From Candidatus Gastranaerophilales bacterium (GTDB lineage: Bacteria; Cyanobacteriota; Vampirovibrionia; Gastranaerophilales; Gastranaerophilaceae): a DNA stretch of 64,000 nt. A program made the translations under genes and the position numbers. Below are positions 1 to 64,000 of this stretch, piece by piece (positions within the stretch are counted from its first letter, which is position 1; each line of letters opens with the position of its first letter). The notes below the pieces were generated by a model. The model was not told where the DNA came from. It saw only the letters and a program-made list of their open reading frames with translations, and ran no database searches. The DNA is taken from NCBI GenBank assembly GCA_944325625.1, contig CALVAP010000002.1, forward strand, positions 1 through 64,000, written 5' to 3'.

Positions 1-73
1 GGGGCGTTAGCGCAGTTGGTAGCGCACGACACTGGCAGTGTCGGGGTCACGAGTTCGAATCTCGTACGCTCCA
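1..73 (+). tRNA. tRNA-Ala (anticodon GGC)
   Basis: A complete cloverleaf can be folded: acceptor 1-7 with 66-72, D arm 10-25, anticodon arm 27-43 with loop 32-38 reading GGC at 34-36, and T arm 49-65 with the TTCGAAT loop. The acceptor contains the G3:U70 wobble pair, the identity element for alanyl-tRNA synthetase. The discriminator is A73 and no CCA is encoded. The tRNA begins at base 1, so its promoter lies outside the window. A T-run follows directly and may act in termination. Confidence 0.97.
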
Positions 74-153
74 TTTTTTGTTAATTAGCTATCCTCTTTT
101 GCAAATATGTGTTACAATTCGATAATAAAATAATTATTTTTTGGAGGGTTATT

Positions 154-534
154 ATGTTTAAAAATTTAATGGAGTTTGGATATAAAAGAAGTAAACTTGA
201 GGCTTTTGGATTTTATATTGCTTATTTTGTGCTCGGGTTTATTATTGGTGCAGTTGCCAATATGATTTTGGTTCCTATGGTTGCTCCGGGTGCTAACACG
301 CCGGAGGCAGCAATTGCGGCGTCTAAAATTACTGCTCCTTATATTGTTCTTATTTCTTGTATTTATACAACTTTGTTGGCTGTTTTAATTATGAAGGCAA
401 AGGGGCTTTTTAAAGATTTTGGTATGATTTTGCTACTTGTTGCAACAACAGGACTTACCGCAGTTTTAGGCTGTTTATTCGGGTTAATTCCTGTTGCGGT
501 CCTTTCTGCGATGAACAATAAAACAATCCAATAA
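154..534 (+). CDS. Small integral membrane protein, unknown function (126 aa)
   Basis: I do not recognise a named family. The 126-residue product shows three hydrophobic segments (about residues 18-42, 60-80 and 88-115) separated by short basic or Ala/Pro-rich loops, so it is very likely an inner-membrane protein. The ATG at 154 is chosen over an upstream in-frame GTG because a GGAGGG ribosome site lies at 143-148. The gene stands alone downstream of tRNA-Ala and converges with the acetyltransferase gene, leaving only 16 bp between the stops. Nothing in the context indicates a role. Confidence 0.8.
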   Translation: MFKNLMEFGYKRSKLEAFGFYIAYFVLGFIIGAVANMILVPMVAPGANTPEAAIAASKITAPYIVLISCIYTTLLAVLIMKAKGLFKDFGMILLLVATTGLTAVLGCLFGLIPVAVLSAMNNKTIQ

Positions 535-550
535 ATCTAATTTTATGAGT

Positions 551-1552
551 TTAGAGCCTTGCACCACCTGCGGGTAGGTACGCCTGCGGGTAGTGGTAGT
601 CTTCTTTGTAACCTGAGTAACGATACATTTTTATTGCGGGGAAGTTATCTGTTTCCACACTGGCATTGATTTCAGAGAGTTCCAGTTCTTTTTTTTGAAC
701 AAGATTAAAACAATGTTCGGTCGCATAGTAAACAAGTGCGTTGCCCAATCCTTTTTTAGTGTGAGCTGTTTTTAATCCGACCAAAGGCAAGTTTGCTATT
801 GTTCCACCTGTTATATTCACAAAGCAAATTCCTACAGGTTTATTTTCGTATAAAAGAACTTTCGTTGCCTCTGGTAGAAACTCTCCGTAAGTACCGTCAA
901 GCAATTTTTCTATAATATCTTTGCAACCGTCTTTTGTTAAAAATCTGGGGTCAAATAAAGCATCGGAAGCTGTTTTAAAGGCTTCGTTTATTATATCAGC
1001 TGCTTCTTTTTTATAATTATCTGACCAGTTAGTAATTCTATACCCGTCAGGAATTTCCGGATTTTTCACATTTTTTAGAACCGCTAAACTTGATATTTCA
1101 TCAAACTTGAATTTTGTAACGGCAAGTCCTACAAGTTTAAATCCGTAGTGAGTTATGTCACAAACAAAGTCATCTTGTTTCCCGAGAAGTGGGTATGTTG
1201 TTGTTTTTTGTTTTATTAAATCTTTGTTTTCTTCCAAAAATCTTTCTAAAAGAACTTTTTTCTTGGGGATTATGTTTTCTTCTCCAAGACAGTGGATGAT
1301 ATTAAGTTCAATTGCATCCGAGATTACCGTTGTGGCAGCTAGAAATGCTGTTGGAATATCGTCTTCGGTTAAAATTAAGCACTGAAAAAGTCCGTCTTCT
1401 ACCGCTTTACAAAATTCTTCGCATGTTAGCGGTTCAAGTTCAAATTTATATTCCGGTTTTGCTTTGTTATAAAAATCATTGTAAACACCTGCAAATATTT
1501 TGTGATGTTCAGGTTTTAGATTTTCTGTTTTATATACCATTATGTTTGCCAT
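551..1552 (-). CDS. Tandem GNAT-family N-acetyltransferase
   Basis: A 333-residue protein whose C-terminal half (about 170-325) has the GNAT fold pattern: a beta strand carrying NLPLVGLKTAHTKKGLGNAL, which resembles the acetyl-CoA-binding motif A, then a helix and the NFPAIKMYRYSGY motif B region. The N-terminal half looks like a degenerate second GNAT domain. The family transfers acetyl groups from acetyl-CoA to amines; the substrate is unknown. Its start codon overlaps the ribBA stop (TAATG), so translation is probably coupled. Location in a riboflavin operon suggests co-expression but does not prove a flavin-related job. Confidence 0.75.
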   Translation of the reverse strand: MANIMVYKTENLKPEHHKIFAGVYNDFYNKAKPEYKFELEPLTCEEFCKAVEDGLFQCLILTEDDIPTAFLAATTVISDAIELNIIHCLGEENIIPKKKVLLERFLEENKDLIKQKTTTYPLLGKQDDFVCDITHYGFKLVGLAVTKFKFDEISSLAVLKNVKNPEIPDGYRITNWSDNYKKEAADIINEAFKTASDALFDPRFLTKDGCKDIIEKLLDGTYGEFLPEATKVLLYENKPVGICFVNITGGTIANLPLVGLKTAHTKKGLGNALVYYATEHCFNLVQKKELELSEINASVETDNFPAIKMYRYSGYKEDYHYPQAYLPAGGARL

Positions 1553-2796
1553 TAATGTACCTCATTTCCAAGCAGGTGATGCATTCTTTCTTTTTTTGTG
1601 TGGAGATATTTTTCATTGTATGGTGTTACGCAAGAAGCCACTTGAACTCGCTCTACTATTTCAAGTCCGTAGCCTTCCAGTCCTATTATTTTTTTAGGAT
1701 TGTTTGTAATCAAATTAAATTTTTTATATCCCAAATCCCTAAGAATTTGCGCACCAATTCCATAATCTCTTAAGTCTGAAGGGAAACCAAGAGATATGTT
1801 TGCATCAATTGTGTCTTGTCCTTGTTCTTGCAGTGCATAGGCTTTTATTTTATTAATAAGCCCGATTCCCCTGCCTTCGTGCCCTCTTAGGTATACGACG
1901 GCACCTTTTCCGTAGTCTTCAATCATTTTCATTGCACTGTGTAGCTGGCTGTTGCAGTCGCATTTTAAACTATGAAACGTATCACCGGTAAGACATTCAG
2001 AATGCATTCTCACAAGCGGAATTTTATCAGTACCATCATCTTTTACCAGTGCTACTTGTTCAAATCCCGAGAGATGATCTTTATAGCCGTAAATTTTAAA
2101 GTTTCCAAATTTTGTTGGGAGATTTGCAACGGCTTCTCTGCTTATAAAATTTTCTGTTGCTATACGATATTTTATTAGTTGGGCTACTGTTATAAATTTT
2201 AAGTTATGCTCGGTTGCAAATTTTTTAAGTTCATCTCGTCGAGCCATTGTCCCGTCATCATTGAGAATTTCACAAAGCACACCTGCGGGTTTCAGACCTG
2301 CAAGTCTTGCTAAATCAACAGCTGCTTCTGTATGACCGGCTCTTTTTAATACTCCACCTTTTTTTGCAATAAGTGGGAAGATATGTCCCGGTCTGCGTAA
2401 ATCTGACGGTTTTGCGTCATGGGCTACGGCTACTTCAATTGTCTTTGCTCTATCGTATGCGGATATACCAGTCGTAACACCATATTTGGGGTCTGCATCG
2501 ATACTTTGTGTGAAGGCGGTTCCTTTTACATCAGTGTTGTTGCTTACCATTTCTGAGAGATTTAATTCTTCCGCTTTTTCTTGAGTTATTGGCATGCAGG
2601 TCAGACCTCGACATTTTGTCGCCATAAAGTTGGTAATTTCAGGGGTTATTTTTTCTGCGGCACAAATTGCGTCCCCTTCATTTTCTCGGTCCTCATCATC
2701 TGCTATTATGACAATTTTTCCTTGTTTAAAATCTTCAATTGCTTCTTCTACTGTATCAAAAATTTTGTTTTCAGCTTCGTAATTTTTATTATCCAT
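1552..2796 (-). CDS. ribBA: Bifunctional DHBP synthase / GTP cyclohydrolase II
   Basis: This fusion supplies both entry points of riboflavin synthesis. Residues 1-210 form the RibB domain, which makes 3,4-dihydroxy-2-butanone 4-phosphate from ribulose 5-phosphate; the RENEGD acidic motif is at 37-42 and HTEAAVD at 155-161. Residues 215-414 form the RibA domain, which opens GTP; zinc ligands C268, C279 and C281 and the [10 protein letters not shown] loop at 304-313 are intact. The 414-residue length is normal for the fusion. It lies 20 bp downstream of ribE and overlaps the following acetyltransferase start, so the three genes form one operon. ribD and ribH are not in this window. Confidence 0.96.
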
Positions 2797-2816
2797 ATTC
2801 TTCCCTGACCTAGATT

Positions 2817-3458
2817 TTATATAAAACCATTCTCTTCCAAAAACGATTTTGTTATCTTAGTAGTATTATTGCTTACATGTGAAAAATTTTCAATATATTT
2901 TGCAATCAGGTCGGTTTCGATGTTCACAATATCTCCTCTTTTAAGAAATTCCAGATTGGTTTGTGACATTGTGTGGGGGATTATTTCAACCGAAATTATA
3001 TTTTTATCTTTGCTTGCTATTGTTAAACTTATTCCGTTTATTGCAATTGAACCTTTATATATTGTGTATTTGGAAAGATTTTCTTCAAGTTTGAAAAACA
3101 ACTTGTTTGAAAAACCATCATTTGTTTTTTGTAAGAATTCTGCTGTTCCGTCGATGTGTCCTGTTACTATGTGTCCGTCAAGTCTGGAGTTTAGCGTTAT
3201 AGCTCGTTCAAGATTTACTATATCAGCGATTTTCAACAATGAAAAATTGCTTACTTTTAAAGTTTCATTGCTTGTTTGGACTGTTATTGTGTTTTTGGTG
3301 TATTCAATAACTGTGTGGCAGGCTCCATTAATGGAAACGCTTGAACCAATTTTTATGTCCTCGGGAATAATCTTGCATTCAATTGTAAGTATTGCACCTT
3401 GAGGTGTTTTTTCCAGTTTTGTAAGTTTCCCTGTTTCTTCGATTAATCCTGTAAACAT
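2817..3458 (-). CDS. ribE: Riboflavin synthase, alpha subunit
   Basis: Riboflavin synthase dismutates two molecules of 6,7-dimethyl-8-ribityllumazine. The 213-residue protein opens with the family signature MFTGLIEETG and contains the expected two lumazine-binding barrels, with the second beginning near residue 97 at GHIVTGHIDG. All of this is normal for RibE. It is the first gene of a ribE-ribBA-acetyltransferase operon. The 38 bp to the upstream glycosyltransferase gene is too short for an FMN riboswitch, so control by that element is not visible here. Confidence 0.95.
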   Translation of the reverse strand: MFTGLIEETGKLTKLEKTPQGAILTIECKIIPEDIKIGSSVSINGACHTVIEYTKNTITVQTSNETLKVSNFSLLKIADIVNLERAITLNSRLDGHIVTGHIDGTAEFLQKTNDGFSNKLFFKLEENLSKYTIYKGSIAINGISLTIASKDKNIISVEIIPHTMSQTNLEFLKRGDIVNIETDLIAKYIENFSHVSNNTTKITKSFLEENGFI

Positions 3459-3496
3459 ATTTGTAATTTATCATGAGCAAAAAACATTTGCCAGTT

Positions 3497-4363
3497 TTAA
3501 TCGAGTTGGATATTAAAGATATTTTCTGAGTTTACATATTCTCCGCTTGCGATTAAATCGGCTGTCTTCTGCGAATATTTGTCAATGTATATTTCTTGTT
3601 TTTCTTTATTTAGTGCGGAGGCTGCGTTTCTGTATTTGCTTTTAATATCTTTTCTTACTCCTGTATAATGGTGCATGGATATATTATGTAGAATACAAGG
3701 TCGACTGTATATATCTATTGGAATTTGTTTTGTTGGGTCGCTATACCATGGAATTGGTGTACAGCTATTCATTACAAGTTTTGTATTTTTATCTATTTTG
3801 TGTATAAAGACTGCAAAAAAGTTTGCAGCAGTGCTTTCACGACAATTGATGTGAGAGTACAGATATTGATTACATACACTATGAGTTATCCCATTGTTCA
3901 GTATATATTCTTTGGCTGTTTTAAATTCATACTCTTTATAAAATTCGTCTGAGTCCATCATTAGAAAATGAGTACAGTTGGCTTTTTTGGCGTACTCCAG
4001 TCCAAGATTACGTTTGTTAAGTTCATTTTGTTTTGAATGAAGCTTTGGGTTTGGCTCAAAAAATATAATTTCGTCAATTAACCCTTCTTTTTTTAGTTCT
4101 TTTAGTAATTCTTCTAAATTATCATTGCATGGTTCACCAAACCAGGAGGTTTTTGACCAAACTACGTTTATATAATCGCAATTATTCCTTATAGATTTTA
4201 AAGATGAGCGAAGAAGTTCTTCTCCATTCCAAACAGAATAAGAAGCACCAAGTTTCATTATTTTGGGGCTATAAAATCTGCCAAAAAGCTTTTTTCTTTT
4301 TTCGGCATCTTTAAAAATTGCTTTTATCAGGCATTTTATGCTATGTTTGATTAATTTTTTCAT
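3497..4363 (-). CDS. Glycosyltransferase family 2-like protein
   Basis: A 288-residue protein with a GT-A pattern: an early strand with the nucleotide-binding style VWNGEELLRSSLKSIRNNCD near residues 44-63, followed by MMDSDEFY around residue 135, which is the metal-binding DxD equivalent. It begins with a basic, weakly hydrophobic segment but no clear membrane helix. A strong ribosome site (AAAGGAG) precedes the ATG. Donor and acceptor sugars cannot be told from sequence. It lies just upstream of ribE on the same strand but is functionally unrelated to it, so a cell-surface glycan role is inference only. Confidence 0.7.
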   Translation of the reverse strand: MKKLIKHSIKCLIKAIFKDAEKRKKLFGRFYSPKIMKLGASYSVWNGEELLRSSLKSIRNNCDYINVVWSKTSWFGEPCNDNLEELLKELKKEGLIDEIIFFEPNPKLHSKQNELNKRNLGLEYAKKANCTHFLMMDSDEFYKEYEFKTAKEYILNNGITHSVCNQYLYSHINCRESTAANFFAVFIHKIDKNTKLVMNSCTPIPWYSDPTKQIPIDIYSRPCILHNISMHHYTGVRKDIKSKYRNAASALNKEKQEIYIDKYSQKTADLIASGEYVNSENIFNIQLD

Positions 4364-4454
4364 ACAAACTCCTTTGAGATTATAATATAAATCGCTTTTG
4401 CTTTCCTCCTTTTGACGGAATTTTTTTAATCAATGTAAAAAATTCTTAATATTT

Positions 4455-4463
4455 TGGTATAAT
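4455..4463 (+). promoter_or_regulatory. Extended -10 promoter for the 76-aa gene
   Basis: TGGTATAAT at 4455-4463 is a perfect extended -10 element (TG, one base, TATAAT) with no convincing -35. It would start transcription about 4470, giving a leader of roughly 60 nt before the ATG at 4534. This is the only strong promoter-like element between the divergent glycosyltransferase and the small gene. Confidence 0.5.
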
Positions 4464-4533
4464 AAAGTTACTATCGCTCCTAAATCCTTATACATGAAAA
4501 TAAGGGTAAAGTTTTGAAAGGTGAAAGTTAATT

Positions 4534-4764
4534 ATGGCAATGAATTTGGTTAATTTCTTTATGCAACCGCAAGCAGTTGGAAACGTTAATCTTGCTCCGA
4601 TTGTGGATAGTACAAAACAGTTGGGTAATCCGTTTATATCATCTGCGGCATCCGCAAAAAGTGAGTTCTATGCCAAAAATAAACCAGTTCAGGGTGGTTA
4701 TTTTGCCGGATATTACAATGGTAAGCCTAATATTGTCGGTCAAAGACTTTTTATTGAGATTTAG
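4534..4764 (+). CDS. Hypothetical 76-aa protein
   Basis: No family is recognised. The protein is polar and glycine/asparagine/proline-rich with no signal peptide or membrane segment; the C-terminal part has repeated aromatic-glycine steps (GGYFAGYYNGKPN). It resembles in style, but not clearly in sequence, the small protein at 18262. An extended -10 promoter lies upstream and an AAGGTGA ribosome site precedes the ATG, which supports its being a real gene. Its last 14 bases overlap the 3' end of the convergent rluB gene. Confidence 0.6.
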   Translation: MAMNLVNFFMQPQAVGNVNLAPIVDSTKQLGNPFISSAASAKSEFYAKNKPVQGGYFAGYYNGKPNIVGQRLFIEI

Positions 4765-5497
4765 ATATTTTTTCAACTTTTTTTATGTAATTTTTTAGAT
4801 CTGCAACCTGTTTTGGCTTGAGGTATTTGAACTGACCTCTCTTTAGTCCGGCAAGGTCTATATTAGCGCAAGAAACTCGCTTAAGTGAAATTACCGGGTG
4901 ACCTACGTAATCTAACATCTTCCTTATTTGACGATTTAAACCTTGATATAGAATTATTTCCAGTACTGTGTTTTTGCCTTCGTACTCGACTATTCTGGAA
5001 TCTGCATATGCAATTTGACCTTTTTCTATTTCTATTCCTTTTGCCATTATTTGTAATTTTTCGATGCTCACTTTGCCTTGAGCTACTACCCTGTATGTTT
5101 TTGGAATTTTTATTGATGGATGGGTTAGTTGATTTATTAAATCCCCGTCATTTGTCATAATTAACAGGCCTGTAGAGTCTTTATCAAGTCTGCCAACCGG
5201 TTTTAAATGTTTTACTTCATCAGGTAAAATGTCATATATTGTTTTTCTGCCTTTTTCATCATCCATTGTTGTTATATAACCTGCCGGTTTGTAATATCTT
5301 ATATACGAAAGTTTTGGTACATTCAGCGGTTTGTTGTTTATCATTATTTCATCTTTTAGGGTTATTGTTGTTCCAACTTCATTCACAACTTTACCGTTGA
5401 CTTTTACTTCTCCGTTTAGTATGTATTCGTCTGCCTTTCTGCGAGAACAGAACCCGCAAGAAGCTATAAATTTGTTTAATCTTATTCTATCAGCCAT
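4751..5497 (-). CDS. rluB: Ribosomal large-subunit pseudouridine synthase, RluB/RsuA type
   Basis: Isomerises a uridine in rRNA. Residues 1-60 form the S4 RNA-binding domain. The catalytic domain follows with the signature GRLDKDSTGLL at 102-112, where D105 is the catalytic aspartate. The 248-residue length fits RluB/E/RsuA; the RluB assignment (23S position 2605 region) is the most likely for bacteria of this kind but cannot be fixed by eye. It is the last gene of the AI-2E permease / radical SAM / rluB run, one base after the previous stop, with a lysine-rich C-terminal tail. Confidence 0.88.
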   Translation of the reverse strand: MADRIRLNKFIASCGFCSRRKADEYILNGEVKVNGKVVNEVGTTITLKDEIMINNKPLNVPKLSYIRYYKPAGYITTMDDEKGRKTIYDILPDEVKHLKPVGRLDKDSTGLLIMTNDGDLINQLTHPSIKIPKTYRVVAQGKVSIEKLQIMAKGIEIEKGQIAYADSRIVEYEGKNTVLEIILYQGLNRQIRKMLDYVGHPVISLKRVSCANIDLAGLKRGQFKYLKPKQVADLKNYIKKVEKISKSQ

Positions 5498-5498
5498 T

Positions 5499-7100
5499 TT
5501 ATCCCAGCAACCTTTTGTTTTCTTTGATTAACTCTTCTTTTGATGTGTAAGTTTTTATAAAATCCCAAGGATTGTTCTCGGTAAAATCTATTTCTCTAAG
5601 CGCGTAATAATCAGCATCGGGTAATAGATTTGAATTTTTCATTTCCTTATAAATTGATTTGAACGCACCAATGTTCCCACCTTCAAAGTATACCTTTTGA
5701 GCATATTCATTTAATCTTCTGTCTCCTCTGGAAAATATTGCTTGAATATAGTCCCATTTTACGCTAGAAAGGCGAGCTTTTATACCCAGTTTATGAAATT
5801 GTTTTTTGATATATTCGTATTTTTTTTCAAGTGATTTTGTATCTTCTCTTTGGCAAAATTGAAACGGTGTATGGGCTTTGGGTACAAAGGTAGCAAATGA
5901 GAATGTAAAATCAAAACCTTTGTTTTGTTCTTTTAATGTTTTTGCAAGTTCAATCATTTCGTCTATGTCTTTTTGTGTTTCTGTGGGAAGCCCAATCATT
6001 GCATATATTTTTAACCCTTTTAGTCCATTTTCTCTCGCAATTTTAACGGTTTGAAGAATTTGTTCGTGAGTCAAATTTTTGTTTATCACTTTTCTTAATC
6101 TGTCACTTCCTGCTTCAATAGCAATTGTAGAGTGCTTTTGTCCGGCAGAAACAAGTGTTTTTACAACATCAGGAGAAATAGAGTCTGCACGTAGTGAGGA
6201 TATTGAAAGTTCTATATTTTCTCCATTTTCTATTTTCTTCGATACGTGTCGGCATATGTCATCAAATCTGGGATGAGAGGAGATTAATGCACCTAAAAAA
6301 GCAATTTTGTTTGTATATTGTAATCCCTTATCTATATTCTCAATAATTTGTTCATATTCAGCAAATCTAACGGGTAAATTTAGATATGATGCCAAACAAA
6401 ATCCGCATTTTTGTGGACATCCGCGCACAAGTTCTATTATATATGTATTTGAAAAATAGCTTTGTTCCGTCAATATAGGTGTACATAAACAATTTGAGAG
6501 TTTACTTAAATTTTTCTTAATTTCAATTTTATGCCCGTTTTGAGTAACTTCTCTGGTAGAGGGATTATATTGGGTGAGTTCAGGTAAATAAAGGCATTTA
6601 AGCTCATCAAGCCTTTTCAAAAGTTCAGATTTGTCTAAGTCTTTATTCTTTTTTATGCATTCCATTATTTCTACAATATTTTCCCCATCTCCGGGCATAA
6701 TAATGTCAAAAAATTCACAAAAAGGTTCCGGATTGGTGCTTACTACCGGACCACCAACAAATATTAGCGGGTGATTTTTGTTGCGGTCTTTTGCTTTTAA
6801 CGGAATTTTAAATTTCTCCATTATCTTAAAAATATTCAAAAAATCCAGTTCAAAAGACATTGAAAAACACATAATGTCTACTTCTTTGGTCTGCAATTTG
6901 GTGTTTTGTACCTCTGTATCAACAAAAATACGTTCAATAAAGTAATTCTTTTGTAAATCTAATAGTTTGAAAATTGACATATACCCAAGTGCGGACATAC
7001 CGAAATTATAAATTCCCGGAAAAGCACACCAAATTTTTAGTTCAAAATCGTTTTTTGGCGGTTGATTGTATAAAAAAGTTTCTTGAGTATTTACCGCCAA
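5499..7100 (-). CDS. B12-binding-domain radical SAM protein
   Basis: The 533-residue protein has an N-terminal cobalamin-binding-like fold (about 20-150, including VGGPVVSTNPEPF near 115-127) and a radical SAM core whose cluster motif is CPQKCGFC, with C228, C232 and C235. Family members use a 4Fe-4S cluster and SAM to generate a radical; the substrate of this subfamily is not known. Translation begins at a TTG preceded by GAGGAGGG inside the end of the permease gene, with no gap between the two genes, so the pair is co-translated. Similar proteins are widespread in cyanobacteria. Confidence 0.82.
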   Translation of the reverse strand: MAVNTQETFLYNQPPKNDFELKIWCAFPGIYNFGMSALGYMSIFKLLDLQKNYFIERIFVDTEVQNTKLQTKEVDIMCFSMSFELDFLNIFKIMEKFKIPLKAKDRNKNHPLIFVGGPVVSTNPEPFCEFFDIIMPGDGENIVEIMECIKKNKDLDKSELLKRLDELKCLYLPELTQYNPSTREVTQNGHKIEIKKNLSKLSNCLCTPILTEQSYFSNTYIIELVRGCPQKCGFCLASYLNLPVRFAEYEQIIENIDKGLQYTNKIAFLGALISSHPRFDDICRHVSKKIENGENIELSISSLRADSISPDVVKTLVSAGQKHSTIAIEAGSDRLRKVINKNLTHEQILQTVKIARENGLKGLKIYAMIGLPTETQKDIDEMIELAKTLKEQNKGFDFTFSFATFVPKAHTPFQFCQREDTKSLEKKYEYIKKQFHKLGIKARLSSVKWDYIQAIFSRGDRRLNEYAQKVYFEGGNIGAFKSIYKEMKNSNLLPDADYYALREIDFTENNPWDFIKTYTSKEELIKENKRLLG

Positions 7101-8168
7101 TTATTTTCCCTCCTCTTGAGATATATCAAGAACTTGTTCATTTTTAGCTTTGTTAATTTGTTTTACATAAAGTTCATCAAACAAAACCGCCACCACTGCA
7201 GCTATTGCAGGCGCTAAAATTACACCCCATACGTCAAGAAATTCTGCCGCTACCAAAAAGGAAAGCAATATTACCAGCGGATGCAAGTCCATAAACTTAC
7301 CAAATATAAATGGTCTTATGAAATTGTTTGAAATCCACTGAGCGATTATGTAAACCATAATAACCGCAATTATTATTGCCCAACCTTTTGAATATGCAAC
7401 AGAAACACCCATAAGAGTTGCTATAATAGGACCGACAATCGGAACTATGTCTAAAATACCTGAAATCAAACCCAATGCCATCGCATATGGTATTCCCAAT
7501 ATAGCCAAACCAATAGCTGTAACTATCCCTACTCCAAGCATTGAAGCACTTTGGGCGATTACAAAACCTCCGACTTTTATTGTTATGTTGGCTGATATTT
7601 GGGCTGCTTTTTCTCTGATATCCGGAGGAAAAAGGCTCAAAAACCATCTGCGCATTTGCGATTTGTCATTAAGCATATAAAATACTATCATTGCAATAAT
7701 AAATACTATTGCCATTGCACCAACTATACTTGCTGAGGCGGCTATTGTTTTTTGTACTGCATTTCCTAAAAATTCGCTTGACGGCATAGAAATGGTATTT
7801 GTTCCTATTATGCTGGATAATTTTGTTCCAAATACCGTTTTGGTTGCTATAAAGTTTTGTACCATAGCGATTTTTTGTGGAAACTGAAGAATTAGAGTAT
7901 TTAATTCTTCTAAAAGTATTATAAATAGAGGCACAAAGGCACCAAGGACAACTACCAAAAAACCTATTAATGAGATGGTTGTAGCTAATGACCTTTTCAT
8001 GTATTTTTGTAATTTATTTACTAACGGATCCAATGATGCTGCTATTACAAATGAGGCAAAAACCAATAATGCAAGGTCTTTTACTGAACAAATAAACTTT
8101 ACTACTAAAATTATAAGAAAAACAAAAATTATGTTTTTTATTGTTATTCTGTCTTTAAGCTCTTGCAT
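7101..8168 (-). CDS. AI-2E family (PerM/TqsA-like) transporter
   Basis: A 355-residue polytopic membrane protein with about seven to eight helices arranged as in the AI-2E/PerM family: two N-terminal helices, a long periplasmic stretch (about 85-150) and a C-terminal bundle with the typical IPYAMALGLISGILDIVPIVG region. Members export small molecules or ions and rarely have proven substrates; AI-2 itself is only one case. CGGAGG precedes the ATG. It heads the operon with the radical SAM gene and rluB. Confidence 0.85.
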   Translation of the reverse strand: MQELKDRITIKNIIFVFLIILVVKFICSVKDLALLVFASFVIAASLDPLVNKLQKYMKRSLATTISLIGFLVVVLGAFVPLFIILLEELNTLILQFPQKIAMVQNFIATKTVFGTKLSSIIGTNTISMPSSEFLGNAVQKTIAASASIVGAMAIVFIIAMIVFYMLNDKSQMRRWFLSLFPPDIREKAAQISANITIKVGGFVIAQSASMLGVGIVTAIGLAILGIPYAMALGLISGILDIVPIVGPIIATLMGVSVAYSKGWAIIIAVIMVYIIAQWISNNFIRPFIFGKFMDLHPLVILLSFLVAAEFLDVWGVILAPAIAAVVAVLFDELYVKQINKAKNEQVLDISQEEGK

Positions 8169-8225
8169 AAAGCCTCCGATTTTGTCTCACTTTCGGATTA
8201 TACTTTATTCGAACATAAATGTCTA

Positions 8226-8849
8226 TTAGATAAGTTTCTTGCAATATTGGCTTATTGAACATTTTTCACAATTGGGTTTTTGTGGTTTGCAAATGTTTTG
8301 ACCATGTGTAACAAGTAGTGTATTAAAATCCATCCAGTATTTAACAGGCAATTTTTTTCTTAGCACCAATTCTGTTTCATCAGGCTCTTTTGTTTTGACA
8401 TATCCCAACCTGTTACAAATTCGATGTACATGCACATCGACACATATTGCAGGTAGTCCAAAACCTTTAGCCATAACAAGATTTGCTGTTTTTCTGCCTA
8501 CTCCTTTGAATTTTGTCATCTCTTCTATGCTTTTGGGAACTTTAGAGTCATATTTCTCGACGAGTTCGCGGGATATTTCGATAATCTGCTTTGCCTTGTT
8601 TCTGTAAAAACCCACAGGATAGATAGCTTTTTCCAGTTCTTCTTCTGTTATGTTTAAAAAATCTTGTGGTTTTTTCCCAAGCTCAAGCATTCTCAATGTT
8701 GCGGGGTAGGTTGTTTTATCGTTTGTTCTTAAACTTAAAATACACGATATTAAGACTAAAAAAGGGTCCTTGAAGGTTTCCATTAGCTGCACAAACTGGG
8801 TTCTTGGCGTATTATCATTTTTTAGATTTTCTACTATTTTGTCAATCAT
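8226..8849 (-). CDS. nth: Endonuclease III
   Basis: A bifunctional DNA glycosylase / AP lyase for oxidised pyrimidines. The helix-hairpin-helix FKGVGRKTANLV carries the catalytic lysine at exactly position 120, and D138 in the VDVHVHR segment matches the catalytic aspartate. The C-terminal 4Fe-4S loop has C187, C194, C197 and C203 with the standard 6-2-5 spacing. Length (207 aa) is standard. There is no Shine-Dalgarno; instead TATAAT ends 6 nt before the ATG, so the transcript may be leaderless. Confidence 0.97.
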   Translation of the reverse strand: MIDKIVENLKNDNTPRTQFVQLMETFKDPFLVLISCILSLRTNDKTTYPATLRMLELGKKPQDFLNITEEELEKAIYPVGFYRNKAKQIIEISRELVEKYDSKVPKSIEEMTKFKGVGRKTANLVMAKGFGLPAICVDVHVHRICNRLGYVKTKEPDETELVLRKKLPVKYWMDFNTLLVTHGQNICKPQKPNCEKCSISQYCKKLI

Positions 8850-8855
8850 AGTCAG

Positions 8856-8861
8856 ATTATA
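8856..8861 (-). promoter_or_regulatory. -10 element for a probable leaderless nth transcript
   Basis: A perfect TATAAT on the minus strand leaves only 6 nt before the nth ATG at 8849. Transcription starting about 7 nt downstream of the hexamer would begin at or next to the start codon. The -35 region is weak. Confidence 0.5.
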
Positions 8862-8905
8862 TTATTAAAATTTTGTATTAGAAAGTTTTTCTTTTGGCGA
8901 ATAAT

Positions 8906-8935
8906 AAAAAACGCCTAAGTTTATAGGCGTTTTTT
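8906..8935 (-). terminator. Rho-independent terminator of the ferredoxin gene
   Basis: The stem pairs 8906-8916 with 8925-8935 around an 8-nt loop, with a GC-rich core (ACGCCT/AGGCGT) flanked by A and T runs. It lies 20 bp after the ferredoxin stop. Its symmetry would let it act in both directions. Confidence 0.85.
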
Positions 8936-8954
8936 ATTTATGTTGAAAATTAAA

Positions 8955-9131
8955 TTATTCAACTACGATAGCGCTTACAGGGCAAGCATCTGCTGCTTCT
9001 TTAACGCAATCTTCGTTTCCTGCAACTGCTGCTTCGTTAACAACGGCTTTATCCTCGATTGAAAATACTGCATCGCAAATTGATTCGCATGCGCCGCATG
9101 AAATGCAATCATCTGTAACTGTTACTTTCAT
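8955..9131 (-). CDS. 4Fe-4S ferredoxin, Thermotoga-like single-cluster type
   Basis: A 58-residue electron carrier. C9, C12, C15 and C50 (the last in CPVSAI) are the expected ligands for one 4Fe-4S cluster. Two further cysteines, C19 and C42, sit one position off the C20-C43 disulfide known in Thermotoga maritima ferredoxin, so a stabilising disulfide is likely by analogy. The ATG at 9131 is chosen because AAAGGAG lies at the right distance; a longer frame to 9161 would add a lysine-rich stretch and consume the ribosome site. Monocistronic, with its own -10 and terminator. Confidence 0.92.
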   Translation of the reverse strand: MKVTVTDDCISCGACESICDAVFSIEDKAVVNEAAVAGNEDCVKEAADACPVSAIVVE

Positions 9132-9155
9132 TTTTTTCTCCTTTTTTCTTATCAT

Positions 9156-9180
9156 CCGCAATTGCGGTACACTTATTATA
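9156..9180 (-). promoter_or_regulatory. Ferredoxin promoter -10 with a palindrome at the start of transcription
   Basis: TATAAT on the minus strand at 9180-9175 is followed by a perfect 12-bp palindrome, CCGCAATTGCGG, at 9156-9167, which is where transcription should begin. The palindrome could be an operator or a 5'-end stabilising hairpin. No regulator is identified. Confidence 0.45.
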
Positions 9181-9200
9181 CATGAAAATTTTAAAATAAA

Positions 9201-10637
9201 CTATTTATTTTTTAATTCCCATATTGTACCGTCTTTTGTATCTTTTAGTCCTACACCTGCTTTAGCGAGTGTGTTTCTTATTAAATCGGCAAGTTCCCAA
9301 TTTTTTTCCGCTCTTGCTTGATTTCTTACTTTTAAAATCTTTTCAAGAACAGCTTTTGGGGTTTCTATGCCTGTTAAAAAGTCAAACTCGGAAAGTATGG
9401 GTGAAAGTTTTTCAAATAGAATATTTTCATCAATTTCTATGTTAGAAAAATCAAAACCTAAAACCTCAGAAAGTTTTAACATCGTTGTAATTGCTTTTTT
9501 AGCACTTATTTTGTCTGCTGTATCCTTTGCTTTGTTAGCTGTATTTGCCAGGTCAAATAATACTGCAAGTGCTTTTGCAGTGTTCAAATCATCGTCCATT
9601 GCTGCCTTGAAGTCTTCAACGGCTTTAATATCGACATCTGATTCTTTTTCATCTGCAACAAACGGCAAAACGTTATTAACGGCGTTTTGCAACCTTTGTG
9701 CGCCGGCTTGTGCCGAATTCAGTGCTTCGTCAGAGAATTCTACAGGCATGCGGTAGTGGTTTGTCAATATAAACAGCCTTATTGTATTCGAGTTATATTT
9801 TGCCAGTATGTCATCTATTGTTAAAAAATTACCAAGTGACTTTGACATTTTTTCTTTGTTTATGGTCACAAAACCATTGTGCATCCAGTATTTTGAGAAC
9901 TCACAATCATTTGCACATTCGGATTGTGCAATTTCGTTTTCATGGTGCGGAAACATTAAATCGGCTCCGCCTGCATGAATATCGATATTTTTGCTAAGGT
10001 GTTTTCTAGCCATAGCAGAGCACTCAATATGCCAACCGGGCCGTCCTATTCCCCATGGGCTTTTGTATCCATGCTTTTCGTCTTTTTTCCATAATGCAAA
10101 ATCAAGTACATCTTCCTTTTTTGACGAAGCTTCTACCCTTGCACCTGCAACCAAGTCGTCTATCGGTTGTTTGCTCAGGTTGCCGTATTTTGGGAATTTT
10201 TTTACTCGAAAATATACATCACCATCGGTTTCATATGCATATCCTTTTTCTATTAGGGTTTTTACAATTGAAATCATTTCTCCCAGTGTTTTTGTTGCAA
10301 AAGGCTCTATATCAGGTTTTAGAATATTTAATTTTTTCATTGAATCTGAAAAAATATCATAATATTTTTTTGCAACCTCATCAGGTGAAATTCCTTCTTT
10401 CTCAGAACGAGCAAGAATTTTGTCATCTACATCTGTTACGTTTCTACAGTATTTTACGTCGTAACCTAAAAATTTCAGGTATCTGTATAATATATCCCAA
10501 GTTGTATAACAACGGGCATGTCCCAGGTGTGGTTTATCATATACAGTTGGACCGCATACATACATTTTTACTTCATTTTCCTTTAGCGGTTTAAACTCTT
10601 CTACTTTATCAGAGTAGGTATTGTATATTTTTAGCAT
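9201..10637 (-). CDS. cysS: Cysteinyl-tRNA synthetase
   Basis: A class I synthetase charging tRNA-Cys. The HIGH motif appears as HLGH at 37-40 and the KMSKS loop is exact at 263-267. Zinc ligands C28, C206, H231 and E235 can be placed by comparison with the E. coli enzyme. The 478-residue length is typical. Its start lies inside the end of the upstream Clp-N gene (7-bp overlap), so the two are translationally coupled, an unusual partner for cysS. Confidence 0.97.
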   Translation of the reverse strand: MLKIYNTYSDKVEEFKPLKENEVKMYVCGPTVYDKPHLGHARCYTTWDILYRYLKFLGYDVKYCRNVTDVDDKILARSEKEGISPDEVAKKYYDIFSDSMKKLNILKPDIEPFATKTLGEMISIVKTLIEKGYAYETDGDVYFRVKKFPKYGNLSKQPIDDLVAGARVEASSKKEDVLDFALWKKDEKHGYKSPWGIGRPGWHIECSAMARKHLSKNIDIHAGGADLMFPHHENEIAQSECANDCEFSKYWMHNGFVTINKEKMSKSLGNFLTIDDILAKYNSNTIRLFILTNHYRMPVEFSDEALNSAQAGAQRLQNAVNNVLPFVADEKESDVDIKAVEDFKAAMDDDLNTAKALAVLFDLANTANKAKDTADKISAKKAITTMLKLSEVLGFDFSNIEIDENILFEKLSPILSEFDFLTGIETPKAVLEKILKVRNQARAEKNWELADLIRNTLAKAGVGLKDTKDGTIWELKNK

Positions 10638-11995
10638 TCGTTTAGCTCCTTTAAAATGCCTTGAGTAATTTCAACAGTGTCAGCACCTAAGTTTTCAAGT
10701 ACTTTCATTGCAAGTGAGGTCGGTTCTTGGGTTATTGCCCATAAAAGATTTGCTGATGAAATCATTCTGAGATTGTGTTTTTTAGCTTTTTTGGCAGCTC
10801 GCTCAAGTATTAATTTTGCTCGTTTGCTGAAAATAATCTCGGTGTCAGAATATTTATCCCCATATCCGATAAGTTTTTCAACTTCATTTCTTGCATCTTT
10901 GATATTTATTCCCAATTTTGATAAAACGACAGCACCAACACCGGCACTTTGGGCTATAATTCCAAGAAGAATTAATTCGGAACCTACTATATTTCTGCCC
11001 AATCTGCGTGCTTCATTTTTAGCTAGTCTAAGAATTGTCAATGTTTCCGGCATCTGTTTTTCTATTGGTTTAATTATTTGGTGCGCCAGATTGTCGTCGT
11101 TTACTTTTAGGCTTTTAAAAATATTATACGCAATACCTGATTTGGCCTTTATTACACCAAGAATTATGTGTTCGGGCTTTACTGTGGCTTCTCCGAGTTC
11201 TTTGGCGGTTTCTATTGCCAGCAGGATGGTTTTAAAAGCGTTTGGAGTGAATATAATTTGCTTTTCTTCGTATTCGGCTTTTCTCGATGTCATTTCTTTT
11301 AGTTTAGTTCCAAAACTATCGAGGTTAATCCCGTGTTCTGACATTATTTTGGAGATATCTGATGTAGAATCTTCCAGTATAGATTGCACAATCTGTTCTG
11401 TACCAAGAATTTCGTAATTTGAGGCAGTTAGTTTTGCAACCGCATGCTCAAAAATGCTTTTAGATTCCGGTTCTTCAATTATTGATAGTACTTTTGAATA
11501 TTCTTCGCTAACATATTTTTTTGGAAGAATGCCTTCAGGATGTTCATTTTTTCTCGATTTTTTTTCGAAAAGCCTACCCAAAACGGTTTTTGCCTTATCT
11601 GTATCAAAACCCAAGTCTTCCAATAGATATGTTATGGGGGATTTTCTGTCTTCTATCAATGACAAAAAAAGATGCTCAGTCGTTATTGATGAGCTTTTGG
11701 CTTTTCTCGCCAAATCAAAACTCCCTTTCAGAACATTTTTTGCGGAATCAGAAAACCCAATAAAATCACTTTTTTTAATAGTTTTTTTAGTTTCAAGATT
11801 TTTTATTGCACTATCAGCAACAGCTTCCAGCGAAATTTTTGACATAGTAAGCAGTTTTGTAGAAAAACAAGACTTTTGTGCTGTAAAAGCGATTAGAATA
11901 TGTTCGGGATAAATCTTTTCAAAATCATTTTCTTCTGCTATTTTTTTTGCGCCAGTTACAATTTGCAGCGCTTTTTCCGTAAATTTTTCGAACAA
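10631..11995 (-). CDS. Protein of three tandem Clp N-terminal domains without an ATPase
   Basis: The 454 residues read as six Clp repeat motifs, that is three ClpA/C N-domains: about 1-145, 150-310 and 315-454. The third is most ClpC-like, with ARRLGRNIVGSELILLGII around 330. No Walker A or B motif exists, so there is no AAA+ motor. In ClpC the N-domain docks adaptors and substrates; this protein could act as an adaptor, a substrate sponge or a Clp competitor, which is inference. The start is a TTG with GAGGTG seven bases upstream. It overlaps cysS by 7 bp. Confidence 0.8.
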   Translation of the reverse strand: MFEKFTEKALQIVTGAKKIAEENDFEKIYPEHILIAFTAQKSCFSTKLLTMSKISLEAVADSAIKNLETKKTIKKSDFIGFSDSAKNVLKGSFDLARKAKSSSITTEHLFLSLIEDRKSPITYLLEDLGFDTDKAKTVLGRLFEKKSRKNEHPEGILPKKYVSEEYSKVLSIIEEPESKSIFEHAVAKLTASNYEILGTEQIVQSILEDSTSDISKIMSEHGINLDSFGTKLKEMTSRKAEYEEKQIIFTPNAFKTILLAIETAKELGEATVKPEHIILGVIKAKSGIAYNIFKSLKVNDDNLAHQIIKPIEKQMPETLTILRLAKNEARRLGRNIVGSELILLGIIAQSAGVGAVVLSKLGINIKDARNEVEKLIGYGDKYSDTEIIFSKRAKLILERAAKKAKKHNLRMISSANLLWAITQEPTSLAMKVLENLGADTVEITQGILKELNEC

Positions 11996-12085
11996 AATAA
12001 CACCTCGAGCCGACTTGTATGGAAATAATTCTACATCAAATATTCTTCTCTGTCATTAACATGTTTTCTAAGCTAATACTGTTTA

Positions 12086-12114
12086 TTGTAAGTTAAGCTT
12101 TATGATGTTAGAAT
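12086..12114 (+). promoter_or_regulatory. Sigma-70 promoter for the prepilin at 12143
   Basis: TTGTAA at 12086-12091 and TAGAAT at 12109-12114 are separated by 17 bp, close to consensus. A start about 12121 would give a 20-nt leader containing the GGGAG ribosome site. Confidence 0.65.
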
Positions 12115-12142
12115 ATTGTAGACGAGTGTTTGGGAGTTTTTT

Positions 12143-12805
12143 ATGCATTCAGTATTAAAAAAGGGTGAAAGAAAAAAGAAAGCTTTTTCAATAGCAGAAG
12201 CAATGGTCGTACTTTTGATAACCAGTCTCGCACTTGCTGCGGCCAGTCCACTGATTTCAAAATCGTTGAAAAGTGATGGTATGGATAATTTAAAATGGAA
12301 AGAATTCGAAGAAAAACTTAATCAATTGGAAAATAATTTGACCGAAAAAAATACAGAGTTAACAGAAAAAATTGAAGAGTTAAAAGAAGAACTTGATGCT
12401 TTTTCGGCAATTCCATCAGGTTCTATTGTTTATTTTGATCTTGATAGTTGTCCATCAGGTTGGACGGCTTTAACATCAAAGTATCCTAAGGCCTCAAATG
12501 CTTTTATTCGAAACACGGGTGGTTCTGGTAGAACAAGGGGTTCTTTTCAACAAAATGCGGCACCTAATATAACCGGAGTTGGTCCAAGGTTTTCTGCTGA
12601 AATTTTCAACGGAAGCGGGCTTTCCGGTGCGGTATATTTTTCTAATACTAACACGGGTTCCAGAGGAGAAAATGGTGATGGTGGTTGGACCGGAACCAAG
12701 GGATGGAACTTTGATGCCTCTCGTTCTGCTTCAGCCTATGGGCGCGATGGTTCCAGCGAGATTAGACCTGATAATATTGCCTTTTTGGCTTGTCGAAAAA
12801 ACTAA
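12143..12805 (+). CDS. Prepilin-like protein with phage tail-collar-like C-terminal domain
   Basis: Residues 13-40 form a type IV prepilin leader: a lysine-rich stretch, then AFSIAE with Glu at position +5 of the mature protein, then a hydrophobic helix. Residues 48-88 are a Glu/Asn/Leu coiled coil. From about 92 the protein reads like the end of a tail fibre: PSGSIVYFDLDSCPSGW, then Gly/Ser-rich loops, ending RPDNIAFLACRKN. The product is probably processed by prepilin peptidase and displayed on a pilus or secretion pseudopilus with an adhesive head; the head function is inferred. It overlaps the convergent SDR gene by 4 bp. Confidence 0.75.
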   Translation: MHSVLKKGERKKKAFSIAEAMVVLLITSLALAAASPLISKSLKSDGMDNLKWKEFEEKLNQLENNLTEKNTELTEKIEELKEELDAFSAIPSGSIVYFDLDSCPSGWTALTSKYPKASNAFIRNTGGSGRTRGSFQQNAAPNITGVGPRFSAEIFNGSGLSGAVYFSNTNTGSRGENGDGGWTGTKGWNFDASRSASAYGRDGSSEIRPDNIAFLACRKN

Positions 12806-13635
12806 GTTTGGCTTTTTAAACGTAATCTTATTATTTTGTTTAAAAAGTCTTGAGGTAATTTTGCTAATTGACAAACAATTATTGAATCCCATCCTACACA
12901 ATATGAGGATTTAGGTTTTTTTGCTTTTAGCGCTTTTAGTATTATTTGTGCTACTTTTTGGGGCTCAAGTGCCTTATAGTTATTTTTATTTGCATTTTCA
13001 GACAGTGCCAACAATTCTTTTCCATACTTTTCTTTAAAGTCATCCGGAAGTTTTTCCAGTCGAGCTTTATTTCTTGTTATCGATTTATTCCATATAGGAG
13101 TTTTTATAACTCCTGGTTTTATGGAGATTATTTTTATGTCATCATTTTTAAGTTCAATCGATAGGGAGTTAAAAAGTATATCCATTGCTCGTTTTGAGGC
13201 ACAATATGGGGAAATGTAAGGGAAAATTCCTGTTGATGCCATTGAGCTTATATTGATTATTTTCCCTTTTGGCATTAGTGATAAAAATTTCTGTGTAATT
13301 GCAACCGGGGCGATGGTATTTAGTTCAAACTGATATTTTAAATCTTCTAAATTTATATACTCAATCGGTTGTCCAATTACCGCTCCTGCGTTATTGATTA
13401 TTGCTTCAAGTGATATATTCTTATTTTTAAGTTCTTCGTATGCTTTTTGAATACTTTTTTCATCAAGCACATCAAGATAAATCGGCATAATATTTTTGTG
13501 TTCGGATTTTAAGGACTCATAGTCCTTTTCAGTTCTTACACCGGCGTAAACGTAATAATTATTTTCTGCAAGATATATGCTGGTGCAACGACCTATTCCG
13601 CTTGATGCGCCTGTGATTAATACATTTTTCCCCAT
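12802..13635 (-). CDS. Short-chain dehydrogenase/reductase
   Basis: A classical SDR of 277 residues with a Rossmann fold. It has the TGASSGIG cofactor motif at 8-15, NNAG at 81-84, serines at 130-131, and catalytic Y144 and K148 in YCASK. R34 after the second strand hints at NADP(H) preference. The substrate is unknown; the C-terminal extension with hydrophobic residues is common in SDRs acting on lipids or steroids. It runs in tandem with the 126-aa gene at 13637, which lies one base upstream. Confidence 0.85.
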   Translation of the reverse strand: MGKNVLITGASSGIGRCTSIYLAENNYYVYAGVRTEKDYESLKSEHKNIMPIYLDVLDEKSIQKAYEELKNKNISLEAIINNAGAVIGQPIEYINLEDLKYQFELNTIAPVAITQKFLSLMPKGKIINISSMASTGIFPYISPYCASKRAMDILFNSLSIELKNDDIKIISIKPGVIKTPIWNKSITRNKARLEKLPDDFKEKYGKELLALSENANKNNYKALEPQKVAQIILKALKAKKPKSSYCVGWDSIIVCQLAKLPQDFLNKIIRLRLKSQT

Positions 13636-13636
13636 A

Positions 13637-14017
13637 TTAATACCTTAGAGCAACAACTTTATTTGATTTTGTTGCATAAAAATCTTTGATAATTGGCTTT
13701 TTTATACTAATTTCTACGGTCTTTAGTGAAAGAGTTTTTATCAGGTTTCTTGTTTGGATATCTTTCACAAACCAACGAATTTTCCCAAACGGATATTTCA
13801 CAAAATGTGCTGTTGAACAACCTACGCTGACTTTAAGCGCATCAATCATATTCAGTGAACTTATATCAACATTCAAGTTATCAACATTTTGTTTTTGAAT
13901 ATGTCTGTTTATTTCGTCAATTATGTTATCCGTATCACTTACATTTGAAGTTATGGTCAGATAGTTGTCTTGTATATCAAAATAATTCATTTTACTTTCT
14001 TGTTTTGGGGTATCCAT
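13637..14017 (-). CDS. Hypothetical 126-aa protein, possibly STAS-like
   Basis: No firm family. The central section, with DNLNVDISSLNMIDALKVSV around residues 45-64, has the strand-helix alternation of a STAS domain, but the resemblance is weak. No signal peptide or membrane helix is seen. Either the ATG at 14017 or an internal ATG nine codons on (MNYFDIQ) could be the start; neither has a clear ribosome site. It is transcribed with the SDR gene and diverges from kdsD. Confidence 0.6.
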   Translation of the reverse strand: MDTPKQESKMNYFDIQDNYLTITSNVSDTDNIIDEINRHIQKQNVDNLNVDISSLNMIDALKVSVGCSTAHFVKYPFGKIRWFVKDIQTRNLIKTLSLKTVEISIKKPIIKDFYATKSNKVVALRY

Positions 14018-14128
14018 ATTTTATTTATCGTTATGATTTTAAAAAAGTTGAAGTTTTGAAACGAAACTACACCAAATGGTGGAGATTGTCGTATAATATT
14101 ATTAAAATTAAGCGTAATGGAGAAATTT

Positions 14129-15115
14129 ATGTCAATGGTTTTAAGCAGGACAAAAACAATTCAAGATATTGCACGAGAAGTCTTTGATATAGAAGCTCAG
14201 GCAATTTTAAAACTGAAAGATAGAGTCGGTGAAAATTTTGAAAAGGCAATAGAGCTTATTTATAATTGCAAGGGACGTATAATTATTACCGGAATGGGGA
14301 AATCAGGTCATATTGGCAGGAAAATTGCTGCAACATTGACGTCAACAGGTACCCCTTCTTATTTCCTCCATCCCGCAGAAAGTACGCATGGTGATAGTGG
14401 TATTATTACCAGACAAGATGTAGTTATAGCTATTTCAAACAGTGGTGAGACAGCTGAGTTACTTAATTTGCTTCCGCTTATTAAACGTTTTGGGGTTCCT
14501 ATGATAGCGATGACTGGTAAGTTGTCTTCTACACTTGCTCAGAAAGCGGATGTTACTCTGGATATCAGTATTGAACGTGAAGCATGTCCGCTTGGAAAAG
14601 CCCCCACTACAAGTACTACGGCTACGCTCGCTATGGGGGATGCGCTTGCTATATGTTTACTCCAAAAAAGAGGGTTTAGTGAAGAAGATTTCCTTCTCTT
14701 TCATCCTTCGGGAGCTTTGGGCAAGGGCATACTTTATAAAGCAGAAGACTTGATGATTAAAGGTGATAGCCTTCCTCTTATTTCTGAAGATATAACCTTT
14801 AAAGAGGCAATAAAAATTATTTCTGACAAAAAACTTGGATGTGCAATTGCTGTGGACAAAAAAGGGTTTATGAGCGGCATTCTTACGGACGGGGATATAA
14901 GAAGAACACTTCTCAAATATTCAAGTATAGAAAGTCTTTGTGTGAAAGATGTTATGACTCATAGTCCCAAAACGGTTTGTGTAAGTGAGCTTGCGGCAAG
15001 GGCTCTTGCTGTTATGGAAAAATATTCGATTACTTCACTTGTGGTTGTTGATGAAGATAATAAACCTATAGGACTTTTGCATGTTCATGATTTATTGAAA
15101 GCAGGTGTTGCATAA
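14129..15115 (+). CDS. kdsD: Arabinose-5-phosphate isomerase
   Basis: Converts ribulose 5-phosphate to arabinose 5-phosphate, the first step to Kdo for lipopolysaccharide. The SIS domain (about 35-170) contains GMGKSGHIGRKIA and the SNSGETAELL motif; two CBS domains fill about 200-328. The ATG at 14129 is preferred to one 12 bases upstream because GGAG lies six bases before it. The stop overlaps the next start (TAATG), coupling it to kdsC, which uses a later intermediate of the same pathway. Implies an outer membrane with Kdo-containing LPS. Confidence 0.93.
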   Translation: MSMVLSRTKTIQDIAREVFDIEAQAILKLKDRVGENFEKAIELIYNCKGRIIITGMGKSGHIGRKIAATLTSTGTPSYFLHPAESTHGDSGIITRQDVVIAISNSGETAELLNLLPLIKRFGVPMIAMTGKLSSTLAQKADVTLDISIEREACPLGKAPTTSTTATLAMGDALAICLLQKRGFSEEDFLLFHPSGALGKGILYKAEDLMIKGDSLPLISEDITFKEAIKIISDKKLGCAIAVDKKGFMSGILTDGDIRRTLLKYSSIESLCVKDVMTHSPKTVCVSELAARALAVMEKYSITSLVVVDEDNKPIGLLHVHDLLKAGVA

Positions 15116-15672
15116 TGTTGATGTTTAACTGTCAGGAAAACGCTTTACAAGAGAAAGTAAAAAAAATAAAGGTTGTTGCCTTCGATGTAGATGGTGTTTT
15201 GACAGACGGGAGCTTGACTTTTGATGAGAACGGTGTTGAGTATAAAACATTTAATGCAAAAGACGGTCAAGGTATTGTCATGCTAAATAAAACAGGATTT
15301 ATTACAGCTATAATAACCGCCAGAATTAATGGTACAGTTCGCCATCGTTTTGAAAATCTCGGGATGACAAGGCTTTTTGAAGGATGTAAAAATAAATTGC
15401 TTGCGCTTGATGAGCTTTGTGAAGAATTTAATGTGACATATGATGAAGTTGCTTATATGGGGGATGATTTGCCAGATATTTGTGTTTTGGAAAGGGTTGC
15501 GTTTTCTGCATGTCCTGCAGATGCGGTTTCGGAGGTCAAATCTGTTGTTAGCGCGGTATGTAAAAATAATGGCGGTCGCGGCGCAGTGAGAGAGTTTTGT
15601 GATTATATTCTTGAACAACAGGGGAAAAACCCGTTTAAACAAAATAGAGTTCAGTCAGGAACAATATCGTAA
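15115..15672 (+). CDS. kdsC: 3-deoxy-D-manno-octulosonate 8-phosphate phosphatase
   Basis: A HAD-superfamily C0-type phosphatase that dephosphorylates Kdo-8-P. D24 and D26 of DVDGVLTDG are the nucleophile and acid/base, ITAR gives the motif II threonine, and MGDDLPD is the metal-binding motif IV. Length is 185 residues; KdsC proteins act as tetramers. The coupled position after kdsD supports the assignment. kdsA, kdsB and waaA are not in this window. The gene ends 2 bp from the convergent recN. Confidence 0.92.
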   Translation: MLMFNCQENALQEKVKKIKVVAFDVDGVLTDGSLTFDENGVEYKTFNAKDGQGIVMLNKTGFITAIITARINGTVRHRFENLGMTRLFEGCKNKLLALDELCEEFNVTYDEVAYMGDDLPDICVLERVAFSACPADAVSEVKSVVSAVCKNNGGRGAVREFCDYILEQQGKNPFKQNRVQSGTIS

Positions 15673-15674
15673 TT

Positions 15675-17333
15675 TTATTGGCGGTTAATAACCAGTTGTT
15701 TTGCAAGGTTGAGGCTTTCTTGCGTAACATCTCCACTGGCAAGAATCGCTATTGCTTTTAGTTTGTTTTCTTCATTCAAGTCATGGACGGAAATTTTTGT
15801 TGTATCTTTTTGGCTTTTTGCCACGTAGAAGTGTTTTTTGCCTTTAGCTGCAATAATAGGCTGGTGGGTTATTACTATTACCTGATGAGATGAGCAAAGG
15901 TGTAGAAGGGCATCTGCTACAGATTGCGAAGCTTTTCCCGATATTCCTGTGTCTATTTCATCAAATATCACGGTGTCTACTTCATCGGAGTTTGCAAAAA
16001 TTGATTTTATTGCCAGCATTATACGTGAAATTTCTCCGCCGGAGGCAACTTTAATCAATGGTTTAAGCCCTTCTGATATGTTTGTCGAAATCAAAAATTC
16101 TACATCATCAATCCCGTTTGAATTAATTTTGCAAGGCTGAATTTGTATTTGAAATCTGGATTTTGGCAGTTCAAGTTTTTCGAGTTCATCAGTGATTGCT
16201 TTTTCCAGAACTGAGGCATTTAATTTTCTGGATTCAGAAAGGGTTTTAGAAGTATTATCAAGTTTTGTTCTTAAAAGTTCCAGTTCTTGTTCAAGTTCTG
16301 AGATTTTTTCTGATGAAAAATTAATTGAATTAAGCTCTTCACAAAGTTTTTTATATGTGTTTTGTATATCTTGAAGAGTTTTTCCGTATTTGCGTTTGAG
16401 GTTGTTTAAAAGGGAGATTCTTTCATTAATTTCATCTATTCTTTGTTCGTTTGGTTCAACACTTTCTGAGTAGTCTCTAAGTTGTGAAGATAGGTCTTTT
16501 ATATTTTCTAGTGCATCTATGAGAGCTTCTTGTATGGGGTTCAAACTCTCATCATATGTACTGGCTTTGTTTATATTAACTTTTATGCTATTTAAGGCAT
16601 CGACTATATTTCCGTCATTTCCGTATAGTTGCCAGTATGAGCTATATGTCAATTCTCTTAAAGCCTGTGCATTTGAGAGGATATCCAGTTCTTTTTCAAG
16701 CTCTGTATCTTCATTAGGGTTTTCTATTGATGCTTCTTCGATTTCTTTTATTTGGAATTTTAAAAACTCAATTTTGTCTTCTATTTGGGAATAATTTTCT
16801 TTGGCATTTTCGTACAATTTTAGTGTTTCAATGTATGTTTTATATGTTTCTTTGTGTTCTAAGAGCGTTTGTTTATGCTGGTTATTGGCAAAAGCATCCA
16901 GAAGCGCAATATGATATTTCGGTTGAATATAGGTATATGTTTGATGTTGTGAGTGGATATCTATAAGCTTTTCTCTTAAAATTTTTATAAAATCTTGAGA
17001 TACTATTATCCCGTTAACCCTTGTTTTTGTTGAATTTTCTGTTATTTCTTTTGATATTATTATTTCATTTGGATTATAATCGAACTCATTTTCAATAAAA
17101 AGTTCTTTTGTACTTTCTTTGTTATCTTGGATGGTGAGTTCTATAACGGCTTTTTGTGAGCCGGTTTTGATAACTTCTTTTTTTGCACGAGCACCAAAAA
17201 TTATGTCTATGGCGTTGATTATTATGCTTTTTCCGGCACCTGTCTCACCTGTAATAACGTTAAAGCCATTGTCAAAATTGAGTTTTAATTCGTCTATTAA
17301 TATAAAATCTTTTACGTAGAGTGATTTTATCAT
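15675..17333 (-). CDS. recN: DNA repair protein RecN
   Basis: An SMC-like ATPase acting in double-strand break repair. Walker A is GETGAGKS at 29-36. The middle (about 150-370) is a long antiparallel coiled coil. The C-terminal head has VASGGEISRIMLAIK (ABC signature) and TVIFDEIDTGISG (Walker B). The 552-residue length is normal. It starts one base after the nadK stop, the nadK-recN order seen in many bacteria. Confidence 0.95.
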   Translation of the reverse strand: MIKSLYVKDFILIDELKLNFDNGFNVITGETGAGKSIIINAIDIIFGARAKKEVIKTGSQKAVIELTIQDNKESTKELFIENEFDYNPNEIIISKEITENSTKTRVNGIIVSQDFIKILREKLIDIHSQHQTYTYIQPKYHIALLDAFANNQHKQTLLEHKETYKTYIETLKLYENAKENYSQIEDKIEFLKFQIKEIEEASIENPNEDTELEKELDILSNAQALRELTYSSYWQLYGNDGNIVDALNSIKVNINKASTYDESLNPIQEALIDALENIKDLSSQLRDYSESVEPNEQRIDEINERISLLNNLKRKYGKTLQDIQNTYKKLCEELNSINFSSEKISELEQELELLRTKLDNTSKTLSESRKLNASVLEKAITDELEKLELPKSRFQIQIQPCKINSNGIDDVEFLISTNISEGLKPLIKVASGGEISRIMLAIKSIFANSDEVDTVIFDEIDTGISGKASQSVADALLHLCSSHQVIVITHQPIIAAKGKKHFYVAKSQKDTTKISVHDLNEENKLKAIAILASGDVTQESLNLAKQLVINRQ

Positions 17334-17334
17334 A

Positions 17335-18150
17335 TTATGTCCTTGGGTCTATGCCCCAGTTGAGTTTTTCTCTAAGTACGCTGTAGAAACCGTCTTCGTT
17401 GGTATTGTCCTTATTCAGCAGTATTATCTTTGCTTTGTATTGTGATTTTTGAATAACAATATTTTTTTTGCCGCTAATTTCGATTTGACCGTCTATGAAG
17501 GTAGTGAAGTTTTCGTTATAATCTTGGGGTCGAATTTCTATTGTTTCATCTGCAGGAATAACTAAGGGTCTCGCATTAAGGGTATGAGCACATATAGGTA
17601 CAAGAATTATAGCCTCGAGCGAGGGCTCTACAACTGGTCCGCCGGCAGATAGGGTATATGCGGTTGACCCTGTCGGTGTCGAAATAATCATGCCGTCTGC
17701 AAGATAATTACAAACAGGTTTATCATTCAAATAAACCATAAACTCTACGGTTTTTGAGCTGTTTGAATTTTTTATTACTATATCATTGAGGGCGTTGCTA
17801 TGTTCAAACGCAAGCATTAATCTTTCATCAATTTTGTAATTATTGTTAATTAATTTTTCAAGCCCTGATTCTATTTCATCAACTTTTAGTTGTGATAAAA
17901 AGCCAAGTCGTCCTACATTGATACCGAAAATGGGAATATTATGCGGAGCATAAAACCTTGCAGCTTTGAGTATTGTCCCGTCTCCGCCAACAATGATAGC
18001 CATATCTATATCACAAATGGCATGATTAATTTCTGCAACTTTTGTAACAATTTGTTTCGAGAAAAAAAACTTCTCAATTTTTTCGCAAATCGTCAAAACA
18101 TTTGTGGCTTCTGGTTTATAAATAATCCCTACTTTTTTAAGTTCTTTCAT
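17335..18150 (-). CDS. nadK: NAD kinase
   Basis: Phosphorylates NAD to NADP. The GGDGTILKAARF motif (about 52-63) and the glycine-rich TPTGSTAYTLSAGGPVV region are intact, giving 271 residues. A longer frame reaches 18189, but a TATAAT at 18163-18158 lies inside it and ends 7 nt before the ATG at 18150, so 18150 is taken as the start, probably of a leaderless mRNA. Cotranscribed with recN. Confidence 0.93.
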   Translation of the reverse strand: MKELKKVGIIYKPEATNVLTICEKIEKFFFSKQIVTKVAEINHAICDIDMAIIVGGDGTILKAARFYAPHNIPIFGINVGRLGFLSQLKVDEIESGLEKLINNNYKIDERLMLAFEHSNALNDIVIKNSNSSKTVEFMVYLNDKPVCNYLADGMIISTPTGSTAYTLSAGGPVVEPSLEAIILVPICAHTLNARPLVIPADETIEIRPQDYNENFTTFIDGQIEISGKKNIVIQKSQYKAKIILLNKDNTNEDGFYSVLREKLNWGIDPRT

Positions 18151-18157
18151 AATCCAC

Positions 18158-18163
18158 ATTATA
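18158..18163 (-). promoter_or_regulatory. -10 element for probable leaderless nadK-recN transcript
   Basis: A perfect TATAAT on the minus strand, 7 nt before the chosen nadK ATG. No Shine-Dalgarno is present. A TTGCAC 20 bp upstream is a poor -35 by spacing. Confidence 0.5.
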
Positions 18164-18261
18164 GTATAAAACGGAAGAAAATTGTGCAATTTTTACAAAG
18201 AAAATGTTTTTAAAAACATGTAAGACACAGGATTACTTTTGAAATTTATGCAGGAGGGAAA

Positions 18262-18438
18262 ATGACAGAATCTATTGGTGCAATTGGCGGACAAGACAAA
18301 TTTAAAGATTTGGGAGTTTTTAAACTGAAAGAAGAACAACCTAAAGCAGAAACACTAGGCTGGGCTGGCGGGTTTAATACAAATCAATTACCCGGTCTTT
18401 TGAATGGTACATTGGGGGCAACATCATCACAAGGATAG
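18262..18438 (+). CDS. Hypothetical 58-aa protein
   Basis: A short gene with an excellent ribosome site (AGGAGGG at 18252-18258) but no recognised family. The 58-residue product is soluble, Gly/Lys/Gln-rich, with a central tryptophan (ETLGWAGGFNTNQLPG) and no signal peptide. The strong translation signal makes it likely real. It diverges from nadK and precedes coaX, separated by an inverted repeat. Confidence 0.65.
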   Translation: MTESIGAIGGQDKFKDLGVFKLKEEQPKAETLGWAGGFNTNQLPGLLNGTLGATSSQG

Positions 18439-18446
18439 ACTTGTTA

Positions 18447-18473
18447 AGAATTATTTTGTAGTAAAATAATTCT
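18447..18473 (+). promoter_or_regulatory. Perfect 11-bp inverted repeat abutting the coaX start codon
   Basis: The arms AGAATTATTTT (18447-18457) and AAAATAATTCT (18463-18473) surround a 5-nt loop and end at the base before the coaX ATG. coaX has no Shine-Dalgarno. The same segment holds a TTGTTA (18441) and TAAAAT/AATAAT (18462-18470) pairing that could be a promoter, so the repeat may be an operator over a leaderless start. Confidence 0.45.
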
Positions 18474-19238
18474 ATGATATTGGTTGCAGATATAGGAAAT
18501 ACAACAATAACAGCAGGAGTTTATCAAAAAGATAAGCTCTTAGCCTGTTGGCGTCTGGCATCAGACAAGAAACGCTCTGAGGATGAGTATGGGGTTATGT
18601 TCTTGAACCTCATGCAACATGCCGGTTTGCAGGGTAAACTTTCTGGTGCGGCTATTTCGTCTGTAGTTTTACCTTTAACAGAGAGAGTAAGGCTTGCAAT
18701 AGAAAAATATCTTGATGTAAAAACACTTGTTGTTAACCATAAGACTGATTTAGGGTTGGGAATTGCTCTTGATAACCCCGAAGAAGCTGGTGCAGATAGG
18801 ATTGTGAATGCTTTTGCTGCATCAAAACTTTATGAGCAACCTGTTATTGTAGTCGATTTTGGTACGGCTACAACTTTTGATATTGTCTCTGATAATAAGT
18901 TTGTAGGGGGTATGATTACTGCTGGGATAAAAATTCAGGCGGATGCTTTGAGTAATTTCACTTCGAAATTACCAAATGTAAAGATTGAGGCCCCTAAAAA
19001 AGCAATTGGTACTAATACGATTGATGCTATGCTCTCGGGGTTGGTTCGGGGTCATTCTTGCATGATTGATGGTATGGTAGAAGCGTGTGAAAAAGAATTG
19101 GGTAAAAAGGCAACGGTTGTAGCAACCGGAGGTTATTCACCTATTATTAGTGACAATTTAAAACGTCCGTTTGATGTTGTAAACCCTGAGCTAACTTTAG
19201 AAGGGCTTAGAATGATTTGGGAAAAAGTAAATCGTTAG
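18474..19238 (+). CDS. coaX: Type III pantothenate kinase
   Basis: Commits pantothenate to coenzyme A synthesis. The ASKHA-fold phosphate-binding motif DIGNT is at 6-10; the second motif DFGTATTFD near residue 123 carries the catalytic aspartate. The substrate-side GADR (about 105) and the ATG/GGY C-terminal region are present. Length 254 residues is typical. Type III enzymes are not feedback-inhibited by CoA. The start is set by an inverted repeat rather than a ribosome site. Confidence 0.93.
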   Translation: MILVADIGNTTITAGVYQKDKLLACWRLASDKKRSEDEYGVMFLNLMQHAGLQGKLSGAAISSVVLPLTERVRLAIEKYLDVKTLVVNHKTDLGLGIALDNPEEAGADRIVNAFAASKLYEQPVIVVDFGTATTFDIVSDNKFVGGMITAGIKIQADALSNFTSKLPNVKIEAPKKAIGTNTIDAMLSGLVRGHSCMIDGMVEACEKELGKKATVVATGGYSPIISDNLKRPFDVVNPELTLEGLRMIWEKVNR

Positions 19239-19277
19239 AAATAGCAAATATTTTTGTATTTGTTTTTTGTTGAGATT

Positions 19278-19682
19278 ATGAATGTTGTGTTTGGAAAAAA
19301 TGTTATTTGTCCTCTGAAAAAACTCATTAGGCCTGCCGATTCGCAAGACTTAAAAGATGCTATTGTCGCAAATGTTGATTGGGTCGAACGGTTTTCAGAA
19401 TTGAGAGGGGTGAGAGCTTATCTTGGAGAGGATAAATATACGTTTAGCAGGGGAAAAGGCGAAAAAGTGGTTAAGTTCTTTTTGACAGTTGAAGATAAGG
19501 CTAAAAGTAAAACAAAACATCTTATTTACAGTTCACCTAAAGGCGGTGTATTGCCACAAATTTCTTTTATGGAGAATATGATTGCTCACCTGTGTGAAAA
19601 GTATGAAATGCCAATATTGCCTCAGTTTCGGAATTTTTTCGATATCTTCTTTCATTTTGTAAAAAACCAAAGCAAAAGGTAG
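19278..19682 (+). CDS. Hypothetical 134-aa protein
   Basis: Not recognised. A soluble, basic protein with aromatic C-terminus (FFDIFFHFVKNQSKR) and no signal peptide. The ATG at 19278 is preferred over a TTG 24 bases upstream. It follows coaX by 39 bp on the same strand and may share its transcript. The alternation of strands in residues 50-90 suggests a compact mixed fold; no function is inferred. Confidence 0.55.
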   Translation: MNVVFGKNVICPLKKLIRPADSQDLKDAIVANVDWVERFSELRGVRAYLGEDKYTFSRGKGEKVVKFFLTVEDKAKSKTKHLIYSSPKGGVLPQISFMENMIAHLCEKYEMPILPQFRNFFDIFFHFVKNQSKR

Positions 19683-19778
19683 GTAAAGTTTCATAAAAAA
19701 TTGGTCTAGCCAATATGAATAATTTTAAAAAATTAAAATAATATAGTAAACTTTAATAAAGATGTTTTTGAGGTAAAT

Positions 19779-22379
19779 ATGAAGAAAGTTATTTTAATTT
19801 TAATTACTATATTGCTTAGTTGTCCTGCTTTTGCACAGGAGTATCAAACATACAAACTTGATAATGGTCAAACGGTAATAATAAAAGAGGTTAAAGAAAA
19901 TCCAATAGTCACAATTGATACCTGGATTAAAACAGGTTCAATTAATGAAACAGACAAGAACAACGGTGTAGCACATTTTTTAGAACATATGTTTTTTAAA
20001 GGGACAAGCAAATATCCGACTGGGGAATTTGATAATATTCTTGAATCAAAAGGTGCGATTACAAATGCCGCAACAAGCAAGGATTTTACACATTATTACA
20101 TAACAATTCCGTCAAAAGATTTTGATACAGCATTGGAAATGCATGCGGATATGTTGCTTAATCCCCTAATACCTCGAAAAGAAATGGAAAAAGAAAGAAA
20201 AGTCGTTTTGGAGGAAATAGCAAAAAACGAGGATAATCCGCAAAGTATCTTGTACAAAAACCTAATCTCACAAATGTATAAAACTCACCCCTATAGACGC
20301 GAGGTTATTGGAAAAAAGCAAGTAATAGAAACGATTACCAGAGAGGAAATGCTGGATTTTTATAAATCCTACTACACCCCCTCAAACATGACTACTATAG
20401 TAGTTGGGGATGTTGATGCTGCTTCGGCACTTGAAAAAATTACTAATCTTTTTGGTGCATTATCGGAAAAATCTGTTTTGCCAAAGTATGAAAAAGAAAA
20501 ACCAATGAGCGCTACTTCAGAGGTAATAGCAAAAGCAGATGTTGAAACTGCATATATGCTTATGGGGTTTAGGGGGGTAGATGCTAAGAATAAAAAAAGT
20601 AACTATGAGCTTGATGTACTTGCAGCAATCTTGGGTGATGGCGTTACTTCTCGTCTTTATAAAAGCGTTAAAGATGAAAAAAGATTGGTACAAAGTATAA
20701 GTGCTATAAACTCTTCAAGCAGAGATGATGGTATATTTATGATTAGTACTAACTTTCAACCGCAAAATCTTGAAAAAGTAAAAAGGGCTGTTTTTGAAGA
20801 AATTAAATCAATCCAGAAAACCCCACCGACACAAGAAGAGTTGAATAAAGCTTTTAGTATAATTGAACGTGACACTTATTATTCACGAGAATCCGTCTCA
20901 AATATTTCATCAGAAATGGGTTATATCAAAACCATATTTGATGATATCACAATGTACGATACCTATATTGATGATATAAAAAAGGTTACTCCGCACGAGG
21001 TTCAATCTGCGGCAAAAAGATTTTTGGATATAAATAAAATGGCGATTTCCATAGTAATGCCCAAGAATTATACTTCGGAAGTAGAAACAGAAAAGGACCT
21101 TAAAACCGACAATGAATTGCCCAAATTGGTAAGCCAGAGCGATTCGGTAAAAAAATATATTCTTTCAAATGGAGCTACTCTTTTAATAAGCCAAAACACT
21201 TCGAATGATATAATTGCAATAAATATTTTTGCAAAGGGTGGAAAACTGATAGAAAAGAAACCAGGCACCTCATCAATAACAGCAGAAGGAATGATGAAAG
21301 GTACCAAAAAATATACAAAAAATGAATTCAATCAGATTTTGGAAGAAAAAGGGATAAAACTTGCGACAACAGAGGGATTGGAAAGCTTTGATGTGTCGGT
21401 AAAAACGACTAAAAATGAATTAAATATGGCATTGGATTTATTAAATGAGGTTATAAATAATGCGATTTTTGATGAATACGAGCTGGATAAAATTAAAACC
21501 GATAAGTTATATGAGATTAAGGTTTCGCGTGACAAACCGTTCAATGTTGCTGTAGAAGAATTTAAAGAACTTATATATCAAAATTCGCCATATTCTCGTA
21601 GTACGACCCAAAAGGTTGAAAAATCTGTTCCTAATATCGAAAAGGCAGATGTAATTGAGTATTACAATACAATTTTTAATCCGGAGAATGTAATAATTTC
21701 GATTAACGGTAATATTTCTGAGGAGCAAACAAAAAAGCTGGCCGAGTTTTTTGCAGGTGCGTTTAAAAAAGTCAATGAAAAACCATTTAGTTATGGTGCA
21801 TACAAAAACTCTGTACCCGAACTTAAGCAAATTAATCAAAAGGTTGTAAAAAAAGATACACAAGCTTCTTGGATGACAATTGGTTGGCAGACATGCGGAC
21901 TTGAAAATGAGAAAGATTATGCAACGCTGCAGGTTATCAATTCTATTTTAGGTACAGGTATGTCCTCAAGACTTTTTAATAATCTTCGTGACAAACAGGG
22001 GCTTGCATATCAAATAGGTTCGGTTTTTTCAGTGAATATGAATAAAGGATTTTTAATAACATATATTGGTACAAATCCTCAAAGAGCTGAGCATGCAAAA
22101 AATGAAATATTAAGAGAAATAAATGTTTTAAGACGAGAGATTGTTACACAAAAAGAGCTTCAAGCCGCAAAAGATAAATTGATAGGTAATTTTATTCTTT
22201 CGCAAGAAACAAATAGCGAAAAAGCTGCAACTCTTGGATGGTTTGAAACAACAAATCGCGGATATGATTTTTACAAAAAGTATCCTCAGCTTATACAAGC
22301 TGTTACTCCCAATGATGTAATTTCAGTGGCAAATAAATACTTTTCTAAGCCATATGTTTTCACAATGGTAACACCATAG
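19779..22379 (+). CDS. Secreted M16-family zinc peptidase, fused double-length form
   Basis: An 866-residue protein with an N-terminal signal peptide (cleavage likely after AFA at residue 19). The first half (about 22-430) is an active M16 unit: HFLEH at 66-70 gives the inverted HxxEH zinc motif and the downstream glutamate lies near 147 in KVVLEEIAKNEDNP. The second half (about 460-866) repeats the fold without HxxEH and ends with the R/Y substrate-binding region, so it corresponds to the inactive partner found as a separate PqqL/MPP-type subunit elsewhere. Likely periplasmic peptide degradation. Monocistronic. Confidence 0.92.
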   Translation: MKKVILILITILLSCPAFAQEYQTYKLDNGQTVIIKEVKENPIVTIDTWIKTGSINETDKNNGVAHFLEHMFFKGTSKYPTGEFDNILESKGAITNAATSKDFTHYYITIPSKDFDTALEMHADMLLNPLIPRKEMEKERKVVLEEIAKNEDNPQSILYKNLISQMYKTHPYRREVIGKKQVIETITREEMLDFYKSYYTPSNMTTIVVGDVDAASALEKITNLFGALSEKSVLPKYEKEKPMSATSEVIAKADVETAYMLMGFRGVDAKNKKSNYELDVLAAILGDGVTSRLYKSVKDEKRLVQSISAINSSSRDDGIFMISTNFQPQNLEKVKRAVFEEIKSIQKTPPTQEELNKAFSIIERDTYYSRESVSNISSEMGYIKTIFDDITMYDTYIDDIKKVTPHEVQSAAKRFLDINKMAISIVMPKNYTSEVETEKDLKTDNELPKLVSQSDSVKKYILSNGATLLISQNTSNDIIAINIFAKGGKLIEKKPGTSSITAEGMMKGTKKYTKNEFNQILEEKGIKLATTEGLESFDVSVKTTKNELNMALDLLNEVINNAIFDEYELDKIKTDKLYEIKVSRDKPFNVAVEEFKELIYQNSPYSRSTTQKVEKSVPNIEKADVIEYYNTIFNPENVIISINGNISEEQTKKLAEFFAGAFKKVNEKPFSYGAYKNSVPELKQINQKVVKKDTQASWMTIGWQTCGLENEKDYATLQVINSILGTGMSSRLFNNLRDKQGLAYQIGSVFSVNMNKGFLITYIGTNPQRAEHAKNEILREINVLRREIVTQKELQAAKDKLIGNFILSQETNSEKAATLGWFETTNRGYDFYKKYPQLIQAVTPNDVISVANKYFSKPYVFTMVTP

Positions 22380-22470
22380 TTGTCATAAGGAGGCTTATAA
22401 AAGATTAAATTTTCATTAAAAATGTATAGATTATACCAAATTTATACTATTATGAGATTAGAGGTTTTAT

Positions 22471-23520
22471 ATGGAATACAAAGATTATTATCAAATACTT
22501 GGTGTAAAAAAAGAAGCAACCGAAGCGGAAATAAAATCAGCTTACAGGAAACTTGCGCGTAAATACCATCCTGATGTAAATAAAACCAAAGAAGCAGAAG
22601 CGAAGTTTAAAGATATCAATGAAGCATATGAGGTTTTGGGAGATAAAGAAAAACGCCAAAGATATGATTCTTTAGGTTCAAACTGGCAAGGTGGGGCACA
22701 ATTTGACCCAAATCAATTCTCAAATATGGGTTTTGATTTTTCGCAGGCTTTTGGTGGCGGTGGAAATGCTCAGTATGCAGATTTTTCAGGCATGGGCGGG
22801 TTTTCGGACTTCTTTAAAACATTATTTGGTGATTTTGCAGGACAGTATTCTTCAGCCGGAACTCAAGGCGGTTTTTCGTCTTTTAGTACGCGGGGTGGTA
22901 AAACAAGTTCAAGAACAACCAGAACAAATGCTTCTGAAAGCACAGCCGCGTTAGATGTCACTCAGGATTTAAAATTATCTGTATCGGACTTAATGAAAGA
23001 TGGTCCGATTTCGGTTACTTTAAAAAGTTTTGAGAAATGTACCCATTGTGCAGGCCCAGGGTCAATTTGCCCGCATTGTAGCGGTACAGGTTTTGTTAAT
23101 ACAAATCGTACTCTTAAGGTGAAAATTCCCAAAGAGGTTAAAGAGGGTCAAAAAATTAGACTCAAGAACGAGGGAAAAACTGACAATTATGGTAGAAAAG
23201 GCGATTTGTATTTAAAAGTTTCTTTTTACGATAAGAACTATGAAATAAATGGAACAGACCTGACCAAGAATATTGATATTACACCTTCGGATGCAGTTTT
23301 GGGTGCGGCGAAGGAGGTTTCTACCCCGCATGGTAAGATAACGGTCAAGGTCCCTCCAAAATCTAATTCCGGCAAGATAATGCGCCTTAAAGAACTTGGT
23401 TTGCCGAAAAAATCAGGAGGATATGGCAATCTTAATCTAAGAATGAATATTGTTATTCCTAATGATTTGACAGAAGAGGAAGTAACTCTTTACAAAAAGC
23501 TTGCTGATTTGAGAAAATAA
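22471..23520 (+). CDS. DnaJ-like co-chaperone with a half zinc finger
   Basis: The J domain (1-66) has the HPD motif at 33-35 that stimulates DnaK ATPase. A Gly/Phe-rich linker (about 72-145) follows, then two substrate-binding beta domains (about 163-340). The zinc region is reduced to C190/C193 and C200/C203, two CxxC units instead of the four of DnaJ, yet more than CbpA, which has none. It would bind one zinc at most. Length 349 is between DnaJ and CbpA. A GAGG ribosome site precedes the ATG. No dnaK or grpE nearby. Confidence 0.88.
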
Positions 23521-23757
23521 TTTTTAAAGCGTAATAAATTTTGACTTTGTACGGATATGTTTTATCGCAAAATAAATGCGGCTAAAAGCCGCATAAGTCA
23601 AGAAAGGAATGGTTAGACTATTAACTATATTTGATTATTACACAATTCTATATACTAATGCAAATATATGAACATTTCTTTACTTTTATTCTAAAAACTT
23701 AATATATTATTCTCCTGTATAGTGGACTTTTTTGTAAATATATGACACAATACTATT

Positions 23758-23932
23758 GCCTTATGCAGGGCACTATTTTGTTCCTTCAATTTTATAAATA
23801 GGGAGCTTAGTTTCTATTAGTATCGAAGTAGACCTGTCCGCCTTTTGGTGATGTAGCAGGAAACGGGATTATACTAAGGCGGGCACCCACCTGCGAGACG
23901 CGCAGGTAACAAAATCGTACTTGCATAAGGTT
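23758..23932 (+). ncRNA. ssrS: Probable 6S RNA (RNA polymerase regulator)
   Basis: Found in a 500-bp gene-free gap. The closing stem pairs 23759-23767 with 23922-23930 (9 bp) and, after a 7/6 internal loop, 23775-23782 with 23908-23915 (8 bp). A large central bubble follows; its 3' strand contains a small perfect 7-bp hairpin (23890-23908), like that in E. coli 6S. The apical arm is closed by 23838-23844 with 23876-23882. Size and layout match 6S RNA, which mimics an open promoter and binds housekeeping holoenzyme. Ends are approximate; the strand could in principle be reversed. Confidence 0.55.
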
Positions 23933-24022
23933 TCCTTTCTGCTATATGGCAATTTCTTAACGTTTTTGCTTTTATTTTATATAGGCATTAAAATGTTTTT
24001 GTGCTATCGAGGGTAAAATTCT

Positions 24023-24670
24023 ATGAAACACAAAGTAGAAAAAATCAAAGCTTTTTTAATCGAAACTTTAAACCGTAAAAATTCGATTAATCTTTTTGCA
24101 AACTATTTTGCTCGTATAGAGGAGAATTTTGCTAAATATGGTCTATTAAACAAGTTTGAAGATTTCATATGTGATTATTTAACTATTTATAGCAACGGAA
24201 ATGTTTTTGATAATGAGGACGTTTACGTATATTTTAGGGATTTTTATGAGTATGCTTCTCGTATGAAGTCAGATGAAAATATTCTTAAACATATTTATCG
24301 CTACTCTACTTATTATTTAAAAATTTTGACTCTAGATATAGCCGATGTTGATATTAGAAGGCTTGTTGAAAAGATTAATAAACTTGGCGCTACGGATATT
24401 TATTCTTATTTGTTAGAAGTTTTTGAAGATTACGAGTTTGCACATATTAATAAAAATATGTTTGTTGATATTTTAGAAACGGTAGTTGAGTATGCTGCTA
24501 ACCGAAAATTTAGTCATAAGGAGTCAATACCGTTTTCAGTTCTAAGTTGTGAGCTTAATAAGATGCTCGCGATGAAAAATTATGTTCCACAACTTGATAA
24601 TTCGGAGGTTGCTGATAGATCAGTTACGGAAAAAATTACTATTAATGACTTGCTTCAGCAGTACGGATAA
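24023..24670 (+). CDS. Orphan helical protein resembling the C-terminal half of DUF262/GmrSD proteins
   Basis: The 215 residues are all-helical and carry segments in the order seen in the helical region of DUF262 proteins: FICDYLTIYSNG (about 44-55), YRYSTYYLKIL (about 92-102), INKLGATDIYSYLLEVFEDY (about 116-135) and a final helix with AANRKF. No DGQQR nucleotide site or HNH motif is present, so if the likeness is right it is a fragment or a domesticated domain, not a nuclease. A GAGGG ribosome site precedes the ATG. It overlaps the convergent patatin gene by 29 bp. The family match is by eye only. Confidence 0.5.
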   Translation: MKHKVEKIKAFLIETLNRKNSINLFANYFARIEENFAKYGLLNKFEDFICDYLTIYSNGNVFDNEDVYVYFRDFYEYASRMKSDENILKHIYRYSTYYLKILTLDIADVDIRRLVEKINKLGATDIYSYLLEVFEDYEFAHINKNMFVDILETVVEYAANRKFSHKESIPFSVLSCELNKMLAMKNYVPQLDNSEVADRSVTEKITINDLLQQYG

Positions 24671-25853
24671 ACTCTTCTATTTCTTTGGTTTTGTTGTCTA
24701 ATTCGAGTATTATGTCCGATATAAAGTTAATTATATCCTTTTTGTATTTTAGAATGGCAAATATGCCCATGGATAAAGAGAGATTGGCCATATATGCTTC
24801 ATAAAATTCAAGGATTTTGTCATAAAAATATGTATCTATAACTTTTCTTGCTTTAGAGATATGTACAAAGAGTTCTGCGAGCCTGTTTTTGGCTATAATA
24901 TATTTTGACTGTTCAATTGAGGATTTTATTTGGGCCAATTCGTCCCTAAATTTTTTGTAATGTGGGAGTATTGAAGCTCTTTTTATCGGTAATTCATTTC
25001 TAAAAAAGTTCATTGTTGTTTCATAGCCAAGGGTATATAGATGTTGTTTTTTTTCTAATGAAATATTAAAATCCGTGACATTTATAGAACCTGCGTCGAG
25101 TCTTATATAATCAAATTTATCTTTATTTTTATAAGTATTAATAACGTAGTCCGCAGAAAAATTAGAAAAGGCTGTATATACGGAGTTTAGAAAGTCTGCA
25201 GTATTATCGAGTTTACACCGTTCTTTTCCTCCTTCTAAGCGGAATTCGAGTATTCTTGATTTATATTCAAGTAGTTCCGGCAAAAGTTTCCATATAGGCC
25301 AGCTTCTGGATAAATCGCCATCGACGAGCAGATGATTGTTATATAAAATTGGTTTGAGTAGTCCGGGCATACTGGAAGAAATTCTTACCGCCTTTGCAAT
25401 CTCAAAGTCTGGTGTTGTTTTTTTAGAAAAAGTTTTTACGCTTGTTGTGTATAAGTCTGTTGTTATAATAATGATGTCTTGATCAAGCATTCGAAACGTA
25501 ACCGGAGGATTTTTGCCTTTTTGGTATTTATCTTTGTAATATTTTTTTTCGATTGTGTCTTTTAGCCATTCCAGAAAGTATTCACCCTTGCTAATGGAGA
25601 ATTCTTTGTTAAATGAGATATTAATGTCTTTGAAAAGGTCAAAATTGATTTCATTAACTATCTTTTCAAGTTCGAAAGTGGAATACCCTACAGCATAAAA
25701 AACCGACATTACTGACCCTACAGATGAGCCTACAAAGCATTTTATGTTAGCATTTAGTTCTTCTAACGCTCTTAATGCACCAACGTATGCCCCGCCTCTG
25801 ATAGAGCCACCGGTTAAGATACATACATAATCCAGAGCCGTTGTGTTATTCAT
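24642..25853 (-). CDS. Patatin-like phospholipase
   Basis: A lipid acyl hydrolase of 403 residues. The oxyanion-hole motif GGSIRGGAYVGAL is near residues 15-27, the nucleophile Ser44 sits in GSSVG, and the catalytic aspartate is in LVDGDLS near 178, giving the Ser-Asp dyad. The C-terminal 150 residues are helical and coiled-coil-like, of unknown role. The ATG at 25853 is chosen because the longer frame (to 25892) would run through the glgP terminator hairpin. No signal peptide, so it acts in the cytoplasm or at the inner face of the membrane, unless exported by another route. Confidence 0.85.
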   Translation of the reverse strand: MNNTTALDYVCILTGGSIRGGAYVGALRALEELNANIKCFVGSSVGSVMSVFYAVGYSTFELEKIVNEINFDLFKDINISFNKEFSISKGEYFLEWLKDTIEKKYYKDKYQKGKNPPVTFRMLDQDIIIITTDLYTTSVKTFSKKTTPDFEIAKAVRISSSMPGLLKPILYNNHLLVDGDLSRSWPIWKLLPELLEYKSRILEFRLEGGKERCKLDNTADFLNSVYTAFSNFSADYVINTYKNKDKFDYIRLDAGSINVTDFNISLEKKQHLYTLGYETTMNFFRNELPIKRASILPHYKKFRDELAQIKSSIEQSKYIIAKNRLAELFVHISKARKVIDTYFYDKILEFYEAYMANLSLSMGIFAILKYKKDIINFISDIILELDNKTKEIEEFIRTAEASH

Positions 25854-25867
25854 TACCTGACAGTAAA

Positions 25868-25901
25868 ATACAAAAGGTGGTTTTTCAACCACCTTTTGTA
25901 T
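25868..25901 (-). terminator. Terminator of the alpha-glucan phosphorylase gene
   Basis: A perfect 15-bp stem (25868-25882 with 25887-25901) closed by GAAA on the minus strand, followed by a T-rich stretch. It lies 23 bp after the phosphorylase stop and inside the false N-terminal extension of the patatin frame. Confidence 0.85.
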
Positions 25902-25924
25902 TATTTATTCTAAGTTTACTAGTC

Positions 25925-27616
25925 CTATTTGATGTTTGAGTATGTCCAAGCATCAGCATTAACTTTTTTATCAACTCTCACTTCTGTATGTTCGCCTTCT
26001 GCAGAGAATTCTTCATGAGCGATAGGTTTGTAAATTCTGTTATAGTATTCAATAACCATTCTATCGGAGTTGAAATATGCTTCAGCTGTTCTCATAGCTT
26101 GACGCATCATTCTTGCCCATTCGGTTTTATTTTCGTAGTAGGTAGGAATGATTTGGTTTTCAATGATATCCATCATGCAGGCATGATCCTTCCAGTGTCT
26201 TTCTTCCCAAGGAATATCATCATCCAATCCCGGATATTCGATAGTGTAACCGTTTATGCCGGGGAATGTACCTTCAACTGTCCAACCGTCATAAGTCGAG
26301 AAGTGTAAAGCACCGTTCATATTAGCTGACATACCTGATGTTCCTGATGCTTCAAGTGGACGAATAGGTGTATTCAACCAGATATCAGAACCCTTTTTGA
26401 GTTTTGCACTCAATTCAAGCTCATACCCCGGAAGAACAACAACATTCTTGAGGCTGTATGATTTGTGAAGGATTTTGTTGAACATTTCTCTACCCATTGT
26501 ATCGTCAGGGTGGAATTTACCGGCAAAAATTAATTGAACCTTGTTTTCTTCGAGTAACTTGCCGATTCTGTCTTTGTCCATAAAGATAAGCCAAGCGCGT
26601 TTGTAATCAGCAAATCTTCTTGCCCAAGTGATAGTCAAAACGTCAGGGTCAAATCTTTTACCTGCAGTATCAGCAATATATTTGAATAAATCCTTTTTCA
26701 TCTCATATTTTGCTGCAAGAAGTTCGTCGGCAGTTTGAGCTTTGGCAATTCTTTCATCTTGCCAATAGTGAAGGTTAACAGCGTTAGTTATAGCTCTTAT
26801 AGGACATCTACCTTCAACCCATTCCCACATTTTATTTGCAACAAGACCGTGGAGTTGGGAAACAGCGTTGGCAATTCTTGACATTCTCAATGCCGCAACG
26901 GTCAAAGAGAATTGTTCACCACCAAGTTCAACAGCTCTTTCTCTTGAACATCCTGCGAAAAATCCGCCTTCAAGCAGTGTATCAACCCAATGTACTTCGT
27001 TTCCTGCAGCAACAGGGGTGTGTGTTGTAAATACGACTTTACGCTTAACTGCAATCAAATCACCATTATACTGTCTTAATAATTCAAATGCAGCCGGAAG
27101 AGCGTGTCCTTCGTTCATATGAACAACGTCAAAATCATATCCTGCTTCTTGAAGTATCCTTACACCACCGATACCAAGTACTGTTTCTTGTGCAATTCTT
27201 ATTCTTTCATCTCCGTCATAGAGCTTGTGAGTAATTTTTCTTGCCCAGTCGGAGTTTCCTTCTATATCTGTTGTCAAAAGGAATACCGGACATGTACCAA
27301 AAAGTTCCGGTTCAACTTTCCAAGCTTTAACTTTAACTTTTTCTCCAACTACATCAACTTCTGTATAAATATTTGTATCTGTTAAGAAATCATAATGTTT
27401 TTTGATATAAGCAACTTCTACGTTACCTTCATGATCAATACGTTGATCATAATAACCATAAGACCATAGCATTGTTACGCCGACCATTGGCATTTGCAAA
27501 TAGCCTGCTGATTGCATATGTGAACCCGCCAAAAATCCAAGACCGCCTGAGTACGTAGAAAGCGATTGATCCATGGCAATTTCCATTGACATATATGCTA
27601 CTTTTGGTAATGACAT
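25925..27616 (-). CDS. Alpha-glucan phosphorylase-like protein lacking the PLP lysine
   Basis: A GT35 protein of the short, archaeal/Thermotoga-like type (563 aa). Family features present: STYSGGLGFLAGS at 20-32, HMNEGHALPA near 166, HTPVAAGNE at 199-207, and RRFADYKR at 333-340 for phosphate contact. In the usual EASGTSGMK loop the Lys that forms the Schiff base with pyridoxal phosphate is Ser430 here (GTSGMSANMNGAL). Without that lysine the normal phosphorolysis chemistry is doubtful; it may be a glucan-binding or different transferase. A good ribosome site and its own terminator show a monocistronic gene. Confidence 0.85.
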   Translation of the reverse strand: MSLPKVAYMSMEIAMDQSLSTYSGGLGFLAGSHMQSAGYLQMPMVGVTMLWSYGYYDQRIDHEGNVEVAYIKKHYDFLTDTNIYTEVDVVGEKVKVKAWKVEPELFGTCPVFLLTTDIEGNSDWARKITHKLYDGDERIRIAQETVLGIGGVRILQEAGYDFDVVHMNEGHALPAAFELLRQYNGDLIAVKRKVVFTTHTPVAAGNEVHWVDTLLEGGFFAGCSRERAVELGGEQFSLTVAALRMSRIANAVSQLHGLVANKMWEWVEGRCPIRAITNAVNLHYWQDERIAKAQTADELLAAKYEMKKDLFKYIADTAGKRFDPDVLTITWARRFADYKRAWLIFMDKDRIGKLLEENKVQLIFAGKFHPDDTMGREMFNKILHKSYSLKNVVVLPGYELELSAKLKKGSDIWLNTPIRPLEASGTSGMSANMNGALHFSTYDGWTVEGTFPGINGYTIEYPGLDDDIPWEERHWKDHACMMDIIENQIIPTYYENKTEWARMMRQAMRTAEAYFNSDRMVIEYYNRIYKPIAHEEFSAEGEHTEVRVDKKVNADAWTYSNIK

Positions 27617-27778
27617 GTCTTATTCCTCTTTAAACTCTAACAATTTATCAACAACAAAATACCATAAACAAAAAACCATGTTTATATATAAGATATCAGT
27701 TGTAACACAACTTATAAGCTTTAAAATGAAAACAATTGTGAGTAGGGAAAATAGAGCCTGATGAAGTGTTAAGATTTA

Positions 27779-28666
27779 TTAAGAGTTAATCCAATTTTCG
27801 ATGTTTTTCTGTTTCTTACGCCAATCTTTTTCAACTTTAACCTGTAGTGAAAGAAAGACTTTTTTTTGTACAAGTTCTTCAAGTTCTTTTCTTGATTGCA
27901 TTCCTATTTTTTTTAGCATTGAGCCGTTCTTTCCTATCAATATGCCCTTTTGGCTGTCGTGCTCAACAAATATATTTACATATATTTTATCTAATTCGGT
28001 TTGCTCTTCGTATTTTTCAATTTGAACCGCTACGGAATGGGGTATTTCATCTTTTGTATTGATAAGAATTTTCTCTCTGATAATTTCTTGTGCAATACTT
28101 CGTATGCTTTCGTCGGTTACTTCATCTTCTGAGTATATAAGTTCACCTTTTGGCAATTTTTTGAAAATAGTGCTAATTAAAGTATCTATATTTCGTCCGG
28201 TTAGTGCCGAAATTTTAACTATTGGGATGTTTTCTTGAAACAAAGACTTATATGTTAACAGAATCTGTTCTCGTTTTTGCATATTTTTAATTTTATCAAC
28301 TTTATTGAGAACTATGATTATTGGAGTTTTGACCGTAAGAAGATTTTCAACAATCCATTTATCTCCAAGCCCTGCAGGTTCTGAACCGTCTACTAAAAAT
28401 AAGATTAAGTCCGCATCAGGAATTGCCAGTTTGCTTTCTTCAACAAGAAATTCTCCCAGCTTATCCAGTGGACGATGAATTCCGGGTGTATCAATGAATA
28501 CTGCCTGCCCTAATTCATTTGTTAAAATTCCTTTTATTCGCCTTCTGGTAGTTTGAGGCTTATCTGTTGCAATTACTATTTTTTGTCCGAGTAATTTATT
28601 TAAAAGGGTTGATTTTCCAACATTTGGACGTCCTATTATTGTTACAAATCCGCTTTTCATATTCAT
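27779..28666 (-). CDS. era: GTPase Era
   Basis: Essential GTPase assisting 30S assembly by binding the 16S rRNA 3' end. G1 is GRPNVGKS (12-19), G3 is DTPG near 59, and G4 is NKVD near 122. The C-terminal KH domain (about 215-290) includes GILIGKNGSMLKKIG. The 295-residue length is standard. It follows gatD by one base, so the two are cotranscribed. Confidence 0.96.
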   Translation of the reverse strand: MNMKSGFVTIIGRPNVGKSTLLNKLLGQKIVIATDKPQTTRRRIKGILTNELGQAVFIDTPGIHRPLDKLGEFLVEESKLAIPDADLILFLVDGSEPAGLGDKWIVENLLTVKTPIIIVLNKVDKIKNMQKREQILLTYKSLFQENIPIVKISALTGRNIDTLISTIFKKLPKGELIYSEDEVTDESIRSIAQEIIREKILINTKDEIPHSVAVQIEKYEEQTELDKIYVNIFVEHDSQKGILIGKNGSMLKKIGMQSRKELEELVQKKVFLSLQVKVEKDWRKKQKNIENWINS

Positions 28667-28667
28667 C

Positions 28668-29396
28668 TTAATATTTTTTTCCTATCAATGAATTGTGTGT
28701 TGCTTGTTCAATACTGTCATTAAGGGGGGGTAATTCTACTTTTTCACCATATTTTTTTTCTAAGGCAAGTGAAATCAAGTAATCCGCAAATTGAGGATTT
28801 TTAGGTAATAATGACCCGTGTAAATATGTGCCAAATACATTTTTCTTACGTGCACCTTCGGTTTTGTCTCTACCGTTATTGCCGTTTCCTATGATGGTTT
28901 TAGCTAGGGGAATTGTTCCTTCTTTTAGGAAGGTAAGACCGCTATGATTTTCGAAACCTACAAGTTCGTTTGGTGACAAGAAGTCAGATTTTGCAGTAAC
29001 GTTTCCTATAAATCTTTTTTCTCCTGCAATTGTGTATGCATCAAGCAGACATATTCCTTCAAGCCTTTCCCCTGTATTTGGCTGGTAATATTCCCCAAGA
29101 AGCTGGTACCCCCCGCAAATTGCTAAAAAAACCGCATTTTTATGTTGGGCTGTTTGGAGTGCCTCTTTGTTTTTTCGGAGTTCATTTGCAACCATTATCT
29201 GTTGTAAATCCTGACCACCGCCTATAAAGTACATATCAAAATTATTGGGGTCTATGGTATCACCGGCTTCAATATTTGTTATCTCAAGAGATATAGAACG
29301 CCATTCACAGCGTTTTTTTAGGGTTATTATGTTCCCCATATCGCCGTATATATTTAGTAGTTTTGGATAAAGATGTGCTAAACTTATTTTGTACAT
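28668..29396 (-). CDS. gatD: Lipid II isoglutaminyl synthase glutaminase subunit GatD
   Basis: A class I (triad) glutamine amidotransferase of the CobB/CobQ-like group. C94 in LAICGGYQLLG and H193 in GTYLHGSLLPKNP form the catalytic pair; C94 is also the nucleophile position in Staphylococcus GatD. With MurT it amidates the D-Glu of lipid II in peptidoglycan. No murT is adjacent in this window (the upstream neighbour is divergent), so the partner must be elsewhere. It has no ribosome site; a TAAAAT ends 6 nt before the ATG. Confidence 0.82.
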   Translation of the reverse strand: MYKISLAHLYPKLLNIYGDMGNIITLKKRCEWRSISLEITNIEAGDTIDPNNFDMYFIGGGQDLQQIMVANELRKNKEALQTAQHKNAVFLAICGGYQLLGEYYQPNTGERLEGICLLDAYTIAGEKRFIGNVTAKSDFLSPNELVGFENHSGLTFLKEGTIPLAKTIIGNGNNGRDKTEGARKKNVFGTYLHGSLLPKNPQFADYLISLALEKKYGEKVELPPLNDSIEQATHNSLIGKKY

Positions 29397-29402
29397 AAGT
29401 TG

Positions 29403-29408
29403 ATTTTA
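29403..29408 (-). promoter_or_regulatory. -10-like element for probable leaderless gatD-era transcript
   Basis: TAAAAT on the minus strand leaves 6 nt to the gatD ATG, and no Shine-Dalgarno can be seen. The nearby TTGACA (29424-29419) is too close (10 bp) to act as its -35. Confidence 0.35.
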
Positions 29409-29431
29409 GCATAAAGGATGTCAAAAAATAA

Positions 29432-29593
29432 ATGAAAAAAGAAGCTTTTGCTGTTACTGTAGAATATGTGTTGATTATACTTCTTTGCGGTGTTGTGGTA
29501 TGGATTTGTCTTGCGGCATTTAGTGATAATTTGAGTGTTTTATTCGGGTCTGATAGAAATTATAAGAAATTGTTTGAGCGAGTAGCAGACTGA
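29432..29593 (+). CDS. Flp-like micro-pilin, 53 aa
   Basis: A short gene encoding one hydrophobic helix after KKEAFAVTVEYVLIILL. The Glu-Tyr pair ahead of the helix is the Flp (Tad) pilin signature; cleavage before Ala7 would put Glu at +5, although Phe rather than Gly would then be at -1. The rest is a 20-residue charged tail. A weak AAAGGA lies 14 bases upstream. No Tad assembly genes are in the window. A T-tailed terminator follows at 29759. It may equally be a small single-pass membrane protein. Confidence 0.55.
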   Translation: MKKEAFAVTVEYVLIILLCGVVVWICLAAFSDNLSVLFGSDRNYKKLFERVAD

Positions 29594-29637
29594 TTTATTA
29601 AGAATTGTAAAATAATTATAAGCAGGAAGCAATTTTA

Positions 29638-29666
29638 TTACATATATATACTTTATATATATGTAA
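29638..29666. repeat. Perfect 13-bp palindrome plus short tandem repeats
   Basis: TTACATATATATA (29638-29650) is followed by 3 nt and its exact complement (29654-29666). Further on, 29710-29727 is a tandem of ACTA/CTAA units. The stretch from 29594 to 29758 has no gene; the palindrome may be a regulator site or a 3'-end structure of the micro-pilin transcript. Confidence 0.5.
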
Positions 29667-29758
29667 GACATAAAGATAATAAAACATTAAATAAACACAG
29701 ACTTTAAAAACTAACTAACTAACTAACTTCCTAACCTTCCCTTCCTATTAAAAGCATT

Positions 29759-29781
29759 GCTCCCATACGGAGCTTTTTTTT
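29759..29781 (+). terminator. Rho-independent terminator downstream of the micro-pilin gene
   Basis: GCTCC (29759-29763) pairs with GGAGC (29769-29773) and is followed by eight T residues. It lies 9 bp from the convergent alr stop. Confidence 0.75.
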
Positions 29782-29789
29782 GTTAAAAA

Positions 29790-30920
29790 TTACCTTACAT
29801 AAACTCTTGGAAGGCGAACTTTTAGTCTGCAAGTGAGTTCATAGTTTATTGTTCCGAGCTCATTTGCCCAATTATCAATTGATAGCTCCTCATCAAGAAG
29901 TGTTATTATATCTCCTTCTTGTGCATCTATATCTGTTATATCAAACATCATTTGGTCCATGGTGATATTGCCGATTTGTTTAATTTTTTTACCATTAAGT
30001 TTTGCAATAATCTTGTTTGATAAGGCTCTTGGTATGCCATCGGCATAACCTACCGGAATAGTTGCAATTTTGGTTGGTTTGTCTGCAATAAAAGAGTATG
30101 AATAGCTTACTCCTTCATTTTGTTCTGCATTGTGAATGTTTACTATTCGGGCTTTTAGTCCTATAACTTGTTTTAAATCCGGTTTTTTCTCAATATCTGA
30201 AGGCAAATCAGGCATCAAACCATAAAGCCCTATTCCTTCTCTCACCATATTAGTAAAGCCGAGTTTGTCTTGATAGGCTATTGTTGTTGCTGTATTTGCA
30301 CAGTGAATTAGCAGATTATTTTTGTTTTCTATTTTTTCGACAATGTTCTTGAACGTTTCAATTTGTTCATTGGTGATTTTACGATTTTCAGCGCATGCAA
30401 AGTGGGTAAAAATCCCTTTTAAGTCAATACAATTTGTGTATTGTATTTTTCTTATAAAGTCAAGAGCGTTATTGGGATTTATTCCTATTCTGTTCATGCT
30501 CGTATCAATTTTTACGTGGGCTTGAATTTTTTTGCCGGTTTTGTCAAATGCTTGTTGTGCGGCTTGCAGGTGTTGTTCAGAAAAAATTGAGAGTGAAATA
30601 TTATTTTCTGCTGCCCAATCAAATGCCCAAATTGGTGCCGCCCCAAGAACCAAAATTGGCTGCTCAAAACCTCCTTCGCGCAACTGTTTGGCTTCATCCA
30701 AAGAAGCAACTCCCAACATATAAACCCCTGAGGCAATGAATGTAGGAGTAAGCATTAACGCTCCATGTCCGTATGCATCAGCTTTTACTACTGCAAATAT
30801 TTTTTTATCGTTTTTTATAAACTTTTTAAGTTCGTTAATATTGTGTTCAACATTAGCAATGTTGACCTCTACCCATGAATCTCTTCTTGTGCTTAAATAT
30901 GATGAACGATTATTTTTCAT
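29790..30920 (-). CDS. alr: Alanine racemase
   Basis: PLP enzyme that makes D-alanine for peptidoglycan. K46 in FAVVKADAYGHGA binds PLP; the opposing catalytic tyrosine is in the VSYSYSF segment near 268-274. The 376-residue length is normal. There is no ribosome site; TATTAT ends 6 nt before the ATG, suggesting a leaderless mRNA. Divergent from the zinc-ribbon gene at 30980. Confidence 0.95.
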   Translation of the reverse strand: MKNNRSSYLSTRRDSWVEVNIANVEHNINELKKFIKNDKKIFAVVKADAYGHGALMLTPTFIASGVYMLGVASLDEAKQLREGGFEQPILVLGAAPIWAFDWAAENNISLSIFSEQHLQAAQQAFDKTGKKIQAHVKIDTSMNRIGINPNNALDFIRKIQYTNCIDLKGIFTHFACAENRKITNEQIETFKNIVEKIENKNNLLIHCANTATTIAYQDKLGFTNMVREGIGLYGLMPDLPSDIEKKPDLKQVIGLKARIVNIHNAEQNEGVSYSYSFIADKPTKIATIPVGYADGIPRALSNKIIAKLNGKKIKQIGNITMDQMMFDITDIDAQEGDIITLLDEELSIDNWANELGTINYELTCRLKVRLPRVYVR

Positions 30921-30926
30921 ATCTAA

Positions 30927-30932
30927 ATAATA
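30927..30932 (-). promoter_or_regulatory. -10-like element for probable leaderless alr transcript
   Basis: TATTAT on the minus strand, 6 nt from the alr ATG, with no Shine-Dalgarno between. The same TATTATTTAGA string lies just before the glucanotransferase start at 57858. Confidence 0.4.
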
Positions 30933-30979
30933 GTTTAAACAAGTTTTTTTAGCACGTTAAAATTTTAAAAGGGGTTAAA

Positions 30980-31300
30980 ATGGACAAAAAAGAACAACTG
31001 AAGATAATAGAGGAAATGCAACAGGTTGCAGCCCAGATGAGAGCAGATGACATAGAGGAGAATCCTGATTGTTTGAATGAATTTTTTACTTGTGCTGCCT
31101 GTGGACAATCTAAGGATTATGCGGGGTCTATTAAGTATAGCGAGTACCGTTTGTGTAATGACTGTGTTCTGCTTGCAGAAACAGGTTTTGCATTGGGAAA
31201 AATTAAAAACATACAAGAACTTATTGACAATATGGAAGATAGGCGACTTGAGGCAATGTGTGATTTTATAAAAACTGATGAAAAATCATTAAATAACTAG
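30980..31300 (+). CDS. Zinc-ribbon-like hypothetical protein, 106 aa
   Basis: Two CxxC knuckles, C38/C41 (CAAC) and C59/C62 (CNDC), are spaced as in a small zinc ribbon. They are flanked by acidic helices with no membrane segment. AAAGGGG gives a strong ribosome site. Function unknown; small zinc ribbons often mediate protein or nucleic-acid contacts. It lies 47 bp upstream of the TPR gene but that gene has its own -10. Confidence 0.65.
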   Translation: MDKKEQLKIIEEMQQVAAQMRADDIEENPDCLNEFFTCAACGQSKDYAGSIKYSEYRLCNDCVLLAETGFALGKIKNIQELIDNMEDRRLEAMCDFIKTDEKSLNN

Positions 31301-31313
31301 TATTATTAGACGG

Positions 31314-31341
31314 TTATCAAATAAAGATTTACGGTTATAAT
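31314..31341 (+). promoter_or_regulatory. Promoter for the TPR gene at 31348, probably leaderless
   Basis: TTATCA (31314-31319) and TATAAT (31336-31341) are 16 bp apart. Only 6 nt separate the -10 from the ATG, and no ribosome site exists. Confidence 0.5.
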
Positions 31342-31347
31342 TGTATT

Positions 31348-32985
31348 ATGGAAAAAAACTTAGTTATTATGATAGCTCTAGGTGCTATCATATTGGTAGC
31401 GGTTCTATATAAGTTAACAAAATCTGTTATGTTTGGCGAAGGTTCAAACAGTGGGGATAATCTGTTTATTAGTGAAAAAGATATTTATGAGCAAACAAGG
31501 CTTTCTATAGCTAATGGTAATCATCCTGTCGCTCAGAAACTTGCAAAGAAATATCTTAAAGAAAATCCCAAGCATGATAAATTGCGGGTTATTCTTGCTC
31601 GTTCTTATTACGATACCGGTGAATTAAACGAGGCTATTGAACAATTTGAGATTTTGAAGAAAGTTTATCCTGATAGGATTGATATCATTCTAATGCTTGC
31701 AGATTCATACAGACGTACAGGTCAGAATAATAACGCAATAGATACTTACCTTCAACTTTTGGAAAATACTCCTGATTCTATTGATGTTTTGCTTCCTTTG
31801 GCGGAGTTGTATGATAGTGTTAATCATAAAAAATCTGCGCTAAATATATACAGAAGAATTTTAAACCTTGATATTAGTGAGCGGGAAAAGATAAATTATT
31901 ATTATCAAACGGCTTCTCTATATAAAGATTTAGGTGAGTTTGACGATGCAATTGAATATGTAAACTTTGGATTGAACGTTGATGCTCAGAATATTAAGTT
32001 ACTCTATTTATACAAGGATTTATGTTCACTTGTAGGTGATACGGATAAAGAAATAGAAGTTATGAACAAATTACTGGTTCTTGCTCCAACAGATGCTTAT
32101 TTGCAATTAGATTTGGTTACGCTTTATTATAAGGCAGGAATGTATAATCAAGCTTTGGATATAGCTATTCCGGCTTTAAAAACCCCCAATGCGGATATAC
32201 AGGTCCTTCAAGATATTATTTCTAACATTTATATTAAGACTAATAGAATTGAGGAGGGAATAAGTAATCTTGAAACTATTATGAAAAGTTATCCCAATTC
32301 TATTCGGCTAACGGAGACTCTTGCATATGCTTATAGAGTATACGGAAAATATGAGGAGTCAGTTGAACTTTATGAAAAGCTTATAAATTGGTCTGACGTT
32401 AAAAGAGCAAAGGCATATAATAGCGAGTTGAGTTCAGTATATTGCGATTGGGCACTTTATTTGTACAATATGGGCAATACAAAAGATGTTTTCTCAAAAT
32501 TTGAAGAAGCTTTAAAGTTAAATCCTGACAATCCTGATATTTATGAAGGATTGAGTAGGGTTAATTTTTTGGCAAAGAATTATTCAGATGCCGTAAGACA
32601 AATGCAAAAGGCAATTGATTTGGATCCGAGCAATTGTGATTATTATATATTTCTTGGAGATATATACTGCGAGATAAATAATACTTATGATGCAGAAAGA
32701 ATGTATAAAGAAGCCATATTTATAAATCCTGACAATCCTGTGTGTCGCGCAAAGCTTGGTGTGATAAAAGTTAAACAAAAGGAAATGCAAAATGCATTGG
32801 AGCATCTTAGTATTGCAGTTAAGCTTGATGAGAATAATTGGGATTATATTTATAATTTGGCTCTGGCATATGAATTATCAGGTGATACCAAAAATGCATT
32901 TGAAGCTTATAACAGGGTTTTGGAACTCAATCCGGATCATAAGGAAGCTGCCAAAAACTTAAAGATGTTAAAAAATTCAATGTAG
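31348..32985 (+). CDS. Membrane-anchored TPR-repeat protein
   Basis: One N-terminal transmembrane helix (about 5-25) anchors a long array of tetratricopeptide repeats (about 50-540). Recognisable units include the paired helices ending with ALKLNPDNPDIYEGLS, AIDLDPSNCDYYIFLG and VLELNPDHKEAAKNL. TPR solenoids are scaffolds for protein complexes; no enzymatic domain is present. Length is 545 residues. It precedes a response regulator and a second TPR gene (34150), which suggests a shared cell-envelope or signalling role, though this is inference. Confidence 0.88.
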   Translation: MEKNLVIMIALGAIILVAVLYKLTKSVMFGEGSNSGDNLFISEKDIYEQTRLSIANGNHPVAQKLAKKYLKENPKHDKLRVILARSYYDTGELNEAIEQFEILKKVYPDRIDIILMLADSYRRTGQNNNAIDTYLQLLENTPDSIDVLLPLAELYDSVNHKKSALNIYRRILNLDISEREKINYYYQTASLYKDLGEFDDAIEYVNFGLNVDAQNIKLLYLYKDLCSLVGDTDKEIEVMNKLLVLAPTDAYLQLDLVTLYYKAGMYNQALDIAIPALKTPNADIQVLQDIISNIYIKTNRIEEGISNLETIMKSYPNSIRLTETLAYAYRVYGKYEESVELYEKLINWSDVKRAKAYNSELSSVYCDWALYLYNMGNTKDVFSKFEEALKLNPDNPDIYEGLSRVNFLAKNYSDAVRQMQKAIDLDPSNCDYYIFLGDIYCEINNTYDAERMYKEAIFINPDNPVCRAKLGVIKVKQKEMQNALEHLSIAVKLDENNWDYIYNLALAYELSGDTKNAFEAYNRVLELNPDHKEAAKNLKMLKNSM

Positions 32986-33113
32986 AATTAAAATATTAAT
33001 TTAAATAGAAAGATTTTTAATACTCTCTTCTAAAACTATATTCAGGCTAATGAATAGAATGCTTTGTTTTTCTATTATGTAGATAATCTGAGTTTTTTAA
33101 TAGAGAGAGTGAA

Positions 33114-33788
33114 ATGTGTAGTCAAAAAAGTAAGATAAAAATAATGATGGTAGAGGATCACAAATTGGTTCGAGTTGGATTGCGAGCTTTATTTGAGGAT
33201 GGTGAAGATATTGAAGTTATTGCGGAAGCAGAAAACGGTAAAGATGCTGTAGAAAAAGCAAGGCTTTATAAACCGGATGTAATTTTGATGGACATAGGTT
33301 TACCGGATATCTCAGGTATAGAGGCAGCAAAGAGAATTTTAGAAGAAAATTCCGAGCAAAAAATTATCATTCTAACCTCTCATCAAGATGAAGCGGAGAT
33401 TAATGAGGCGCTGTGTGTTGGGGTCAATGCATATGCGCTTAAGGATATAAATACCGAATATTTAATTACGGTTATAAAAACTGTTAAGGACGGTGCAATA
33501 TGGCTTGATTCCAGAATTGTTCCAAAACTTCGTTCACGAAGCGGGAATATTATTCCCAAAAAACACGTCACACGTTCAGAATTTCGAGCAAAACATGCAA
33601 ATCTTACAGAGCGAGAGTATCAAGTATTAAAGTTGTTGGTTAACGGGAGTTCTAATAGCGATATAGCTACTCAATTATGTATAAGCGAGCATACTGCAAA
33701 GGCGCATGTTTGCAATATTATCCAAAAACTGGTTGTCGATGACAGAACTCAAGCGGCGGTTAAGGCTATTAGAGAGGGATTAGTCTAG
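33114..33788 (+). CDS. Response regulator, NarL/FixJ type
   Basis: An N-terminal receiver domain (about 8-125) with phosphoacceptor D60 in ILMDIGLPD, followed by a LuxR-type helix-turn-helix (about 158-222) with LTEREYQVLKLLVNGSSNSD and SEHTAKAHV. Phosphorylation by a histidine kinase would control DNA binding. No kinase gene is adjacent, so it is an orphan here. A GAGAGAG ribosome site precedes the ATG. Length 224. Confidence 0.93.
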   Translation: MCSQKSKIKIMMVEDHKLVRVGLRALFEDGEDIEVIAEAENGKDAVEKARLYKPDVILMDIGLPDISGIEAAKRILEENSEQKIIILTSHQDEAEINEALCVGVNAYALKDINTEYLITVIKTVKDGAIWLDSRIVPKLRSRSGNIIPKKHVTRSEFRAKHANLTEREYQVLKLLVNGSSNSDIATQLCISEHTAKAHVCNIIQKLVVDDRTQAAVKAIREGLV

Positions 33789-33815
33789 TCTTTTAATTTC
33801 AAAAAGGAGAAAATT

Positions 33816-34076
33816 ATGAGTAAATGTATTTGTAAGCAAATTGCTGAAATAGCAGAAAAAAACGGATGGGACAGGGTTAAAGTATGTACAGCAAGAGGCG
33901 GAGTTTGCGCACAGGTGGATTGCGAAGCAACAAAGAATGCTGATGGTATTTTAATTCTTAAAAATGCCAATGTAAAACATGATTGCGGATGTGAGCATCA
34001 ACATAAATCTGTTGATTGGATAGGCATTAGTGGACGTTACATAGTTTCGTTTCGTTGTGGAGATGAAGAAATATAA
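33816..34076 (+). CDS. Cys-rich hypothetical protein, 86 aa
   Basis: Not recognised. Eight cysteines in 86 residues, including CIC at the N-terminus, VDCEAT, HDCGCEHQH and FRCG, with histidines close by, suggest metal binding or redox function. There is no signal peptide. A good ribosome site (AAAGGAG) lies upstream. It lies 27 bp after the response regulator and is followed by a terminator, so the two may be one transcript. Confidence 0.65.
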   Translation: MSKCICKQIAEIAEKNGWDRVKVCTARGGVCAQVDCEATKNADGILILKNANVKHDCGCEHQHKSVDWIGISGRYIVSFRCGDEEI

Positions 34077-34098
34077 TTCTGATTTCTAAAAGTCTATA

Positions 34099-34149
34099 AT
34101 ATCAACCTTAAGGTTAATAAAAGTTAAACCCTTGGGTTGATATTTTTTT
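34099..34149 (+). terminator. Long hairpin terminator after the Cys-rich gene
   Basis: The outer stem pairs 34099-34107 with 34135-34143, an inner AAGG/CCTT and TTAA/TTAA stem continues it, and T residues at 34144-34149 follow. The T-run ends at the next gene's GTG, so expression of that gene needs read-through or its own promoter. Confidence 0.7.
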
Positions 34150-34983
34150 GTGAAAAATTTCTTAAAATATAATAGAAGATATTTTAAACGGGCGGGGAGT
34201 GTGGCTTTTTTAATTGATGGAAATAATGCAGATGTGACGCAGGAGCTTCTGGTTAAAAGCTCTATTTCTTCTGAAATGAAAAAAGCCTATAAGTTTATAG
34301 TTAAAGCAGATGCGCTCAGACTCAATCAGATGTTTAAAGAAAGTATTAAACATTACCTTAGGGCGTTGATGATTGAGAGAAAAAATATTAAGATTTACAT
34401 AGGATTAGCTCAGTCATATATGCATATGGACTGTACAGATAAAGCAGTTGAAACACTTGAAAAGGCAAAAAAAATTGAGCCGAATAATCCTGATATTTGT
34501 TTTGAAATTAGCAAATGTTTTATGAGAATGGGTTTGCCTTGTGTTGCAAGCGTTAGTCTGAAAGAAACTATTCTTTTAGACAAAAATAACTTAGAAGCAA
34601 AGTTACAGTTAGGTGTAGCGCATGAGCTTATGGGAGAAGCTCAAATGGCGTTGATGGTTTATCAGCGTATTATAGAGGAGCATCCCTCGTTTCTAAAGGC
34701 ATATCAGCATAAGGCAGCGCTATTGGTAGAGCTAAATCTATACCAAGAGGCTGCTAGTGTGTTTTGTGAACTTATAAAAATTAATCCAAGATATTATAAG
34801 GCAGTTTTGGGTATAGGAATTTGCTTTGATAAATTGGGGAAAACAAGTAGTGCTTTGAGATATTATAAAAAATTTCTACAATTAAAGCCGAATTCAGCAA
34901 ACGCTCCTGATGTTATTTCTCGTATGGAACAAATTAAAAAAGGGCGTAGTTTTTCTTCTAATAATTTCCTGAAACTTGCTTAA
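34150..34983 (+). CDS. TPR-repeat protein, 277 aa
   Basis: A soluble solenoid with about five TPR units from residue 45 to 265 (for example ALMIERKNIKIYIGLAQSYM and FLQLKPNSANAPDVI). No membrane anchor is evident. The start is uncertain: the GTG at 34150 sits at the end of a terminator T-run, and a later in-frame GTG at 34201 has a GGGGAG just upstream but too close. The gene overlaps the convergent metallopeptidase gene by 4 bp. It is related in type to the TPR gene at 31348. Confidence 0.8.
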   Translation: MKNFLKYNRRYFKRAGSVAFLIDGNNADVTQELLVKSSISSEMKKAYKFIVKADALRLNQMFKESIKHYLRALMIERKNIKIYIGLAQSYMHMDCTDKAVETLEKAKKIEPNNPDICFEISKCFMRMGLPCVASVSLKETILLDKNNLEAKLQLGVAHELMGEAQMALMVYQRIIEEHPSFLKAYQHKAALLVELNLYQEAASVFCELIKINPRYYKAVLGIGICFDKLGKTSSALRYYKKFLQLKPNSANAPDVISRMEQIKKGRSFSSNNFLKLA

Positions 34984-35930
34984 ATTTTGCCAGATTTGTC
35001 GATGATAAAGTTATCTAGCATTGTAAATACAGGTAATGAAAGATATGTGCAGAATGCGATTGCATAATGTTTTTTTGCAGCTTTTAGTATACTTTTTGAA
35101 TTAGCTGCTTTTTGCATGAGTGATTTGTTTGTGGGTTTTTTCTTTAATTGAGTTTCTACTTCTTTGGTATAGTTTTTAAGGTAATCTATTCCTATTTGAG
35201 AAGCTTTAAACTCTGTTATAAGCTCGGGTGAAAATGCTAATAACGGAACGATTACGTTATATTTGTATAATAAATTCTGTATTTTGCTAAATGTTGTTTT
35301 TTCCCCTTTTTTATTTGTTGGCTTGCTTCTTCCTATCCCATATAAAAGTAATGCAAGTATGGTATAATTGCCACGGTTACGTTGTAGTGTCCTAAAAATT
35401 TTTGTACTATGTTCTTGAACTGCATGTCCTATTTCATGCGGGAGGGAAATAAGAGTATCCATAGTAACTCGAATTCTGTTATTTATATGGTCAAAGTAAG
35501 CATCTTGTCCCGATTTCGCTATTTCAACATGAATATTTTTGAATGCAAAATTTTTTGATTCCTTTATTTTATCGGCTAGCATTTTGTTGTTAATTATAAT
35601 TAGTTCGTCTTTGTTTACATCAGGGTGTTTTGAGAAATAATTAGAAAAAAAATTATTACTCCATTTTTGTAGAGCTTCTCTTACTATAACACCGATAGCC
35701 AAAGTCAAACCGGCATCAGTTGTTGCTTTACCTTCATTTGTATCAAAAAAATCTTCCTCGGTCTTATTGGTGGATTGGCTTTTTTTTACGGGCGAAGTCG
35801 TAGGTTTATCTCCAACTTGTATTGGAGATGGCGTTATAAAGTCGTTGAAGGTTTCTATTTGCAAAGCTTCACACCTTTCATTTTCTATCGAGTTTAAAAC
35901 TGAATGGAATAAAATTTTGCTAATTTTCAA
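34980..35930 (-). CDS. Putative zinc metallopeptidase with HExxH motif
   Basis: HEIGHAVQEH at 165-174 gives the gluzincin HExxH, and ELITEFKAS near 232-240 could supply the third ligand in the arrangement of the YugP-like Zn_peptidase_2 group. NRIRVTMDTLISLP before HExxH also fits that group. Hydrophobic segments occur at about 70-85, 188-200 and 285-305. The N-terminal 60 residues are polar and low-complexity. Start is a TTG without a clear ribosome site, so the N-terminus is uncertain. Assigned by motif only. Confidence 0.55.
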   Translation of the reverse strand: MKISKILFHSVLNSIENERCEALQIETFNDFITPSPIQVGDKPTTSPVKKSQSTNKTEEDFFDTNEGKATTDAGLTLAIGVIVREALQKWSNNFFSNYFSKHPDVNKDELIIINNKMLADKIKESKNFAFKNIHVEIAKSGQDAYFDHINNRIRVTMDTLISLPHEIGHAVQEHSTKIFRTLQRNRGNYTILALLLYGIGRSKPTNKKGEKTTFSKIQNLLYKYNVIVPLLAFSPELITEFKASQIGIDYLKNYTKEVETQLKKKPTNKSLMQKAANSKSILKAAKKHYAIAFCTYLSLPVFTMLDNFIIDKSGKI

Positions 35931-36044
35931 CTAAGATTTACAATCCGAAATAGATTTCCTAAATCAATGTTATGATTTTAGCAAAACGGACTTTAGTAAT
36001 GTCAAAATTTGTCGTTAATTCTGAATAATAGAAAGTGAGGAATT

Positions 36045-36218
36045 ATGGCTAAAGTTGTAGAAAATATTGAGGGCGGACGAAGAAAAATATTACTTTCAAG
36101 TTATGATGTAATTAGTGTTGTGAGAGCTTATCAGTACGCCATAGGGCGAACCAAAAAATATGAGGAAATCCTTGATATTTTGCGTGAAACAAATATTTAT
36201 CTTCCCGAAGATTTTTAG
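36045..36218 (+). CDS. Hypothetical 57-aa protein
   Basis: A short soluble protein predicted to be mostly helical (DVISVVRAYQYAIGRTKKYE). GTGAGG lies at the right distance upstream of the ATG, and a strong hairpin follows the stop, both supporting a real gene. No family is recognised. Confidence 0.6.
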   Translation: MAKVVENIEGGRRKILLSSYDVISVVRAYQYAIGRTKKYEEILDILRETNIYLPEDF

Positions 36219-36236
36219 TATATAACAGCAGCCATG

Positions 36237-36274
36237 AAGAAAGCGGAAGGATTATTTTGTCCTTCCGCTTTCTT
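36237..36274. terminator. Bidirectional terminator hairpin
   Basis: A perfect 15-bp stem (36237-36251 with 36260-36274) and 8-nt loop lie between the convergent 57-aa gene and the SLH gene. The T-tract is interrupted, so termination strength is uncertain. Confidence 0.7.
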
Positions 36275-36287
36275 ACTATAAAAAAGA

Positions 36288-37427
36288 TTACTCAATAATC
36301 CAACTGTTAGTAAGGTCCACTTTTATTGTTTTAAGTGTTTTTACATTTATAACTTCGCCACTTGTGTATTTAACTTTTGCACCTTTGAAGATTTTTCTCC
36401 AGATACTTAATTTGGGGTCTGTTTCTGTTACGCCATAGAGTGCAGAAGTTTGTTTTTCGGGTGTAGAAATTGTTTTTGTATTTAAAGTAAGTTTGCCGTT
36501 TCTAAATAAAAGCAAAGCTTTTTTCTTGTCAATCAAAACTCCGTCAACAACTGAACCTTCTTTTATCAAAAGATATTTTTGCGGGGTGATAAGGTTCTTG
36601 GGAACTTTTGCTTCAAATACGTCGCCAACTACACTTGATTGAGAATTCATATCATCTTGGATTATAAGAGGAAGAATAGTTCCCGGTGGAATAATTCCGA
36701 CTGTGCCTTTTACAATAGAATTTTCCAAAACAACCCCATCTGCTTCGATAGGTTTCATAACTTCAGCAAGTTTTTTATTTGGGGCAAGTTTAACTTGTTC
36801 AATCATATTGTATAGAAATGCAGCTACTTCAGCACGGGTTGCGGGTTTTTCAGCAAACAATTTTGCTTCCTGACCCGGAACGTTAACTATAATTCCAAGC
36901 GCTTCTGCCTTTCCTGCTTTGATTATAAACCATTCAGGAACAGTGTTGGCGTCTATATATTTCGCTTCCAAAAGTTCTTTTGCTCTATCCAGGGATATAT
37001 CTTCTGTTGTGAGCGAATTTACAACAATTTCGAGACATTCTGCTCTTGTTACACTATCATCGGGACGAAACTTGTTGTCTTTTGCTTCTGAGATTAAGTC
37101 AAATCTAACCGCTCTTTGTATGCTGTTCCAAGCCCAGTTATCTTTAGGAACATCAACAAAATCTATAGTATCAGTAATTTCAGCATCTTGTTGTTTAAGA
37201 GCTTTAACAACCATTGTAGCAAATTCTGCTCTGGTTATTTCTGCATCAGGTTTATATGACCCGTCAGGATATCCAACTACAATGTTTTCTTGCGCTAATT
37301 GCATAATTTGAGGATATGCCCAGTATTCTTTAGACAAATCTGTAAATGCCGGTTCTGCTAATGCTGTGTTTACTCCAATTGCAAGTCCTAATACAATCGG
37401 AATTAATTTTGTACATAATTTTCTCAT
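36288..37427 (-). CDS. SLH-domain envelope protein
   Basis: A signal peptide (cleavage likely after ALA near residue 24) precedes three S-layer homology domains: about 26-75 (FTDLSKEYWAYPQI, GYPDGSYKPDAEITRAEFA), 88-135 and 150-215. SLH domains bind peptidoglycan or its pyruvylated polymer. The C-terminal 160 residues are beta-rich and soluble rather than the porin barrel that SLH proteins carry in cyanobacteria. The final part resembles no named domain. It likely tethers the outer membrane or a surface layer to the wall. CAGGAG precedes the ATG. Length 379. Confidence 0.88.
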   Translation of the reverse strand: MRKLCTKLIPIVLGLAIGVNTALAEPAFTDLSKEYWAYPQIMQLAQENIVVGYPDGSYKPDAEITRAEFATMVVKALKQQDAEITDTIDFVDVPKDNWAWNSIQRAVRFDLISEAKDNKFRPDDSVTRAECLEIVVNSLTTEDISLDRAKELLEAKYIDANTVPEWFIIKAGKAEALGIIVNVPGQEAKLFAEKPATRAEVAAFLYNMIEQVKLAPNKKLAEVMKPIEADGVVLENSIVKGTVGIIPPGTILPLIIQDDMNSQSSVVGDVFEAKVPKNLITPQKYLLIKEGSVVDGVLIDKKKALLLFRNGKLTLNTKTISTPEKQTSALYGVTETDPKLSIWRKIFKGAKVKYTSGEVINVKTLKTIKVDLTNSWIIE

Positions 37428-37553
37428 TGATTTTCTCCTGTTATGATAATATCCATCATTAATCTAAATTATCATATCAGTTTTTTTAAAAAAGTAACAG
37501 AAAAAATCAATTTACTTTAAGAAATGTTATAAATAAAACTAAATTTATAAAGA

Positions 37554-37584
37554 AAAAAGAAGAAGCTTTAAGCTTCTTCTTTTT
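37554..37584 (-). terminator. Terminator hairpin spanning the coiled-coil gene stop codon
   Basis: A 15-bp inverted repeat (37554-37568 with 37570-37584) has its centre in the TAA stop of the coiled-coil gene and ends in a T-run on the minus strand. The same bases therefore encode the Lys/Glu-rich C-terminus and terminate transcription. Confidence 0.7.
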
Positions 37585-39151
37585 CGGCATTTTCTTCTAG
37601 TTCGACTGTTTTCTTTTCTATTTCGTCTCGCGCTGATAATAATTTTGATAATTCAATGTCAAGTTTTTCTTTTTCAGCTTTAGCGGTGCTTAAGCCCTCT
37701 TTTACTGTCTTAAGGCTTTCTTCTCTGCTTGTAATATTCTCTTTTGCAGCTTCTTCTGCTTGCTTTCTGCTTTTTAAAATTGTTTCTTGTGATTTTAACT
37801 CTGTTTGGGCGTATTTTAACTCTGATGTTACTTCTTTTTGTTTTTTCTTAGCAGTTGATTCTTTTTCTTTTGCCGCTTCTAGTTCATTCTTTATTTTCTC
37901 ATATTCTGACTTAGCATTTTCATATACAATTTTTTCGTTCTCATTATTTGAGTTTTCGTATTGTTTAGCGCCATTAAGTTTGCTTTCCGCATTGGTGAGT
38001 GCGCTACTGAGGCGTGAGACTTCTGCACTTGCTGAGGCAACTTCTTGATCTGCTGCTTTTTTATAATTTGATAGTTTTTCTACTTCATTCTTTTGCTTAT
38101 CAACTTTTTCTTCTTGTTCTTTTGTAGATTCTTTTGCTTTGTTATAATTATCTTTTGATTTATCCAGATTCTTTTGAGCCTCTGTCTCTTGTTGTTCATA
38201 TTGTTTTATTTCGTTTTCGTAATCTCTTATATTCATATTTAGCGTAGCAATTTGAACAGAGTAATCATCAATCTGAGTTCCGAGTTCGCTAATTTTAGTT
38301 TCCAGATTACCCTTAGCTGTAGCTATTTTTTCTTGGTCTCCACCTTTTATTGCGGCTTCATATTCTTTTAATGCCTCTTCCGCAGAACTAATAAGCTGTG
38401 AACTATCTACTGTTGTTTCGGATGAACTTTTATCGGAGGCATTAGTTGGTGTTTGTGTGTTAGCTGTAGTTCCTGTTTTACTAACTGTTCCACCGGCACT
38501 ACCCGCAACGCTTGGGCTTGCTGCGGTACTTCCGGTTGTGTATGTTCCACCTGATTGGGCTACATTGCCACCACCATTTACAACTGTCGGTTGTGCACCA
38601 TTATTGGATATTGTGTTCAGACCGCCTTGAAGTTCTCCTTGTGTTTGTGTTTTTTTATCGTCATCTCCGAAAAGACTGCCGATAAAATCAGCTATACCAC
38701 CGACTACGCTGCCAACAAGATTCAATGCATTTTGTGGACCACCTAGTGCGTTCATTACCATTAATGCCTTTTCCGTTCCGGACATTTCGTATGGTTGGCA
38801 TGCTACATAACCAACGCCGCCACCTAAATATCCACCGCCAAAGATTGAGCCGGAGGTGCACCCGCAATTATGTCCGGGATGTCCTATATTCATCTGTTTT
38901 AATTTTTGGTTAAAAATGTTACCACTTCCACCACTATATATTCTTACCGGTACATTTTGAAAGTTATCATTCCAACATGCATTCCAAGGACCTTTGCCAC
39001 CTTGTTGCGGACGATTAAAAATATTTATTTGAGTTTTACCGTTTGTAGTAACCTTAGTTCCTCCAACTGTCACTGTTGTTGAAGTGGTAGAGCTTGTATC
39101 AGTGCTTGCGTACTTGCCCCATTTTTGGTTAATGCTTGGTAAATTTGCCAT
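37568..39151 (-). CDS. Large coiled-coil protein with Gly/Asn-rich N-terminal region
   Basis: Not a known enzyme. Residues 1-125 are rich in Gly, Asn, Thr and aromatic residues, with a Cys-containing GHPGHNCGCTSG stretch near 90; residues 150-235 are Ser/Thr/Gly low-complexity; residues 245-527 form an almost unbroken Glu/Lys/Ala coiled coil. There is no signal peptide. The start is set at the ATG at 39151 because the GAGAG site upstream fits it better than the frame beginning 15 bases earlier. It may be a cytoskeletal or surface-scaffold protein; no function is inferred. Confidence 0.7.
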   Translation of the reverse strand: MANLPSINQKWGKYASTDTSSTTSTTVTVGGTKVTTNGKTQINIFNRPQQGGKGPWNACWNDNFQNVPVRIYSGGSGNIFNQKLKQMNIGHPGHNCGCTSGSIFGGGYLGGGVGYVACQPYEMSGTEKALMVMNALGGPQNALNLVGSVVGGIADFIGSLFGDDDKKTQTQGELQGGLNTISNNGAQPTVVNGGGNVAQSGGTYTTGSTAASPSVAGSAGGTVSKTGTTANTQTPTNASDKSSSETTVDSSQLISSAEEALKEYEAAIKGGDQEKIATAKGNLETKISELGTQIDDYSVQIATLNMNIRDYENEIKQYEQQETEAQKNLDKSKDNYNKAKESTKEQEEKVDKQKNEVEKLSNYKKAADQEVASASAEVSRLSSALTNAESKLNGAKQYENSNNENEKIVYENAKSEYEKIKNELEAAKEKESTAKKKQKEVTSELKYAQTELKSQETILKSRKQAEEAAKENITSREESLKTVKEGLSTAKAEKEKLDIELSKLLSARDEIEKKTVELEENAEKEEA

Positions 39152-39326
39152 TTCTCTCACTCTCAATTCTGTATATATAAATAAAATATTTTATATATAA
39201 AAAATTGCCTCAAATGCATGCCAAATCATGCTTTTGAGGGGGTAAAATATCCTTAAATATTGAGTTATAGAAATGTAACAAAATATTAAAATTATATATA
39301 TGTTGCTTAATTTCGAAACCAATAAG

Positions 39327-39356
39327 AAAAAACCCGACAATTTGTCGGGTTTTTTG
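39327..39356 (-). terminator. Terminator of the ribosomal protein operon
   Basis: A 15-bp self-complementary stretch (ACCCGACAA core) with flanking A and T runs, 17 bp after the rpsI stop on the minus strand. Confidence 0.9.
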
Positions 39357-39372
39357 TTTTGTATAAAAAATA

Positions 39373-39768
39373 TTAACGTTTTGAGAACTGGAATCTTTTT
39401 CTAGCTCTTTTTCTACCGTATTTCTTACGTTCTTTAACTCTTGGGTCACGAGTAAGCATTCCTTCTGCTTTCAAAACAGCTTTGTGGTCTGCATTAACTT
39501 TCAACAATGCTCTTGAGATAGCATGCTTAATAGCACCCGCTTGTGATGAAACCCCGCCACCTACAGCTTTTACTCTTACATCAAATTGTTCTTGAGTATC
39601 TGTTAAAGCAAGCGGTTTGAAAATCATCATTTCTAAAGTAGGTCTGTTTCCAATATAGTTGGCAAGAGTTTTACCGTTAACAAAAACTCTACCTTTACCT
39701 TTAACTAATTTTACAACTGCAATAGAAGTCTTTCTTCTGCCTGTTGCCATAATTTCTTTATCAGCCAT
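39373..39768 (-). CDS. rpsI: 30S ribosomal protein S9
   Basis: S9 reaches the P-site tRNA with its basic C-terminal tail; here it ends GRKRARKRFQFSKR, the expected arginine-rich tail. TGRRKTSIAVVKLVKGKG is near the N-terminus. Length 131. Its start overlaps the rplM stop (TAATG), and rplM-rpsI is a conserved pair. Last gene of the operon, followed by the terminator. Confidence 0.98.
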   Translation of the reverse strand: MADKEIMATGRRKTSIAVVKLVKGKGRVFVNGKTLANYIGNRPTLEMMIFKPLALTDTQEQFDVRVKAVGGGVSSQAGAIKHAISRALLKVNADHKAVLKAEGMLTRDPRVKERKKYGRKRARKRFQFSKR

Positions 39769-40205
39769 TATTTAACCTCCGGTTTGTATTCAACAGGTTT
39801 TTGAGCCGCATGCGGATGATTGGAACCTGCGTATACTTTCAATTTTGTAAACTGTTCAGAACCGAGTGTGTTATGTGGCAACATGCCTTTAACTGCTTTC
39901 TCGATTGCTGCTGTCGGATTTTTTTCCATTAAAGCTTTGAAGCTTATTTCTCTTAATCCGCCCGGATATCCGGTGTGGTGACGATAAATTTTGTCAGTTT
40001 CTTTTTTACCTGTAACAATCACTTTTTCCGCGTTAATAATGATAACAAAATCACCGGTATCAACGTTTGGAGTGTATTCAGGTTTTGTTTTTCCTCTGAG
40101 TAAGTTGGCAGCAGCAGTTGCAAGACGACCAAGAGGCATATCTGTTGCGTCTATTACATACCACTTTCTTTCAACTTCGAGAGGTTTTGCTGAATAAGTT
40201 TTCAT
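39768..40205 (-). CDS. rplM: 50S ribosomal protein L13
   Basis: L13 is an early assembly protein of the large subunit. [19 protein letters not shown] and the [11 protein letters not shown] segment are characteristic; length 145. The start lies 35 bp inside the end of truA, so its ribosome site is within truA. The truA-rplM-rpsI order is typical of cyanobacteria and relatives. Confidence 0.98.
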
Positions 40206-40989
40206 ATTCTTTATCTCCGTTTATTATTTTGTTTTTTGTGTCTTCACTCCATTCTTCATAACCCGCTTTCATAAAGGTTAGTCCGTATGGATTTATTGTG
40301 GGACCTGCTTTTTTCCTGTCTTTAGAGGCAAGTATGGTTTTCATTTCTTTTGGATTACGACCATCTTTCTCCAACATCAAAATTGTCCCAATAATTGTTC
40401 TTACCATGTTGTATAAGAACCTTGTACCTATGATGTCTATGATTATTTTGTCACCTTCACGCTCTGCTCGGGTGTAAACAATCTTGCAGATATCATTGGG
40501 GTTACCTGTGCCTGTGCTTTTAAATGATGAAAAATCATGTTCACCTTTCAATTGCTCTAGGGCGCAGTTTATATTTTCAAGACTCAGCGGGGTTCTTACA
40601 AGAAGCCTCTCACCATCAAATGCCGACCGTTGGGCCCGGTTTATAATCAGATATCTATACCATCTCCATCTTGCACTCTTTTGTGCATGAAATGTTTCGG
40701 GTACTTCCACCAGATTTTTCACGCTAATGTCTTTTGGTAAAAGTCCGTTCATAGAATTGATAAACTTTGAAGCAACTAAAGTTTTTTCAATGTCAAAATG
40801 AAGAACCTGCCCTCTGGCATTAACGCCGGCATCTGTTCGTCCTGAAAAAATTGTTTTTGTATTTTGTTTTGTCAATGTTCTAAGAGCCGTTTCAATTTCG
40901 TCTTGAATAGTTTTGACTTCTTGTGATTGTTTTTGGCTCCCTGCGTAATTAAGTCCGATATATTCAACTTCGAGCTTATATCGTGTCAA
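40171..40989 (-). CDS. truA: tRNA pseudouridine synthase A
   Basis: Makes pseudouridine at positions 38-40 of tRNA anticodon arms. The catalytic aspartate is in [15 protein letters not shown] (about residue 54), and [14 protein letters not shown] is the conserved C-terminal helix. The TTG at 40989 is chosen over a TTG at 41007 that would overlap rplQ; AGGG eight bases upstream supports it. Length 272. It sits in the ribosomal operon between rplQ and rplM. Confidence 0.94.
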
Positions 40990-40999
40990 CGCCTTTTCC

Positions 41000-41428
41000 C
41001 TATACAAGTTGGATTAATGCCATTTCAGCCGCATCTCCGCGTCTTGGAGGCATTCTTAGTATTCTTGTATATCCGCCTTGTTTTGCGGCATATTTTTTGC
41101 CGATTTCTGAGAATAACTTTCTCAATACAGTTTCTGCCATAACTTTTTCATTTTCTTTGACTTCGGTTACAACTTCTTTTGTTATTGAATTCATAAGTCT
41201 TCCTGTTTTGTTGTCAAAGATAAATTTGGCAGCATGACGGCGTGAGTGCAAATCTCCTTTTTTAGCCAAAGTGATTAAACCTTCAGCGTAAGGACGAAGT
41301 GCTTTTGCTCTTGCCATTGTCGTTTTTATTTCGCCGTGGAGAAATAACTCAGTCGCCAATGAACGCAATAATGCTTTTCTTTGGTCTTGAGCTTTTCCAA
41401 GCATATGTTTTTTTGTCTGGTGTCTCAT
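41000..41428 (-). CDS. rplQ: 50S ribosomal protein L17
   Basis: RHQTKKHMLGKAQDQRKAL at the N-terminus and GGYTRILRMPPRRGDAAEMA at the C-terminus are standard L17 features; the protein lines the exit tunnel opening. Length 142, slightly longer in the middle than E. coli L17. Eighteen bases separate it from rpoA. Confidence 0.97.
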   Translation of the reverse strand: MRHQTKKHMLGKAQDQRKALLRSLATELFLHGEIKTTMARAKALRPYAEGLITLAKKGDLHSRRHAAKFIFDNKTGRLMNSITKEVVTEVKENEKVMAETVLRKLFSEIGKKYAAKQGGYTRILRMPPRRGDAAEMALIQLV

Positions 41429-41446
41429 TTCTATTATCCTTTTAAT

Positions 41447-42439
41447 TTATGATTCGATTTCTACGCCTTCAGGATTTGGTGCAAGGTCCAAACCTGCTAG
41501 TCTGAGCTTCTCGATAACCTCATCAGATGATTTCTTTCCGAAATTTTTAATGTTAAGCAAATCATGTTCTGATTTCTTAAGTAGTTCTGCCATTGAGTTT
41601 ATTGAAGCTCTTTTTAAGCAATTATATGCTCTAACTGACAATTCCAAATCTTCAATTGTCAAACTTGGAGCAGATTCTTCAATTACTTCTTCTGAATCTT
41701 CTTCCAATGTCATTGATGCAACTTTGGGAGCAGAAGCTGTAATCTGTCCTGTTATTGCCGCAATTTGCATAAAATGTTCGATAAGAAGGTTTGCAGATTG
41801 TGACAATGCAAGATTTACATCTAAGCTACCGTTTGACCAGATTTCAAGAGTTAACTTGTCATAGTCAAGAACATCTCCAACACGTGTAGGTTCTACATTA
41901 TAGCTTACACGTTTGATTGGCATAAATGTTGCATCTATAGGAAGCATGTCTATAGGCATATTGCCTTTGTTTTCTTTGAGAACATCTACTGCAATATATC
42001 CTTTTCCTGTTTCAACAGTAATGTCTCCGTGTATTGAACCACCTTCAGCTACAGTACAAATTAACCAGTCAGGGTTAACAACCTTAACACCTGCAGGTAG
42101 TTGCAAGTCAGCTGCCAGTACAGGACCGGGTCTGTCTATGTCAAGTCTGAGGTTTTGTGGCTCGGGTGAATCACATTTAACAACTAAACCTTTAAGGTTA
42201 AGCATTATGTCAATTACGTCTTCTACAATTCCGGGTATTGACGTATATTCGTGAGTTATACCTTCAATTCTCAATGCTGTGCATGCTGCACCTTCAAGAC
42301 TTGATAGTAATACTCTTCTCAATGAATTACCTATTGTTGCTCCAAATCCTCTTTCAAGCGGTTCTATTACAAACTTTCCGTATTGTGAACCGTCTGAACT
42401 TGTTGTTGTATTTACACATTTAATTTTTAATTCCATCAT
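41447..42439 (-). CDS. rpoA: RNA polymerase alpha subunit
   Basis: Residues 1-230 form the dimerisation and assembly domain (GFGATIGNSLRRVLLSSLEG); residues about 245-330 form the C-terminal domain that contacts UP elements and activators, with the helix-hairpin-helix segment LKKSEHDLLNIKNFGKKSSD. Length 330. Position between rpsD and rplQ is the common bacterial arrangement. Confidence 0.98.
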   Translation of the reverse strand: MMELKIKCVNTTTSSDGSQYGKFVIEPLERGFGATIGNSLRRVLLSSLEGAACTALRIEGITHEYTSIPGIVEDVIDIMLNLKGLVVKCDSPEPQNLRLDIDRPGPVLAADLQLPAGVKVVNPDWLICTVAEGGSIHGDITVETGKGYIAVDVLKENKGNMPIDMLPIDATFMPIKRVSYNVEPTRVGDVLDYDKLTLEIWSNGSLDVNLALSQSANLLIEHFMQIAAITGQITASAPKVASMTLEEDSEEVIEESAPSLTIEDLELSVRAYNCLKRASINSMAELLKKSEHDLLNIKNFGKKSSDEVIEKLRLAGLDLAPNPEGVEIES

Positions 42440-42457
42440 TTGTTTTCTCCCGGTTAA

Positions 42458-43060
42458 TTACTTAGAGTAGTACTCAATTACTAGGTGTTCTTTAAATTCT
42501 GGGTCTAATTCATCACGTTCAGGAATTCTATCAAAAGTTACCTTTAACGCTGCTTTATCTAAGCTCATCCAAGCAGGTGCGCTAACTGCGTCAATTCCTT
42601 CGATTATTGAATTAATAAATGCTGAGCTTGATGCTTTTATTGAAATTACATCACCCGCTTTAACAAGGTATGATGGAATGTCAACTCTTTTTCCGTTAAC
42701 AAGTACATGTCCATGGTTAACAATTTGTCTTGATTGTTTACGGCTGTTAGCAAATCCTGCTCTAAATATTATGTTGTCCAATCTTGATTCAAGCATTTGA
42801 AGCAAAATTGTACCAGTAACGCCCTTTTTCTTAGCGGCATTTGTATAATATTTAACAAATTGTTTTTCGCTAACAAGATATGTCATTCTTATTTTTTGCT
42901 TTTCATTTAAGTGAATAGCGTATTCAGAAAGTTTTTTTCTTGCTGCTCCGTGCTGACCTGATGCACTTTGTCTCATTGAAGAAACGAGCTTTCTGTTAGA
43001 TAAATCTTTTACTCCGTAGTTGCGGAATAATTTGTTTGAAGGTCCTGTATATCTAGCCAC
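42458..43060 (-). CDS. rpsD: 30S ribosomal protein S4
   Basis: A primary 16S rRNA binder and assembly initiator. The S4 domain (about 92-155) includes RLDNIIFRAGFANSRKQSRQ and VNHGHVLVNGKRVDIPSYLV. The N-terminal zinc cysteines of some S4 proteins are absent (C- type). Length 200. In photosynthetic cyanobacteria rpsD is usually elsewhere, so its place in this operon is the ancestral or common bacterial order. Confidence 0.97.
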   Translation of the reverse strand: MARYTGPSNKLFRNYGVKDLSNRKLVSSMRQSASGQHGAARKKLSEYAIHLNEKQKIRMTYLVSEKQFVKYYTNAAKKKGVTGTILLQMLESRLDNIIFRAGFANSRKQSRQIVNHGHVLVNGKRVDIPSYLVKAGDVISIKASSSAFINSIIEGIDAVSAPAWMSLDKAALKVTFDRIPERDELDPEFKEHLVIEYYSK

Positions 43061-43077
43061 TTTTCAGCTCCTTATTA

Positions 43078-43464
43078 CTATACTCTGCGTTTTTTCGGAG
43101 GACGACATCCGTTGTGTGGAATTGGGGTTACGTCCTTAATTAATGTGATTTCCAAGCCTGCTGCTTGAATAGCTCTAATCGCTGTTTCACGACCTGAACC
43201 GGGACCTTTGATATAAACTTCAACTTTTTTCATACCTTGATCCATTGATTTTTTTGCAACTAATTCAGCTGCTGATTGTGCTGCGAACGGTGTTCCTTTT
43301 CTTGCACCTTTAAATCCGCAAGCACCTGCTGATGCCCATGCAATCGAATTGCCTTGTGGGTCTGTAGAAGTTACGATTGTATTATTGAATGTAGACTGAA
43401 TATGTACTACACCCTGCAATACGTTCTTTTTCTCTTTTTTCTTTGTTTTTGTTGGTCTTGCCAT
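43078..43464 (-). CDS. rpsK: 30S ribosomal protein S11
   Basis: Platform protein of the small subunit. [20 protein letters not shown] and [20 protein letters not shown] are diagnostic, ending [11 protein letters not shown]. Length 128. Part of the infA-rpsI operon. Confidence 0.98.
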
Positions 43465-43498
43465 TTTTATTTTCCTTTTATTAATTCGTTATTTTAAA

Positions 43499-43864
43499 CT
43501 ATTTCTTTTTGGCTACTGGGCCTGAGCTTTTTCCACGTCTTGTTTTTGCGTTGGTCTTTGTTCTTTGTCCACGACATGGAAGTTTTCTTCTGTGCCTCAT
43601 TCCTCTGTATGAGTTGATTTCTGAAAGCCTTTTTATGCTTAAGCCTTCTTCTCTTCTCAAGTCACCCTCTATTACGTAGTGTGAGAGTTCATCCCTAAGT
43701 TTTTTGATATCATCTTCTGTTAAATCATCCGTTCTCAAATCAGGTGATATACCGGTTGCTGAGAGAATCTTTGCTGAACGAGTAGGTCCTATACCAAATA
43801 TGTAGGTAAGGGCTATTATCATTCTTTTGTTACGAGGTAAATCTACCCCAGCTAATCTTGCCAT
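43499..43864 (-). CDS. rpsM: 30S ribosomal protein S13
   Basis: Contacts the P-site tRNA and the large subunit bridge. [20 protein letters not shown] and the C-terminal [20 protein letters not shown] are characteristic; 121 residues. Confidence 0.98.
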
Positions 43865-43920
43865 TTATTTGCTCCTTTTGTTTATTGTTCTTCTTCTTTT
43901 TATTTGTCCTAATCCACTTA

Positions 43921-44034
43921 TTAACCTTGTCTTTGTTTGTGTTTAGGGTGTTTGCAAATTACAGTTACTCTGCCTCTTCTTTTAATTACTTGGCAGTCTT
44001 TGCAAATTGGTTTTACTGATGCTCTAACTTTCAT
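43921..44034 (-). CDS. rpmJ: 50S ribosomal protein L36
   Basis: A 37-residue ribosomal protein read as [15 protein letters not shown] onward. C11, C14, C27 and H32 form the zinc-binding set, so it is the zinc (C+) version, whose copy may be swapped under zinc limitation in bacteria with a second gene. It is between infA and rpsM, the standard position. The 56 bp between it and rpsM holds nothing else visible. Confidence 0.97.
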
Positions 44035-44059
44035 TATTCTGTCCTTTCGGTTTTGTATA

Positions 44060-44275
44060 TTACTTCAATCTGTATGTGATTCTTCCTCTGGTTAAATCAT
44101 ATGGAGTCATTTCGACCTTAACTTTGTCACCGGGAAGAATTCTTATAAAATTCTTTCTGATTTTTCCTGATATGTGTGCCAGTATCTCGTGTCCGTTTTC
44201 GAGTTCTACTCTGAACATTGCGTTTGGCATTGATTCCAATATCGTTCCTTCAAATTCAATTACATCTTTTGACAT
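44060..44275 (-). CDS. infA: Translation initiation factor IF-1
   Basis: Single OB-fold protein of 71 residues that binds the A site during initiation. The N-terminal [20 protein letters not shown] and the GRITYRLK-type end are typical. First gene of the ribosomal operon. In many bacteria secY, adk and map precede infA, but they are not here. Confidence 0.97.
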
Positions 44276-44319
44276 TTGTTTTCCTTTACTTCGGTGGGTT
44301 TACACTGCACCGTCTTTCT

Positions 44320-44347
44320 ATCGTACATGCTAAAAATTCTTTGACAA
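44320..44347 (-). promoter_or_regulatory. Promoter of the infA-rpsI operon
   Basis: TTGTCA (44347-44342) and TACGAT (44325-44320) on the minus strand are 16 bp apart, giving a leader of about 37 nt before infA. The rest of the gap 44348-44541 holds short hairpins (for example AGGCT/AGCCT near 44436-44450) and no gene. Confidence 0.5.
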
Positions 44348-44541
44348 GCTTTTTTCTTTGCATGTCGTGCATTTGCATGGTATTTGGGCAATATTTTGTT
44401 TTGTTGTTTATATAATGTAGTGATATATACGCTTGAGGCTTGATGAGCCTTTGAGCCCTTTTAGGCTGTGTTTTGACATGCTGTGTAAACTTTTCTTAAC
44501 AATTAAAAGATTTTGTTAATTATAAAAACAATTTATGAGTA

Positions 44542-44763
44542 TCAGCTTCTCTTTGCTATTTCTTCTATGTCTGTATTTATATAACTTAGTATTTCCACAA
44601 GTTTTTTTATAGTTAAATTTTGTTCGCCGCGCTCAATTTTGCCTATATAATTTGTGTGTACTCCGACTATTTCAGCAAACTTTTCTTGAGAATATCCAAG
44701 TTTTATTCTCTCTATCCTTATATTTCTTCCGATACGCTTCAAAACTTCACTGTATGAATACAT
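44542..44763 (-). CDS. XRE-family transcriptional regulator
   Basis: A 73-residue Cro/CI-type helix-turn-helix protein covering the whole HTH_3 domain: IRIERIKLGYSQEKFAEIVG is helix 1 to helix 2 and VHTNYIGKIERGEQNLTI is the recognition helix region. It has no effector domain. It diverges from the prepilin at 44843; the 79-bp shared region has a strong promoter and paired repeats that could be its operators. Confidence 0.9.
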   Translation of the reverse strand: MYSYSEVLKRIGRNIRIERIKLGYSQEKFAEIVGVHTNYIGKIERGEQNLTIKKLVEILSYINTDIEEIAKRS

Positions 44764-44775
44764 AATAAAATTTTA

Positions 44776-44814
44776 TAGTATTGACATAGTGTTTTCTACA
44801 GTATTATAATAGTG
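44776..44814 (+). promoter_or_regulatory. Strong promoter with two direct repeats upstream of the frameshifted prepilin
   Basis: TTGACA (44781-44786) and TATAAT (44805-44810) are both perfect, 18 bp apart. Each lies inside a copy of a 16-bp imperfect direct repeat (44776-44791 and 44799-44814, 12 of 16 identical), the copies being 23 bp apart, about two helical turns. Likely operators for the adjacent XRE protein, which is inference. Confidence 0.65.
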
Positions 44815-44842
44815 TATAGATGGTGTGTTGATTAGAGAATTT

Positions 44843-45485
44843 ATGTCAAGAAAAGCCTTTACTCTTGCAAAAACGCTCATAACTTTAGCTGTAATCGGAG
44901 TGGTTGCAGCATTAACTATTCCAAATTTGACAAGAAAATATCAAGCAGCAGTTTTACAATCTCAATTTAAAAAATCTTATTCTACTCTTCAACAAGCAGT
45001 AGCTCAAGCGGTGAAAGAAAACCCAGACCTATATGATGAAATAAGACAGACTGGAAATAATCTTGTCGGGATAGACTATTTTAAAGACAAACTTAAGCCA
45101 TATTTAAAAGTGGCGGTAGATTGTCGTTCGGATTCTTGTCCTGCTCTCAATTTTTCAAATTACAGAAACTATCAAAACACGATGAGTGGTTGGGGTAACT
45201 GGGGTTGGACTGGATATTTTGTTCTTGAAGATGGTTCTGCTATTTTTTTTTGAGTGTTCGGGAGGGTGTGCAGCTATTCCCATTTTTGTTGATATTAATG
45301 GAACAAAAAAACCACCAAATAGAATGGGGCATGATTTGTTTGCTTTCCAGATAGATTCTAAGAACAAGCTTGTGCCTGCAACTGTTTTTGGTTCTGCTTG
45401 TAATAAAATTGATGTTTTTGCAGGCTTTGATTGTACAAAACAGGCATTGATTGATCCTGATTATTTCAAAAAGCTTCCAAGATAG
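44843..45485 (+). pseudogene. Type IV prepilin-like protein interrupted by a +1 frameshift at a T9 tract
   Basis: The first frame (44843-45253) encodes a prepilin: KAFTLAKTLITLAVIGVVAA then a long amphipathic region, ending in DGSAIFF and TGA at 45251-45253. The second frame continues ECSGGCAAIPIFVDINGTKK to a stop at 45485, completing the C-terminal domain normal in this group. The switch is at nine T residues (45243-45251); eight would restore one 213-codon frame. It may be a real mutation, an assembly error, polymerase slippage, or a phase-variable tract. The strong promoter upstream argues against long-term decay. Confidence 0.75.
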
Positions 45486-45553
45486 TTTTTGCTTTACCCT
45501 TTTTCATGTTCTTTATATAATATGTTTACTTTATTAGATTAGCGAGAGAAAAA

Positions 45554-47572
45554 ATGAGCAAATATTTATTGGAAATTGGTACAGAGGAACTGCCACACAA
45601 GTTTATTCCCTCTGCACAAGAACAATTGAAAAAAGGTTTTGAGAAGCTTTTAAATGACAATCAAATTACTTTTGAGAGTATAAAAACTTATGCTACTCCT
45701 CGTCGTTTGGCTGTGAAAATTGAGGGGTTGGCGTTAAAACAAGAAGATGTTGAGAAGATTTTGAAAGGACCTATTGCAAATATTGCGTTTGATGAGAATA
45801 AAAAGCTTACTCCAGCAGGTTTGGGATTTGCCAAAAAGAACAATATAGAGCCGGAAAGTCTTTATGTTCAGGATAATTACGTTTTTGCGAAAGTTGAGCA
45901 GAAAGGTAAAATGACAAAAGATATTTTGAGTGAAAATATTGAATCTGTTGTTCTTAAGCTTCAGGGGTCACATTTTATGCGCTGGGCGGATTTGGATGTT
46001 AAATTCCAGCGACCCATTCGTTGGATTGTTTCGATTTTGGACAGTGAAGAACTTCCGGTTGAAGTTGCCGGAGTTAAATCTTCAAGGTTTTCTCGCGGGC
46101 ACAGATTTAAATCCGATAAGGTTGAAATTACTTCAATCGATGATTATATTTCGATACTTCGTCAAAATAATGTTTATGCTTGTCCTCAAGAACGAAAAGA
46201 TATGATTGTTAAACTTGCAAAAGAGGCAGCTTATGAGATTGGTGCGGAGGTTGTGCTGGATGAAGATTTGGTTGATGAAGTTTCTAATCTTACAGAATTT
46301 CCGGTGCCGGCTGTTTGCAGTTTTGATGAGAAATATTTGAATATTCCGGAGAAAGTCAACGTTACTGTAATGGCGACTCATCAGCGTTATTTCCCACTTT
46401 ACAAGAATGGTAAACTGTTGAACAAGTTTATTACTATGACGAATTATATTGGTAATGAATTTGATAATATTAAAGCAGGAAATGAAAGAGTTGTTGTTGC
46501 AAGGCTTGAGGACGGTTTATTTTTCTTCGAGCAAGATACAAAAACTCCACTGGTTCTCAAGGAAGATGATTTGAAGGGCGTTACATTCCAAAAAGGAATG
46601 GGAACAATGTTTGATAAAACAAAGCGAATAGAAAAACTTTCAAAACATATTGCTGATGAAATCGGGGTTGAGGCTTCTGATATTTTGCGAACAGCAAAAC
46701 TATGTAAATGTGATCTTGTAACAAAACTTGTTTTTGAATTTACAGAGCTTCAAGGTTTTATTGGCGGGGATTATGCAAGAATTAGCGGCGAAAAAGAGAA
46801 TGTTGCAAAAGGTATTACTGAGCATTATTTTCCGCTTGGAACAGACAGTGAGTTGGCATCTTCGATTGAGGGACAGGTTGTCGGTATTGCAGATAAAATT
46901 GATACGGTCTGTGCCGTTTTCTTAGACGGAAGAAAACCTACAGGTTCTGCTGATCCTCTTGGTGTTAGACGTGCTGTTTTGGGCATATTGAAAACGGTAA
47001 TAGCTAATAGTTTAAAAATTAATATTTCAGACCTTATACGTTTAAGTTTGACTCTGTTACCTAAGAAGGTTGAAAACGAGGAAAGTCTGATTGAAGATAT
47101 TAATGATTTCTTTACTCAGAGGTTAATTATTCTTTATTCCGGTGAATACAGTTATGATGTTCTTGAGGCATGTGTTTCCGGAAAAAATGTTCTTTCTGAT
47201 TTAAGCGACTTTGTCCAAAGGCTAGAGCTGGTAAATAAGATGGTTAAATCTGCCGATTACGACAAATTCCATGAAGCCGCGAATCGTATAATTAGAATAA
47301 TTAAGGATAGTGAGGTTGGAACTGTTGATGAAAAATTGCTAAAAGAAGACGCGGAAAAAAGACTTTACAACGCATATTTAGAAGTTAAATCGGATAAATA
47401 CGATGAATTGGCATCCGAGCTTATGAGTACTACTGCGGATGTAGAGAGATTTTTTGCGGATGTTCTTGTAATGGATAAAGATGAAGCAGTTAGGACCAAC
47501 AGAATAAATTTGCTTGGAAAGATTAAAGAAAAATTTGAAAGAATTGCAGATTTTTCAAAAATAGTGCGCTAA
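45554..47572 (+). CDS. glyS: Glycyl-tRNA synthetase, beta subunit
   Basis: The 672-residue beta subunit of the bacterial heterotetrameric enzyme; it binds tRNA and is needed for charging, while catalysis is in the alpha subunit. KYLLEIGTEELPHKF opens the protein, GPIANIAFD and RFSRGHRF follow, and the HD-like region (about 430-560) and anticodon-binding C-terminus are present. glyQ is not adjacent, which is unusual because glyQ-glyS is commonly an operon. The 68-bp upstream gap is too short for a T-box. Confidence 0.96.
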   Translation: MSKYLLEIGTEELPHKFIPSAQEQLKKGFEKLLNDNQITFESIKTYATPRRLAVKIEGLALKQEDVEKILKGPIANIAFDENKKLTPAGLGFAKKNNIEPESLYVQDNYVFAKVEQKGKMTKDILSENIESVVLKLQGSHFMRWADLDVKFQRPIRWIVSILDSEELPVEVAGVKSSRFSRGHRFKSDKVEITSIDDYISILRQNNVYACPQERKDMIVKLAKEAAYEIGAEVVLDEDLVDEVSNLTEFPVPAVCSFDEKYLNIPEKVNVTVMATHQRYFPLYKNGKLLNKFITMTNYIGNEFDNIKAGNERVVVARLEDGLFFFEQDTKTPLVLKEDDLKGVTFQKGMGTMFDKTKRIEKLSKHIADEIGVEASDILRTAKLCKCDLVTKLVFEFTELQGFIGGDYARISGEKENVAKGITEHYFPLGTDSELASSIEGQVVGIADKIDTVCAVFLDGRKPTGSADPLGVRRAVLGILKTVIANSLKINISDLIRLSLTLLPKKVENEESLIEDINDFFTQRLIILYSGEYSYDVLEACVSGKNVLSDLSDFVQRLELVNKMVKSADYDKFHEAANRIIRIIKDSEVGTVDEKLLKEDAEKRLYNAYLEVKSDKYDELASELMSTTADVERFFADVLVMDKDEAVRTNRINLLGKIKEKFERIADFSKIVR

Positions 47573-47587
47573 TCTTATAAATTATGT

Positions 47588-47616
47588 AGGGCGGACGTAT
47601 TTTAGGCGTCCGCCCT
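47588..47616 (+). terminator. Terminator of glyS
   Basis: A GC-rich 10-bp stem (47588-47597 with 47607-47616), 9-nt loop and short T-run, 16 bp after the glyS stop. Confidence 0.8.
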
Positions 47617-47738
47617 TTCTGTTATATTCGATTTAGTTTTATCTGAAAAAATTATAAAATGAAGTAGTCTGGTGGGTAATTTTTTATTTTTAATTCCTTT
47701 GTTAATATCTAATTCGATATTAAAGAAAGGAATTTGAC

Positions 47739-48128
47739 GTGTATTACCGTTTAGTAATTGTTTTGGTTTTGTTGTTTATTCTTGTTGCTTATATTGACAC
47801 AAAAAGTCTAAAAGAATATTTCAGTGATACAAAGATATTGAGAGAGTATAGTAATTCTTCAAAATTGATTGGTATTGGAGTTAAGGACACGGAGGGAGAG
47901 GTAATAGTTAAAGATGTTATTATGAATACACCGGCTGAAAAATCAGGAGTTGAGGTTGGAGATGTTGTTATAGATGTTGACGGAAAAAGAGCAGAATCTG
48001 CAAAGATGCTCAAAGACTATTTGAATTATGTTAAAAAAAATAAGAAAATTGCCTTAACAATACAAAAACCCGATAATTCTATTGTTGAAATTTTACTTAT
48101 GCCCACAAGTATAAATAATTTCGAATAA
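47739..48128 (+). CDS. Membrane-anchored PDZ-domain protein
   Basis: A 129-residue protein with an N-terminal membrane helix (about 4-20) and a PDZ domain (about 40-120) containing IGIGVKDTEG and TPAEKSGVEVGDVVIDVDGK. It is PDZ only, with no protease. Such proteins bind C-termini of envelope proteins. The start is a GTG with AAAGAAAGG upstream. Confidence 0.78.
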   Translation: MYYRLVIVLVLLFILVAYIDTKSLKEYFSDTKILREYSNSSKLIGIGVKDTEGEVIVKDVIMNTPAEKSGVEVGDVVIDVDGKRAESAKMLKDYLNYVKKNKKIALTIQKPDNSIVEILLMPTSINNFE

Positions 48129-48204
48129 ATACATTATCTGGAGTATAAAAAAATTATAAAATAAGATTATAATGTCAGAGTAGGGAGAATGTCTGTTAAG
48201 TTAC

Positions 48205-49425
48205 ATGACATTAGGGAGAGGATTTAGAACGTTGCCACAATTAGCTGGAAAATATCAGTATAGTTATGAGAGAAAAAGTTTTAATAAAACGGCTTATACT
48301 GCGCCGAATAGAAGACATGGCGGATATAAAACCCAGCCGATTAAAAAGCAACCTCAGATAAGAAGGGTTAAGGTAAAAAGGCGGGTAAATCCCTTTCTGG
48401 CTCTAACAAAGTTTGCAATGGCAATTGTTTTAGGTGCGGCGGTTTTACCATATTCATACCAGCATTTGACTCAAACAACAATTTTTAATCCCGTAAAATA
48501 CAGAAGCATAAAGGCTGATTACCGACAAATTCTTAGTCCAACACTTAATTATATGAGTAATGAGTATTTTATGAATCAACCTTTAAGAGTTTCGGCAGAG
48601 GATAAAAAACCGCTTATGCAGCCGTTGTTCGAGTCTGACAGAATGACAATGTTGGAAACTCGACTAAATCAACTTATGCAAAGTTATAAAACTATTTCTC
48701 CATCGATTTATGTTTGGGAGTACGAAAATGGTAAGTACGCAAATATTAATGCGGATGAACTCTATCCAACTGCAAGTATCATAAAAATTCCGGTTTTAAT
48801 AGAAATGTTTCGCTCAATAGAAGCAGGTCAGTTCAAGTTATACGATAGGATGACAATGGGTGAATATTATCGAACAGGTGGTTCCGGGTCTTTACAATTT
48901 AAACCTGCAAACTCTGAATACAGCCTGGATACGCTTGCTCGCCATATGATAGAAGAGTCGGATAATACGTCTACAAATATGATTATGTCCAAAATAGGCG
49001 GAAAACATTCGGTTAACCGTTCACTGAAGAATTGGGGAATGAAAAAAACGCGTATAGAAAATTGGCTTCCTGATTTGGGAGGAGAAAATGTTTCTACGGC
49101 AAGAGAATTGTCAGTAATGCTTTATAATATTAACAACGAATCTTTGCTGAATATCAACAGTAGGGAAAGTATTATTGACTATATGTCGCATGTTAAGAAT
49201 AACAGATTAATACAAGCAGGATTGCCAAAAGATGCGCAGTTTATTCACAAAACAGGAGATATTGGCTCTATGTTGGGAGATGCAGGTATTGTGTATGCTC
49301 CAAACGGAAAAAGATATGTAGTGACAATACTGGCAAAACGTCCCTATAACAGTCCGCAAGGCAAAGAGTTTATAGTAGAGGCGTCAAAGATAATTTATGA
49401 TTACGTAATAAACGGAAAAGTATAG
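48205..49425 (+). CDS. Membrane-anchored class A beta-lactamase-fold serine hydrolase
   Basis: A 406-residue protein with a 60-residue basic cytoplasmic tail, one membrane helix (about 65-85) and an extracytoplasmic penicillin-recognising fold. S191 and K194 form SxxK, SDN is at 252-254 and KTG at 349-351. A class A Glu166 equivalent is not evident by eye, so it may be a D,D-peptidase-like or substrate-binding protein rather than a resistance enzyme. The anchored form is unlike secreted beta-lactamases. A TTG 27 bases downstream is an alternative start. Confidence 0.8.
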   Translation: MTLGRGFRTLPQLAGKYQYSYERKSFNKTAYTAPNRRHGGYKTQPIKKQPQIRRVKVKRRVNPFLALTKFAMAIVLGAAVLPYSYQHLTQTTIFNPVKYRSIKADYRQILSPTLNYMSNEYFMNQPLRVSAEDKKPLMQPLFESDRMTMLETRLNQLMQSYKTISPSIYVWEYENGKYANINADELYPTASIIKIPVLIEMFRSIEAGQFKLYDRMTMGEYYRTGGSGSLQFKPANSEYSLDTLARHMIEESDNTSTNMIMSKIGGKHSVNRSLKNWGMKKTRIENWLPDLGGENVSTARELSVMLYNINNESLLNINSRESIIDYMSHVKNNRLIQAGLPKDAQFIHKTGDIGSMLGDAGIVYAPNGKRYVVTILAKRPYNSPQGKEFIVEASKIIYDYVINGKV

Positions 49426-49483
49426 TTTACTTTTAAGAATGTTTTGTGTAAGATTTTGTTGTTGAAAATGGAAGAATAGGAAT

Positions 49484-49565
49484 GTCGACGTGGCGGAATC
49501 GGTATACGCGCACGTTTGAGGGGCGTGTGGGGTGACCCGTGCGGGTTCAAGTCCCGCCGTCGACA
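49484..49565 (+). tRNA. tRNA-Leu (anticodon GAG)
   Basis: A class II tRNA with a perfect 7-bp acceptor (GTCGACG/CGTCGAC), anticodon loop TTGAGGG, a long variable arm and a T arm with TTCAAGT. Discriminator A49565, as expected for leucine. No CCA is encoded. It is followed by a terminator and then by the accessory island. Confidence 0.97.
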
Positions 49566-49567
49566 AT

Positions 49568-49596
49568 AAAAAAGAGTCCTTAGGGGGCTCTTTTTT
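49568..49596 (+). terminator. Terminator after tRNA-Leu
   Basis: An A-run, a GAGTCC/GGGCTC stem with a short loop, and a T-run (six T residues), starting 3 bp after the tRNA. Confidence 0.85.
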
Positions 49597-49597
49597 A

Positions 49598-49782
49598 TTG
49601 GTGATAAGAGGACGCAGAAACCCAAAGCGAAGCTTTTTAAGGGTTCAGCGGGAGCGAGCTGAGGCTGAAGTGCTTTTGTTTGGAGTGATGAAATCACGAA
49701 AACAAAACACGGAAATGCCGTTAAACGCGAGCGACCAAGACAACGGATTTGCGGACGGACAGCCTTAGTATTCAATTTTGTA
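49598..49782 (+). other. GC-richer non-coding patch with hairpins beside tRNA-Leu
   Basis: This stretch is visibly richer in G and C than its surroundings and holds no convincing gene (open frames lack ribosome sites). It folds locally: GTGAT/ATCAC (49685-49689 with 49693-49697) extended by TTTTGTTT/AAACAAAA (49674-49681 with 49700-49707), and AAACCC/GGGTT near 49618-49645. It may be a mobile-element remnant or a structured RNA; no element end or target repeat is visible. Confidence 0.4.
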
Positions 49783-50940
49783 TTACTTATTTCCTTTAGC
49801 TCTATTATGAGTTTTGCATAGCATTTGGCAGTTGCTGATATCGGTCGCACCACCCTTTGACCATGCTGTTACATGATCAGCGTCCATTTCTTTTAATTGC
49901 CATATTCTAGTTCTATTATTATCATTTCCTAATGCACATAATGGACAATTGGAGATTCCTTTTTCTTTCGCTTCTGCTGTTTGTTTATTATAGACAGCTT
50001 TCTTATCTCTATCATCAAAAATACGAACTTCTAAAAGTTTACTATCTACAAACCCACCAAGAACATACTCAAAAACGCCCTTTTTGTTTTTAACGAAATC
50101 ATCATTATACAATTCGGAAACTTTATCAGCCACTACTTGATTATCGTATGGTTGTTTGTGATATGTTTCGTATAATCTCCCCCACTCTAAACCTCTCATC
50201 TCGTCATAAACATTTATAAATACACTATCTACCCAGTCTATAACAGAATTAAAATAAGTTTTTAGTTCATTTATATTATTATCGTGTCTGTGTTTAGACA
50301 TGTACTCCTCAACATTACCCTTGCTAACCCAGTCTAAAGCACAGGCTAAAAAATCTTGACGATTAACAACGCCACTAATATAAGCACTCCATTTATTGAC
50401 AAAAGTATTTTGCGAGTTGCTAAATTCTTCTTTTGCAAGCGTTGTAAATTCCCCCGAATATATAGCATTCAAAATTTCTTGCTTATTTAGAGGTACGCCA
50501 ACAATGTTAATTGTCTTAAACCATTCTTTAATTTCAGACTCTTCTCCCTCACAAACATAAATAAGCAACTTTGTACTAAGTATTTTTGCTTTCTTATTTT
50601 CCGATAAGCCTCTAAAGTATTGAGGAACTCCATTATCTACGATAGCAAACTTGCTTGTAACAAAACGACCTAGAGATGTTATTCTTTGTTGTCCGTCTAG
50701 TACTTCCAGTTGTTCACCATTCTTATTGAAGTATATCAAGCCTATTGGATAGCCTTTTAATATGCTTTCAATAACAGCTACATCTTTCTTTCCGTCTGCA
50801 TAGATATAATTTCGTTGATATTCGGGCTGAATAGTAAGTTTGCCACTCATACCGTATAAGCCTTTACCTTCAAGCTCGTTATAAACAAAGCCTTTACATA
50901 TATCTTCAACAGTCCACTCTGTGTGCAATTCTGTTATCAT
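49783..50940 (-). CDS. DUF262-HNH endonuclease (GmrSD-like), partner of an adenine methyltransferase
   Basis: Residues 1-200 are a DUF262 domain of the ParB/Srx nucleotide-binding fold: PEYQRNYIY near 39-47 and [10 protein letters not shown] at 81-90. A variable middle (200-320) leads to a C-terminal HNH: CPLC at 332-335, DADHV at 353-357, C371, C375 and H378. This is 385 residues, shorter than GmrSD, which has a long helical half and a DUF1524 nuclease. GmrSD-type enzymes cut modified DNA. Pairing with a methyltransferase (ATGA overlap) suggests the restriction half of a restriction-modification system. Confidence 0.82.
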
Positions 50941-52115
50941 GAGTCACCTCTTTTCTTGATAAGTATTCGTGCATATGGTGCATAAATGTAATAATCAATA
51001 TTATCTGCACTATAATAGTTGCCTTTTTTATCTTTACCTTTCAATGTTAAAACTGAATTTATCATTTCATTATTTTTTTCTTTGCCATTTATATGGGATT
51101 TAGGATTAATGTAAAGCTTATTAGGTGTAAATCCATTCAAATTTCCTAACGCTACAATATCAAATTGTTCTGGACAATATTTATCAAGAAAAGTTACAGG
51201 AACTCCCATAATACCATCATAATCTGAAGGAATAGAATCTGTAAAAGGAACTTCTATTGCATCATAATTATCATATTTTTTATATTTTTGTTCCTTTACC
51301 TCCTTATGCTTGCTATATTTCATATTGTCAGCCATTGACATCAATGTTAACCGTTGATGCCTTTTTCCATGGTCAATATTAGTTAGCCATAAGCAATTAT
51401 TAGTTGCTACAATTCTACTTCCATTTTCAATACGTGCTTCTGTTCCATATAGTTCATAGCTTTCTGGCACAATAAATCCAGAAATCCAACGTCCCATACC
51501 GGTACCTAACCATATGCTATTTTCTTTTATTAATTTAAAAATCTCTTTATAGGTTAAACAATTAATATTTCCTATTATTAAGAAGTGCTTATCGGCTTCA
51601 ACAATCCATGCTAAGAATTCTCTAAATAAGCTAAAAGGTGGATTCGTGATTATAATATCAGCTTCATCTCGTAATTTCTTGACTTCATCGCTTCTAAAAT
51701 CTCCATCGCCCTCTAAATATCGCCATTCTAAATCCTCTATATCAATAACACCGTTTTGATTTGTATCATGGTCAAGAGTAAAAATCTTACCTTTTATCTT
51801 GTTAATATCTGGATTAAAATGAGGCGATTGTTCTTCAAATAATGAAGTTTGATAAGGGATATTTATCTTTTTACTCTCGTAAGCATAACTTGTGCTAATA
51901 AGCTTTTTTAACCCAAATGCTTCAAAGTTTTGAGCAAAGAATTTTGTAAAGTTACTCCATTCAGGGTCATCACATGGGAGTAAAACAGTTTTATCTCTGA
52001 AAACATCGGGATTGTAATCAATATAAGCCATTATCTCTTTTTCAATATCAGCCCATTGAGTGTAGAATTCATCATTTTTGGCTTTTTTTGCCTTTTTTAA
52101 ATTATCATTAGCCAT
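50937..52115 (-). CDS. EcoRI-family adenine-specific DNA methyltransferase
   Basis: An N6-adenine methyltransferase of 392 residues. The catalytic motif IV is [10 protein letters not shown], with NPPF at 158-161; the AdoMet-side segment [12 protein letters not shown] is near 45-56; NDEFYTQ at 14-20 is typical of the EcoRI-methylase group. The ATG at 52115 has GAGAGGTG upstream; the frame reaches 52163 without one. Its last bases overlap the DUF262-HNH start, so both are co-translated with the methyltransferase first, an order that would protect the host. Recognition sequence unknown. Confidence 0.85.
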
Positions 52116-52259
52116 AATACACCTCTCACATATTCTAACATAAAATAAGTCAATTTTACTCAATAATACTGCACAGATTCCAAATCCAAAGCTATTCTCA
52201 TATTTTAATACCTTTGAGTTGACGGTTTCACAATTGATATGGGTTCTATATATAACGAC

Positions 52260-52335
52260 TTTATACTGTAGTTAAAAGGGTTTATATTCGGTAGCTTATC
52301 GACATTTTTCGTATTTATACTATAATCAAAAGGGT
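52260..52335 (+). promoter_or_regulatory. Promoter with a 22-bp direct repeat upstream of the Cys-rich exported protein
   Basis: TTTATACT..TAAAAGGGT occurs twice (52260-52281 and 52314-52335; 19 of 22 identical, 54 bp apart). The second copy contains TATAAT (52321-52326) with TCGACA (52299-52304) 16 bp upstream. The repeat may bind a regulator. The gap 52116-52389 has no other gene. Confidence 0.5.
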
Positions 52336-52389
52336 GGTGTAGAATCTCAACGGAAAGTATCTAAAACTTTATCATGAAAGGAGCTTATT

Positions 52390-52809
52390 ATGAAAAATTT
52401 TGTTATAATTTTTGTACTCATTTTGATTATATTTTTCTTTTATAAAAGTGATAATAATTCTACTGTAAATAATACTCTAAATAATGCTGACAGTTCTTTT
52501 GTATGTCCTACCCCAGAAGAGTTTTGGCAAAATTATATTAATATGAGGGATTCTTCAGAAAAATTTTCTGATTATGCAAAACAAATTTCTGCTCAATGCA
52601 CTGGTTACTTTAGGTCAACTTCGGCGCCAGATTGTGAAAGATTATACTCGTTTACAAATTTATATTTTACAAATAAAATTTCCAGACAAGAAGTTCTTGA
52701 TTTAACTCAGACTTTAAATGGAAAATGTAAAGCCCAAAGTGATGATATACAAAGCATGATTATGAATAAAAAGTGTATTTATTCAATGAGGGAACATAAG
52801 TGTTATTAG
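52390..52809 (+). CDS. Cys-rich exported or membrane-anchored protein, 139 aa
   Basis: A hydrophobic N-terminal segment (about 4-20) gives either a signal peptide or an anchor. The mature part has six cysteines (for example FVCPTP, AQCTG, PDCERL, NGKCK, KKCIY, HKCY), suggesting disulfides outside the cytoplasm. AAAGGAG precedes the ATG. The family is unknown. It lies next to the restriction-modification operon on the other strand. Confidence 0.65.
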   Translation: MKNFVIIFVLILIIFFFYKSDNNSTVNNTLNNADSSFVCPTPEEFWQNYINMRDSSEKFSDYAKQISAQCTGYFRSTSAPDCERLYSFTNLYFTNKISRQEVLDLTQTLNGKCKAQSDDIQSMIMNKKCIYSMREHKCY

Positions 52810-52962
52810 TATAGAAAGTACTATTTAGTTTATTGGTTAAGTTTACAAATTCGATAAAAAATTGTCTGCTTAATAATACTAACCTACTTCGTTCAAAGCT
52901 ATTTCAATTCAATAACCTAAGAAGAGTGATTGATATTAATCAACAAAAATAGTTCGTATTTA

Positions 52963-53304
52963 TTACATTACTTTCCAATATGGGCGAAATTCTTTTATTG
53001 CAATTTGAGCAGATTTGTAATCTCCTGCAAAGTTGATTGCTCTGTCGTCTAAAAACATACTGGAAGAGGAATTCTTTATGTTTGTTACATCTTTAATAAA
53101 ATCAAGCAAATTATTATCCTTCAACCATTTTTTAGTTAATTCTTTTTCTCTGGTTGTAAAAATTTCTATTTGAAAAAGTTTAGATAATTCTTTTAAAAAC
53201 TCATATGCGCCGGCTCTAATTGGTGGAATCTCATCTTTGTTAAACTTACCATTATATATATTTAGGACTCCATCTAAATCTATGCTGATAAGTTTTTTGC
53301 GCAT
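52963..53304 (-). CDS. Small HAD-superfamily phosphatase-like protein
   Basis: A 113-residue minimal HAD domain. DLDGVL (about 7-12) holds the nucleophile and acid/base, FTTRE is motif II, a lysine-rich stretch gives motif III, and FLDDRAINF is motif IV. No cap domain is present, so it may act on large substrates such as proteins or nucleic acid ends. The ATG at 53304 is preferred over a GTG 12 bases upstream. Divergent from the AbrB-like gene. Confidence 0.72.
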   Translation of the reverse strand: MRKKLISIDLDGVLNIYNGKFNKDEIPPIRAGAYEFLKELSKLFQIEIFTTREKELTKKWLKDNNLLDFIKDVTNIKNSSSSMFLDDRAINFAGDYKSAQIAIKEFRPYWKVM

Positions 53305-53399
53305 TTTTATACCCACATTAAGTACATCATTAGTTCATACAAAATACTATAACATACCCTAATAATATAAATCAATAGGACATTAATTAAGGTAATTTT

Positions 53400-53720
53400 A
53401 TGATAAAAACACTTACAGAAAGAGGTAATGGCTGGTTGCTTATTATCCCCAAAGCTATAATAAAACTGCTTGGACTTAATCCGGAGAAATCCAGAGTTCA
53501 ATTTAAAATAAAAAATAAAAATTTATACATACAAGAAATTTCTCCGGAAAATCCTGACTGTGAAAAATATCTTGTTCGTTCGTTAAGTAAAAAGAACTCC
53601 AGTTATGGGCTTTATATGCCGAATTCAATTCTAGAACTTTTGGAAGTGAAACCCGATACAGATAAGCTTAATCTTTCAGTTGAGGAGAATGTTCTGATTA
53701 TCAAGAAAGCTCGCTCTTGA
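53400..53720 (+). CDS. AbrB/SpoVT-like swapped-hairpin protein
   Basis: Two similar halves each read like an AbrB-type hairpin: TERGNGWLLIIPKAIIKLL (about 6-24) and SKKNSSYGLYMPNSILELL (about 63-81), followed by short strands. AbrB-fold proteins bind DNA as antitoxins or transition regulators. No toxin gene is adjacent (the neighbour is the divergent HAD gene), so an antitoxin role is only possible. AAGG precedes the ATG. Length 106. Confidence 0.65.
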   Translation: MIKTLTERGNGWLLIIPKAIIKLLGLNPEKSRVQFKIKNKNLYIQEISPENPDCEKYLVRSLSKKNSSYGLYMPNSILELLEVKPDTDKLNLSVEENVLIIKKARS

Positions 53721-53865
53721 GTTGGGTGCTTTATGTTTATGGTTTTGGTTTTTTCTAATGTCCAATAAATACTCTTGCGTTATAAATTGTTGTTTATGTT
53801 CGTCATACCAAAACTTGCCATAACATACAGGTAAGAGGGAGGATTTAATATTTAATGGCTTGTTT

Positions 53866-53878
53866 TATATATATATAT
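53866..53878 (+). repeat. (TA)6T dinucleotide tract abutting the photolyase start codon
   Basis: Six TA units and one T lie between a strong ribosome site (GAGGGAGGA near 53835-53843) with its own ATG at 53855 and the photolyase ATG at 53880. The upstream ATG is out of frame by one base with respect to the photolyase; one more TA would fuse the two frames. Slippage could therefore switch translation. Confidence 0.55.
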
Positions 53879-53879
53879 C

Positions 53880-55124
53880 ATGCTAAGTAGAATTAAAAAA
53901 TATACGATGCTTGATTATTTCCCCACAAGTATTGGTGTTGAAAATGATGTCAATCCTAAAAGGGTTTTCCATTATGGTCGTTTAAAGAAATCAAAAGGTG
54001 GTATTTTTTACCTTATTACAAGAAATTTTCGAGAAGAAGACAATTTCGCCATGAATCTTGCTAAAAAATATGATGCAAAACTACTTCTTTTTTTTCCGAG
54101 GTTTGAGGTTGAAAATAAAAACGAATTTTTTATGCGAAACTTTAATCTTTTTAAGAAAAATATAAAGCTGGATTATAAGATTTTTTCATCGAAAGAGGAG
54201 TTGGAATTTTATATTGACAATGAAAATATTGCAAAATTGATAAAGGATTTTGACCCCATCACAGGAATTAATCTTCCTAATAATCGATTTGAAATTATTG
54301 AAATTGACGGGAATAATATTTGTCCTATTCGCTATGTTAGTGATAAACAAGATTATAATGCAGCAGTTTATAGAAAAAAAATTTATTGTAATATTGCTGA
54401 GTTTCTGACTAGTTTCCCAAAAACGGATTTTACTCTAACGGAAGGGTATTATGTGCTGGAAGATTTTTTGCAAAACAAACTTAATATGTACGAGGAAAAG
54501 AGAAATAACCCTCTTGAAAATATTACATCTAACTTATCTGCGTACTTAAATTGGGGGTTTGTTTCCGCTCAGAGAGTTGCTTTGGAGGTTATACGTTCGG
54601 ATGCTATGAGAATGAATAAAGAAGCTTTTTTAGAAGAGCTTATAGTTCGACGTGAATTGGCGCAGAATTTTTGTTTCTATAATAAAAAGTTTAAAACTTT
54701 TGATGGAACTCCGCTTTGGGCTAAAAATACGCTCAAGGAGCATACAAAAGACATAAGATTTGAACTTTATACCTTAACACAACTGGAGAAAGCACAAACA
54801 AGTGATGATTTGTGGAATAGTGCTCAAAGACAATTGATAAAAGAGGGAAAAATTCATGGATATATGCGTATGTATTGGGCAAAACAGTTCCTTCTTTGGA
54901 CACAAACTCCATTACAAGCATTAAAATATGCAATATATCTCAATGATAAATACGCATATGATGCTCCAGCTGCAAGCGGATATGTAGGAATATTATGGTC
55001 TATAGGCGCATTGCATGATAGAGCGTTTCAGCAAAGATACATATTTGGTAAAGTTCGCTCAATGACATATAATGGTGCAAAATCAAAATTTGATGTGGAT
55101 AAATATATTCAAAAGTATAGATGA
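53880..55124 (+). CDS. phrB: Class II deoxyribodipyrimidine photolyase
   Basis: A light-dependent repair flavoprotein for cyclobutane pyrimidine dimers. The class II set is present: YLITRNFREEDNFAMNLA near 43-60, SNLSAYLNWGFVSAQRVAL (about 218-236), EELIVRRELAQNF near 255, HGYMRMYWAK near 323, SGYVGILWSIGALHDRAFQQ near 362, and FGKVRSMTYNG. Length 414 is short of some members but includes both alpha/beta and FAD-binding helical domains. It has no ribosome site within 20 bases of the ATG. An unexpected gene for a presumed dark-dwelling lineage. Confidence 0.88.
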   Translation: MLSRIKKYTMLDYFPTSIGVENDVNPKRVFHYGRLKKSKGGIFYLITRNFREEDNFAMNLAKKYDAKLLLFFPRFEVENKNEFFMRNFNLFKKNIKLDYKIFSSKEELEFYIDNENIAKLIKDFDPITGINLPNNRFEIIEIDGNNICPIRYVSDKQDYNAAVYRKKIYCNIAEFLTSFPKTDFTLTEGYYVLEDFLQNKLNMYEEKRNNPLENITSNLSAYLNWGFVSAQRVALEVIRSDAMRMNKEAFLEELIVRRELAQNFCFYNKKFKTFDGTPLWAKNTLKEHTKDIRFELYTLTQLEKAQTSDDLWNSAQRQLIKEGKIHGYMRMYWAKQFLLWTQTPLQALKYAIYLNDKYAYDAPAASGYVGILWSIGALHDRAFQQRYIFGKVRSMTYNGAKSKFDVDKYIQKYR

Positions 55125-55188
55125 TAATAATTTTATTTAGTCTTAAATATATTCTACTGGGCAATTGCCTGTTGGGTAAATAGTGCTA

Positions 55189-55223
55189 AACTCCTTGTTG
55201 TAACGTTAATTGAAAAAGGAGTT
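55189..55223 (+). promoter_or_regulatory. Inverted repeat that covers the aquaporin ribosome site
   Basis: AACTCCTT (55189-55196) is complementary to AAGGAGTT (55216-55223), which contains the Shine-Dalgarno of the aquaporin gene. If transcribed together it would sequester the site. However, TTGCCT (55165-55170) and TAAACT (55187-55192), 16 bp apart, could be the promoter, in which case the left arm would not be in the RNA and the repeat would be an operator. Confidence 0.35.
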
Positions 55224-55228
55224 AAAAT

Positions 55229-55870
55229 ATGAAAACAAATTTAAAAAAGTATTTTATGGAGTTTATAGGTACCTATTTTCTTGTATTGACTGTTGGTTGT
55301 GTTGTTATTATGGGTACAATCGGGGTTATTCCGGCAATTGCTGTTGGAGCAGTTTTAATGTTACTTGTTTATGCCGGAGGATATATTTCGGGTGGACATT
55401 ACAACCCTGCGGTTACTCTTGCTGCATTGATTAGAAAGGCACTTCCATGGGGACATTCCATTCAATATTGGGTGGCTCAGTTTGTTGGTGCAATTTGTGC
55501 CAGTATGACTGTTATGTTTCTTGCAAAAGACATTCTTCCCCTGGCACCGATAGAGTTAGATATTGTGCCTATGTTCATAGGTGAAATGTTGTTTACTTTT
55601 TTGCTTGCTTTTGTCGTTTTGCACACTGCAACAACGGCTGAAACAGAAAAAAATTCGTATTTTGGTTTGGCTATTGGCTCTTGTGTTATGGTTGGTATTT
55701 TTACCGTTGGAGGAATTTGTGCTGCCGCATTTAACCCTGCTGTTGCTGTTGGGGTTGGCTTACTGGGCTTGGTTACTTGGAAAATGGCTCTATTGACCAT
55801 AATCGCTAACTTTGTTGGCGGAATTCTTGCTGCAGGTGCGTTCTTTCTTACGCATGTTTGCACTGATTAA
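55229..55870 (+). CDS. Aquaporin-family (MIP) channel
   Basis: Six membrane helices in two inverted halves with two NPA motifs: HYNPAVTL (NPA 59-61) and AFNPAVAV (NPA 169-171). The second NPA is normally followed by Arg, which forms the selectivity filter; here V172 replaces it, so the pore is probably wider or differently selective. A bacterial MIP of 213 residues is a little short. Substrate unknown (water, glycerol, urea or other small solutes). An AAAAGGAG site precedes the ATG. It ends 5 bp from the convergent glucanotransferase. Confidence 0.88.
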   Translation: MKTNLKKYFMEFIGTYFLVLTVGCVVIMGTIGVIPAIAVGAVLMLLVYAGGYISGGHYNPAVTLAALIRKALPWGHSIQYWVAQFVGAICASMTVMFLAKDILPLAPIELDIVPMFIGEMLFTFLLAFVVLHTATTAETEKNSYFGLAIGSCVMVGIFTVGGICAAAFNPAVAVGVGLLGLVTWKMALLTIIANFVGGILAAGAFFLTHVCTD

Positions 55871-55875
55871 ACTTG

Positions 55876-57858
55876 TTAGATAAAATCTTTATAAATCGGC
55901 TTTCGATTGTTATCAAAATTATTTCTTATGGTAATGTTTGAAGCCGGTTTTTTGCTTGTTTTGTCTCCCCAAAAAGCTAATAGCCCTCCAATTAGAAAAC
56001 ATGCACTTGCAATAAGTGTATTTCTTAAAATATAGCGTTTTTCTTTTATTTGTGGCGTTTTTTCAAGTAATATGTTTCTAAATTTTAATATGGATGCGTA
56101 TAATTTGGGTTCAAGTTTATCAAGGTTATTTAGTTTAAAAATTTTTTCCATTGAATCCATCGGGTTAAAACCATGACCGCTTTCTAGGGCTTCGATGTAG
56201 CTCTTTTCAAAGTCGAAAGGTATTTTTTGTCTGTAGTTCATATATGTATTATTTTGTTGTGAGTCAAATCGCTCCTCTCTGCCAAAAACGTCCATGTAGA
56301 AGTATTGGTTGTTTTTGGCTGTCATTACCTCTGCAAACTTGTACTTTATAAATTCAATCGGATTTTCTAATATTGCTGGAGGTATTTCAAAGAGTTCTGA
56401 TAAAGGTTGTATTTGTGCTGTTTTGTGTATCCTCCCGTCGAGGTCAGGTATTGAGTATGCAATTTGTCTTAGCGGTTGAGGATCATGGTTTCCTGCGCCT
56501 AGGATAAAATTAGGTGTTCCGTTGTTTAACTTAAGATAGATTTTGTTTGAGCCCCATTGATTATCCATATACGTTGTCCCTAGGGCTTTGGTTCTTCCTT
56601 GTAATGCTGAGCGCCATTTGCCGTTTTCACAGGATTGAAAATCCTCCCACTCCGCATCAAACTCGTGTATAAGGTCTTTTACATCAAAATCATCACCTTT
56701 AATCTCTTTAACATAACCTTCAATTTTTTCTAAAAGTTGAGATTCAAAATTCACTCTTTTGGCATATGGTTTGGTGTTTACATGTGCATTGGGGATTATA
56801 TGCGGTTCTACGTATGACCATGAAACATCAAATCTGATAGAATCATAGTTCTTGGCAAAAAATTGTACTTTTTGCTTTAAAAGTTTTGCTGCCTGACTAT
56901 TAGGGTCTGTAATTTCATCATAATTGTATGCGGGGAGTCCCCAGCCTATTGAGTAGTCAAAATTAAAAGCCTTTTGATATGCCCATTGTTCATCATTAGA
57001 AAATCCGACAAGACAATCGCCAATAAGTTTTAGTCCCATTTTGTTTAAATTTTTGCGGGCTTCTTGAAGGTGCTTTTGGGCTATAAATTGTTTGAACTTG
57101 TAAAACTCTGCTTCATTTTTGTATTTGCTTCTAAGAAAATCAATTCTTTTTTTTGATGCCTCTGAATTGTTGGATGTTAATGTTCTATCGATTTCATCCC
57201 ATTCTGTCCAATGGTTATGGCCGTATTCTTTTTCTAGTGCTTTAAATAAAACTTTAGGCTCGAGCCGAGAAGCATTTTCTGTTTTATATTGTTCAAATTC
57301 TTTTTTTAACGGACTTGTTTCTTTCATTGTCAGAAATCTTTTAAATGCTTGCTTCAAGGCTTGATTAAATGAACTTTCTTCTGTTACTACATTTTCGTAA
57401 TTTACTGTTTTAGCTTTATCTTGCAGTATATTTGCTTTTACTACTTCATCAAACTCTTCTTGTTTTAATATGCTTCCATATTCAGGTTTTGTTAACGCCA
57501 AAAGATTTATTTGATGCGGGCTTAATGACAGTGCAGAAGAAGAATATGCACAAAAAAACTTTCCGTCTGCAAGCGGAGATAATTCTCCCGACGGTAAAAC
57601 TTCTATAGCGTTAATATTTAGGTAACTCTTCATAAATTTGAAAAAATTTTGTGCCTCACTTGTGTTAAGATTACCTACGCCTGTATTGGTTTTAACACTT
57701 TGTGGCAGGCAGGCGTCATGAACAATCAGCACGGATTTACCATTATTGCCGGTTTTTTCCTTGGCTTCTTTGAGCGTTGCTTGGTATTGGTTAAGCTCCT
57801 TGGGGGTGAGTTGTCGCTTAAAGGAGATTTTTTTGCTGTTTATTTCCTGAATTTTCAT
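55876..57858 (-). CDS. Divergent GH77 4-alpha-glucanotransferase-like protein with C-terminal membrane helix
   Basis: The catalytic-barrel landmarks of MalQ are recognisable in order: LKLIGDCLVGFSNDEQWAY near 277-295, GWGLPAYNYDEI near 307, YDSIRFDVSWSYVEP near 339 (nucleophile aspartate in RFDVS), FDAEWEDF near 405 and GAGNHDPQPL near 457. The N-terminal part begins with ISFKRQLT and is unlike MalQ. A membrane helix lies at about 615-632. It would transfer maltodextrin segments during glucan metabolism. TATTATTTAGA lies 8 nt before the ATG; no ribosome site. Length 660 exceeds MalQ. Confidence 0.75.
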   Translation of the reverse strand: MKIQEINSKKISFKRQLTPKELNQYQATLKEAKEKTGNNGKSVLIVHDACLPQSVKTNTGVGNLNTSEAQNFFKFMKSYLNINAIEVLPSGELSPLADGKFFCAYSSSALSLSPHQINLLALTKPEYGSILKQEEFDEVVKANILQDKAKTVNYENVVTEESSFNQALKQAFKRFLTMKETSPLKKEFEQYKTENASRLEPKVLFKALEKEYGHNHWTEWDEIDRTLTSNNSEASKKRIDFLRSKYKNEAEFYKFKQFIAQKHLQEARKNLNKMGLKLIGDCLVGFSNDEQWAYQKAFNFDYSIGWGLPAYNYDEITDPNSQAAKLLKQKVQFFAKNYDSIRFDVSWSYVEPHIIPNAHVNTKPYAKRVNFESQLLEKIEGYVKEIKGDDFDVKDLIHEFDAEWEDFQSCENGKWRSALQGRTKALGTTYMDNQWGSNKIYLKLNNGTPNFILGAGNHDPQPLRQIAYSIPDLDGRIHKTAQIQPLSELFEIPPAILENPIEFIKYKFAEVMTAKNNQYFYMDVFGREERFDSQQNNTYMNYRQKIPFDFEKSYIEALESGHGFNPMDSMEKIFKLNNLDKLEPKLYASILKFRNILLEKTPQIKEKRYILRNTLIASACFLIGGLLAFWGDKTSKKPASNITIRNNFDNNRKPIYKDFI

Positions 57859-57901
57859 ATGTCTAAATAATAAGCTCTTTTTATAAATTTAATATAAAGT
57901 A

Positions 57902-57934
57902 AAAAGAGAACGTTCGCAATGTCTGTTCTCTTTT
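57902..57934 (-). terminator. Terminator of rplI
   Basis: AAAAGAGAAC (57902-57911) pairs with GTTCTCTTTT (57925-57934) around a 13-nt loop; the minus strand continues into T residues. It lies 24 bp after the rplI stop. Confidence 0.75.
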
Positions 57935-57957
57935 CTTTAATTATTTTTAAAATAAAT

Positions 57958-58473
57958 TTATTCTTCAACTTCTTCAGTTGATGTAGAATTCTCAGCAACT
58001 TCTTCAATTTCTTCCTTAAGAATTTCTGAAGCTGTAACTGTTATAGGTAGTTCTGTTTTAACTTTTGATGTTAATTTAACAGTCATAACATATTCACCTA
58101 CTTTATTGATAGGTTTATCAAGCGTAAGTGATTTTTTATCAATATCCATACCAAGTTTTGAAGTAAGTTCTTCTGCCAATTTTTTGGTAGTGATTGTACC
58201 GAATAATTTTCCGCTTTCGCCGGCGCGTGCTGAAAGTTCCAATTTAACAAGTGCTTGGATTTTTTCAGTTAACGCCAAAGCTTCTTGGTGCATTTTTTCT
58301 TGTTTTGCTTTAATTCTTTCAAGATTTTTTTCACGATTAGCCAAAGCACCTTTTGTAGCTACTTCAGCAAGATTTTGCGGGATTAGAAGGTTTCTTGCGT
58401 ATCCGTCTTTAACGTTTATTACGTCGCCTGCTTCACCCAAATTTTGTACGTCTTTTTTGAGTATAACTTGCAT
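57958..58473 (-). CDS. rplI: 50S ribosomal protein L9
   Basis: L9 has a small N-terminal RNA-binding domain (VILKKDVQNLGEAGDVINVK), a long connecting helix (about 40-80) and a C-terminal domain (GKLFGTITTKKLAEEL near 96-111). The C-terminal 20 residues are an acidic extension (Glu/Ser/Thr-rich) beyond the usual end. Length 171. AAGGAG precedes the ATG. Stands alone, not with rpsF/rpsR. Confidence 0.96.
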   Translation of the reverse strand: MQVILKKDVQNLGEAGDVINVKDGYARNLLIPQNLAEVATKGALANREKNLERIKAKQEKMHQEALALTEKIQALVKLELSARAGESGKLFGTITTKKLAEELTSKLGMDIDKKSLTLDKPINKVGEYVMTVKLTSKVKTELPITVTASEILKEEIEEVAENSTSTEEVEE

Positions 58474-58567
58474 TTTTATCTCCTTAAATTATTATAATTA
58501 TGCATTGTTATTCTATGAAATCACAAACTTGTACTTCATGCAAGTTGAATATTAAGAAGTTTAAGGG

Positions 58568-58573
58568 TATTAT
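58568..58573 (+). promoter_or_regulatory. -10-like element for the NCS2 permease gene
   Basis: TATTAT ends 6 nt before the ATG at 58580. The intervening AGAAGG is too close to the ATG to be a normal ribosome site, so a leaderless start is possible. Confidence 0.4.
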
Positions 58574-58579
58574 AGAAGG

Positions 58580-59851
58580 ATGAGAAAGAAGAGTAGTAAT
58601 ATTTCAATTTTGAGCGAGATTTCAGCTGTTGCAAGTGTATATTTTGCAATGATTTATGTTCTTATTATTGTTCCAAATGTGCTTTCAGGAGTTGGAATTC
58701 CTTATAATGCAGCATTTTTGGCAGTTTGTCTTGCAAGTGCTTTTGGCTGTTTTATGTGTGCCATTTTTGCTAAAAAGCCGTTTGTTTTTGCTCCGTATAT
58801 CGGAGAAAATTCTTTTTTGGCTTTTTCTGCGGTTATGATTATGGGGTATTCGTATCAAGAGGCGTTGGGATGTGCTTTTTGGGCAGCTGTTGTTATTCTT
58901 CTTATTTCACTTACCGATATCAAAAAATATCTTATTGATAATATCCCCGCGTGTATTAGAAGTGCGCTTCCGGTTTCAATTGGCTTATTTTTAACAATAT
59001 TGGGGCTTTTAGAAATGGGAGTTGTGCAAATTTCTTCTAAGACTCTTATGCTTAAGTTGGGGAATTTGACATCTTTGCCTGTTATAATGGGAATGTTGTG
59101 TTTGCTTATCATTATTATCTTAAGAGCTTTGAATGTAAGATTAAATGTTCTATTCGGAATTGCAATTACGCTTTTGATTGCTGTTTTTAAGGGGTTAATT
59201 GCGCTGCCTGTTTTTTCTATGCCGGAGTTCTCTAATATATTTTTACAACTTGATTTAAGGGGAACTTTTAGTCTTAATTATCTGGTCTTGATAATTACTT
59301 TCTTTGTATTTTTATTAAATGATATGACAGCAGTTTCGGTTTCAGCGTTAAATCATTCTAAACAAAAAGATGCAACAGATTATCAAGGAACAATGTTGGC
59401 CACTGCAATTTCATCTTGTGCTGCGCCTGTATTTGGTTGTGTTTCTTCGGGGGTGTATCCCGAAAGTATTCTTGCTGTTGAATGTGAGGCGAAAACAAAA
59501 TTTGTTCCGTTTTCACTTGGGGTTTTATTTTTACTTTCGGTATTTTTAATCCCCTTTTTGTCTGTGATACCTAACTATATTTGCGCTGCGGTTCTTGTAT
59601 ACATCGGCATTCTACTTACCAGTGAAATTGAACATAAGGGCTTTAGTGCAGATGAATTTTCTGATTATGTGCCTGCTTTTCTGATGGTTGTTTTGACCTG
59701 TTTTACGGTTAACCTTGCAGTAGGAATTTGTGCTGCTTTTATTGTTTATATTGTTTTAAAAATTTGTACAGGAAAACTGGCAGATATAAATCTGGTTTCA
59801 ATTATGTTTGCAGCTTTATCGGTAATATTCTTTCTTTTTTATCCTTATTAG
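58580..59851 (+). CDS. Purine permease, NCS2 / AzgA-like
   Basis: A 423-residue transporter with about 12 membrane segments. The AzgA/PbuG features FAPYIGENSFLAFSAVMIMG near 73-92 (substrate helix region) and FVFLLNDMTAVSVSALN near 247-263 are visible. The family moves guanine, hypoxanthine or adenine with protons; the exact purine is not fixed. It overlaps the convergent CheW gene by 4 bp. Confidence 0.85.
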   Translation: MRKKSSNISILSEISAVASVYFAMIYVLIIVPNVLSGVGIPYNAAFLAVCLASAFGCFMCAIFAKKPFVFAPYIGENSFLAFSAVMIMGYSYQEALGCAFWAAVVILLISLTDIKKYLIDNIPACIRSALPVSIGLFLTILGLLEMGVVQISSKTLMLKLGNLTSLPVIMGMLCLLIIIILRALNVRLNVLFGIAITLLIAVFKGLIALPVFSMPEFSNIFLQLDLRGTFSLNYLVLIITFFVFLLNDMTAVSVSALNHSKQKDATDYQGTMLATAISSCAAPVFGCVSSGVYPESILAVECEAKTKFVPFSLGVLFLLSVFLIPFLSVIPNYICAAVLVYIGILLTSEIEHKGFSADEFSDYVPAFLMVVLTCFTVNLAVGICAAFIVYIVLKICTGKLADINLVSIMFAALSVIFFLFYPY

Positions 59852-60876
59852 CTTTTTATGTATAATCTTTCGTCAGCAAGCAGTTTTTCCAGATTTATTA
59901 TACTTATTATTTGTTTATTTATATGCAATTCACTTGTTATATATTTCGATTCGAATTTGTTATCGAATTTGTTAATAACCTCATTGGATGTAACTGTAAC
60001 TATATCAATTATTTCATCAACAAGAATTGCAAGTTTAAAATCTTTTAATTCTAATACTATAAGCATACTGTTTTCGCTAGTTTCTGCGGAAGTTTCAATA
60101 TTTAGAAATTTTTTGAAGTTCAAAACCGATATAAAGTCGCCTCTGAGGCTGAAAATTCCTTCTATGTAATTATACATTTTGGGTAGTTTTACTATCGAAA
60201 TATTTTTTATATTTACAATCTCCCTTATTTGCTTTATTGGTAGAGAGTACAAGTTTTTGTTAAGAGCAAAAATAATGTATTGTTCTTGGTCATAATATAT
60301 TTGTTCTATGCTTGTTTCGAATTTTTTTATAAGTTCATATTGTCTGTTTTCCATTTCCTTTATGGAAGATTCGTCTTGAGGAAGAAGTTCTGCAACATCT
60401 ATATCACTGGTTTCAAATTGGGTTTTTTGAATGACATTTTGCACAGAATTAAGGTCTATGATAGATACAAAACTACTCTCAATTCTATATAAATATTGAA
60501 TAAGATTTTCTTCGCTGTGATATGGCAAAGGTTGGATATGAGAACTTTTTAATAATTTTACGTCATCAACCTTATCCGCAATAATTCCAAAAATAGCCTC
60601 TTCTGTTTTGACAAGAATTACGTTTGATTCCAGTGAGTATTTTTGGGCTTTATGGGTCAATATTGTGCTTAAGTCAACAACTTTTACGGATATATTGTTG
60701 TATGTTATTACACCTAAGATGTGTTTAGGCATTTTTTGAGGAATATCAAGTTTAGGAACTTTGATTATCTCTAAAATATTCTCAACGTTAATGCCATAAA
60801 GCTTGTCATTAAGAGTAAATATCAAACAGTTATTTTCCTGAAGATTACTCGAGTCGGTTGTAATAATATCTGCCAT
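59848..60876 (-). CDS. Tandem-domain CheW-like chemotaxis adaptor
   Basis: Two CheW domains in one chain (342 aa). Domain 1 covers about 15-155 (NCLIFTLNDKLYGINVENIL, GVITYNNISVKVVDLSTIL) and domain 2 about 198-335 (YIIFALNKNLYSLPIKQIRE, GIFSLRGDFISVLNFKKFL). CheW links receptors to the CheA kinase; a tandem form could bridge two partners. Coupled to the REC-GGDEF gene by TAATG. Confidence 0.88.
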   Translation of the reverse strand: MADIITTDSSNLQENNCLIFTLNDKLYGINVENILEIIKVPKLDIPQKMPKHILGVITYNNISVKVVDLSTILTHKAQKYSLESNVILVKTEEAIFGIIADKVDDVKLLKSSHIQPLPYHSEENLIQYLYRIESSFVSIIDLNSVQNVIQKTQFETSDIDVAELLPQDESSIKEMENRQYELIKKFETSIEQIYYDQEQYIIFALNKNLYSLPIKQIREIVNIKNISIVKLPKMYNYIEGIFSLRGDFISVLNFKKFLNIETSAETSENSMLIVLELKDFKLAILVDEIIDIVTVTSNEVINKFDNKFESKYITSELHINKQIISIINLEKLLADERLYIKS

Positions 60877-62312
60877 TATAAGATTTCTATCCTGTTTCTA
60901 CCATTATTCTTTGCTTGATACATTGCTTTGTCTGCTTGTTCTATAAATTTTTCAAGAGTTTCGATATTTTCTGATGTATCTGTTATCCCCATACTTACAG
61001 TTACTTTTATGGGAATTTCATTGTATAAAAACTCTTGGCTTTCAATTTGTTTTCGTATTTTTTCAAGTGGAAGTAAAGCTTTATCTTTTTCTGTTTCTGG
61101 CATCAATGCAAGAACCTCTTCTCCACCATATCGGAAAATTAAATCTGTTTTGCGTAGTCCGCGTTTAATAATTTGTGTTACCTGCTTTAGTATAAAATCT
61201 CCGGCTTGATGTCCGTATTTATCGTTAATTTTTTTGAAAAAGTCTATATCTATCATTACAAGACTCAGTTCTTTTTCATACCTTTGAGAACGTTGGAACT
61301 CTCTTTCTATGTTTTCCATAAGATATCTTCGATTGTATAGCCCTGTTAGGCTATCTGTAAGTGAAAGAAATTTGTTTTGGGCATATAGTGATTGAATTGT
61401 TACCAAAAGGTCAATTTCTTTTAGCAAGGTATAGAAAAGTTTTTGATTTTCGATGTCTTTATCTTGTGTACAGAAAAAGCAAATTGCACCAAGAATATTA
61501 TCTCTGTATTGGATTTGGTGAATGTATGAATTTTCAAAAATGTTGTCATTAAGTCTTTCTAGACCACACCAGTTTTCGTATACGGTTTTGTAATTGTATT
61601 CTGCGTCTTCTCCAAAAATACTTACTATACTTTTTTTAACAGCTTTTTTAATTGATTCATTCTCAAGATTTAAACAGCTGCTTGCGTATACTTCTTTTTC
61701 ATTTGTTTCAGGCGGATTAAGGATAAGTAATGAAAGATCAAAGTTGAGTACGGAGGAAAGAATATCAAAAAGATTTTTTGCCATCAATCCTTCGTCCTCT
61801 AAATGAGTAGCAAGTAAACGAAATTCGTTCAATATTGTTGCTTGCATAAGCGAATTATCCAGAATATGGTTCAATTCTGCCTGTATAATCCCTTTTGAAA
61901 AGGACTGTCTTTTAATATCTTTCTTTATGTCTTCGCTTAGAGGTTTGTCCTGTAGAATTCTGTTTATGCAGTTTATTATATTGGAAAATTCGGTGGATTT
62001 CAGCAAAAACATATCTGCACCCGATTTTTTACTCCAAAATTTATCAATTTTTTGCTCCAAGATAGTGAGCAAAATAATCGGAATACTTTTTGTGTGGGGG
62101 TTATCTTTGACAAGTCGACAAAGTTGGTAACCGTTTAGGTTTGGCATAATTATGTCAGAGATTATAATGTCAGGAGTACATTCAAATATTTTTTGATATC
62201 CATCTATTCCATCATAGGCAATTTCAACGTCGAAGCCTTCACGTTGAAAAAGAATTCTTAGTGTATTTAATTGAGTTTTGCTGTCGTCTATTAAGAGTAT
62301 TTTTTTGCTCAT
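60876..62312 (-). CDS. REC-GGDEF response regulator / diguanylate cyclase
   Basis: An N-terminal receiver (about 2-120) with D53 as phosphoacceptor and K near 100, a helical GAF-like middle (about 170-300) and a GGDEF domain (about 315-478) whose signature is FRYGGEEVLALM, the active GGEEF variant. The RxxD inhibitory site upstream (RGLRKTDLIF) appears present. It makes c-di-GMP under receiver control. M15 of the longest frame is chosen because GGAAAA lies before it. Its stop overlaps the CheW start. Joins chemotaxis to c-di-GMP signalling. Confidence 0.9.
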   Translation of the reverse strand: MSKKILLIDDSKTQLNTLRILFQREGFDVEIAYDGIDGYQKIFECTPDIIISDIIMPNLNGYQLCRLVKDNPHTKSIPIILLTILEQKIDKFWSKKSGADMFLLKSTEFSNIINCINRILQDKPLSEDIKKDIKRQSFSKGIIQAELNHILDNSLMQATILNEFRLLATHLEDEGLMAKNLFDILSSVLNFDLSLLILNPPETNEKEVYASSCLNLENESIKKAVKKSIVSIFGEDAEYNYKTVYENWCGLERLNDNIFENSYIHQIQYRDNILGAICFFCTQDKDIENQKLFYTLLKEIDLLVTIQSLYAQNKFLSLTDSLTGLYNRRYLMENIEREFQRSQRYEKELSLVMIDIDFFKKINDKYGHQAGDFILKQVTQIIKRGLRKTDLIFRYGGEEVLALMPETEKDKALLPLEKIRKQIESQEFLYNEIPIKVTVSMGITDTSENIETLEKFIEQADKAMYQAKNNGRNRIEIL

Positions 62313-62421
62313 TATTTTCCAATTTGCCATAATACGATATAATAAATTATACATAATATCTTGGAATTAATAAATTAATTTAATCAAATATAATACTTTT
62401 GTAGGACATTAAGGGTGCATT

Positions 62422-63462
62422 ATGAAAAACAGTAGAATTAACTTAAATCTGAATCAAAAAATAAGACTTAAAAATGCTTTAGAACTTATAATCTTTGTGG
62501 TTTTCTTTTTAGTTTTGTATATAAGTCCGCATTTTAATATGTCGGAGACCGGATTTATAATATTCTTACTGATGTTTTTTGCATTTATAGGTTTGTCATT
62601 TGTTTCAGAGAGCTGGGTTCTGACTTCGCTTAAGACGAACATTAAATCGGATATCACCGGAGTAAAAGATTCAATAAAATCTGTTATAGATGAAACAAAA
62701 AATCAAAAGACATCATTGCTATCTCAAGCAGACGTTATATCCGAAGCTAAAGATTATATATTGAAGCTCAAGAATATATTTGACAAAAACTCAGAAGCAA
62801 GACAAATGGTTTTGGAGAAAACAAAAGAATCGCTTATTTTCTCTAACAAAGAGCAAGAAGCAGCAAAACGTAATATTGAAAAAATGCTTACTTTAAAGCA
62901 AAAAATTCAAATTATAGCGGAGCTTATATTGGAATTATCGGAACAAATTCAACAAATTGGTTCAACCATAGGAGTGGTAGAAGATATAGCCGAGCAAACA
63001 AACATGTTGGCCCTAAATGCTGCGGTTGAGGCAGCAAGGGCAGGTGAGCATGGTAAAGGATTTGCGGTTGTTGCGGGGGAAATCAGGAAGCTTGCTGATG
63101 AATCTAAACAAGCTACTGCAAAAATTGCTGTGTTAATTAATAATATTCATCAATCTACGAACTCTACGGTTATGGCGACAGAAGAAGGAACAAAAGAAAT
63201 TGAATCAGGTGTTAAACTTGCTCATCAAATAGACAAAAATATAAACTTACTTATTCAGCTTATAGACGAGATTTCATCAACACAGGAAAATATATGGTTG
63301 TCAGTTAATGAACAGTTAAATTACGTTGCAAAATCAGAACAGTTTATGGAAACATTGGCAACTTCAATAAAAGGTGCTATCTCAAAAGCAGATGATAACA
63401 TAGAACTTATGTATCTTCTATCATCCTTGTCAGATTCTGTTAAGTCAAAAATTACTGATTAG
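62422..63462 (+). CDS. Methyl-accepting chemotaxis protein, short membrane form
   Basis: Two N-terminal membrane helices (about 20-37 and 44-62) with only a tiny loop between, so there is no periplasmic sensor domain. A coiled-coil cytoplasmic part holds the signalling hairpin tip [20 protein letters not shown] (about 188-207) and [11 protein letters not shown]. No HAMP is obvious. It probably senses at the membrane or inside. It starts after an AGGG site. It lies 12 bp before cheA and opposite the CheW/GGDEF pair. Confidence 0.9.
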
Positions 63463-63473
63463 AAGGACTTGAA

Positions 63474-64000
63474 ATGGAGTTTTCGCAAGAAGAATTTGAT
63501 GAAATACTTAGTATTTTTAGTGAGGAGAGCGATGAGATAGTTCATCGCTTGAATAACAATATTCTTGCGCTTGAAAAAAATCCTGATAATAAAGATATTA
63601 TAATGGAACTGTTTCGTGATGCGCACAGTCTTAAAGGCGCAGCGCGAATGATAGGGTTTAATGATATACAGGCAATTGCGCATAAAATTGAGGATATCCT
63701 TGGTTTGGCAAAAGATGGTAAACTTCTTATAAGTTCTGAGGTTACCGATGCTATATACAAGTCTATAGACTTTGTGAATATGAGCATACAACTTTCGGTG
63801 AAGGCTAAAAAGGAAGTAAAACTTAGTGATTTTGGTAAATTTATAGGTGAACTTGATGAAGTTTCAAAGACATTTCAAAGCGGTGGAAGTTTTCAGGTAA
63901 ATACTAAAGCTGATGTTGAGGTTGACAAAAAATTTTCGAGTTACAAGGAACCAAAAGAGTTTATAGATAATGTTACCAATGAAGTTGACAATATAAATGC
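63474..64000 (+). CDS. cheA: Chemotaxis histidine kinase CheA, 5' part
   Basis: Only the first 175 codons lie in the window; the gene runs off the right edge without a stop. Residues 1-105 form the HPt domain with the phosphorylatable His51 in AHSLKGAARMIG. The kinase, dimerisation and CheW-like domains would follow. An AGAAGGAC ribosome site precedes the ATG at 63474. Coexpressed with the MCP gene 12 bp upstream. Confidence 0.9.
   Translation, partial: MEFSQEEFDEILSIFSEESDEIVHRLNNNILALEKNPDNKDIIMELFRDAHSLKGAARMIGFNDIQAIAHKIEDILGLAKDGKLLISSEVTDAIYKSIDFVNMSIQLSVKAKKEVKLSDFGKFIGELDEVSKTFQSGGSFQVNTKADVEVDKKFSSYKEPKEFIDNVTNEVDNIN

Follow-up and report, generated by a model that had tools for sequence, protein, structure and literature searches.

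The window analysed here comprises the first 64,000 nucleotides of contig CALVAP010000002.1 (assembly GCA_944325625.1) from a Candidatus Gastranaerophilales genome, G000, which is 1.70 Mb long and 99.68% complete. The organism is a gut bacterium and a relative of the cyanobacteria. On its minus strand lies a gene for a protein with three ClpC-type N-domains in series, referred to below as D1, D2 and D3, see the following features.

9201..10637, minus strand: cysS, named from the first sequence reading, overlapping the 3' end of the triple gene
10631..11995, minus strand: the triple Clp N-domain gene, an open reading frame of 454 aa with a TTG start
10634..11053, minus strand: D3, residues 315-454, the most conserved domain and the nearest to ClpC
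11009..11077, minus strand: conserved D2-D3 junction, residues 307-329 (model helices 300-313 and 317-331)
11054..11482, minus strand: D2, residues 172-314, the domain furthest diverged from ClpC
11483..11560, minus strand: linker between D1 and D2, residues 146-171, with low model confidence at 145-150 and 158-163
11534..11542, minus strand: His-Pro-Glu in the D1-D2 linker, residues 152-154, each residue found in 98/98 homologues
11561..11995, minus strand: D1, residues 1-145, the fastest-evolving domain
12001..12006, minus strand: likely ribosome-binding site GAGGTG, seen in the sequence ahead of the TTG start

The stop codon of the triple gene occupies 10631-10633 and the ATG of cysS starts at 10637, i.e., the two genes overlap by 7 nt. 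A TTG start is found in 76 of 98 distinct homologues, and it may mean low expression. These 98 sequences, which also provide all column statistics below, are blastp matches with E<=1e-30, at least 420 aligned residues and a recognisable start motif; the rest were dropped. The divergent neighbour (12143-12805, plus strand) has, by eye, a type IV pilin-like N-terminus and a glycine-rich, tail-fibre-like C-terminus. Elsewhere in the window, a 106-aa protein with two Cys pairs (30980-31300, plus strand) precedes a TPR protein and matches no Pfam family over the cut-off.

In a Pfam search, the 454-aa protein matches Clp_N (E 1.1e-47, 160 bits). No AAA module was found, the two further rows being below their cut-offs, and no domain besides Clp_N was detected, with D1 beginning at residue 1. 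The number of Clp_N stretches in the window protein varies with the threshold: six at E<=10, four at E<=0.001 and five when the whole genome is scanned, the weakest being the first repeat of D2. A slower-evolving homologue, L088, has six stretches at E<=0.001. When each repeat of the window protein is aligned to the two repeats (R1 and R2) of the ClpC N-domain from the same genome, each of the six outscores all 300 shuffles and the order is R1-R2-R1-R2-R1-R2. For the first repeat of D2, R1 and R2 score equally in the window protein, and R1 leads in L088 and in a second homologue, L096. From this alternating order it follows that the tripled unit is the whole N-domain. Thus, the ClpC-type N-domain with its two Clp_N repeats is present three times, while the two AAA+ modules and the middle domain of ClpC ATPases are absent, and the real ClpC of the genome is located elsewhere. 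The first-pass annotation had described three ClpC-like N-domains in series without AAA+, and the Clp_N match, the six alternating repeats and the missing AAA match bear this out. Repeat detection, a check it had proposed, gives six repeats and not fewer than three domains.

Structure prediction, the other check proposed there, agrees. The AlphaFold2 model, based on an alignment of 29 chosen family members, has a mean pLDDT of 81.5 but a pTM of 0.56; therefore the domains are reliable and their relative placement less so. It contains 25 helices, eight in each domain and one in the linker, and Foldseek matches it best in the PDB to 5gui, the N-domain of Arabidopsis ClpC1, with a TM-score of 0.89 over the target. 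D2 abuts D3 without a free linker, via the conserved residues 307-329.

Two other origins and one other function were considered and rejected. A frameshifted ClpC, i.e., an ATPase lost by a local frameshift, does not explain the protein, since the same C-terminus recurs throughout the order before many unrelated downstream genes. A ClpB origin is rejected as well; D1-D3 group with ClpC in the tree, and the median identity to the ClpB of the same genome is only 21% for D1, 21% for D2 and 22% for D3. Finally, the window protein has no PADLOC match to an anti-phage system.

Counting G000, 36 of the 39 genomes of the order carry a full-length homologue; none was found in G004, G029 and G036. The first-pass annotation had called the triple array unusual and had suggested a survey of related genomes for the same domain count. 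The array is indeed unusual, and the relatives carry the same number of domains. The protein is absent from all 11 genomes of the sister order, where Clp_N occurs in every genome in frames that by length correspond to ClpC and ClpB; the only extra frames are one of 181 aa (G318) and a piece of 122 aa where a contig ends (G319). In an even draw of 292 genomes from the phylum, 129 have a match at E<=1e-30, one of them partial (G277). These are 128 of the 130 genomes from the same family plus the only genome listed from another family within the order. The other 161 genomes, five of them listed as sister order, have no match at this threshold (143 genomes without a match were not itemised). Among the best 80 matches in 84,980 named genomes, the triple protein is found in records named Gastranaerophilales, Melainabacteria, Cyanobacteria or plain bacterium, and in two records under discordant names, Fusobacterium sp. 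CAG:439 and Heliobacteriaceae. The matches that follow the triple proteins are ClpC, mostly from ordinary cyanobacteria.

In a tree of 96 rows with ClpB set as root, D2 forms one clade (support 100) and D3 one clade (support 99), D1 is consistent with a single origin, and ClpC falls among D1-D3. The tree was made with a quick method from 25 chosen family members, and its 145 columns are few for 96 rows. Since all D2 copies in the order fall into one clade and all D3 copies into another, the sequences indicate a single and old triplication that predates the diversification of the order. The three domains have since diverged to different degrees: the identity to the ClpC N-domain of the same genome is 31% (D1), 23% (D2) and 40% (D3) in the window, with medians of 32%, 25% and 42%. 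Against the congeneric genome G001, dN/dS is 0.07 overall (D1 0.16, D2 0.04, D3 0.04), but with synonymous sites close to saturated, nothing beyond purifying selection as such can safely be concluded. In G004, one of the genomes without the triple protein, a single free N-domain of 143 aa (L089:2113-2544, minus strand) groups with a D1 (support 98), and no remnant of D2-D3 follows it.

The gene neighbourhood was read in 78 loci, among which at least five records are present twice (L066/L140, L068/L147, L071/L159, L099/L168 and L100/L167); L173 was dropped as it is not full. With these duplicates included, the next downstream gene is TilS in 53 loci, CysS in 2, another same-strand gene in 13 (e.g., U32 peptidase, NIF3, TatD and DapB) and an opposite-strand gene in 8, and two loci reach the contig end. 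The tilS cluster is a mix of housekeeping genes, and tilS is not next door in any of the 11 loci from other families of the order (L078-L083, L088 and L096-L099). The first-pass annotation had coupled the triple gene to cysS by overlap and co-translation. The 7-nt overlap exists; however, it is not a general feature, as cysS adjoins the triple gene only within the genus, in the window, G001 and G002. A functional operon with cysS is ruled out beyond the genus by the differing downstream genes.

Among the loci read, the triple gene shows no conserved link to clpC or clpP. One clp-related neighbour recurs, a free ClpX-type zinc-finger protein, which lies at most six genes from the triple gene in 40 of the 78 loci (at least five duplicates again included) and, counted from coordinates, within 5 kb in 13 of 39 genomes. 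Its frame of 89-122 aa is present in 38 of 39 genomes of the order (C4:50967-51068, minus strand, in G000) and in 0 of 11 genomes of the sister order. In a subclade of the order, the zinc-finger protein and the triple protein are in one gene cluster. Their proximity may reflect shared ancestry of one operon.

Positions for comparison come from work on ClpC. In the available excerpts of PMC12583610, T7, E32 and E106 of ClpC lie at two phospho-arginine pockets, R9 and K85 are resting-state anchors, and adaptors and substrates dock on the N-domain sites. The groove positions F2 and F80 are taken from the titles of PDB entries 3wdd and 3wde (F2Y and F80Y, cyclomarin). D1 starts like cyanobacterial-type ClpC, with M-F-E-[KR]-F-T-E-K-A, and eight of its residues at ligand or anchor positions are nearly fixed: F2 (78/98), F5, T6 (98/98), K8 (85/98), E31, F81 (98/98), K86 (82/98) and E107. 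This set, picked from the literature on ClpC, has a mean column entropy of 0.43 versus 2.02 for the rest of D1, and none of 10000 random sets was equally low; hydrophobic or Gly columns of D1 have a mean of 1.57. T6 and E31 may be fixed for folding rather than binding.

The other two domains behave differently in the same entropy test. In D2, 70 of 10000 random sets are as low, a moderate result; in D3 it is 1328 of 10000, i.e., no excess conservation of the site residues. By mean column entropy per repeat, D1 is the variable domain (1.86 and 1.88) and D3 the conserved one (0.99 and 1.13). Of the Thr7/Glu32/Glu106 phospho-arginine pocket, D1 keeps the equivalents except for a Ser in place of the second Thr. 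D2 has both Glu (94/98 and 91/98) and retains T250, P251, E275 and H276 in its second half; the K85 equivalent is missing and F254 stands instead. D3 retains E340 and K394. Its first Thr is missing, the column at residue 315 being Met in 79/98, and the second-pocket Glu (column 415) is present in 42/98 and is Ala415 in the window. The linker around the invariant His-Pro-Glu is variable and in part of low model confidence. The frozen site residues within the fastest domain, the invariant His-Pro-Glu and the conserved D2-D3 junction are new observations of this analysis.

The Clp machinery of G000 comprises ClpX, two ClpP, a ClpB-sized Clp_N frame and a ClpC that carries two AAA modules besides its two Clp_N repeats. 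This ClpC aligns through the middle domain; read from the alignment, the equivalents of E426, E435 and F436 are kept and D356 is Ser. Searches for ClpS, the usual adaptor of ClpC, gave no match in 21 genomes of the order, in 11 of the sister order or in a second draw of 21 genomes from the family, compared with matches in 29 of 38 genomes from outside the class. ClpS is missing more widely than the triple protein is present, and its absence is thus probably older, so the triple protein is not a simple replacement of ClpS. No McsB family arginine kinase was found in 21 genomes, a search in which the control genomes gave no match either. A review of the Clp systems in cyanobacteria and plastids (PMC7966870) lists ClpS and NblA as adaptors of cyanobacterial ClpC, and its excerpts on this subject mention no triple N-domain protein.

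ATPase-less Clp N-domain proteins are already known, and it is the form with three in series that is new. Such an array is not described in the portions of the literature covered on ClpC2 (PMC10030653), ClpC3 (PMC10864484) and ClpT (PMC4243950), and a library of open-licence papers, judged by title and opening of the abstract, yielded no relevant paper on Clp in Gastranaerophilales or on ClpC in Melainabacteria. Each domain of the window protein corresponds to a complete ClpC N-domain; however, ClpC itself has AAA+ modules and a middle domain, and the window protein has three N-domains serially instead. Mycobacterial ClpC2 and ClpC3 are, like the window protein, ATPase-less relatives of the ClpC N-domain that exist beside a full ClpC. 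According to excerpts of PMC10030653, ClpC2 consists of a dimerising domain followed by a single N-domain (residues 94-252) and acts as a repressor of its own gene, whereas the window protein has three N-domains and no other domain found, with D1 starting at residue 1. The plant proteins ClpT1 and ClpT2 and the double Clp-N motif proteins (4y0b and 4y0c) are also free Clp N-domains in a cyanobacterial-type Clp system, but each has one N-domain and resides in the plastid, while the window protein has three and belongs to a bacterial genome; its best match to 4y0b is weak (E 4.8e-6). The first-pass annotation had placed ClpT in cyanobacteria too, which is doubtful, as the parts of PMC4243950 consulted report ClpT1/2 only in plants. 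ClpS may be functionally comparable as an ATPase-less partner of ClpC and an adaptor, but it belongs to an unrelated family and has no match in G000.

We suggest, giving it a little less than an even chance, that the triple protein is a soluble accessory of ClpC-ClpP that would offer ClpC-type recognition sites in trans. The basis for this role is three N-domains without a motor, conservation across the order with D2 and D3 as one clade each, purifying selection, the frozen D1 sites, the invariant His-Pro-Glu, the closely joined D2-D3 pair, the presence of ClpC and ClpP in the genome, and the missing ClpS. Points against it are the lack of site conservation in D3, the missing K85 equivalent in D2, the choice of the D1 set from the literature, the lack of a conserved clpC or clpP neighbour, and a ClpS absence that is probably older than the protein. 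As the protein is kept by nearly all sampled relatives, it probably gathers or competes for what ClpC recognises. D1 would bind the class of ligand that binds the ClpC N-domain, which may be an adaptor, a segment of a substrate or part of ClpC itself, and D2-D3 could be a fixed scaffold or docking unit. The protein would then collect such ligands and either hand them to ClpC or withhold them. A collector, an adaptor and a decoy would all be compatible with such a role. The first-pass annotation had likewise suggested that the array could collect substrates, cap ClpP or compete with ClpC. There is a precedent for competition, in that ClpC2, itself a free N-domain protein, and ClpC1 compete for an N-domain ligand (excerpts of PMC10030653); for the triple protein, the retained site residues of D1 would be only a hint of it.

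The main rival is a repressor in trans, because the same residues hold ClpC in its resting state. Through these residues, the array would dock on the middle domains of ClpC or on its AAA1 and hold ClpC off. T7, R9 and K85 are the anchors of the resting state in S. aureus ClpC (excerpts of PMC12583610), their D1 equivalents T6, K8 and K86 have the high counts given above, and the genome's own ClpC keeps E426, E435 and F436. However, the K85 partner D356 is the Ser noted before, and since adaptors and substrates bind to the very residues that anchor ClpC, the pattern is not specific to repression; we regard this repressor as unlikely. A quite improbable alternative is a holdase or scaffold independent of ClpC, which merely reuses the fold. 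It would account for the lack of a conserved clp gene link other than the zinc finger and for the low identity of D2 to ClpC, but neither for the frozen ClpC-type residues of D1 nor for D3 having stayed so near to ClpC.

The chances are lower for a ClpT-like part of the protease, in which the array would bind the ClpP ring and control assembly or block the docking of the ATPase. ClpT1/2 lack an ATPase and are related to the N-terminus of ClpC; they bind the Clp core, where they seem to obstruct the chaperone sites (excerpts of PMC4243950), but the frozen D1 residues correspond to ligand sites of ClpC, and the same excerpts describe ClpT as plant-only. Least of all do we expect a sponge for peptide antibiotics directed at ClpC, like mycobacterial ClpC2. 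D1 does retain both groove phenylalanines, F2 and F81, known from the cyclomarin entries; yet its occurrence in almost the whole order suggests a permanent and not an occasional task, and the dimerising, DNA-binding part of ClpC2 (excerpts of PMC10030653) is without a counterpart here.

A wider version of the accessory role, which is speculative and rather unlikely, takes in the zinc finger. This order of gut bacteria, in whose sampled genomes ClpS is missing, would have released recognition heads from its Clp unfoldases as two free proteins, the triple N-domain receptor and the zinc finger, forming a detached sensing layer that would decide on degradation by ClpCP and ClpXP in trans. The wider interest lies in the ClpC N-domain, an antibiotic target that gates a major bacterial protease. 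If almost every member of one order carries three such domains without a motor, this would represent natural Clp control by a detached receptor and, in a lineage where no ClpS was found, would offer a ready test of N-domain sites uncoupled from the ATPase.

Three other unusual N-domain proteins were observed. In G035, a ClpC-type N-domain is fused to a CAP12/Pycsar-type TIR domain (L093:76-1014, plus strand; Pfam E 2.2e-25), and its PADLOC matches, PDC-S35 and PycTIR, make it a defence-type effector with a Clp recognition domain. In G003, a 250-aa protein (L092:3837-4589, plus strand) has one ClpC-type N-domain followed, by eye, by membrane-helix-like stretches. Finally, a ClpC gene in JAGBXP010000001.1 (L175:1712-2900, plus strand) has three Clp_N repeats where two are usual; the additional copy is almost identical and looks like either a recent in-frame tandem duplication or an error of assembly.
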